Below, piece by piece: positions 1 to 33,172 of a DNA stretch of 33,172 nucleotides. Origin of the DNA: Candidatus Saccharimonadota bacterium. GTDB taxonomy: Bacteria; Patescibacteriota; Saccharimonadia; Saccharimonadales; Saccharimonadaceae. The notes below the pieces were generated by a model. It was given only the letters and a program-made list of their open reading frames with translations, made no database searches and was not told the DNA's origin. The stretch covers positions 1 through 33,172 of the forward strand of contig JAUMXR010000007.1 of NCBI GenBank assembly GCA_030528995.1. Direction: 5' to 3'. Numbering within the stretch: position 1 is the stretch's first letter; every line of letters starts with the position of its first letter. Both the position numbers and the translations under genes were made by a program.

Positions 1-31
1 AATCATCAGTTTAAAAAGATTCATAGTTAAA

Positions 32-2419
32 CTATATTTCTGTCAATGCATCAAATACTAGCTCTTTATTCTTATCTATCAGCTTCACCCTCGCCCGAAT
101 CTCATTTTCACCAATTTCAATCGCTCGCGCCAAAGCCAAATCTTCCCTCATCGGTCCGAAGAAATTCACATATTTATTCAGCTCGTCTTTCGTCCTCGCC
201 AATTTGCCAATAATCGTCGGGTAATCACTCAAGGTCTTATCTCCGCCCGTCTTTTTCACCAATTCCCAATTCTCACGCAGCCACCCAAACGCCCTTTCCC
301 GGGCTTTCGGATTTCTGTATAAATAAACAAACAAGTACAACTGATCTTGCGATTTCACCGTTTCGTAATCACCCATCAAAGCCAGCAACTTCTCAACTTG
401 CTTCTCGTCCCGCGTCAAACACGCCGCCATCAAGTAATCAAACTTTACATCCGGGTCCGCCGTCGTTTTGTATTTCTCCAAGTATTCATCCACCATCTCG
501 GGTTCCAAATATACCTTTGCGCCCAATATATCACTTCTAATTTCTTTATCCATTTTCGCGGGCTCGCTGTTATACATCTCAGCCAACTTAGCAAGTCTCT
601 TCTTATCTCTCGCAAAATAATCCAAAGCTAACAAATTTGCCCTCAGCCGAATCATATCCTCATCATCTTCATCCCTCGTCACAAGTCCAACTTCATCCAT
701 CTTTTTGTCAATTAGTCGCAAAACATACTTCCTTAACAGTTTCTCTCCCTCCGACTCGTCATCAAAATACACTTTCAGATTCCCAATCAACCCAGCCACT
801 TTATTCCAAACCGCCGGAGCCGTCTCATCCTTGAAATGCATCGCAAGCTCCACCAAAGAATCCGCACTCGCAAGTCCCGACCGCGTAATCAAGTCTCTAT
901 CAATCAAAAGCCGCAGCTTTTCTTCCAAAGCTAATTTCTCAAAATCCTTTAGTCTCGCCTCAAACTCTTCTTCCGACAGATTCAACACATAATGCCCACT
1001 CATATCTTCCGTAATTTCCGGCAATGGCCAATCCGACTCCGTCATCTTACCCCCATCTAGCAGGAATCTCTTTTGACTAAACTTCCTAAAATCGCCTTCA
1101 AGATTCGTAATCACTGGATACCCCGGTTTGTCAATAAACGCATGCATTAATTCCCCTGGGTCAAACTCCGCATACGGCTTAAGACAACGCCACAAATCAT
1201 CCCCCACCGTATTCTGATATTTATACTTATCAAAATAATCCACTAAACCTTTACAAAAATTGTTCCAGCCCATCAAACGAATCAGCATCAACATCAACCT
1301 CGCCCCCTTCGCATACACAATCGCCCCATCAAACAAAGTCGCAATTTCTTCTGGCTCATGTACTTCTTGATGAACCGATTGGACACCCCTATACGCATCA
1401 CGATTCAAAGCCGCGCAGGCATCCCCAGTAAAGAACCCCTCAAATATTTTATATTCTGGATGAATCGCATCCACCGCATAGTATTCCATCACACTCGCAA
1501 ATGATTCATTTAACCACAAATCATCCCACCATTTCATCGTCACCAAGTCACCAAACCACTGATGCGATAGCTCGTGTGCTACCGTAAGCGCTACGCTTTT
1601 ACGCGTTCCTAGCGTCGCATTCTTAGACACTAGCATCATCGATTCCCGATAAGTCACTAGCCCCCAGTTCTCCATCGCCCCCGCTTCAAAATCCGGCAAA
1701 GCCACCTGTGTCAATTTTTTCAAGGGATACGGCTCACCAAAATTATCATCATAAAATTCCAAACTCCGCGCCGCAATTTCATTCGCAAAATCCACTGTCT
1801 CAATTTCTTGTGCCAACGAACAATAGGTCGTAATTTCTACTCCATGCTCGTTCTTCACCGTTTTACCATGAAATCTACCAATCACCCACGCCAGCAAATA
1901 CGTCGACATCCTCGGCGTCGGCTCAAAAACCGTTGTATTTTTTACAACATTTTTTACAGGCATATTAGATAATACCAAGTCGTCTTCATCTGGCACCGTC
2001 AGCGATAATTCAAACACCGCTTTCGCAGCCGGTTCATCAATACACGGAAATGCTTCACGCGCATAATGTGATTCAAATTGTGTTGCCACAATCGTTTCTG
2101 TCTTTCCATTGTATTCATAAGTAGACAAATACGCCCCCTCCATATTTTCGTTCAACTTACCATTATAGTGTATGGTTATTTCCGCCTTACCCAGTTTCAG
2201 CTTCTCAATTTCCAATACTTCCCCATCCGCTTTGAAATCTACTTTCAAACCATCCACCAACACATCAGTAATGTCGAGCTTCACCGCATGAAACTTCACC
2301 GCTTCCTGCAAAACCTCCCCCGACACTACGACCACGCCACCAATCGTCTTCTCATCCTTATCAATCTTAATATCAAGCGCATATCGTTCCGGCACAAAAT
2401 AATCTAGTAATCTTTCCAT
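32..2419 (-). CDS. pepN: M1 family zinc aminopeptidase
   Basis: A 795-residue M1 metallopeptidase (gluzincin) that removes N-terminal residues from peptides. There is no signal peptide, so it is probably cytosolic. The substrate-binding GAMEN motif is at residues 247-251. The zinc site HELSH is at 282-286 and the third ligand Glu305 lies in the NESFA motif, so H282, H286 and E305 are all present. Residues after about 440 form the helical C-terminal domain seen in ERAP/PepN-type enzymes. The gene lies 20 bp downstream of ftsH and may be cotranscribed with it, which fits joint protein turnover. A GATAAT hexamer ends 6 bases before the ATG, with no Shine-Dalgarno, so it may also have its own leaderless promoter. 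The family is certain; the pepN symbol is by family only and the substrate range is unknown. Confidence 0.93.
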   Translation of the reverse strand: MERLLDYFVPERYALDIKIDKDEKTIGGVVVVSGEVLQEAVKFHAVKLDITDVLVDGLKVDFKADGEVLEIEKLKLGKAEITIHYNGKLNENMEGAYLSTYEYNGKTETIVATQFESHYAREAFPCIDEPAAKAVFELSLTVPDEDDLVLSNMPVKNVVKNTTVFEPTPRMSTYLLAWVIGRFHGKTVKNEHGVEITTYCSLAQEIETVDFANEIAARSLEFYDDNFGEPYPLKKLTQVALPDFEAGAMENWGLVTYRESMMLVSKNATLGTRKSVALTVAHELSHQWFGDLVTMKWWDDLWLNESFASVMEYYAVDAIHPEYKIFEGFFTGDACAALNRDAYRGVQSVHQEVHEPEEIATLFDGAIVYAKGARLMLMLIRLMGWNNFCKGLVDYFDKYKYQNTVGDDLWRCLKPYAEFDPGELMHAFIDKPGYPVITNLEGDFRKFSQKRFLLDGGKMTESDWPLPEITEDMSGHYVLNLSEEEFEARLKDFEKLALEEKLRLLIDRDLITRSGLASADSLVELAMHFKDETAPAVWNKVAGLIGNLKVYFDDESEGEKLLRKYVLRLIDKKMDEVGLVTRDEDDEDMIRLRANLLALDYFARDKKRLAKLAEMYNSEPAKMDKEIRSDILGAKVYLEPEMVDEYLEKYKTTADPDVKFDYLMAACLTRDEKQVEKLLALMGDYETVKSQDQLYLFVYLYRNPKARERAFGWLRENWELVKKTGGDKTLSDYPTIIGKLARTKDELNKYVNFFGPMREDLALARAIEIGENEIRARVKLIDKNKELVFDALTEI

Positions 2420-2425
2420 AAATAT

Positions 2426-2431
2426 ATTATC
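2426..2431 (-). promoter_or_regulatory. Candidate leaderless -10 box of the M1 aminopeptidase
   Basis: GATAAT on the minus strand, separated from the ATG by exactly 6 bases, which would place the transcription start on the A of the start codon. There is no TG extension and no clear -35. It sits in the 20-bp gap after ftsH, so read-through from ftsH is the alternative. Confidence 0.4.
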
Positions 2432-2439
2432 CTAAAACA

Positions 2440-4362
2440 TTAATGTAATTTAGCGACAGTTGGCAGTTTGGCCGGCTTCAAAATTGGCTCAAGTTCCGCC
2501 TCCTCAAGCGTTTCATGCGCCAACAATTCTTCCGCCAACTTATCCAATACTGCTTTATTCGCTTTCAAAACTTCTTCCGCTCTTTTCGCCGCTTCTTCCG
2601 ACAAAGCCTTAATCTCCGCATCAATCAGCTCCGAAGTCTTTTCCGAGTAGGGCTTGCCAGTCGTAATGGTATAATATCCAACTTCTCCCTCCGGAAACAC
2701 CATATTTCTGAGACCCTTGCCCATCCCCTCTTCCACAATCATCGATTTCGCGAGCGTCGCTACATTTTTCAAATCCGACGAAGCACCAGTTGTTACCGCA
2801 TCCGCACCAAAAATCAATTTTTCTGCCACGCGACCACCCATCGCCCGCGCCAAAATATCTTTAAGTTCATATATACTCTTATAGCTTCTGTCTTCCGGCG
2901 GCAAGAACCAAGTCACCCCACCAGTCGCCCCACGCGGAATAATCGTCACTTTGTGCACTGGGTCCGAATCTGGTAGCACATGCCCCACCACCGCATGCCC
3001 AGCCTCGTGATAAGCCGTAATCTTACGTTCTTTCTCATTCATCACCTTACTTTTTCGCTCCGGTCCAATCGCCACTCGCTCAAACGCTTCTGTCACATCC
3101 GCGTTCGATACCGCCTTATGCCCTTCCCGCGCTGCCGTAATTGCGGCTTCATTTGCAATGTTTGCAAGATCTGCACCCGACGAGCCAGCCGTCTTCTTAG
3201 CAAGTGCTTCAAGATCTACATCCGCTTCCACCGGCTTACCCTTGAAATGGACCTTCAAAATCTCCAAACGATCTTTTCGCTCTGGTAAAGTCACATTTAC
3301 GTGTCGGTCAAATCGCCCCGGCCGTAGCAACGCCTTATCCAACATGTCCACACGGTTCGTTGCTGCCATCACGATCACACCCGAATCGTTATCAAACCCA
3401 TCCATTTCAACTAAAATCTGGTTCAAAGTCTGTTCATCCTCACGCCCAGCGCCACCTCTCGCATCACGCTTATGTGCTACTGCGTCAATTTCATCGATAA
3501 AGATTATCGACGGGGCATTTTTCTTAGCCTTCGAAAACAAATCGCGTACCCGGCTCGCACCTACGCCTACAAACATTTCCGCAAATTCCGAACCCGAAAT
3601 TGAGAAGAACGGTACATCTGCTTCACCCGCTACCGCACGCGCCATCAAAGTTTTACCAGTACCTGGATCACCAGCTAGTAGTACGCCCCGCGGAATCTTC
3701 GCACCCAATTTCTCGTATTTCTTTGGGTTTTTCAAAAAATCTACGATTTCTGTCAAATCCTGTTTCGCCGCCTCGTTGCCAGCCACGTCTTTGAAGGTCA
3801 CTTTCTTTTTATCTGGCCCATACAATTTCGCTTTTGCCTTACCAAATGCCATCGATTGATTACTCGCAGCCGTCGCTTGCCGTATCATCCAGGAGAAGAA
3901 AATCACAATCGCGATAATCGGCAAAACCGTCAAAGCAATATCCAGCACAATTCCCCAACCATTTACATCTTCTTTATATTCAATCGTAGGATATTTGGAT
4001 TCGCAAGTTTTCAGCTCCTCGCCTTCCATATTTTCACAATGATTCACCAAGCCTTGATCATATAATGTGCCAGAACCGTCTTTACGCGAAATCTCCGTCG
4101 GTTTTTCCTCACCCTTCAAGGTAATTTCTAGGCTCTGCCCCGTCACTGTAATCTTCGCAATATTGCCATCTGGATCGTTTGCTCTTGCTATCACTTCCGA
4201 AATTGGTACTTCCGTCTGTTTCACCCCATTTTGATTCAAATTCGCAATCACAAACGCTGCAAAACAAACCAATACAAAAGTAAACAAAATACTCCGCACG
4301 ATATTTGACGCATTTTTATTATTATTCTGCCCCTTAGGACCATTAAGACTTTTTTCCGCCAC
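2440..4362 (-). CDS. ftsH: ATP-dependent zinc metalloprotease FtsH
   Basis: A 640-residue membrane AAA+ protease that degrades misassembled membrane proteins and unstable cytosolic proteins as a hexamer. TM1 is at about 24-41, an extracytoplasmic loop at about 42-137, and TM2 at about 138-160. The AAA domain has Walker A GDPGTGKT (231-238), Walker B IIFIDE (286-291) and the second region of homology (about 335-353). The M41 protease domain has HEAGH at 452-456. The loop carries two cysteines (109 and 120), which could form a disulfide. The start is GTG (GTG GCG GAA), chosen because AAGGAG lies 8 bases upstream. The promoter has TTGAGT-N17-TAAGAT. The length is normal for FtsH. Confidence 0.98.
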   Translation of the reverse strand: MAEKSLNGPKGQNNNKNASNIVRSILFTFVLVCFAAFVIANLNQNGVKQTEVPISEVIARANDPDGNIAKITVTGQSLEITLKGEEKPTEISRKDGSGTLYDQGLVNHCENMEGEELKTCESKYPTIEYKEDVNGWGIVLDIALTVLPIIAIVIFFSWMIRQATAASNQSMAFGKAKAKLYGPDKKKVTFKDVAGNEAAKQDLTEIVDFLKNPKKYEKLGAKIPRGVLLAGDPGTGKTLMARAVAGEADVPFFSISGSEFAEMFVGVGASRVRDLFSKAKKNAPSIIFIDEIDAVAHKRDARGGAGREDEQTLNQILVEMDGFDNDSGVIVMAATNRVDMLDKALLRPGRFDRHVNVTLPERKDRLEILKVHFKGKPVEADVDLEALAKKTAGSSGADLANIANEAAITAAREGHKAVSNADVTEAFERVAIGPERKSKVMNEKERKITAYHEAGHAVVGHVLPDSDPVHKVTIIPRGATGGVTWFLPPEDRSYKSIYELKDILARAMGGRVAEKLIFGADAVTTGASSDLKNVATLAKSMIVEEGMGKGLRNMVFPEGEVGYYTITTGKPYSEKTSELIDAEIKALSEEAAKRAEEVLKANKAVLDKLAEELLAHETLEEAELEPILKPAKLPTVAKLH

Positions 4363-4378
4363 TTAAAATTCTCCTTAT

Positions 4379-4407
4379 ATCTTACTATTTTATCATATTA
4401 AACTCAA
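4379..4407 (-). promoter_or_regulatory. Putative ftsH promoter
   Basis: TTGAGT (4402-4407), a 17-base spacer and TAAGAT (4379-4384) on the minus strand. The start point would be near 4372, giving a short leader that contains the AAGGAG ribosome site. It lies back to back with the tRNA-Pro promoter. Confidence 0.5.
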
Positions 4408-4411
4408 AATG

Positions 4412-4420
4412 TGATATAAT
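4412..4420 (+). promoter_or_regulatory. Extended -10 promoter of tRNA-Pro
   Basis: TGATATAAT, an extended -10 element, 8 bases before the first base of the mature tRNA. There is no convincing -35. The start would lie at or just before the tRNA 5' end. Confidence 0.5.
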
Positions 4421-4428
4421 AATATTAT

Positions 4429-4504
4429 CTGGGTGTAGCACAGTTGGTAGCGCGCAACGTTTGGGACGTTGAGGTCGCAGGTTCAAGTCCTGTCACCCAG
4501 ACCA
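4429..4504 (+). tRNA. tRNA-Pro (anticodon TGG)
   Basis: A complete cloverleaf. The acceptor stem CTGGGTG pairs with CACCCAG, the discriminator is A, and the CCA end is encoded. The anticodon stem CAACG/CGTTG encloses loop TTTGGGA with anticodon TGG, which reads proline codons. The T arm has the GTTCAAG loop. A terminator hairpin follows at once. Confidence 0.93.
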
Positions 4505-4510
4505 AACCAA

Positions 4511-4534
4511 GACGACTCTCATAGTCGTTTTTTT
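4511..4534 (+). terminator. Intrinsic terminator after tRNA-Pro
   Basis: Stem ACGACT/AGTCGT with loop CTCAT, followed by a run of T. It ends the monocistronic tRNA-Pro transcript. Confidence 0.8.
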
Positions 4535-4572
4535 GAGGAGCACTATTGTTTTTTGTCTTTACAAACAGTTTG

Positions 4573-7500
4573 CTAAGTTTTTTTCTTCCATCTCCCCTGG
4601 TCATAAACATTACCAGAGTCATCGCGAAGCGTCCCATCGCTCATTCTTGTTAGCTTCATCGTGCTTTTGCCAGAAATATTCTCATATTCAGCGCGCTCAA
4701 TCCTCTCAGGGCGCAGAGAAGCAGACGTCTCCACCGGCGCATACTGCTGTCCACCACCTCGAAAATTCTGTACAACATTGACACTTTGTGGAGTAGCACT
4801 AGCCCAAGCCTCAACCATTTCCCCACTAACAGATGAGCCATCATCATTTCTAATTGTATTATTTGCTGCAACGCCTTTTTTCATCAATGCTTCAGCGTCA
4901 CTCTTGAAATTCTTGGCTGCATCACCAAGTGAAACCTTGCCCCCATCTGTAATTTTGGCTGCAGTCGCCGCTCCGCTCGCAAGTGCTCCAAACATAATCT
5001 TTTTATCTTCAGAAATATTCGGGTTCATTGCCATGACTCGTTGAGCCATAGTCGTAGAAATTTTACCCGCAGCAGCCATGCCTGCCAAACTATCCCCAGA
5101 CAGTTTGATTAGGTCCTCAGGCTTGTACTCATCTGGTTCAATCGGCTTGTTCATGGCATAATTGCCATAGTCACCCAGCGCTATGTCTTGACCAGTTACT
5201 TTATCTTTCCATCCACCAGACCGCATATAATGATTAAGTTCAAAGTCCGAAGCAAGGAAATCATTTCCATATGCTTTCGCAGTTTCTCGCATCCATTGAT
5301 CTTTCTGTTCCCTCGACATACCACCCATCAAACCTTGATTAATAGCGAACCTCACCACTTTGGCGATATCTTTATCCTTCAGATTAGATGATTTCATAGC
5401 CTGGATAGCGGCATTCATACCAGATGTGCTGCCCTTGCTTGCGCTTTCCAAGAATTGACGGTAATAATAATTTTGTTCATTAGTCGTGTCACCCAAATCG
5501 GCAAGAGACGACAATCCTTCAATCCCTGCCGTATCCAAAGTACTTGCAGCAGCTATTCCAGAAGCAGCCAGTGCGCCAGTCAACGCGGCATTAGCAGCCT
5601 CGGCTTCGCCAATGGTTTTCTTTGCCTGTTGCACTCGAGCCGCCTGACGCCTTGTAGCCGCCGAACCAAAGAATTTAGCGCGTTTCGCCTTTCGCTCGCC
5701 CCTGGCGGTCAATTGCCCTTCTCTATTAATACCGGCTCTTATTCGATTTCTTCGTTCCAAACCCATACTTTGTGCGTTCTTATACACCTCACTGCCCCTT
5801 GCCCTGCTAGTCGCACCCTTCCTCGCCCGGTCGCCCATACCAGTTAGCATTCCACCAACCTTACCCATAGCTGCAAACGAACCTTTCAGTACCGTTGGTA
5901 TAAAGAATATCGGCACAATCCCCACAATCATAGCCGTCAACGCTTTTAAGAAACCGCCACCTGCGAAATTCACCGACAAAAGCAAATTCGACACATAATT
6001 ACCACCGCCCACAAGCAAACCACAAATTGGGTACACTAATAATAATCCCTCAAAGAACTTCCACCATTTGTCGAACAGCTTCTTTGTATTCGGCAAAGCG
6101 TAGCACATCACAGCAAGCGGCGAAATCGCTACCAACACTACAATTGCTGCTTCGCGAATCGCCAACAAAACAAACAAGAAGAAAATCGAGATTGCCACGC
6201 CTAAAGCTGCCACCAAAATAGAGAGCACGATGGCCGGATTTCTCCATATGGTGCCAACCATTATTACCAATGCGCCCAATATCGCCACACCAGTCAACAC
6301 GGTCGACCCTATTGCCTCAGATTTTACTGTTGCCTCAGGTATTTCCAAAGTGGGGGTTAGTCCACTTCCTAGGCTATCAAACAATGCCCTCAATGCATTC
6401 CCCAAAATGTTCGACAAGTCCACAAAAACAATACATAGAATATACGATAGATTAATCAGAATCGCCACCACAATCAACTTAGGCAAAATTTTCTTAATCC
6501 CATAATTATCAATACCAACTCCAGTCAGCTGTGAGAAAATCACCACCAAAAACAGTATTATAAACGCGATATTCGCAATATTCCTAAACGTCTCCCAAGC
6601 AGTCCTCACCCCCTCATTCCCACCCGAAAACAACTGCGGCTCCACTCTCAACGACGGCTCAACAAAATCTTCATACGCGTCCTGTGCAGCTGTACCTAGC
6701 CACTCCATGATTGAACAAACAATCCAACCCAACTTCTGCGCCCCACCCGAATTCGCACAAGTCGGCTCCTCGGTATCACCCCCACCATCATCTTCTTCCT
6801 CCTCGTCTTTTGCAATATCCGAATATATATCCTCTGACAAACCATCATAAGACTTCTCATTACTCAACCAATCCAAAACACTTCCAAAAGTACCCATAGT
6901 CAATGATGAAGTTCCATTAATTGCCAGTGGCTCATTTAAGATTTCATCAGCTTCCCCCTCAATATTGATTTGACACCACACATCCGCTTTTGTTTTTAGT
7001 GCATATTTTGATTGGCCACGTTCACCGCAATCCTCAATTGTCATATTGGAATACTTCTCTAACATTTTTTGCAAATAACGATAATACAAAGAATATACAT
7101 AATCCGTATTCCAATAGTACAAATTTGACGTTTTCCCACCTTTTGTAGATGTAAGATGTGGGTAATCATCCGCATTTACGCCAACATTAATCAACATATC
7201 CGAAGCGGCAATACCTTTACTTCCACTCGGTAACACATATACAGCGTCACTGCTTTCCAAATCCTGTTGTGAAACATCAACATTACCTACAGACGTTACA
7301 GTAAAAACAACATAAGGATTAGGGAAATAATCCTCAAAATAAGTCCCAAATGCTTTTTTTAGTTCAGTAATTAAGCTAGAGTTGCTAACCGCCGATTCTA
7401 TATCGTCTTTTTTGCCAGCCATCTTCTCCTGAAAGGCGTTTGTGAGAGTATCGTTACCATTTATCCCGGCCCAAACTGATATTGAATACGTTCCAAAACC

Positions 7501-8280
7501 ATTTGAATCAATACACATCCTAGTATCTTCATCCCAGGTAGCACCTTCTGGACAAGAATCTTTATAGCCCATATCTCTGACTATCAATGGGCCGTTATCC
7601 CCACCATTTCTTCCAAACTCAAATCCAATTTTATGTTCTTTACCAGCATTATCAACATAAGAGGCTTCCATGGAACCTTTTTTGCCTACTATTCCAACTA
7701 CAGACCAACCACTATTTTCATACTGCATCTCCAATTCCAAATTTGAACTGACAGAAGGAGTTTTTGTGTTTGTTTGGCTATGATCCTTTATCGAATTCAA
7801 TTTAATCGTCACCTTTGTTGCTTCACCACTGGCGCCTCCACCTTCAACATGGTCAAAAGCATAACCCCACCCCTTCAACGTAGAGGGCAAACCATACAGC
7901 TCCCTCAAGCTACGCGCGAAATTCGTCTCACCACTCCCATTAAGCAATTGAGCACAATCCAAGTAACTTTTCTTACCGCTAAGGGAGTTTCCGATACTAG
8001 TAGTTAAAATGTTTTCACTATTCGTCCAATCAGAAGTTTTGAAAACAGTAGTTATACCGTATCCTTTCCCACCAGTACTGTAAAAAGATTGATCGAAAAC
8101 ACCTTTTTTAATCTCACTATTGGCATAAGTATCATAACAATCATACACACCTTGAAAAACAGACAGCGAATATAATTTATCGTCCGATATTACCTTTGCC
8201 GATACATTATCTACGCCAATAACCCCTACAACCAACATCCCGAAAGCTATAAACAGAATTTTAGCAAATAATCTACGCAT
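4573..8280 (-). CDS. Large polytopic VirB6/TrbL-like membrane protein
   Basis: A 1235-residue protein with an N-terminal signal peptide (cleavage near VSA-KV, residue 28). It has a long extracytoplasmic region with scattered cysteines to about residue 560, a block of hydrophobic segments at about 565-795, and then a long Ala/Lys/Arg-rich cytoplasmic tail. The segment with ISPLAVMCYALPNTKK and the following KWWKFFEGLLL is the kind seen in VirB6/TrbL-like proteins of CPR genomes, which suggests an inner-membrane channel part of a type IV secretion or DNA-transfer machine. Its ATG overlaps the stop of the upstream gene by 8 bp and the SD AGGAGC lies inside that gene, so translation is coupled. 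No VirB4-type ATPase is in the window, so the function is inferred from architecture only. Confidence 0.7.
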   Translation of the reverse strand: MRRLFAKILFIAFGMLVVGVIGVDNVSAKVISDDKLYSLSVFQGVYDCYDTYANSEIKKGVFDQSFYSTGGKGYGITTVFKTSDWTNSENILTTSIGNSLSGKKSYLDCAQLLNGSGETNFARSLRELYGLPSTLKGWGYAFDHVEGGGASGEATKVTIKLNSIKDHSQTNTKTPSVSSNLELEMQYENSGWSVVGIVGKKGSMEASYVDNAGKEHKIGFEFGRNGGDNGPLIVRDMGYKDSCPEGATWDEDTRMCIDSNGFGTYSISVWAGINGNDTLTNAFQEKMAGKKDDIESAVSNSSLITELKKAFGTYFEDYFPNPYVVFTVTSVGNVDVSQQDLESSDAVYVLPSGSKGIAASDMLINVGVNADDYPHLTSTKGGKTSNLYYWNTDYVYSLYYRYLQKMLEKYSNMTIEDCGERGQSKYALKTKADVWCQINIEGEADEILNEPLAINGTSSLTMGTFGSVLDWLSNEKSYDGLSEDIYSDIAKDEEEEDDGGGDTEEPTCANSGGAQKLGWIVCSIMEWLGTAAQDAYEDFVEPSLRVEPQLFSGGNEGVRTAWETFRNIANIAFIILFLVVIFSQLTGVGIDNYGIKKILPKLIVVAILINLSYILCIVFVDLSNILGNALRALFDSLGSGLTPTLEIPEATVKSEAIGSTVLTGVAILGALVIMVGTIWRNPAIVLSILVAALGVAISIFFLFVLLAIREAAIVVLVAISPLAVMCYALPNTKKLFDKWWKFFEGLLLVYPICGLLVGGGNYVSNLLLSVNFAGGGFLKALTAMIVGIVPIFFIPTVLKGSFAAMGKVGGMLTGMGDRARKGATSRARGSEVYKNAQSMGLERRNRIRAGINREGQLTARGERKAKRAKFFGSAATRRQAARVQQAKKTIGEAEAANAALTGALAASGIAAASTLDTAGIEGLSSLADLGDTTNEQNYYYRQFLESASKGSTSGMNAAIQAMKSSNLKDKDIAKVVRFAINQGLMGGMSREQKDQWMRETAKAYGNDFLASDFELNHYMRSGGWKDKVTGQDIALGDYGNYAMNKPIEPDEYKPEDLIKLSGDSLAGMAAAGKISTTMAQRVMAMNPNISEDKKIMFGALASGAATAAKITDGGKVSLGDAAKNFKSDAEALMKKGVAANNTIRNDDGSSVSGEMVEAWASATPQSVNVVQNFRGGGQQYAPVETSASLRPERIERAEYENISGKSTMKLTRMSDGTLRDDSGNVYDQGRWKKKT

Positions 8281-9328
8281 TTTTTAGCTCCTGTTCAACT
8301 TTATCATTCATTTCGCTAATTGTTTTCGACAATTTATTTTGCGTTTCTCCAGACAGAATCAGGCTACGGAAAGTACTTTCAGGAAGATAATCAAGTATGG
8401 CAGTTTCATATTCAGATTCTCCGTAATACTTTTTGGCACAACCGTCAAAATATAACTCGTCATCATAACAGCCTGCTTTAGAATAAAAGCTAAGCTTGTT
8501 TATGAATGATGCATAGTATTCTTCCTCAGTATTGCACAAAACGCCTAAACCATTATAACCATAACACGCTATTGTGTCATTAAAATAATCCCACACAACA
8601 TCATCACCCTCATCTAGGTATAATTGCTTAATTGTTTCTGTTTCCTTTTCATAATTAATAGCATTCTTCAGTATCTTTAGGCCATCCGAATACTCATCAA
8701 TCAATTCGGAAGACAAAACATTTTTCACATCACCCCAAAAAACTTCTTCCTGTTTTGATAGCCTATCATAATACGACGAAATAGCCTCACCTGACTGATT
8801 ACTAATCGCAACAGCGTAAATATAGTCAGAACTCTCTATATCAACGACCCCATCACCATTCACCAATAGTTCAGCTAGTTCATTAAACCCAGAAGTTGCC
8901 AAAATACCCGAATTTTTAATTATATTACTAACAAGAAAATATCCACCAACACCCAACAAAACCAATACGATAAACACGACAACCCCAATTATCCATTTCT
9001 TCTTATCTTTTCCACTCCCCCCAATCACAATATCGCCTGACTCTGGGCTAGTCGTCATGGGGTTTATCCCCATCTGATTCATCATATCCATCCGACTCGT
9101 CTGGTACGCCTGGGCTTGATCGGTCTGGCCCACTTGCCCCATCTGGCCCAATCCATTCGAGGCCATCGAACCACTTACAGGAGCTCCGCTAGCAGGAACT
9201 GGGCCACTTGCGACAGGAACACTGCCAACATTCATCGCACTGTTACCGGGCACACCACTACTGGCCCCCGGGTTATTCCCGCTCGGACCAAAACTACCAA
9301 AAGAATTGTCTTGAGATGTAGGATCCAT
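8273..9328 (-). CDS. Single-TM protein coupled to the VirB6-like gene
   Basis: A 351-residue protein of unknown family. Residues 1-105 are a low-complexity Gly/Ser/Pro/Met/Gln-rich cytoplasmic tail. KDKKK precedes one TM helix (about 112-135), and the remaining 215 residues are an acidic, Tyr-rich, probably extracytoplasmic domain with several cysteines. The 8-bp overlap with the VirB6-like gene implies production in fixed ratio and probably a shared complex. There is no Shine-Dalgarno: TGTTATAAT ends 9 bases before the ATG, so the mRNA should have at most a 3-base leader. Confidence 0.8.
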   Translation of the reverse strand: MDPTSQDNSFGSFGPSGNNPGASSGVPGNSAMNVGSVPVASGPVPASGAPVSGSMASNGLGQMGQVGQTDQAQAYQTSRMDMMNQMGINPMTTSPESGDIVIGGSGKDKKKWIIGVVVFIVLVLLGVGGYFLVSNIIKNSGILATSGFNELAELLVNGDGVVDIESSDYIYAVAISNQSGEAISSYYDRLSKQEEVFWGDVKNVLSSELIDEYSDGLKILKNAINYEKETETIKQLYLDEGDDVVWDYFNDTIACYGYNGLGVLCNTEEEYYASFINKLSFYSKAGCYDDELYFDGCAKKYYGESEYETAILDYLPESTFRSLILSGETQNKLSKTISEMNDKVEQELKNA

Positions 9329-9337
9329 ATATCACTC

Positions 9338-9346
9338 ATTATAACA
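9338..9346 (-). promoter_or_regulatory. Near-leaderless extended -10 promoter
   Basis: TGTTATAAT on the minus strand, 9 bases before the ATG of the 351-residue protein gene. It would drive the two-gene operon with the VirB6-like gene. Confidence 0.55.
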
Positions 9347-9427
9347 TAACCATTTTCAAAATCTAGACCAAAAATCCAACAAATCCTAACAAAAAAATCC
9401 ATACATTCACGACCCATTTTTTCCACC

Positions 9428-9465
9428 AAAAAACGGCAGTCCCTTCAAAAGGTCCTGCCGTTTTT
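9428..9465 (-). terminator. Intrinsic terminator after the LPxTG protein gene
   Basis: Stem ACGGCAG/CTGCCGT with T runs on both sides, so it can act in either direction. Its likely role is to end the minus-strand transcript of the LPxTG gene before the next promoter. Confidence 0.8.
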
Positions 9466-9502
9466 CTTGACCACCCGTCCCATCCGTGAAGCGGTCAGCA
9501 GA

Positions 9503-10762
9503 TTATTTAACAAATTTCTTGCGGCTAGCAACGAAATAACCAAGCGTGGTTACCACGGCACCTGCGCCCACAGCACCAGTCACAATCGTACCGGCACCAG
9601 TGTTGGGAAGCTCCTCGGGAGTTTCAGGAGTTGGCTCTGGGGTAGGTGTAGGAGTAGGGGTTGGCTTTTCATGACAACTCTCATCATCCTTCTTTACCAT
9701 CACCGAAGCGTCATCTTTGTAAACAGACTTTTTGACCGTAGCGCTTGCCCAGTTTACAAGCTGGTTAGAACCACAAGCCAAAGTCTTATCAACTACCTTA
9801 CCAGTAAAACGCACATAGGCATTACCCTTAGTAGAGTAACTACCAATGTTAATACCAGAAGTAGTGACAGTATTATCAGCTAGCTTCACGCCACTCTGAT
9901 AATTAGCATTGTAAAGATAAGTGGTGTCATTCACATACTCTACGTTAGTAGGAAGTACGTCACGAATCATCACATCATTTACGGTTTCAGCAAGCAAGTT
10001 TTTGTACTCAATTTGGTACTCAACTTCATCGCCAACCTTCGCATCAACAGCTTCAGACCAAGTCTTGGTACCCTTGATACGAACAGTCTTAGAAACCTTT
10101 GCAGCTACTGAGCTGTGAACCTTGACGTCAATAGTTACAACACCAGAGTATTCGTAACAGCCAGGGATTTCACCATTCATCGAAGTGTAACCAAGCGTTG
10201 CGCCTGAGATAATCACATCGTTTGAAAGTTTGAAAGTACCCTTGTTGTTGGTATACTTAGCCGAACCATCAACGTATTCAAGATAAACATCTTCGTCTGC
10301 ATTTAAGGTTACTTCATCCCAGTAACGCTTAGGAGTTGCATTTGAAGAATCAATGTAACCAATAATCGTTTGAGATTTAGCAACAGTTGTTGGAATTGAG
10401 AAAGTAGCTTTTACGCCCTTTGCAATCGCTTCCATGCCCTTTGGGCTGTTGTTGTGAACAAACAAACGAATCGTGTAAGTTTCGCCGTCTTTCACATTAA
10501 TCGTGTTAGCATTCCAAGTGCTGACCTCAGCGCCAGCAACCTTAGCGCCCACGAAATTCTTTTCATCACCGATTTTACCGTTAGAAATCGAGTTAAACGT
10601 AATGGTGTCCTTTAGTTCACCTTTGTTAATCTGTTCAAGTGTATAACTAGGACGACCATTGTCAGAGTCACCCCAAGCATTCACCATCACAGGAGCAAGC
10701 GTACCAGCCATCACAATCGCAGCAGCCGAAACGCTTAAAATAGATTTATAAATACTTTTCAT
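9503..10762 (-). CDS. LPxTG-type cell-surface protein with DUF11-like repeat
   Basis: A 419-residue secreted protein. The signal peptide is residues 1-29 (cleavage near VNA-WG). The body is beta-rich. Residues about 225-325 resemble the DUF11/conserved-repeat domain of adhesins, with the recognisable run GDEVEYQIEYKN and later IRDVLPTNVEY. A Thr-Pro/Glu-Pro linker leads to LPNTG (385-389), a hydrophobic segment and the basic tail RKKF, which is a classic sortase sorting signal. The SD AAGGAG lies 6 bases upstream. It sits between the paralogous envelope proteins and the VirB6-like operon, which fits a surface-attachment role. No sortase gene is in the window. Confidence 0.85.
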   Translation of the reverse strand: MKSIYKSILSVSAAAIVMAGTLAPVMVNAWGDSDNGRPSYTLEQINKGELKDTITFNSISNGKIGDEKNFVGAKVAGAEVSTWNANTINVKDGETYTIRLFVHNNSPKGMEAIAKGVKATFSIPTTVAKSQTIIGYIDSSNATPKRYWDEVTLNADEDVYLEYVDGSAKYTNNKGTFKLSNDVIISGATLGYTSMNGEIPGCYEYSGVVTIDVKVHSSVAAKVSKTVRIKGTKTWSEAVDAKVGDEVEYQIEYKNLLAETVNDVMIRDVLPTNVEYVNDTTYLYNANYQSGVKLADNTVTTSGINIGSYSTKGNAYVRFTGKVVDKTLACGSNQLVNWASATVKKSVYKDDASVMVKKDDESCHEKPTPTPTPTPEPTPETPEELPNTGAGTIVTGAVGAGAVVTTLGYFVASRKKFVK

Positions 10763-10881
10763 AGTATCTCCTTCTTATTAATAATAATTAAAAATAACGC
10801 TAATCCATTGCTTTGCCAGATTGTTAAATTTCATCTGCACAACCAAATCATCTCAGTCTCAAATTTCTAAAACTTGGATGA

Positions 10882-10907
10882 AGCCCGGCGGATAAACCGC
10901 CGGAGCT
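10882..10907 (-). terminator. 3' hairpin of the 575-residue gene
   Basis: On the minus strand CCGGCGG/CCGCCGG with loop TTTAT, extended by AGC/GCT across a bulged base. It lies about 55 bases after the stop and has no T run. The paralogous gene has a hairpin at the equivalent place with a different stem sequence, so structure rather than sequence is kept. It is either a transcript end or an mRNA-stabilising hairpin. Confidence 0.5.
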
Positions 10908-10959
10908 GTCAAAATAATGTACCAAGCCTATTCAGCTTCATCCTGCTATCTATCTAACA

Positions 10960-12687
10960 TCAATCCGGCGGGCCTCCCCATTCGCCCGCTGGCTCAGTCG
11001 TTATTTCCTTGCCAGTATCAGCCGCAACGGCTGGCTCCTTAATCGGAGTCACCTCATTTATCGGCTTACTATCTGGCCCGTTGCCCGTATCGCCATTATT
11101 GTCGACATGGACTGGCGTCGTCGGCTGCGTCGGGTCAGTATTCTCAATTACTGGCGTGTATGACGGCTTATTGTCGTCATTGCCGGTTTTCTGAGTCTCA
11201 TTGATAGACTCCAGCTCTTTCATGTCCTCTACGTAATCATCATACGATTCGTAGTGACTCGAATTCTCCGGTTGGTCTTTCGAGGACTCAGTCGAATCCT
11301 TACCGGTGTTAGTGTCTTCACCCGGCCCAGGGTCATCATTCGGCTCTATATATTCATATGTCGCCTTCTCCGGGTCCTTGTTGTAGGTTGTTGTCTCCGG
11401 TTCCGGCGTCGGTCTCGGCTGCGGAGTAATATGCATTATCTCCTCCACATCCGTTGGCTGATAACCACAGTTGATTCTATACGCCACCTCAAAAAAGTTA
11501 TCTTTGATTTTGAACGTATAGACCAACTCATACCCACTATGGTCATCAGTCAGCATCACAATGATGTCAGGGACACCATCGATAGTAAATGGATTCATGT
11601 ACATCTGGTCGGACACCGTCCAACATTCCCTTACTTCAACTTTTACAGCTGAATCGAGGAACGCGAAGAAAGCGTCCAGATGCTGGTAGAACACCAACTG
11701 GTCGTCCATAAACTTTTCTTTCGTCAAGTTCATGGTTTTCGCCCAGTCATGTTTGCATGACTCGTAGAACTCGCCCAGATAGCGAGTGCCGACATTGGCA
11801 TCAAGCCATGCCATATCGGCCGCCGCAAGCGCGGGGTCGACTTTTAATCTTGCCCTAAACTCCTCGTCATAATATGACGCTTCCATATGCTCCCAATCTA
11901 ACGGATTCCAACCGAAATTGTAATCGTTGTCTGGGTCCACATCATTAAGAAGCGACAGGTTAAAAAATGCGTACCAAGGTCCCAAAGTAGGAGCCGCTTG
12001 CGGCACCGTCTCATCTTCAATCACCACTTCTCCCGATTGGACGGTAGAGCTTCTTGGCTGATTATTAAAACCAGGCCAATAAACCCTGTTTACCAACAGC
12101 AGTACAATCATCACAATTGCCGCTACAACCGACAATATGGCTCCAAGCCCATAAAGAACTTTAGAGTTATTGTCTAACTTTTCCGGGTTCCTCAAGTGCA
12201 ATCCTCTGTAGTGATAAACGAAGAAGCTTATCAACACAATTGCCCCACATATAGCCAGTAATAGTAGCGGTAATACCTCTACTAAAGTAAGCCAGCCATA
12301 GTTGGCAATCTCGATGTATTTTGCCACATGACAACCCGTAACGGTCACAACGGCAAAAATACCTGCGGTGACGAGAATCTCGTACCATCTTGATGCCTCG
12401 TTCACTGCCCGCCAAGTACCGTAGACCATTGCAACTACAACGCCCAGCATGGCGATAGAAGCAGTTTCGAGGCTTACTGGCGCAAAACAGTACGCTAAAC
12501 CTACAAGTAGGCCAAAAACAACTGCTTGCAGCCATCCACTAGCGCTAATCCTTCCTTCATACTTTACGAATCCACCACGTGTTCTCACCCGCGTGAACCC
12601 GCCATTAAGCAGGAAATCCTGGAACACTACCAACGCCGCCATTGCGACGGCCAATATTATACCCACAACTACAACTTGCGTAGTCAT
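10960..12687 (-). CDS. 6-TM membrane protein with extracytoplasmic domain and Pro/Thr tail (paralog 1)
   Basis: A 575-residue protein of no recognised family. Six TM helices lie at about 5-22, 54-70, 75-92, 105-122, 132-157 and 180-200. They are followed by a soluble domain (about 240-430) with WYAFFN near its start, DQMYMNPF in the middle and RINCGY near its end. A long Pro/Thr/Glu/Asp-rich tail ends in PAGEWGGPPD. The next gene upstream is a clear paralog with the same layout and tail motif, so this locus is a tandem duplication. Here the TM and soluble parts are in one frame (the junction reads CCT GGT TTT AAT). A strong SD (AAGGAGG) precedes the ATG and a consensus promoter lies about 165 bases upstream. 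The role is unknown; the context suggests the cell envelope. Confidence 0.85.
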   Translation of the reverse strand: MTTQVVVVGIILAVAMAALVVFQDFLLNGGFTRVRTRGGFVKYEGRISASGWLQAVVFGLLVGLAYCFAPVSLETASIAMLGVVVAMVYGTWRAVNEASRWYEILVTAGIFAVVTVTGCHVAKYIEIANYGWLTLVEVLPLLLLAICGAIVLISFFVYHYRGLHLRNPEKLDNNSKVLYGLGAILSVVAAIVMIVLLLVNRVYWPGFNNQPRSSTVQSGEVVIEDETVPQAAPTLGPWYAFFNLSLLNDVDPDNDYNFGWNPLDWEHMEASYYDEEFRARLKVDPALAAADMAWLDANVGTRYLGEFYESCKHDWAKTMNLTKEKFMDDQLVFYQHLDAFFAFLDSAVKVEVRECWTVSDQMYMNPFTIDGVPDIIVMLTDDHSGYELVYTFKIKDNFFEVAYRINCGYQPTDVEEIMHITPQPRPTPEPETTTYNKDPEKATYEYIEPNDDPGPGEDTNTGKDSTESSKDQPENSSHYESYDDYVEDMKELESINETQKTGNDDNKPSYTPVIENTDPTQPTTPVHVDNNGDTGNGPDSKPINEVTPIKEPAVAADTGKEITTEPAGEWGGPPD

Positions 12688-12851
12688 AGCTTTTCACCTC
12701 CTTCTATCACTTGTCGGAGGTCCCACCCCCGAACTAAACTAAAAGTAAACTTGGGGAATGATAGATAGCTCAGATCTCATTTGAAATCTGAGATGATTTG
12801 GTTGTTAATGGTCTTCGTCGTTCAAAAACTCCCTAAACTCAGACTGATTAC

Positions 12852-12880
12852 ATTATATCACACAACAGTAAAAAAGTCAA
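12852..12880 (-). promoter_or_regulatory. Consensus promoter of paralog 1
   Basis: TTGACT (12875-12880), 17-base spacer ending in TGA, and TATAAT (12852-12857) on the minus strand. This is close to the ideal housekeeping sigma factor promoter with an extended -10. It implies a 5' leader of about 155 bases. Confidence 0.85.
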
Positions 12881-12965
12881 TATATAAACCATAAACTTAA
12901 TCGATTATCAAAATCAACTATCACCCCTGTAATCAATTCGTCTCACACTTCAAATTTGGATAGAA

Positions 12966-12988
12966 CCCAGCGGCAAAACGCCGCTGGG
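12966..12988 (-). terminator. 3' hairpin of the frameshifted paralog
   Basis: A 9-bp stem CCCAGCGGC/GCCGCTGGG with loop GTTTT, about 30 bases after the stop at 13019. It has no T run. It is the structural counterpart of the hairpin at 10882-10907. Confidence 0.5.
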
Positions 12989-13018
12989 ACTATAATAAGG
13001 TACATTTGCTATCTTCGA

Positions 13019-13981
13019 TTAATCTAGCGGGCCTCCCCATTCACCCGCGGGATTATTACTCAAATCGTCCATCTGAGCCCTGTATTCATCATAAGATGAA
13101 TAATTGCCGCTATTCTGCGACTGCTCATAGGATGATTTATCATTATTTGGTTCCACATTCTCATAAGAAGCCGCCTCCGGCTCCTTCTCTGGAGCTTGAG
13201 TGGTTGTTTCAGGTTCCTTCGTTGTCGTCTCCGGCTCCTTTGTTGTAGGTTCCGTAGTTGTCTCTGGCGTCGGAGTTGTCTCTGGCACCGTCGTCGGCTG
13301 TGGTACCGGATTAACCTGCGGCGTGGTTTTCATCACATCCGCGATATTAACCGGCGGATAACCGCAGTTAATCCTAAGCACCACCTCACGGGGCTGCGCA
13401 TTTGTGTAAAAAGTATACACAAGACACCACCCCTCGCCATCACCGGAGTCCATCACTATAACATCAGGCACCCCAGTGGACGTAAACGGATTCATGTAAA
13501 GCTGGTCATGAATTCCGTGTCTATACTGCACATCCCGATTCCCCGAATTCAAGAATTCGAAAAACTTATCGAGATTTGTGAGATAAGTCGTCTTATCCAT
13601 CTCCATAAATCTAGTTTTCGCCAGGTTTATAGCATTCAACCAGTTGCCCCCACTCTTATCATAATCGTCACCAATAAACCTGGTACCAATCAGAGCATCT
13701 ACGGCACCCATTTCAGCAGCCGCAAGAGCAGGGTCTATCATCATACGATTTTTTACATCGTTATGATAGTACTCCACCTCTCGGTATTCATTGACTAGGT
13801 TCGGATTATAACCGAAATAGTAGTCATTAGTCGCATCATTATCCCTAAGTAAGCTGGGATTATAGAATGCATACCAAACCTCTGGTTTTTCGGTCGGTTT
13901 TTCCGTGACAGGTTCTGCCGCCTCCGTAGTCTGAACTTCAGACTGATTACTCGGAGACGGCTGGGTCAGAAACCCTGCCAC
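13019..13981 (-). CDS. C-terminal part of paralog 2, probably expressed by -1 frameshift
   Basis: A 320-codon frame matching the soluble domain and tail of the 575-residue paralog: WYAFYNPSLL, DQLYMNPF, RINCGY and a final PAGEWGGPLD all align. It has no TM segment or signal of its own. The only start at its 5' end is GTG at 13981, without a Shine-Dalgarno, inside the end of the upstream frame (16-bp overlap). Taken together with the preceding frame it rebuilds a full paralog of 532 residues if ribosomes slip -1 on the G_GGT_TTC heptamer at 13969-13975, joining the chain after Phe216 to Leu-Thr-Gln. Alternatives are a simple frameshift mutation, a sequencing error, or reinitiation at the GTG. 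The slippery heptamer plus stem-loop make recoding the best reading. Confidence 0.8.
   Translation of the reverse strand: MAGFLTQPSPSNQSEVQTTEAAEPVTEKPTEKPEVWYAFYNPSLLRDNDATNDYYFGYNPNLVNEYREVEYYHNDVKNRMMIDPALAAAEMGAVDALIGTRFIGDDYDKSGGNWLNAINLAKTRFMEMDKTTYLTNLDKFFEFLNSGNRDVQYRHGIHDQLYMNPFTSTGVPDVIVMDSGDGEGWCLVYTFYTNAQPREVVLRINCGYPPVNIADVMKTTPQVNPVPQPTTVPETTPTPETTTEPTTKEPETTTKEPETTTQAPEKEPEAASYENVEPNNDKSSYEQSQNSGNYSSYDEYRAQMDDLSNNPAGEWGGPLD
13918..13975 (-). promoter_or_regulatory. Programmed -1 ribosomal frameshift signal (candidate)
   Basis: On the minus strand the zero frame reads CAG GGT TTC TGA. The heptamer G_GGT_TTC (13969-13975) fits the X_XXY_YYZ rule and is followed directly by the zero-frame stop. 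After an 8-base spacer comes a stem-loop: outer 9-bp stem CCGTCTCCG (13952-13960) with CGGAGGCGG (13918-13926, one G-U pair), enclosing an inner 7-bp hairpin AGTCTGA/TCAGACT (13928-13944). Spacing and order match bacterial and viral -1 frameshift sites. The seamless alignment of the joined product to the single-frame paralog supports it. Confidence 0.72.
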
Positions 13982-14616
13982 TTCACGCCAGTCACCAGCA
14001 GGTAAATCGCAATTCCTAGCCCAACAACGACCGTTACTACCGCTAGGAGCGACAACAGCTTACGCTTGTCTTTGTCTAAGCCATGGGGGTTGCTGTCAGC
14101 GTGATATCTCAACACTGCAGCGATAATCAGCGCGACACAGATAGCTAACGCTACCCCTGGAATTGTCATCAAAACCGACAACCAGGCGTAAGACCGCATC
14201 ATGCCGCCCATAGCGATAGCACCCATCTTTGCTACAATCCGTGCTACTATCAGCATTATGATAAACACTATCACTTCTTTCGGCGATGAAGCCTCATTGA
14301 TGCTCCAGTAGGCAATATAAACCATTACCACTATCATAACTATGAGACTAAACATGCCAAGTAGTGGCTTAGCTACCGCAATCGAGGCAAAAAAGCCCAC
14401 TACAGCTGCCAATATTAAAGCACGACCCCAGCCTGTGGCATCTACTCCTCCCTTAATCTTAAGCCTAAAAGACCCATCTTCATCTTTATCGAAGATATGG
14501 CCATCGTTCAAGAAGAACGATTCAATCAGACACAGCACCAACATTATGATGCCAAAAAGTAATAAAAAACCAAATTTCATATCGATACCTCCTTCAAGTA
14601 TCTTCTCGGAGGCCAC
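13966..14616 (-). CDS. 6-TM membrane protein, zero-frame product of paralog 2
   Basis: A 216-residue protein with six hydrophobic segments laid out like residues 1-206 of the 575-residue paralog. It ends KWQGF where the paralog reads VYWPGF and continues into its soluble domain. Termination at TGA (13966-13968) would leave only the membrane part. A -1 slip just before it would add the 316-residue extracytoplasmic part. So two products are likely, a bare membrane core and a tailed form. The SD GAAGGAGG precedes the ATG, with a consensus promoter and a leader of about 140 bases upstream. The family is not recognised. Confidence 0.83.
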   Translation of the reverse strand: MASEKILEGGIDMKFGFLLLFGIIMLVLCLIESFFLNDGHIFDKDEDGSFRLKIKGGVDATGWGRALILAAVVGFFASIAVAKPLLGMFSLIVMIVVMVYIAYWSINEASSPKEVIVFIIMLIVARIVAKMGAIAMGGMMRSYAWLSVLMTIPGVALAICVALIIAAVLRYHADSNPHGLDKDKRKLLSLLAVVTVVVGLGIAIYLLVTGVKWQGF

Positions 14617-14758
14617 GCCCCCGCACTAGTCAATAAGAACAATTGGGGACTTTTTAGATAGCATCAGATTCCATTTGAAATCTGAGATGATTTGATTACT
14701 TCGCAAATTGTTAAAACACCGCCTCGTTCCCTGTTAATCCAGAACTCTGCATGCTATA

Positions 14759-14787
14759 ATTATACCACACAAACCCAAAAAAGTCAA
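14759..14787 (-). promoter_or_regulatory. Consensus promoter of paralog 2
   Basis: TTGACT (14782-14787), 17-base spacer and TATAAT (14759-14764), with TGG before the -10. It is nearly identical in layout to the promoter of paralog 1. Confidence 0.85.
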
Positions 14788-14827
14788 TAACATAACCACA
14801 ATTACCACCCTATTTCAAACAAAGAAA

Positions 14828-14853
14828 AAGCCCGGCTTAAATAGCCAGGCTTC
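14828..14853 (-). terminator. Intrinsic terminator after the coiled-coil protein gene
   Basis: On the minus strand AAGCCTGGCT pairs with AGCCGGGCTT (one T-G pair) around a short loop, followed by a T run. A second small hairpin CGGTAT/ATACCG lies just before it. Confidence 0.75.
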
Positions 14854-14888
14854 CCGGTATAAACATACCGTATTGTAACTCTTTCGGC

Positions 14889-15449
14889 TTACAATTTCCT
14901 ATAACGATATGACTCATCTGCTGTCAGTGGTCTGATCAGCAGGCCGTCTTTGTCCGCCCATGCGTAAACGCACACAGCGGTATGCACTACTCCAGGTTCT
15001 TCGGTATTGGCGATACAAATTGCGTCCGCCTCATAATACCGCAGAATTTCTACTCCGGTACCCAGCCTGATATGATAGGCTTTCACAACGTGATGGGGCA
15101 CCGGTGCCTTCGGGTATACCTTATCGTAGTCACTAAGGACTTCGATAGGCGCAGAAGCAGAAGCTCCAACAGCGGCAACGACAGGCGCAGAAGCAGAAGC
15201 TTCCAGCTTAGCAATTCTACCTTCATGATTGCTAAGCGTCTCATCGTGCTCTCCGAGCTTCTTATCGTGCTCATGCAGCTTATCCTGCACTTTTTTGAGC
15301 TCCTTCGGATCAATTTCCGAAAGTTCTTTGGAGCTCTCTTTGAGCTTTTCAAGAACCTCCGTCAACGGGTCCTTCTTAGGGGTGTCTGCCACCTTAGGTT
15401 CAGGTTTGTCAGTTGCGGTTCTTTTTAATTCATCTATTTTTTTACTCAT
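14889..15449 (-). CDS. Coiled-coil protein of unknown function
   Basis: A 186-residue soluble protein. Residues 1-35 are Lys/Pro-rich. About 35-90 is a highly charged heptad-repeat coiled coil. A linker with two copies of ASASAP follows. The C-terminal 75 residues form a compact domain with many aromatic residues and no recognised family. There is no signal peptide or TM segment. The SD AAGGAGG and a TTGACA-N17-TATAAT promoter precede it. Sharing the promoter type and neighbourhood with the paralogous membrane proteins suggests a partner or a co-regulated gene, but this is inference. Confidence 0.8.
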   Translation of the reverse strand: MSKKIDELKRTATDKPEPKVADTPKKDPLTEVLEKLKESSKELSEIDPKELKKVQDKLHEHDKKLGEHDETLSNHEGRIAKLEASASAPVVAAVGASASAPIEVLSDYDKVYPKAPVPHHVVKAYHIRLGTGVEILRYYEADAICIANTEEPGVVHTAVCVYAWADKDGLLIRPLTADESYRYRKL

Positions 15450-15508
15450 TAGTAACCCTCCTTGTTAAATAGATTTTTTCGCCGAAATGTTAAGTTACAA
15501 TTGTCCTA

Positions 15509-15537
15509 ATTATAGCACACTCATTCATTTTTGTCAA
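15509..15537 (-). promoter_or_regulatory. Consensus promoter of the coiled-coil protein gene
   Basis: TTGACA (15532-15537), a 17-base spacer and TATAAT (15509-15514) on the minus strand, with TGC before the -10. Leader of about 50 bases with a strong SD. Confidence 0.87.
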
Positions 15538-15586
15538 TACTTAAAACATAAAAAGTTTACATATGCCAATCTTCCCTCCGTTCTGG

Positions 15587-15615
15587 TTGCTATTTTCGCT
15601 ACTTTCTGTTACAAT
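15587..15615 (+). promoter_or_regulatory. Promoter of the tRNA-His/tRNA-Gly operon
   Basis: TTGCTA (15587-15592), 17-base spacer ending in TGT, and TACAAT (15610-15615), 16 bases before the tRNA-His G-1. Confidence 0.7.
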
Positions 15616-15631
15616 TAAAAAGTGCCGCCAT

Positions 15632-15709
15632 GGTGGGATTAGCTCAGATGGTTAGAGCGTCTGATTGTGGTCCAGAAGGTCGTCGGTTCGATCCCGATAT
15701 CCCACCCCA
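15632..15709 (+). tRNA. tRNA-His (anticodon GTG)
   Basis: The acceptor GTGGGAT pairs with ATCCCAC. An extra encoded G at -1 faces discriminator C73, the hallmark of histidine tRNA. The anticodon loop TTGTGGT carries GTG. CCA is encoded. The top pair of the anticodon stem (A31/C39) is a mismatch. Confidence 0.93.
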
Positions 15710-15718
15710 TAGCACCTT

Positions 15719-15793
15719 GCGGGTGTAGTACAGCGGTTAGTATGCAAGTTTTCCAAACTTGAGATAGGGTTTCGACTACCCTCACCCGCACCA
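15719..15793 (+). tRNA. tRNA-Gly (anticodon TCC)
   Basis: The acceptor GCGGGTG pairs with CACCCGC, discriminator A, encoded CCA. The anticodon stem CAAGT/ACTTG encloses loop TTTCCAA with anticodon TCC. It follows tRNA-His by 9 bases and shares its transcript. Its 3' end is repeated exactly 2.7 kb downstream, which marks it as an integration target. Confidence 0.93.
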
Positions 15794-15795
15794 AT
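15776..15795. repeat. att-like direct repeat, copy 1 (tRNA-Gly 3' end)
   Basis: Covers the 3' side of the T stem, the acceptor strand, the CCA end and two more bases. Identical over 20 bases to 18461-18480. Confidence 0.8.
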
Positions 15796-15796
15796 A

Positions 15797-15831
15797 AAAA
15801 AATAAGTCCTGAAAGGACTTAATTTTTTATT
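15797..15831 (+). terminator. Intrinsic terminator of the tRNA-His/Gly operon
   Basis: TAAGTCCT/AGGACTTA with loop GAA, flanked by A and T runs so that the stem can extend. It can act in both directions. Confidence 0.8.
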
Positions 15832-15841
15832 GATATGGCGA

Positions 15842-15963
15842 AGGGTAGGCGAAACCGTAGGTTTCGCTCATCGTAGGAGGTGAGTATTAATCTAAAACTT
15901 GTTTTAGATTAATCGAACCGACGCCCGATGGAAGGTTTTTACGCAGTAAAAACCTCCTACCCT
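15842..15963. ncRNA. Multi-hairpin element with nested complementary arms
   Basis: Five paired elements fit one fold. P1 is AGGGTAGG (15842-15849) with CCTACCCT (15956-15963), closing the whole element. P2 is GCGAAACC/GGTTTCGC (15849-15867). P3 is CATCG (15869-15873) with CGATG (15926-15930). Inside P3, P4 is a 13-bp hairpin (15886-15898 with 15901-15913). P5 is GGTTTTTAC/GTAAAAACC (15934-15954). This much nested complementarity in 122 bases is not random. It may be a structured RNA or a single-strand recombination site. No promoter was recognised for it, and its strand is unknown. Confidence 0.5.
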
Positions 15964-15968
15964 CACCC
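15957..15968. repeat. att-like core repeat, internal copy
   Basis: CTACCCTCACCC, a third copy of the first 12 bases of the tRNA-Gly 3' repeat. It overlaps the closing arm of the multi-hairpin element. Confidence 0.6.
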
Positions 15969-15969
15969 A

Positions 15970-16148
15970 TCGACAACATAGCTTCAATGGGAAGCGAAGT
16001 CAATAGTAAAAAACAGCAATGTATCATGGGACATCCGTCTCATAAATTGCACTGCCGTTATCGGTCTGGCTGGTTATCAAATTTTTGTACTTTCGCTGCT
16101 TAACATACCCGCCCAGCCCACCCTGGAACGGAACGAAAACTAACTAAC
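15970..16148. other. Non-coding stretch downstream of the secreted protein gene
   Basis: No gene or clear terminator seen. It contains CTCATAAATTGCAC at 16039-16052, which recurs in inverted orientation at 18337-18350. Together with 15794-15969 it forms a gene-free stretch of about 355 bases. Confidence 0.5.
16039..16052. repeat. 14-base inverted repeat, left copy
   Basis: CTCATAAATTGCAC; its reverse complement occurs at 18337-18350. The pair brackets the secreted protein gene. A match this long can arise by chance in 33 kb, so the significance rests on position. Confidence 0.35.
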
Positions 16149-18062
16149 CTAGGAGCCCGGTGCGACCAAGCAGCGGATAGTCCTCCCGCTGTACATGCCG
16201 TAGATATCGTCCGTGCCTGGGTAGACGTTACCACTAACCAAGTCCAGACTGTAAGCGCCGCTGGGCGAATTGTACGTAGATGACCAATAGTAGCCACCGA
16301 TACCGCGATAGCCCACCGAACCGCTGTACACGTAGCCGGAATAGACGAAATTATTAGGATACTTACGGAAAGCTTTATTGGCAGTATCACCAGCGGTATT
16401 GGTAGTGGCACTACTATAATATGAATTATAACCATTCGGGGTATCCTCATAAGCAGTCTTTACTTCGTTCATTATCTTGAAACCTAGATTATAGAATTCA
16501 CGATAAGTAGATGGGGAACCGGTTTTATTTACTTCAGTAGTACTATCAGACGCATAGGCGCCACCGCCTGTAGGCAGATGCCAACCAGTTGGGCAGAGAG
16601 AAGTGCCGGTGGTAGATTGGTTATTAGTGTTGTTGGGGTTTAGGTCTGCAATAGCGGCGTGCCAGGTGTAATAGTTGCCGTAGCTGTACATACCGGCATT
16701 AGATGTGCTGTTGGTAGATGTACCAGCAGTTGGATTCTGCGGACGTTCTGATTCATTAGTTGGGGTATTTACATTATTAAATCTTGGCATACGATAGGCG
16801 GCGTTGCTAGTACCAATGTTTATGGTGTCGTTGCTTCCATCATTACTATATAGGTTATTGGCGGCATAAGTTGGGCTGAATTTATCCGCATTTTCTGGGG
16901 CAGCGAGGCCTGAGAAGTTACCGTAAGTAGTGCTTGCGCCGTAACCTTGAGCCAGAGTGCCATCGGAGTTGTGAGCCGCGGTGCTTTCTAGTCTGAGGTT
17001 CTCAATCATCCAACAGTTACCATCTGCCAGTTTAGCTACGGCGTAGGTTTCATTGTCACGCTGATCAGTGAGAGCAGTGACGGCACCACTGGCTAAACTG
17101 CTACAACCAGACCAACTTTGGATACTACCGGCTGACTTAACCCATACAGCGTAGAGAGCAAGCCCATCGTTAGTGCCGGTGTATTGTCCAGCGGTGAAAG
17201 TAATGTCTTCATTCGGACCATAGAAGTTGGCATTGGCGTTGGTGGCATAGTCATAAGCATCAGACCAACCAGCGAAACCGTAGCCTTCGCGACTAAAGTT
17301 GGAAGCAAAGAGTTTGGCGGAAGTAGCAGAAGATGAGATGGATTGACAGCCCATCGTACCTTCTGCTGTAGAGGCGTTGGCGAAGTAGTTGATACAACCA
17401 CTTGTAGCAGTTTGAGGTTGGACCGGTTGTTCGCTAGCTGGATGAACGAGGGTGTATTTAACTTGCCCATTGTAAGTTCCTGCTGGTTGAGTCTTATTGA
17501 TAAAGGCTGCATAAGTCGTAGTGAGTTTTACTCCACCAGTACCAGTGGTCATATCTGTAGCAGAGTTCTTATGAGCTACTTTAGTATATTCTGCTGGCAC
17601 ATTATGATAACCACCAAAGCTATTATCTAGTGAAAATGCATTAGTCCCAGTCGCATCACCAGAATCCCCAGCGATAGCTAGTTTCATCGCCCAGTTAGAT
17701 GTGTTACCACTTTCAGCTGTACCCGTAGCAATATCATAAGTACTTCCTAGTGTAGCATTAGTAAGAACATTTTTACCAAATTCATTATCAGTATAACCTA
17801 CCGCATATACTGCAAATCCAGCTGAATCATTACAAAAGGCATGTAATGTGGTGGCGCCAATATCTGCCGTATAAGTATTGTTCTGGATTTCAGCATTATG
17901 AGTATTCATACCAGTACCAGACATTGTACAAGAAACCGGTACTGCAATATTGATTTGATCTACCACAGAATCATCCGCAGACACTTGATTAGGCATTAAA
18001 ACAGCGCCAGTCAGAAAGACCGCGCCAACGAAACTACTAATTATAATATGACCTTTATGCAT
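16149..18062 (-). CDS. Large secreted protein with InlB-like repeat and Fibrobacter-type/C-lectin-like domain
   Basis: A 637-residue exported protein. The signal peptide is 1-29 (VSA-DD). Residues 30-208 are a Thr/Ala-rich beta domain with two cysteines. About 252-308 resembles an InlB B-repeat (REGYGFAGWSD ... LALYAVW). About 330-632 matches the Fibrobacter succinogenes major paralogous type (GNCWMIENLRLE; CPTGWHLPT; GGYYWSSTYNS; final GRTIRCLV). That C-terminus has the formylglycine-generating-enzyme/C-type-lectin look of many diversity-generating retroelement targets, with Tyr, Ser, Asn and Asp at putative surface positions. It has no LPxTG and no C-terminal TM. The start has no SD; TGATATAAT ends 6 bases upstream. 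Binding to a host or partner surface is likely but inferred. Confidence 0.82.
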   Translation of the reverse strand: MHKGHIIISSFVGAVFLTGAVLMPNQVSADDSVVDQINIAVPVSCTMSGTGMNTHNAEIQNNTYTADIGATTLHAFCNDSAGFAVYAVGYTDNEFGKNVLTNATLGSTYDIATGTAESGNTSNWAMKLAIAGDSGDATGTNAFSLDNSFGGYHNVPAEYTKVAHKNSATDMTTGTGGVKLTTTYAAFINKTQPAGTYNGQVKYTLVHPASEQPVQPQTATSGCINYFANASTAEGTMGCQSISSSATSAKLFASNFSREGYGFAGWSDAYDYATNANANFYGPNEDITFTAGQYTGTNDGLALYAVWVKSAGSIQSWSGCSSLASGAVTALTDQRDNETYAVAKLADGNCWMIENLRLESTAAHNSDGTLAQGYGASTTYGNFSGLAAPENADKFSPTYAANNLYSNDGSNDTINIGTSNAAYRMPRFNNVNTPTNESERPQNPTAGTSTNSTSNAGMYSYGNYYTWHAAIADLNPNNTNNQSTTGTSLCPTGWHLPTGGGAYASDSTTEVNKTGSPSTYREFYNLGFKIMNEVKTAYEDTPNGYNSYYSSATTNTAGDTANKAFRKYPNNFVYSGYVYSGSVGYRGIGGYYWSSTYNSPSGAYSLDLVSGNVYPGTDDIYGMYSGRTIRCLVAPGS

Positions 18063-18068
18063 ATGTTT

Positions 18069-18077
18069 ATTATATCA
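18069..18077 (-). promoter_or_regulatory. Leaderless promoter of the secreted protein gene
   Basis: TGATATAAT on the minus strand, with 6 bases before the ATG and no SD. The transcript should start at the start codon. The -35 is weak. Confidence 0.6.
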
Positions 18078-18152
18078 TATTTTTGAAGAACAAAATAAAC
18101 AATCTACCAGGACTCAAAAAGTCGCTCTTCGTCAACAAGCATGGTCAAATTA

Positions 18153-18181
18153 TTGACATAATGACCCTTGTTTGATAAAAT
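18153..18181 (+). promoter_or_regulatory. Consensus promoter of a small RNA
   Basis: TTGACA (18153-18158), 17-base spacer ending in TGA, and TAAAAT (18176-18181). A perfect -35 with extended -10 and no open frame downstream. Confidence 0.75.
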
Positions 18182-18187
18182 TGAAGT

Positions 18188-18239
18188 ATCGAAGTTCCTG
18201 CACGGGGTGTAATGCTCCTACCGCAAGAACTTCTTTTTT
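18188..18239 (+). ncRNA. Probable small RNA of about 50 bases
   Basis: Starts about 7 bases after a consensus promoter and ends in a hairpin with a T run. The stem GAAGTTC(C)TGC pairs with GCA(A)GAACTTC and encloses a loop of about 21 bases that can form CGG/CCG pairs. There is no start codon with a ribosome site and no gene within 250 bases in the same direction, so it is not an obvious leader. It lies inside the tRNA-Gly-bounded segment. The family is not recognised. Confidence 0.55.
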
Positions 18240-18288
18240 ATGAATTAGGCTGTAACTCATCTTCCAGACCAATGCACGCCCTTTCATC

Positions 18289-18354
18289 TTCCCTCATAAA
18301 TATTTCAACAGTTATTTAAAAATGCACACCTGGGGTGTGCAATTTATGAGGGAA
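18289..18354. repeat. Nested inverted repeat
   Basis: The outer 13-base arms TTCCCTCATAAAT (18289-18301) and ATTTATGAGGGAA (18342-18354) are perfect complements. Inside them, GCACACC/GGTGTGC (18324-18340) forms a hairpin with loop TGG. It has no T run, so it is unlikely to be a simple terminator. The right arm overlaps the 14-base inverted repeat shared with 16039-16052. Confidence 0.65.
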
Positions 18355-18460
18355 AATAACTTTAAGCGTAACTCTCCAAACTGTCAATTAAACACAATAA
18401 AAGTAAAATAATCATTTATGGTTATTTTTAGTTTTATCAGAGTGGGGTCAGGAGAGATTT

Positions 18461-18480
18461 CTACCCTCACCCGCACCAAT
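18461..18480. repeat. att-like direct repeat, copy 2
   Basis: An exact 20-base copy of the tRNA-Gly 3' end and two following bases, with no tRNA body in front of it. Likely the far junction of an integrated segment. Confidence 0.75.
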
Positions 18481-18533
18481 CATAAGCGTTTTACAACCCC
18501 AATACTACGGTAAAAGCACGAGCAATCCCCGCA

Positions 18534-19319
18534 CTATTTCGGCAACAGCAAAAACGCCACCGTCCCGGCCGCCGCACCCAGAATAATTGTGATAATAATC
18601 GTCACTACCAAACTAACTTTCTTATCCTTTTCTGGCTTAGCGATTATCGCTACTGGGCCCGAAGGCTTCTCTTCCGGCACTTCGACCTTCCTCTGATAGG
18701 CATTTTTCGATAGCGGCCTCTTCGCGACCTTATCCTGATTAATAAACGGACTCTTCGGCATCTTATAGGTAGCCTTCTGCGCATTCTGTACATTCTGAGC
18801 GCTCCGCACACCTGGCGCAACATTCCTAACCACTTTACTCTCAGAGTTTTCCACAGGTTTTTCCACAGGCTTCACCGCTGTTTTCCGGCTTTTCCTGCCC
18901 AGTAATCTTCTCGACTTTACTTCTTTCAAATCAGACCCTTTTTTAGCTTGCGCACTACCCAAAGGCTTCTTCTCAACCTCACTACTTACAAACTTAGTAT
19001 TCAAATCTTCAATCACCCCTAGCTGCAAATCATCATCGGGATTAATTCCCCTCTTTACCCTACGTGCAGTCGCACGAGGAGCTTCCGGCATCGAACGATA
19101 CACCACCTCGGTCTTTTGTACCTGCGATGTGCTCCTAATCACCCTAGCATTACCAGCACCATTAATCCTAGCACTACTTACGCTTGCACTACGTACATTG
19201 GAACTGCTCATGCCAACACGACTAGCAGTACTAGCCTTAACACCCTTCGGCTCAGCCCCTTTCGCGTTCGCATTTCGAGCACCGCTCGTCGGTACAAAAT
19301 CTATGTATCTTTTATTCAT
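18534..19319 (-). CDS. Basic, disordered protein with C-terminal membrane anchor
   Basis: A 261-residue protein rich in Ser, Arg, Lys, Ala and Val with few hydrophobic blocks, so mostly disordered. Only the last 25 residues form a TM helix, just before the final LLPK, giving a tail-anchored or single-pass topology with a long, strongly basic cytoplasmic side. Its ATG overlaps the tpiA stop (ATGA), so it is translated by coupling with tpiA. The family is not recognised. The charge suggests contact with nucleic acid or acidic lipid, which is speculation. Confidence 0.75.
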   Translation of the reverse strand: MNKRYIDFVPTSGARNANAKGAEPKGVKASTASRVGMSSSNVRSASVSSARINGAGNARVIRSTSQVQKTEVVYRSMPEAPRATARRVKRGINPDDDLQLGVIEDLNTKFVSSEVEKKPLGSAQAKKGSDLKEVKSRRLLGRKSRKTAVKPVEKPVENSESKVVRNVAPGVRSAQNVQNAQKATYKMPKSPFINQDKVAKRPLSKNAYQRKVEVPEEKPSGPVAIIAKPEKDKKVSLVVTIIITIILGAAAGTVAFLLLPK

Positions 19320-20086
19320 GACCTCACTCTTTTAGCTGTCTCAATTATATCAACGAATTCACTTAGAATCAAACTTGCCCCACCAATCAAAAGCCCATTC
19401 ACACCAGGCACTGTCAAATATGCCCCAGCATTTGATGTGTTCACGCTTCCACCGAATAGTACTGGTACTTTTTCCGCCAAATCCTTACCATAAGTATCAG
19501 CTATCACTTTGCGAATCAATTTCACCACTTCAGCCACCTCATCCGGCGTCGCAATTTTCGCCGATTTGCTTGACGAAATCGCCCAAACTGGCTCATAGGC
19601 GATAATTACATTATCAAGGTCATCATCCGCTACTTCTGACAAACCCCCAATCAATTGGTCTCGAATCACATCCGCCGTTTCCCCAAACGCCCGTTCTGAT
19701 TCCGTCTCACCAATACACAGAATTGGCGTAATCCGGTTCCGAATCGCCGCAGCAACTTTCTTCGCCACCATCTTGTCATCTTCCCGCAGTATATACCTTC
19801 GCTCCGAATGTCCGATAATTGCATAATCCACTAACCCCCTCAGTTGCGAAAACGACACCTCACCTGTAAAAGCCCCGTAATCCCGATAAAACGCATTTTG
19901 CGCCGCTAACTTCACTTTGTGTCTATCTATCTGTAACGACAAAGGTTGTAACGCTATCAAAGATGGCGCCACCACTACATCAACATCACGATAATTCGGC
20001 AGGGTTTTGAGTATTTTATGGAGATAGATGGAAGCTTCTCCCACCGTAAAATTCAGCTTCCAATTGCCCACAATATAAGTTTTCAT
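19316..20086 (-). CDS. tpiA: Triosephosphate isomerase
   Basis: A 256-residue TIM-barrel enzyme that interconverts dihydroxyacetone phosphate and glyceraldehyde 3-phosphate. Catalytic residues are in place: Asn8 and Lys10 in GNWKLN, His93 in GHSERR, Glu165 in YEPVWAI, and the phosphate-binding GGS at 212-214. Its substrates are the products of the aldolase encoded 0.8 kb away on the other strand, so this is a lower-glycolysis cluster. The promoter has TGTTATAAT 6 bases before the ATG, so the mRNA should be leaderless. Confidence 0.97.
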   Translation of the reverse strand: MKTYIVGNWKLNFTVGEASIYLHKILKTLPNYRDVDVVVAPSLIALQPLSLQIDRHKVKLAAQNAFYRDYGAFTGEVSFSQLRGLVDYAIIGHSERRYILREDDKMVAKKVAAAIRNRITPILCIGETESERAFGETADVIRDQLIGGLSEVADDDLDNVIIAYEPVWAISSSKSAKIATPDEVAEVVKLIRKVIADTYGKDLAEKVPVLFGGSVNTSNAGAYLTVPGVNGLLIGGASLILSEFVDIIETAKRVRS

Positions 20087-20092
20087 ACCTCT

Positions 20093-20112
20093 ATTATAAC
20101 ATATGTTATAAT
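20093..20112. promoter_or_regulatory. Palindromic divergent double -10 element
   Basis: A perfect 20-base palindrome in the 35-base gap between tpiA and the PMM-like gene. Each half ends in TGTTATAAT, one reading minus toward tpiA (6 bases to its ATG) and one reading plus (9 bases to the ATG). Two polymerases could not occupy it together, so the two genes should compete for initiation. Confidence 0.7.
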
Positions 20113-20121
20113 GAAAGTATT

Positions 20122-20886
20122 ATGAAAAAAGTACTAGCATTTGACATAGACCAAACTTTAAACGTCGCCAAGACCCCCATCACTGACGACATCGCCGAGT
20201 TGCTAATTAAGTGCCTCGACCATTTTGAAATCTGCCCCATTTCCGGGCAAAAATTCGACCAATTTCTTGTTCAAATCGTCAATCGTCTTGAGGATAACGG
20301 CGTCACACCCGAGCAACTCACCCATCTCCATCTTTTTGTTGCTCAAGGCACCCAATACTACCGCTTTGATGGCAAAGATTGGCAACAAATCTACAATTAC
20401 CCATTAACCGACGAACAAGTTCGCAAAATTTCCGAAACCATCGAACGTGCTGCTCGTGAACTCGGCTATTGGGAGGAAGACAAACTCCAAGCCGGCGACG
20501 AAATCATCGAAAACCGCCTCTCTCAAGTCACTTTCTCCGCCCTCGGCCAAAAAGCTGGCACCGAAGCCAAATATGCCTGGGATCCCGACCATAAGAAACG
20601 CGAACAAATTGTCGCTCTTTGTAAGAAATACAGCCCCGAATTCGATTACGAAATCGGTGGCACCACCTCTATTAATGCCATCACCCCCGGCATGAACAAA
20701 GTCTTCGGCATGACCCATCTTCTCGAAGAACTAAAAGTCACCAAAGAAGACATTCTCTACTTCGGCGACATGACTCAGCCCGGTGGCAACGATTACCCTG
20801 TCGTCCAAATGGGCATCGACACCATCACCGTCCGCAACCACGAAGATACCGCCTTCGCCTTGCGTGGCATTCTCGGCGTGATATAA
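20122..20886 (+). CDS. HAD-IIB phosphatase, eukaryotic-type phosphomannomutase-like
   Basis: A 254-residue HAD-superfamily protein. The nucleophile motif is DIDQT (Asp9 and Asp11, with Gln in place of the usual Gly). The ISGQ motif follows near residue 40. The C-terminal FGDMTQPGGND with a downstream HEDT closely resembles the motif of eukaryotic PMM2-type phosphomannomutases, which convert mannose 6-phosphate to mannose 1-phosphate for glycan precursors. A plain HAD-IIB sugar phosphatase is the alternative. It is divergent from tpiA and followed after 7 bases by the aldolase gene. Its mRNA should have a leader of about 3 bases. Confidence 0.82.
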   Translation: MKKVLAFDIDQTLNVAKTPITDDIAELLIKCLDHFEICPISGQKFDQFLVQIVNRLEDNGVTPEQLTHLHLFVAQGTQYYRFDGKDWQQIYNYPLTDEQVRKISETIERAARELGYWEEDKLQAGDEIIENRLSQVTFSALGQKAGTEAKYAWDPDHKKREQIVALCKKYSPEFDYEIGGTTSINAITPGMNKVFGMTHLLEELKVTKEDILYFGDMTQPGGNDYPVVQMGIDTITVRNHEDTAFALRGILGVI

Positions 20887-20887
20887 T
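20879..20887 (+). promoter_or_regulatory. Leaderless -10 box embedded in a stop codon
   Basis: TGATATAAT ends 6 bases before the ATG of the aldolase fusion. The TAA stop of the PMM-like gene (20884-20886) lies within the -10 hexamer. Confidence 0.6.
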
Positions 20888-20893
20888 ATACTT

Positions 20894-22777
20894 ATGAATA
20901 TTCTAATCGTGGGCAACATCTTAAAAGATGTTTATCTTAATCTCGACAGTCGCAACGAAAACTTTGAAACCGACCAACACGGCATCAAATGGCTCGACCT
21001 CAGTTTTGATGCCAGCATGCATCATTTTTTCAGCCAAAACATCAGTCTTGGCGGCTCCGCCGTTACACTCGAGGTTCTCACCAATCTTGGCATACCCGCC
21101 ACCATTAATCACTCCGACCTCCATTTTACCCCAGACGGCCCAGCCGTCACTACCCCAATCACTTCCAGTCGCTATATCCTGATTTCTGATGGTGGCATCA
21201 GCTACCTTGCTCCCTCCAAATTCCAAATTTCCACTTTTGATCCCCCCGCGGAGCCTTACGACTATCTTTATATCGACCGTTCTGCTAGCTTGGACCAATC
21301 CGCTGCCAGCAAAATCCAAGCCTATCTTGACATTTCCCTTAACACTAAACTTATCCTCTACCTACACAATCTCAATAATCCCCATTTAAACTCTCTTATC
21401 CCCCGTTCTGCACTCGTTTTTGTCGAGAATTTTTCGGAGCTTTCTTCCGCGCCTTCATTCAAATCCACCCCTGTTTCTAATCTCGATCCTAATAAAATTA
21501 TCGACATTTCCGAAACTCATCTCGCTAGTCAAAATATCACCGAACCTATCTCTATAGGCCGCATCGATATGCTAACCCATTTGTCGGCCTATTCCATTGC
21601 ATCCGCCACTATTCTCGGCGCTTTTGCACTGGGCCTATCCGTAGAAGAGAGTCTCAAACTAGCTTGCCTCAACGTCGAGCATTCTCGTCTTGACTCCACC
21701 CTCACCCTCGAGAAACTTCAATCTCTCAAATCTACCACCAAAGATAATCTCGAGCTAATCGCGCAAAGTCTCGTTCTTCGCCCCAAAGGCATTCTCGCCG
21801 CCGACGAATCTGGTGGCAGCATTCATAAAAAATTCGACCAACTTCACATTCCCGATACTTACGACAACCGCCGTGACTATCGCAATATTTTCTTCACCAC
21901 CCCGAATCTCGAGCAGCACGTCAATGGTATTATTTTATTTGACGAAACCGCTCGTCAATTAGCCGACAACGGCCAAAACTTCGTCGAATTCCTTACCGCC
22001 AAACGCATTATCCCCGGCATCAAAGTCGACCAAGGTCTCGAAAAATATTCCGATTCTACTCCTCCGCATTACAACCCTGCATCCCCGGCTCGCCCAGATG
22101 AAACCTGGACCAAAGGCCTCAGTGGTCTAGCCGATCGCCTCCAAGAGTATTATCAAATGGGCCTCCGTTTCGCTAAATGGCGCGCCGCTTTCGAAATCCG
22201 CCTCGACGACCAAGACAACATCATCACACCCACCAACACTGCCATCGATATTAATTGTCAAATCCTCGCCGATTACGCCCTTCAATGTCAAAAAGCCGGC
22301 TTAGTACCTATCGTAGAACCCGAAGTAGTCTACGACGGCTATTACACCATCGACCAATCAGCCGAAATCACCGGCAAAATCCTCGATTGCCTCTTCAAAA
22401 AGCTCGTCGATACCGGAGTTAACCTCCGCGCTTGCCTCCTCAAGGTCAACATGGTTCTCGCCGGCAAAAAATATGAAACTCAATCCACCCCAGCAGAAGT
22501 CGGCACTAAAACCGCCGAAACCCTCAAAAACCATGTCCCGTCTGAACTCGCCGGTATAGTTTTCCTCTCTGGCGGTCAAACTCCCGAACAAGCCACCGAC
22601 AACCTCGCCGAAATCATTAAAAACGGACCGTTCCCATGGCCAGTTACCTTCAGTTTCGCTCGTGCTCTTCAAGATCCCGCCCTCTTTGCTTGGCAAGGCG
22701 ACAACCAAAACACCGAAACAGCTCGCCAAGCTTTCCTCGAGAGACTCATCGCTAATACCTCCGCCTTGCAACCATAA
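20894..22777 (+). CDS. PfkB-like domain fused to class I fructose-bisphosphate aldolase
   Basis: A 627-residue two-domain protein. Residues 1 to about 280 look like a ribokinase/PfkB fold: the LGGSA motif near 52-56 and a helix pair at 230-265 where a kinase would have its GAGD loop. That loop (expected TGAGD) reads LSAYSIASAT, so phosphoryl transfer is probably lost. Residues about 285-627 are a class I aldolase: ILAADES (300-306), KVDQG (377-381), FAKWRA (426-431), VEPEV (474-478), Schiff-base Lys517 in LLKVNM, and LSGGQ (558-562). It cleaves fructose 1,6-bisphosphate to triose phosphates, feeding tpiA opposite. No SD, leaderless promoter. The fusion is unusual; a regulatory sugar-binding role for the N-domain is inference. 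Confidence 0.88.
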   Translation: MNILIVGNILKDVYLNLDSRNENFETDQHGIKWLDLSFDASMHHFFSQNISLGGSAVTLEVLTNLGIPATINHSDLHFTPDGPAVTTPITSSRYILISDGGISYLAPSKFQISTFDPPAEPYDYLYIDRSASLDQSAASKIQAYLDISLNTKLILYLHNLNNPHLNSLIPRSALVFVENFSELSSAPSFKSTPVSNLDPNKIIDISETHLASQNITEPISIGRIDMLTHLSAYSIASATILGAFALGLSVEESLKLACLNVEHSRLDSTLTLEKLQSLKSTTKDNLELIAQSLVLRPKGILAADESGGSIHKKFDQLHIPDTYDNRRDYRNIFFTTPNLEQHVNGIILFDETARQLADNGQNFVEFLTAKRIIPGIKVDQGLEKYSDSTPPHYNPASPARPDETWTKGLSGLADRLQEYYQMGLRFAKWRAAFEIRLDDQDNIITPTNTAIDINCQILADYALQCQKAGLVPIVEPEVVYDGYYTIDQSAEITGKILDCLFKKLVDTGVNLRACLLKVNMVLAGKKYETQSTPAEVGTKTAETLKNHVPSELAGIVFLSGGQTPEQATDNLAEIIKNGPFPWPVTFSFARALQDPALFAWQGDNQNTETARQAFLERLIANTSALQP

Positions 22778-22802
22778 AAAAGGCGCCGCCAAAGCGGTCG
22801 CC
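22776..22802 (-). terminator. Intrinsic terminator of the archaemetzincin-like gene
   Basis: On the minus strand GGCGACCGC/GCGGCGCC-type stem (GGCG/CGCC plus CCGC/GCGG with one bulge) followed by a T run. It sits between convergent genes, 12 bases after the protease stop. Confidence 0.8.
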
Positions 22803-22813
22803 GTATCACCCCC

Positions 22814-23464
22814 TTACATTTTCGTCTTCCGTGCATCTTCCATGCATTGCGGGCAATATATCATCTCGTTTCGCCAAGACTCTAAGGCATTTCTAGTCCA
22901 ATCCCCAGCCGTCAAAGCCTGGCGCATTACGCATCCGGGATTAGTACAATGATTGCCGAGATTAAATTCCGTGTTACTTCTTTCAGGATCTGCGGCAAGC
23001 CCAAAGATGTGACCCAACTCGTGTTGCACTAGCGTTTTAATCGCCAAAAACTTTTTATCACTTTCGAGATAACGGAAACGCGCCACACTTTGTACTGTAG
23101 CCCTCCCGCGAGCTTCCCCAAAACAAAAATTTAAGAACCTACCATTTCCAGCCTCCGCTGTTAAGTCTCGCGATACGAAGAACACATCAATGTGCGGATT
23201 TATCCTCTGCCAAGGTTCCTTATCGAGCAGATTCAATATGCTATCCGCAATCAGCTGAACCTTCCCCGAACGAGATAATATAGATGCATGCCTTACATAC
23301 CAGTCCGCAGAACCATAATCTCCATTGGCCCACGGTTTGTTCGCATGGTTTATAAACTGCCTACCAGGAAAAAATTCCATGATTTGCTCTATGCCAGTGA
23401 TTATTGCCCTAGCCTCGTTCTTACTTATTCCGCTATCATACATAATGTTTACATCCATCTTCAT
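22814..23464 (-). CDS. Archaemetzincin-like zinc metalloprotease
   Basis: A 216-residue protein without signal peptide. HELGHIFG at 148-155 gives the catalytic HExxHxxG core. Then come His172, Cys173-x4-Cys178, Val-Met180 and CPQC (204-207). Archaemetzincins have HExxHxxGx3Cx4CxM followed by CxxC, with a third zinc ligand close to the core and a second structural zinc. Here an insert of about 15 residues separates the core from the HCxxxxCxM block, and the gap to CxxC is longer than usual. His172 is the best candidate for the third ligand. Residues 100-135 hold an arginine-rich block like that before the active site in family members. The SD AGGAGG and a perfect consensus promoter precede it. 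Substrate unknown. Confidence 0.8.
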   Translation of the reverse strand: MKMDVNIMYDSGISKNEARAIITGIEQIMEFFPGRQFINHANKPWANGDYGSADWYVRHASILSRSGKVQLIADSILNLLDKEPWQRINPHIDVFFVSRDLTAEAGNGRFLNFCFGEARGRATVQSVARFRYLESDKKFLAIKTLVQHELGHIFGLAADPERSNTEFNLGNHCTNPGCVMRQALTAGDWTRNALESWRNEMIYCPQCMEDARKTKM

Positions 23465-23529
23465 ACCTCATCCTCCTATCAAACATATCGACACTTTAGA
23501 CAAAAAATTAAAGAACAAAATCTTCCCTA

Positions 23530-23558
23530 ATTATACCACATAATTCACAATTTGTCAA
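23530..23558 (-). promoter_or_regulatory. Consensus promoter of the archaemetzincin-like gene
   Basis: TTGACA (23553-23558), 17-base spacer ending in TGG, and TATAAT (23530-23535) on the minus strand. Leader of about 60 bases ending in a strong SD. Confidence 0.87.
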
Positions 23559-23620
23559 TTAAACAACAAAGATTTCTTTTTTTGCAAACTCATCCCTAAA
23601 ACTACGCTTCTCAAGTTTAT

Positions 23621-24397
23621 CTAGGACAAACCACTATCGCGCAATGCTTTATCATATTGACTACTAAATGCATTTCGACAATAAGCTTCCACTGTGGCCC
23701 TATCATATTCCGCTCGCCTATCCGTATATCCACCCTTATCTAAGTCTTTGTTATATATAAAATCATTCGTCTCAAAATTTCTAAGCGTAAATCTCTGCAC
23801 TCCGTATTTTTCCGTCAATTTATTCAAATGATTCAACTGTCGAATTAGATTATTATGCGCTGCTCGCCTATTTCTTTGATAAATACTAGGATCAAAACGC
23901 CTTGTCTCGTAATCTGTTTCATAATAAATATGCTCGCCCACACATCTATACAAATCTTGAGCTGCCCCCAAATCCGTCTCTTTATCTGGGTCATCCGATT
24001 TTTCGATTGCTTCATTTAGCGCTCGCTGCCTCCGTTGGTAAAAATCTCCTGCCGTCGCCTCAATCGACATCTCTGGCTTCAAGACTCCAATATTTTCAAC
24101 CTTATCCCTGTCATATCTTGACCCAAATCTCGCATCCACCTCAGATGCCACCATTCTATCATAATTATACTTCGCATCCGATTCCCATTTCAGCAATTCT
24201 TCGTATTCTATTCTTCCTTTCTTTGCTCTCGATTCGAAACTCATCTCCGTATCAAAGTATTCTCTCGCCCAAAACCGCACATCGCTTTTCGCTTTTTCAA
24301 ATCTATCTGCTCGAATACTCATTTCGCCCCGACTGGCATCCGATGCATTCAGCCCACCTTTGATTTCCCCTCTGTTCTGTTGTTTTATTCTTTCCAT
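23621..24397 (-). CDS. Highly charged soluble protein of unknown function
   Basis: A 258-residue protein rich in Arg, Asp, Glu and Tyr. It has no signal peptide, TM helix or recognised motif, and is predicted by eye to be mostly helical. It has no SD; TGATATGAT ends 6 bases before the ATG, which supports this start and a leaderless mRNA. The gene stands alone, with the protease promoter about 60 bases after its stop. No function can be offered. Confidence 0.75.
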   Translation of the reverse strand: MERIKQQNRGEIKGGLNASDASRGEMSIRADRFEKAKSDVRFWAREYFDTEMSFESRAKKGRIEYEELLKWESDAKYNYDRMVASEVDARFGSRYDRDKVENIGVLKPEMSIEATAGDFYQRRQRALNEAIEKSDDPDKETDLGAAQDLYRCVGEHIYYETDYETRRFDPSIYQRNRRAAHNNLIRQLNHLNKLTEKYGVQRFTLRNFETNDFIYNKDLDKGGYTDRRAEYDRATVEAYCRNAFSSQYDKALRDSGLS

Positions 24398-24403
24398 ACT
24401 ACT

Positions 24404-24412
24404 ATCATATCA
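24404..24412 (-). promoter_or_regulatory. Leaderless -10 box of the 258-residue protein gene
   Basis: TGATATGAT, an extended -10 with one change from consensus, 6 bases before the ATG. Confidence 0.5.
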
Positions 24413-24424
24413 TGATTTTTTCTC

Positions 24425-24451
24425 AAAAAAATGGCCACCCATTGGTGGCCA
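24425..24451 (-). terminator. Intrinsic terminator of the 83-residue protein gene
   Basis: An 8-bp stem TGGCCACC/GGTGGCCA with a 4-base loop, followed on the minus strand by seven T. It begins 6 bases after the stop. Confidence 0.85.
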
Positions 24452-24457
24452 AAGATG

Positions 24458-24709
24458 CTATTTTTTCTGCAATACCGCCCTACGCGTAAGAGCGTATGCC
24501 AATTCCAGCATCTCTTGCTTGCACATTTCCTCATCGAGCCCTAGCTCAACATACATCTCTCGAATTTTCTTCCAATCGCCCTGCTCCAGACAGTCTTCGC
24601 CACCACATCTCAACCGAGAAAAAGTCGCGTCCCGTCCGATCCGACCGATAAATTCTTTCTTAAACTTCTCTGCCGGTATAGAATCGACAATTTTAGCAGC
24701 ATCAAACAA
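24458..24709 (-). CDS. Small acidic/basic helical protein, TTG start
   Basis: An 83-residue protein of unknown family, probably helical, with three cysteines (CGGEDC pair and one later). The start is TTG, chosen because AAAGGAGG lies 7 bases upstream and a consensus promoter stands about 50 bases before it; there is no ATG at that spacing. It has its own promoter and terminator, so it is a true single-gene unit, not a chance frame. Function unknown. Confidence 0.7.
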   Translation of the reverse strand: MFDAAKIVDSIPAEKFKKEFIGRIGRDATFSRLRCGGEDCLEQGDWKKIREMYVELGLDEEMCKQEMLELAYALTRRAVLQKK

Positions 24710-24716
24710 CTCTACC

Positions 24717-24724
24717 CCTCCTTT
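24717..24724 (-). promoter_or_regulatory. Shine-Dalgarno that decides a TTG start
   Basis: AAAGGAGG on the minus strand, 7 bases before TTG at 24709. Confidence 0.7.
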
Positions 24725-24760
24725 CTCTAAAGAACAAAAACTTAAGAGTTTTATGACTTA

Positions 24761-24789
24761 ATTATATCATAAATAGTCAAAATTGTCAA
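24761..24789 (-). promoter_or_regulatory. Consensus promoter of the 83-residue protein gene
   Basis: TTGACA (24784-24789), 17-base spacer ending in TGA, and TATAAT (24761-24766) on the minus strand. Confidence 0.87.
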
Positions 24790-24798
24790 TTGAGACAC

Positions 24799-24826
24799 CC
24801 AAAAATAGCCCATTCCTGGGCTATTT
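24799..24826 (-). terminator. Intrinsic terminator of the bL25 gene
   Basis: A 9-bp stem AAATAGCCC/GGGCTATTT with a 6-base loop and a T run on the minus strand, about 25 bases after the stop. Confidence 0.85.
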
Positions 24827-24849
24827 CTTTCATTTACTAACCAGTAAAA

Positions 24850-25524
24850 CTATTCTGCGCCTTCACCAGCTTCTTCAGGCTTGCTACCGTTGTCAGCAGG
24901 CACATCTGCGGCTTCCATTTCAGGTTCCTCTGCTTCAGCTTCACGCTTTTCGGCTTCTGCCGCTGGATCATAAAGCGATGCCACCACCTGTTCGGGGTCA
25001 AGCTCTTTGTCAGCCAAAACTACGCCCTCAGGCAACTTAATGTCGGCAATTGTCAACTTATCATCAACATCCTTCATTTTAGATGCATCAATTTCGAGTT
25101 CCTTTGGCAAATCGGCCGGCTTCGCTTTTACGTCCAATTCTTCGATCGATTGCGTCATCGCGAAATGATAAATCTTTGAAGCTTCAGACTCTTCAAAACC
25201 TACAATCACCACTGGAGTAGTCGCTTCCACCACTTCCTTTGCCGAAATCGCTTGGAATTCAATATTGATAATTTTACGCGACACTGGGTCAATATGGACA
25301 TCCTTCACAATCGCCAAATGCTTCTTCCCAGCCATATCAAGATCGATTGGTGAGTGATAGCCAGCCCCATTCAAGACCTTCTCAGTCGCCACGTACTCAG
25401 ATGCCAACAAAATAGGCTCTTTACCACCATAAACCACTGATGGAATTTTCCCTTCGGCCCGTAAACTTTTTAATTTTTTGCCTGTAATCTCACGCTTCTC
25501 AAGCGTTAATTTATATTCAGCCAT
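24850..25524 (-). CDS. rplY: Ribosomal protein bL25 (CTC/TL5 form)
   Basis: A 224-residue 5S rRNA-binding ribosomal protein. The N-terminal bL25 domain (about 4-92) has the typical opening in which KREITGKK is followed by LRAEGKIPSVVYG. The second, TL5/CTC-type beta domain covers about 98-180. The last 30 residues are an acidic Glu/Ala tail. Length fits the long two-domain form. The ATG is preceded by AAGGAA and by a TTGATT-N17-TATAAT promoter that overlaps the end of grpE, so it is transcribed alone or in addition to read-through from the heat-shock operon. Confidence 0.95.
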   Translation of the reverse strand: MAEYKLTLEKREITGKKLKSLRAEGKIPSVVYGGKEPILLASEYVATEKVLNGAGYHSPIDLDMAGKKHLAIVKDVHIDPVSRKIINIEFQAISAKEVVEATTPVVIVGFEESEASKIYHFAMTQSIEELDVKAKPADLPKELEIDASKMKDVDDKLTIADIKLPEGVVLADKELDPEQVVASLYDPAAEAEKREAEAEEPEMEAADVPADNGSKPEEAGEGAE

Positions 25525-25548
25525 AATAATTCCTTTTAACTTCTCTTT

Positions 25549-25577
25549 ATTATATCACTTATCTGTTAATTAATCAA
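25549..25577 (-). promoter_or_regulatory. Promoter of rplY
   Basis: TTGATT (25572-25577), 17-base spacer ending in TGA, TATAAT (25549-25554) on the minus strand. The -35 overlaps the grpE stop codon. Confidence 0.75.
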
Positions 25578-26032
25578 ATCTTCTTAACTTTCACCATTGC
25601 CGGACGTAGCACCTCCCCTTCGTAATAGTATCCTGGCCTCAGCACTTCGCCAATCACCTCCTTCTCGCCATCACCTTCTGCCATCACTGCCTCGTGCAAA
25701 TCAGGATTGAATTCCACACCCTCACCCGCTTCAATCTTCGCAAGCGTCAGCTCCTTTAGCGTCTTATTCAGCGACCCCTCAAGTGGTTTCAACTCGGCAT
25801 ACGATGCAATTGCCCTATCTAAATCATCAAGCAAAGGCAACATCTTATAAACTGTAGCTAAACGTACCGCTTTTCGCTCATTCTCTTTTTGGAGCTCAAC
25901 CTGCTTCCGATAATTTTCAAAATCCGCCCGCGTCCTCTGTACATCACCAGTCAATTCCGCAATCTTTGCTTCTAGCTCCGCGTATCGTTCTTCCCCCTCC
26001 ACATCCCCCTTGTCTTTTACTTCCTTTTTCAT
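25574..26032 (-). CDS. grpE: Nucleotide exchange factor GrpE
   Basis: A 152-residue GrpE that releases ADP from DnaK. A short N-terminal charged coiled coil (about 1-55, containing [12 protein letters not shown]) is followed by the helical region [10 protein letters not shown] and the C-terminal beta domain with FNPDLHEAV and a final [13 protein letters not shown]. It is shorter than E. coli GrpE (197) through loss of the N-terminal extension. The ATG overlaps the hrcA stop (ATGA), so the two are coupled. dnaK and dnaJ are not adjacent. Confidence 0.95.
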
Positions 26033-26757
26033 AATATTTCCTCCAACATATTACCAGTATATCTAACTAGCGACATCACTCGCGAATAATTCTGTCGCGT
26101 CGGCCCTAGCACACCAATATAGCTCTTATCCGAAAATGGCGATCGGAATTTCGAAATAATCAAAGATACCTCCGAATTCCTCCCAATCGGATTTTCCTGA
26201 CCAATAAAAATATTCAATGGCTCACCAGGCGCTGCTTCCCTTAGCCACGGCTCCAAATTATCCAATAATTTTGCCACCGATTGCACTCTTCTCGTATCCA
26301 TAAACTCCGGCTGCGTAAATAACCGTGATATTCCCGATAGATACAACTGCCCACCAATTGTCGCCAAGCCCAGATTGCCAGTTAGTTCCACCAAAGAGTC
26401 TACTGCTCGCCGAATTGCCGCATCCGCCTGTGACTGCGAAGTTACCCTCACCTCTATTGCATGCGTACCACGCTCTAGCGACCGCTGCTCTACCTCGGAA
26501 CTTCTATAAGATTGCGCACCCCCTTCCAAATTATTCACATAAAAACGATACCCCGCATCTGTCGGCACGCGACCCGCTGAAGTATGTGGCTGCGCGATTA
26601 GACCAAGAGATTCCAGCCTCGCCATCTCCGCCCGAATCGTCGCAGGCGATACGCCAAAAAGCTTCGCCATCGTCACACTCCCCACCGGCGAAGCCGTTTC
26701 CGCATATTCCTCGATAATTTGACATAGAATCTGTCTTTGTCGCTCTGTTATTTCCAT
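26029..26757 (-). CDS. hrcA: Heat-shock repressor HrcA (short form)
   Basis: A 242-residue repressor of the CIRCE regulon. The N-terminal winged helix-turn-helix spans about 1-75 ([38 protein letters not shown]). The C-terminal ligand/dimer domain has IFIGQEN and [15 protein letters not shown]. Usual HrcA is about 340 residues, so the central insert is missing, which may be lineage-typical. It represses its own operon through the CIRCE element just upstream. The -10 box TATAAT ends 6 bases before the ATG, so the transcript should be leaderless. Confidence 0.95.
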
Positions 26758-26763
26758 ACCTTA

Positions 26764-26769
26764 ATTATA
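26764..26769 (-). promoter_or_regulatory. Leaderless -10 box of hrcA-grpE
   Basis: TATAAT on the minus strand, 6 bases before the hrcA ATG. Its -35 region falls inside the CIRCE element. Confidence 0.65.
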
Positions 26770-26774
26770 TAAAA

Positions 26775-26801
26775 CTAGCACTAAAATGTAAAGAGTGCCA
26801 A
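26775..26801. promoter_or_regulatory. CIRCE operator
   Basis: CTAGCACTA, nine bases, GAGTGCCAA. Against the consensus TTAGCACTC-N9-GAGTGCTAA this is 7 of 9 and 8 of 9 matches with the exact spacing. It covers the -35 region of the hrcA-grpE promoter, as expected for HrcA repression. Confidence 0.85.
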
Positions 26802-26827
26802 CTTACCCCACTCCCCCCAATAGTCCA

Positions 26828-26856
26828 TTTACTTTTTAACAAACTTGTGGTACAAT
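26828..26856 (+). promoter_or_regulatory. Promoter of the 76-residue protein gene
   Basis: TTTACT (26828-26833), 17-base spacer ending in TGG, and TACAAT (26851-26856). Leader of about 50 bases with a GGCC/GGCC hairpin before the SD. Confidence 0.7.
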
Positions 26857-26898
26857 GAAAAAACGCAATTGTTGTGGCCAATATGGCCGGTACCTTAC

Positions 26899-26905
26899 AA
26901 GGAGG
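26899..26905 (+). promoter_or_regulatory. Shine-Dalgarno that decides the start at 26912
   Basis: AAGGAGG, 6 bases before ATG 26912. The frame is open further upstream from 26855, but that ATG overlaps the -10 box and cannot be transcribed from this promoter. Confidence 0.8.
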
Positions 26906-26911
26906 ATGGTT

Positions 26912-27142
26912 ATGAGTAACAGAAAGCAAATTGGTGGAACTCAATTTTCATGGGAACGCAAGAACGGCAAAATCAATGTTTACATTGAAAAAACCGCTCA
27001 AGGTCAAAACACTATCGCAGGCACCTACGATGTCAAGACCAAAAGCTGGCAAAATAGCCGCAGAAAAATCGTTGTCCCTAATGATATTAAACACAAAATT
27101 GAGATTATGTGCGAAAAGGAGTCCAAACGCACCACCGCATGA
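26912..27142 (+). CDS. Small basic protein of unknown function
   Basis: A 76-residue basic protein. It looks like a small beta-rich fold (alternating strands around FSWERKNGKINVYI and TIAGTYDVKTKSWQ) followed by a short amphipathic C-terminal helix. There is no TM segment or signal. Promoter, SD and terminator frame it as an independent, probably well-expressed gene. Nucleic-acid binding is possible from the charge but not shown. Confidence 0.72.
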   Translation: MSNRKQIGGTQFSWERKNGKINVYIEKTAQGQNTIAGTYDVKTKSWQNSRRKIVVPNDIKHKIEIMCEKESKRTTA

Positions 27143-27181
27143 TTCACGCTTTCAAGCGTACGACATTTACCTCCCAGCGCT

Positions 27182-27216
27182 ATCCCGGCAGTTCAATCTG
27201 CCGGGATATTCTTTTC
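27182..27216 (+). terminator. Intrinsic terminator after the 76-residue protein gene
   Basis: A 10-bp stem ATCCCGGCAG/CTGCCGGGAT with loop TTCAAT and a T-rich tail. Confidence 0.82.
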
Positions 27217-27226
27217 CAGATTTTTA

Positions 27227-27235
27227 TGCTAAGAT
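27227..27235 (+). promoter_or_regulatory. Leaderless -10 box of the adenylate-kinase-like gene
   Basis: TGCTAAGAT, an extended -10, 6 bases before the ATG. Confidence 0.5.
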
Positions 27236-27241
27236 ATAGAT

Positions 27242-27880
27242 ATGGAAAACGTTACATTCGAAGAAAAAATCAACACAATCAAATCTTGGCTTGGCACTGG
27301 TTCTATCAATATTTTCGGACTCCCTATGTCCGGCAAAGACACTCAAGGCGTCAAGCTCGCCGAAGCACTTAACGCTAAATTTCTTTCCTCCGGTATCATC
27401 ATTCGCGCCATGGAAAAACAGCAAAACAAATCTTATTCCAATCAAGGTGCCCTTATCCCCACTAATGTTTTCTATGAATGGGTTCTGCCTTTCTTTGAAC
27501 GTCGCGACCTCTTTAAATTCCCCCTTATTCTATCTTCTATCGGACGTTGGTCCGGCGAAGAAAACCAAGTCATGTCTGTCGCCTCTGGTTCCGGCCACCC
27601 TATAAAAGCAGTCATACTTCTAAATCTTAGCGAAACCGACGTCGAAAAACGTTTTCAAGAAGCTAAAACCCTAGACGATCGTGGTGACCGCGCCGACGAC
27701 AAAGACATCAAAATCTTTCGCACTAGACTCCAAGAGTTCCACGACAAGACTCTCCCCGTCCTTCAACATTATAAAACTCTTGGTTTGCTCATAGAAGTCA
27801 ACGGCGACCAAACTCGTGAAAACGTCTTTAACGAAATCATCGACAAGCTCTATCGTAAAGCCGCTACTTCCACGACTTAA
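27242..27880 (+). CDS. Adenylate-kinase-like nucleoside monophosphate kinase
   Basis: A 212-residue P-loop protein. Walker A is GLPMSGKDTQG (26-36), a variant of the GxPGxGKGT of adenylate kinases. The NMP-binding helix region with SSGIIIRAMEKQ follows, and a short LID-like DDRGDRADD is at about 143-151 with arginines placed as in the family. It would transfer phosphate from ATP to a nucleoside monophosphate. The core aligns with adenylate kinase, but the P-loop and NMP-binding residues are divergent, so the substrate is uncertain. It stands alone with a leaderless promoter and ends against the convergent surface protein gene. Confidence 0.75.
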   Translation: MENVTFEEKINTIKSWLGTGSINIFGLPMSGKDTQGVKLAEALNAKFLSSGIIIRAMEKQQNKSYSNQGALIPTNVFYEWVLPFFERRDLFKFPLILSSIGRWSGEENQVMSVASGSGHPIKAVILLNLSETDVEKRFQEAKTLDDRGDRADDKDIKIFRTRLQEFHDKTLPVLQHYKTLGLLIEVNGDQTRENVFNEIIDKLYRKAATSTT

Positions 27881-27904
27881 GTTCTTGTTTCAACTCAGGC
27901 AACA

Positions 27905-29365
27905 CTATTTTATCCTCAACACTTTTTTCATACCTCTACCAATTTCTCGTCTAAACTCGTATCCCAAATATACCAAACCCACACCTATCACACCCAACAC
28001 TACATACAGCGCTACAAACGAAGATTTCTCTTCGAAATTCTCCGGTTTCAAATCATACTCCGCACCCTTATTCTCCACCACTTTTCGGCATCGTCCCGTC
28101 TCCGGATTAAGATAATAGCCTTCCTTGCAAGTTTTTTCCGTCACTTCGTCATACTTTTTGCATCTTCCAGTCAAAATGTTCAAATACTGTCCCTCCGGAC
28201 AAATTTTCTCCGTCACCGTCGTCACTTTCACGCAGTTTCCCGTCGCCTCATTAATTACCTTCCCAGACTCACAAGTCTTAAATTCTTGATAATTATTCGG
28301 TGCCCCAGGCGTCGGCGCGTATGTCACCTTCCAAATCTCCTCCCCCACTCCATCGTAGCCAATCAAAGCATAAGTAGTCCCCTTCCTTTGTCCATTCGGA
28401 TATAATAATTCGTCTAGCACCTTGCCATCCGCATCCAAAAGCTCAAGCATATTCCCATTGGTCGGGTTTTTCGTCAAATTAAATTCAGTTGGATAATATG
28501 CAAAGTAACCGTCAGCTACAACAATTCCATTCAACTCATATTTTTTATTCTTATATCTTATCGCGCACCCATTCATCAAAACTTGTTCCGATGCTCCATT
28601 GTGTATTTCAATAAATTGTTCAACCCGCGACGATTCGTAATAGCTTAACAATTCTGAAAACTCTAGTCCCTGACAATGACCCACCACCGGCTCATCACCA
28701 CCATACCCCTCATCCTCTTTCACTACCAAATATCCTCTACCATCTTGCTTCACCTCATACCCACCCAAATGTTCAAACTCCAAAGTCTCTTCATTTCTCA
28801 CCAAAGTCGTTGGTGACGCTGATTTAAAATCTTTATAGCAACCGTCTTTGCCAGTCCAGCATACACTATCCAATACCTCCTCCCCCCTTCTTAAATCCAG
28901 CCCTCCTTTAAACGCTAGTGTTTTACTATAAACAACATCAGCCAGTTCGCTCATAGGCGAACTGGCTAACTGAAGGAGGATAGACTCGCCAGTTATCCAA
29001 CTGTTCTCAGGAAACTCAACCAAAACTGAGTAATTCCCGCTTGAATTAGTATAGCCGACAGTGGCCCCAGCGAGCGAAATCATTCCATCGGAGCTATGCT
29101 TGCCTATTTCAATCATTTCTCCGACATTCCCCACCCCATCAACAGTATATCCAGGATTAATCGCCTTAATAAAAAGTTCCGGCAGTTCACCTCCATTTTC
29201 GAAACCCTCCTCGGCAGAAACTGGGCACCCAGCCAATATCACGCCCAGCATTAGCACCACCGCACAAATCACCTCCCATAAGGCACCGCTTCCCATCTTC
29301 AAACCTCTCACAGATTTTTTCATACCGCCGAGCGTAACATAGGTTTTTCGCAAATTCAACCCCAT
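27905..29365 (-). CDS. Secreted lamin-tail-type surface protein with Cys repeats and C-terminal anchor
   Basis: A 486-residue exported protein. Its signal peptide ends near VSA-EEG. Two beta-sandwich domains resemble the lamin-tail domain (about 55-200 and 225-355; the second with FIEIHNG, VVADGYFAYYP and TPGAPNNYQ). Three tandem cysteine motifs follow (CESGKVINEATGNC, CPEGQYLNILTGRC, CKEGYYLNPETGRC), and then one TM helix at about 452-472 and a basic tail. The start is uncertain: ATG at 29365 leaves only 18 bp to the divergent gene, while ATG at 29323 gives a more typical signal peptide (MKKSVRG). Likely a cell-surface or envelope protein; ligand unknown. Confidence 0.82.
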   Translation of the reverse strand: MGLNLRKTYVTLGGMKKSVRGLKMGSGALWEVICAVVLMLGVILAGCPVSAEEGFENGGELPELFIKAINPGYTVDGVGNVGEMIEIGKHSSDGMISLAGATVGYTNSSGNYSVLVEFPENSWITGESILLQLASSPMSELADVVYSKTLAFKGGLDLRRGEEVLDSVCWTGKDGCYKDFKSASPTTLVRNEETLEFEHLGGYEVKQDGRGYLVVKEDEGYGGDEPVVGHCQGLEFSELLSYYESSRVEQFIEIHNGASEQVLMNGCAIRYKNKKYELNGIVVADGYFAYYPTEFNLTKNPTNGNMLELLDADGKVLDELLYPNGQRKGTTYALIGYDGVGEEIWKVTYAPTPGAPNNYQEFKTCESGKVINEATGNCVKVTTVTEKICPEGQYLNILTGRCKKYDEVTEKTCKEGYYLNPETGRCRKVVENKGAEYDLKPENFEEKSSFVALYVVLGVIGVGLVYLGYEFRREIGRGMKKVLRIK

Positions 29366-29368
29366 TTG

Positions 29369-29377
29369 TGCTATAAT
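29369..29377 (+). promoter_or_regulatory. Leaderless -10 box of the 233-residue membrane protein gene
   Basis: TGCTATAAT, 6 bases before the ATG. It lies in an 18-base divergent gap, or overlaps the start of the lamin-tail gene if that uses the upstream ATG. Confidence 0.6.
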
Positions 29378-29383
29378 TAAAGC

Positions 29384-30085
29384 ATGAGTGTTTTCATCTC
29401 TTTGGGAATTATTGTGTTGTCTATTCTTATCATGACTTTTTTAACTCTCACTTCTGGAGTTTTCGCCCTATTCAATCATTATGCCTATGGTAAGTATTCC
29501 CGCAAAAAAGCCGAAACTCTTACTTTTTATTATATTCTAGGCTCCGAAACTATGTCCTCTTGCGTTTTTCTATCAGTCTATTTGTTAGTCGCTATCGCCG
29601 TCGCCGACTTGTCACACCTTGGCACCAACATCATGACTTGGATTCTACTCGGTATCATCATCGCCTTAGCCTTCATCAGCCTATTTTTCTACTATCGCCA
29701 CGGTCCAGGCACAAGATTGTTCATTCCCCGCACGGTCGCAAATTCTCTGCTCCATCACGCCAAAACCGCCAAAACCCGCTCCGACGCCTTTACTTTAGGT
29801 GCTCTTTCTAGCACTCCAGAATTAATCTTTACTCTCCCACTCTATATTATTACTTCCGCCGAGATACTCCAACTCAGCACCACCCATCCTGGCAGTTCTC
29901 TGCTTACTGTCTTTTATATAGTTGTTCCCACCATCCCTCTTTTTATCGAACGCTGGCGCTTTCATCTCGGACACAATCTCGCCGACGCCGCACGTTCGCG
30001 CATTCACAATAAAAATTTCACTCGCTTTTTCCTTTGTCTCAACTATTTTCTTATAGCATTTTTAATAATTAGTTTTAGGTTTTAA
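29384..30085 (+). CDS. Polytopic membrane protein of unknown function
   Basis: A 233-residue integral membrane protein with about six hydrophobic helices (near 5-30, 50-75, 83-103, 138-160, 170-188, 215-232). The longest loop carries RHGPGTRLFIPR and a cluster of His/Arg/Lys. The repeated half layout recalls small transporter families, but no family was recognised. It is followed after 2 bp by the 79-residue gene and then the flavoprotein, so the three may form an operon, although the flavoprotein has its own -10. Confidence 0.8.
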   Translation: MSVFISLGIIVLSILIMTFLTLTSGVFALFNHYAYGKYSRKKAETLTFYYILGSETMSSCVFLSVYLLVAIAVADLSHLGTNIMTWILLGIIIALAFISLFFYYRHGPGTRLFIPRTVANSLLHHAKTAKTRSDAFTLGALSSTPELIFTLPLYIITSAEILQLSTTHPGSSLLTVFYIVVPTIPLFIERWRFHLGHNLADAARSRIHNKNFTRFFLCLNYFLIAFLIISFRF

Positions 30086-30087
30086 TT

Positions 30088-30327
30088 ATGCATAGTTATA
30101 ATGAAGCAGAAATCCGAAGAATTCTCAAAATCGATGCCAAAGCCATCGGTATTCCGAGCGGGGCTGCCGAAGTCTTTATTGAACGGACTTTGAAAGCAGT
30201 TAAGCAAACTTTAAAAAATAAAAAAATCATTACCGATAATGATTTAGAAAGGGCAATCGCGAAAGAACTCAAAAAATATAATGCAGATTTTGCTTATGTT
30301 TATGAAAATCGTGATAAAATAATATAA
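30088..30327 (+). CDS. 79-residue helical protein, possible histone-fold or ATP-cone relative
   Basis: A small charged protein predicted as helices split by short loops. The middle and end (a helix, the strand-like KKIITDNDLERAI, then a helix ending KKY) resemble the second half of a histone fold. The terminal stretch NADFAYVYENRD also recalls the end of an ATP-cone. Neither match is firm. It is packed between its neighbours (2 bp each side) with no SD seen, suggesting coupled translation. Function unknown. Confidence 0.68.
   Translation: MHSYNEAEIRRILKIDAKAIGIPSGAAEVFIERTLKAVKQTLKNKKIITDNDLERAIAKELKKYNADFAYVYENRDKII
30312..30320 (+). promoter_or_regulatory. Near-leaderless -10 box of the flavoprotein gene
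   Basis: TGATAAAAT, 9 bases before the ATG at 30330, inside the end of the 79-residue gene. Confidence 0.45.
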
Positions 30328-30329
30328 TA

Positions 30330-31700
30330 ATGGGCAAAAAATACGATTTCGAATATATCATCATTGGTAGTGGTCCAGCTGGACTTACTACCGCATTAAA
30401 CCTCACCAAAACCAAAAAGCGCATCGCCATAGTCGAAAGCCGATTTTTGGGTGGTTCTAATATTAACACTCGCGACATTCCCTATGCCGTTGCTCTCAAT
30501 TTTTCCGGCTTGTTTAATCAAGCTAGCACCTGTCCAGAATTACGCAATCAAGATTTAACTTTTAGCTATCCGACTGCCGTAGCCCATCAACTTAAAACCG
30601 TAGTCGAAACTGGCGAACAAACTAAAGCTGATTTGGCTAAAGCCGGCATTGTCCATCTTAGCGGTTCCGCTCATTTTCTCGATAATCATACTATTGCCAT
30701 CAACGAGCAAAAGTTCACCTCAGAACAATTTATTCTTGCCACCGGTTCAACGCTCAAGACCGGTGAAATCGCCGGCACTGATTCTGTCAAATATCTTACT
30801 CCCGAAAATGCCATCAAGGTTCGTCGCACCCCCAAAGCCGTTCTTATCGTTGGCGGTGGCCCCACTGGCTGCGAAATCGCTACTTATTTTGCCGAACTTG
30901 GCGCCAAAGTTCTCATCATGGAAACCGCCGAACGACTTTTGCCTCGTGAAGACAAAGAAGTCGGTAAGTTAATCAGTGAACACCTCACTAAGACACTCGG
31001 TGTAATGGTTCTGCCAAACTGTAAAGTTGTCGCCCTCGAACAAAACGACACCAGCAAAAACGTTATCTTCCGCAACGCTCGCGCTGAAAAGCTCGTTCGT
31101 GTCGATTGTGTAGTACTTGCCACCGGTAGTGAACCAATCCTAGACTACGGTCTCGAAAACGCTGGCGTCAAATACAAGAATACTGGCATTACTGTAGACA
31201 AAAACTTCCATACTTCCGCCAAAAACATCTATGCCATCGGTGACGCTATTGGCGGTGATTCTTCCACCGAACGCGCTGAATATGAGGGACATCTGCTAGC
31301 TTACAATCTCGTAAATCGAGCTAAAAACCTCCCCAACTATGGCGGTTTTGCTCGCATTATCAATACTCATCCTACAGTTGCCGTAGTAGGCCTCACTGAA
31401 GATGATTTACTAAAACGCGATCGCAAGTACAAGAAGGCTATCGTTCATCTCGATGAAATCCCTGCCTCCACTATCTACAATCAACATCACGGTTTCCTCA
31501 AACTTCTTGCCGACAAAAACAACCACCTTATCGGTGCCTGTCTAGTAGCACCTCACGCCGACCTCATGCTCGGACAACTCTCCTTTGCTATTCGCCACGT
31601 TCTCCCCATTGTCGAACTCGCCGGCACCCCTCAAGTTACCAATAACTACAGTCAACTCATCAAACTTGCCACCAAAAAACTTCTTGACAAAAAGCACTAA
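30330..31700 (+). CDS. FAD/NAD(P) oxidoreductase of the disulfide reductase family without redox cysteines
   Basis: A 456-residue flavoprotein. The FAD-binding GSGPAG is at 13-18, the second Rossmann motif GGGPTGCE lies near 174-181, and YAIGDAIGG (about 300) binds the FAD ribityl side. The C-terminal dimerisation domain is complete. The usual GGTCVNxGCIPSK redox motif reads GGSNINTRDIP at 41-51, so both cysteines are replaced (Asn44, Asp49). The C-terminal catalytic His-Glu pair (HPTxxE) reads TPQVTNN. It therefore cannot be a lipoamide, glutathione or mercuric reductase. An NAD(P)H oxidase or quinone-type reductase is possible. Length is normal for the family, so it is not a decayed gene. 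Confidence 0.85.
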   Translation: MGKKYDFEYIIIGSGPAGLTTALNLTKTKKRIAIVESRFLGGSNINTRDIPYAVALNFSGLFNQASTCPELRNQDLTFSYPTAVAHQLKTVVETGEQTKADLAKAGIVHLSGSAHFLDNHTIAINEQKFTSEQFILATGSTLKTGEIAGTDSVKYLTPENAIKVRRTPKAVLIVGGGPTGCEIATYFAELGAKVLIMETAERLLPREDKEVGKLISEHLTKTLGVMVLPNCKVVALEQNDTSKNVIFRNARAEKLVRVDCVVLATGSEPILDYGLENAGVKYKNTGITVDKNFHTSAKNIYAIGDAIGGDSSTERAEYEGHLLAYNLVNRAKNLPNYGGFARIINTHPTVAVVGLTEDDLLKRDRKYKKAIVHLDEIPASTIYNQHHGFLKLLADKNNHLIGACLVAPHADLMLGQLSFAIRHVLPIVELAGTPQVTNNYSQLIKLATKKLLDKKH

Positions 31701-31706
31701 CCACTA

Positions 31707-31712
31707 TATAAT
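31707..31712 (+). promoter_or_regulatory. -10 box of initiator tRNA-Met
   Basis: TATAAT, 11 bases before the mature 5' end of the tRNA. No clear -35. Confidence 0.5.
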
Positions 31713-31723
31713 ATACAAAGTAT

Positions 31724-31800
31724 CGCGGGGTAGAGCAGCCTGGTAGCTCGTTTGGCTCATAACCAAAAGGTCGTTGGTTCAAATCCAACCCCCGCAACCA
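31724..31800 (+). tRNA. Initiator tRNA-fMet (anticodon CAT)
   Basis: 77 bases with encoded CCA. The unpaired first position (C1 against A72) and the A11-T24 pair in the D stem mark it as the initiator. The anticodon loop is CTCATAA. The anticodon stem TTTGG/CCAAA has only two of the three G-C pairs usual in initiators (position 29-41 is T-A). Confidence 0.92.
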
Positions 31801-31813
31801 TGATACTTTAAAA

Positions 31814-31836
31814 GCAGCCTAACGGCTCTTTTTTTA
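31814..31836 (+). terminator. Short terminator after tRNA-fMet
   Basis: AGCC/GGCT stem with loop TAAC and a long T run. The stem is only 4 bp. It can also serve the convergent pilus gene. Confidence 0.6.
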
Positions 31837-33172
31837 TAAACTATTACACCTAGAATCACTTGCGGCCACGTTCGGAAAATTCCATTCACAAGTAACCGCC
31901 AAATTCTTGTTTAACAAATCCTCATCGTCGCCACCCAAAAGCTGAATTGCATATAATGGATAAGGCAAACCAGCATCCGCAGGGTTTAATCTCGTTTCTA
32001 CCCGTCTAAACAAATCGTTAGCACGCCCTGTCGAATCAATCGATAATTGAGACCCCCTCATCATAACTGCATGATCCACCGTCTGTGTTTCCCCACCAGT
32101 CACTACCTCTCCTTTTTTGCAACGGTCCACAGTACCAGTTACATCGCAGAACTGCATTGCAAAATCCGTACTTCTACCATATGGCATAGATACAACAAAC
32201 ATAAAGGTATCGTCGTTTCTCTCCCCACCCACAGGATCAGGCAATTCTAAAGTCACTGAGCAAGCATAGTCGCTCGAATCAATGTCGCAATACACTGCAT
32301 ATGGTACATTAATCGCTCTTTTATCATTGGATTTATAAAGCCCTTTCTTTTCGATATAGTTTCCACCTAGATTAGTCTTATAAGCCCCCTCGTAGTTCTT
32401 CTCAGTTTTTCCAGCCGCATTAGTCGTACTATTTGTTGGCACCAAGAAAACAGTTGCTCTATCCGTCTGTTCGCCACGTGTCTCCTCAAAATCCGCCAAA
32501 CTAAATGTCTGTCCTCCTGTCTGAATCAGAGTCACCGAAATCGTCGGTGGTACTGCAACCAAACCTGATGTTAATGATTTAAACACAACCCTCTTTTTAT
32601 TATTATCAAAATCATTGAAACTCGGCTTCATGTTATTGCTATCACTGTGCCAACTAATCACAGCGGTCTTAATACTACTTGCTTTTTTATCGCTCAATCT
32701 TACCTTTACAATCTCACTTGGGTTCGAGCTAGACAATGTCGAACGATAATCCTCTAGCTCCGTTTCAATCTTTACACAAGTATAAGCCTGCAGCATATTG
32801 TTATCCGCATCTGATGATTCCTGAATCACAATCCCCTCATCCGTGCCAGCTTCTCCATCACGAAGACGCCCCAACAATCTTGCCGTCATATCACAATCAT
32901 CTGATTGCTCTTCCATAATATAAATAATCTCCCCGCAGGTTAAAGTCCCATCATTATTAATTGCCTGCTTAGTTGCTCCCTGAGCCAAGCAGTTCTGATA
33001 GTTATAAAAAGCTAACTTAGCATCTTCCACGCCCGCCAATGCCGAATCATACGCCGATTGAGCTAAATCATCGTTCGAAGTTCGTGTTATCTCCGAAATA
33101 ATAATCGCTGCAAAACTAGCCGCGATAATGACTAAAATCAAAGTCGAAAACGCCACCACGTAAAACGATGCT
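31834..33172 (-). CDS. PilX-like pilus assembly protein (5' end outside window)
   Basis: At least 441 residues. The frame stays open to the window edge, so the true start lies beyond it. Near the N-terminus is a long hydrophobic helix (AFSTLILVIIAASFAAIIIS) followed by an amphipathic helix with SAYDSALAGVEDAK, the pattern of PilX-type and related minor pilin components of type IV pili. The rest is a beta-rich extracytoplasmic domain with about ten cysteines. It would lie at the membrane and join pilus assembly. A GTG at 33159 is possible as a start but would cut the leader. Other pilus genes are expected just upstream, outside the window. Confidence 0.72.
   Translation of the reverse strand, partial: ASFYVVAFSTLILVIIAASFAAIIISEITRTSNDDLAQSAYDSALAGVEDAKLAFYNYQNCLAQGATKQAINNDGTLTCGEIIYIMEEQSDDCDMTARLLGRLRDGEAGTDEGIVIQESSDADNNMLQAYTCVKIETELEDYRSTLSSSNPSEIVKVRLSDKKASSIKTAVISWHSDSNNMKPSFNDFDNNKKRVVFKSLTSGLVAVPPTISVTLIQTGGQTFSLADFEETRGEQTDRATVFLVPTNSTTNAAGKTEKNYEGAYKTNLGGNYIEKKGLYKSNDKRAINVPYAVYCDIDSSDYACSVTLELPDPVGGERNDDTFMFVVSMPYGRSTDFAMQFCDVTGTVDRCKKGEVVTGGETQTVDHAVMMRGSQLSIDSTGRANDLFRRVETRLNPADAGLPYPLYAIQLLGGDDEDLLNKNLAVTCEWNFPNVAASDSRCNSL

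Follow-up and report, generated by a model that had tools for sequence, protein, structure and literature searches.

Copy A of a tandemly duplicated, genus-restricted envelope protein gene in one gut genome of Saccharibacteria may be decoded by programmed -1 ribosomal frameshifting, such that one message would yield both a tail-less membrane core and a tailed protein; we put this forward tentatively, as a possible intermediate between the fused and tail-less forms of the gene. A lineage-specific -1 frameshift seems to us slightly likelier than a recent deletion that cost the gene its tail, and the weights we attach to these and to two lesser explanations are judgements, not computed posteriors. 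Members of the family consist of a membrane core of about six helices and an exported soluble domain. In the window (the whole 33,172 nt stretch of DNA analysed here), copy B carries both parts in one frame, with CCT GGT TTT AAT at the junction position, as the first-pass annotation had described for this paralog. In copy A the 0 frame stops just past the last membrane helix, and the soluble domain follows in the -1 frame, where it has neither a start site nor a membrane anchor of its own. The features are listed by window position.

10960..12687 (-), copy B, paralog of 575 aa whose core and soluble domain share a single frame
13966..14580 (-), 0-frame membrane core of copy A, 204 aa plus stop, ending VKWQGF, orthologous to the tail-less proteins of G195 and G188
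13975-13969 (-), slippery heptamer G_GGT_TTC (GGGTTTC), in 0-frame phase
13968-13966 (-), 0-frame stop TGA, abutting the heptamer
13968-13961 (-), spacer between heptamer and hairpin, TGACCCAG, 8 nt
13960-13918 (-), two-part hairpin of 43 nt (outer stem 9 bp, inner stem 7 bp), 8 nt downstream of the heptamer
13960-13952 / 13926-13918 (-), outer stem CCGTCTCCG / CGGAGGCGG, 9 bp including one U-G pair
13944-13938 / 13934-13928 (-), inner stem AGTCTGA / TCAGACT, 7 bp
13906..13983 (-), longer imperfect palindrome from folding, slip site included
within 13900-14000 (-), frame-break sequence as given in the assembly, GGGTTTCTGACC
13019..13969 (-), -1 frame of 316 aa and a stop, encoding the linker, the soluble domain and a C-terminal tail, ending PAGEWGGPLD
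13979..13981 (-), possible GTG start in the -1 frame, with no membrane segment after it
14581..14680 (-), conserved leader 5′ of copy A, containing a 9-bp hairpin and the ribosome-binding site GAAGGAGGT

The frame break was confirmed in the window sequence, the 0 frame of copy A ending ACT GGC GTG AAG TGG CAG GGT TTC TGA. The likely start of the core is ATG 14580, with GAAGGAGGT as the Shine-Dalgarno sequence upstream, which gives a core of 204 aa and a shifted product of 520 aa; the 216 and 532 residues of the first-pass annotation had been counted from an upstream GTG. After a -1 slip, reading continues from CTG ACC CAG and stays open for 316 codons, the length originally reported for this frame. 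With the slip, reading returns to the register of the paralog and no gap is left (VKWQGF followed by LTQPSPSNQSEV, against VYWPGF followed by NNQPRSSTVQSGEV in the paralog), the switch being placed at the heptamer codons by homology, and the junction peptide of the predicted shifted product spans WQGFLTQPSPSNQ.

The heptamer abutting the stop, the 8-base spacer and the two-part stem-loop noticed at first reading are all present on the minus strand, and both stems hold, but the structure extends further than had been thought. The fold of 91 nt around the junction has a free energy of -39.1 kcal/mol (z -3.5; 0 of 200 shuffles were equally stable) and includes an extra outer stem, formed by 13906-13917 and the bases surrounding the heptamer, which places the slip site itself inside the long imperfect palindrome. 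Searched for as a dispersed repeat, the junction hairpin was found in one copy only in the genome, and a search of Rfam returned no relevant match. The only Shine-Dalgarno-like element upstream is GGTGA, which ends 16 nt before the heptamer; stimulators of this type are frequent at bacterial -1 frameshift sites, but are not required.

The background for these features came from the same assembly: 198 conserved genes, 242 kb in all, which were set against G195. In-frame X_XXY_YYZ heptamers occurred in these genes at 0.0048 per codon and stood immediately before the stop in three of the 198. The stability of the 60-mer downstream of the junction (-26.2) was matched by 9 of 7,673 coding 60-mers and at none of 369 other heptamer sites, and the score of the hairpin at 5-9 nt spacing (-26.4) was equalled at none of 5,995 coding positions. 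When one-base deletions were simulated in this genome, the overlap contained a heptamer in 12% of cases; in 0.8% a heptamer touched the stop, and 0.2% had both a heptamer and a moderate hairpin (at most -14 kcal/mol). The anatomy of the junction fits a -1 frameshift signal, and its origin by chance at a random deletion is unlikely. Two observations temper these figures: 6 of 36 unbroken homologous genes have an equally or more stable 60-mer somewhere in the same linker, hence strong linker hairpins are not rare, and a palindrome is an indel hot spot, so the hairpin and the frame break need not be independent.

The junction resembles bacterial -1 programmed frameshifting in dnaX and in IS1/IS3-family elements in having an in-phase X_XXY_YYZ heptamer, a nearby 0-frame stop, a stable hairpin 8 nt downstream and a longer product in the -1 frame. 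It differs from them in lacking a clear upstream Shine-Dalgarno stimulator, in lying in a membrane protein gene, in that the site is not conserved, and in its heptamer, G_GGT_TTC, where bacterial ones are usually A-rich (PMC4066793). In E. coli, R_RR.U_UU.Y heptamers are shiftier than the general rule predicts, and G_GG.U_UU.Y falls outside the most efficient set; the background level of shifting in that study is 0.04-0.07% (PMC4066793). If copy A is recoded, most ribosomes would halt at the TGA and release the 204-aa core. A minority, delayed by the 43-nt hairpin, would move back by one base on G_GGT_TTC (GGT TTC to GGG TTT), and their product would be a tailed protein of 520 aa that corresponds to the fused form of the ancestor. 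The gene would then represent a lineage-specific state, intermediate between fused ancestor and tail-less relatives, in which little of the tail is made. Our literature search found no paper naming ribosomal frameshifting together with Saccharibacteria.

The sequence beyond the break is open but relaxed. There is no stop in 320 codons of tail, an outcome that has a probability of about 0.03 under neutral drift at 0.1 substitutions per site and becomes unlikely once drift exceeds some 0.05-0.1 substitutions per site; the tail must therefore have been translated until recently, or is translated still, under weak constraint. The sequence past the frame break has not decayed, though constraint has loosened: the tail shows 44-49% identity to members of the family in a small alignment and keeps the family C-terminus PAGEWGGPxD, but two conserved stretches have been lost in frame and 41 of 55 near-invariant residues remain, the lowest share among 33 sequences. 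Measured from the duplication node, the tail branch is 1.09 in copy A and 0.42 in copy B (2.6× faster in A), whilst the cores are about equally long (1.29 in A, 1.41 in B), as expected for a tail made in small amounts. Low-level -1 frameshifting explains the signal, the open tail and the faster evolution of the tail together. The tail of the fused copy B in G188 is likewise fast (2.19), however, so fast evolution requires no shift. AlphaFold predicted a confident alpha+beta structure for the soluble domain of copy A (pLDDT 93, from an alignment of relatives as input); searches of the PDB by sequence and by fold gave no credible match, and Pfam had nothing above the curated cut-off for core, soluble domain or paralog.

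The orthologues of copy A bear on both leading explanations. In a tree of the cores, copy A of the window groups with stand-alone proteins of G195 and G188 (support 98/94), and copy B with fused proteins of the same two (95/80), all six being held together at 96/95. The stand-alone orthologues (204 aa in G195, 188 aa in G188) end directly after the last helix, precisely where the frame of copy A breaks, and no soluble domain was found downstream of either. The 0-frame product of copy A therefore equals a conserved tail-less protein, and the tail-less core proposed in the first-pass annotation is supported as a product, at 204 instead of 216 aa. Tail-less orthologues also mean that the tail is dispensable, so that a plain tail-losing deletion fits equally.

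Such a deletion is the strongest rival and, although less probable in our judgement than frameshifting, a serious one. A recent and real loss of one base past the last membrane helix would have made a fused gene tail-less and left the -1 frame as a fresh relic; slipping would be incidental, and loss of the tail from copy A would be under way in three lineages in parallel. This accounts at once for the shared end point without a tail downstream in G195 and G188, for the parallel loss and for the missing conservation of the site, and it agrees with a tail already relaxed, by near-invariant residues and by rate, before the break. Palindromes are also reported to promote such mutations (a lead from the literature), and in a large survey homology-validated singleton frame breaks were mostly errors or indels (PMC3711429). 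Like those singletons and young pseudogenes, copy A is broken in a single genome, has intact fused homologues and is under partly relaxed constraint; unlike them, it has frameshift signals, a stop-free tail and a 0-frame product equal to a conserved tail-less orthologue. Against a deletion, the heptamer and a hairpin at the right spacing would be there by chance, and the event would have to be very recent, because the tail is still free of stops over 320 codons.

Conservation of the site, the check proposed in the first-pass annotation, is the decisive prediction, and it went against the claim. Homologues were found in 68 of 174 genomes of the window's genus, and a core search of 150 relatives in 55 genera confined them to that genus; named records are from Saccharibacteria metagenome-assembled genomes, many from the guts of sheep, goat, deer, yak and buffalo. 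The combination of heptamer, stop and hairpin occurred in none of the homologues in the 68 genomes, the closest relative compared having a core only 33% identical, and this distance limits the power of the test. No close orthologue with a tail was found in genome contigs, viral contigs or the 174 genomes of the genus. As no relative has the site, a recent mutation removing the outer domain may be the true account instead, and the frameshift interpretation as first proposed is partly supported overall.

Most homologues are single open-reading frames of about 530-730 aa. About 12 genomes (G007, G176, G206, G069 and others) have a two-gene form, which resembles copy A in that core and soluble domain occupy separate frames, but splits elsewhere: the cut falls before the last helix, and in all 12 clear cases (those with the membrane ORF immediately upstream) the second gene begins with ATG, mostly preceded by a good Shine-Dalgarno sequence, and has its own membrane anchor. 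The window is the sole case cut after the last helix with a second part that has no start or anchor. Fused, two-gene and core-only forms all occur within the one genus (L053, L054, L057, L070, L088, L089 and others), forming a small natural series of gene fission.

An assembly or sequencing error, in which a base went missing near the palindrome and split what is really a single fused open-reading frame of about 521 codons, is unlikely. It would suit a break seen in one genome only, in a family where nearly all homologues are single open-reading frames and at a palindrome, which is hard to sequence, but the 198 conserved genes contain no other frame break in the comparison with G195, and an error would have fallen exactly at the end point of both orthologues only through chance. 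One other frame change was flagged in that comparison, at 25436-25787 (+) of the window; it lies opposite minus-strand open-reading frames and was discarded as a shadow ORF. Very improbable is reinitiation, whereby ribosomes finishing the core would begin anew at GTG 13981 and give a soluble protein of 320 aa on its own: this GTG and the stop region overlap, there is a GGTGA 10 nt upstream and two-gene forms are known, yet those have an ATG and an anchor in the second gene in 12 of 12 cases, and a product lacking a membrane segment would remain cytoplasmic. Reassignment of TGA is no help, since the continuation sits in a different frame, and transcript slippage is unlikely, as no run exceeds three bases.

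If -1 frameshifting does operate in copy A, it would be a chromosomal, non-transposon case in a bacterial lineage that is reduced and dependent on a host; it would control how much anchored core is made relative to the exported domain of a surface protein, and recoding would be a step in gene fission. If it does not, then in three lineages a duplicated surface protein is shedding its outer domain at the same point.

The leader of copy A belongs to a conserved element of about 100-125 nt that precedes genes of this envelope family, being found also before copy B (12688-12802, -), in L094 (1415-1535 and 2362-2481) and in L095, G036, G037, G089, G165, G221, G003 and G215. Its motif CAAATCATCTCAGATTTCAAATGARATCTGA forms the 9-bp hairpin, in which all changes at eight of nine pairs preserve pairing via G-U, and the following GGGGG...CCTCC could pair with the ribosome-binding site GGAGG. 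Rfam contained no match to the leader, which is possibly an undescribed cis-regulatory RNA. In the same strand block as copies A and B are a 1235-aa protein (4573-8280, -), with a TrbL/VirB6-like match below threshold, and a DUF11/LPXTG-anchor surface protein (9503-10762). A 186-aa coiled-coil protein (14889-15449, -) is encoded upstream of copy A, and similar small genes lie upstream of the core in other genomes.
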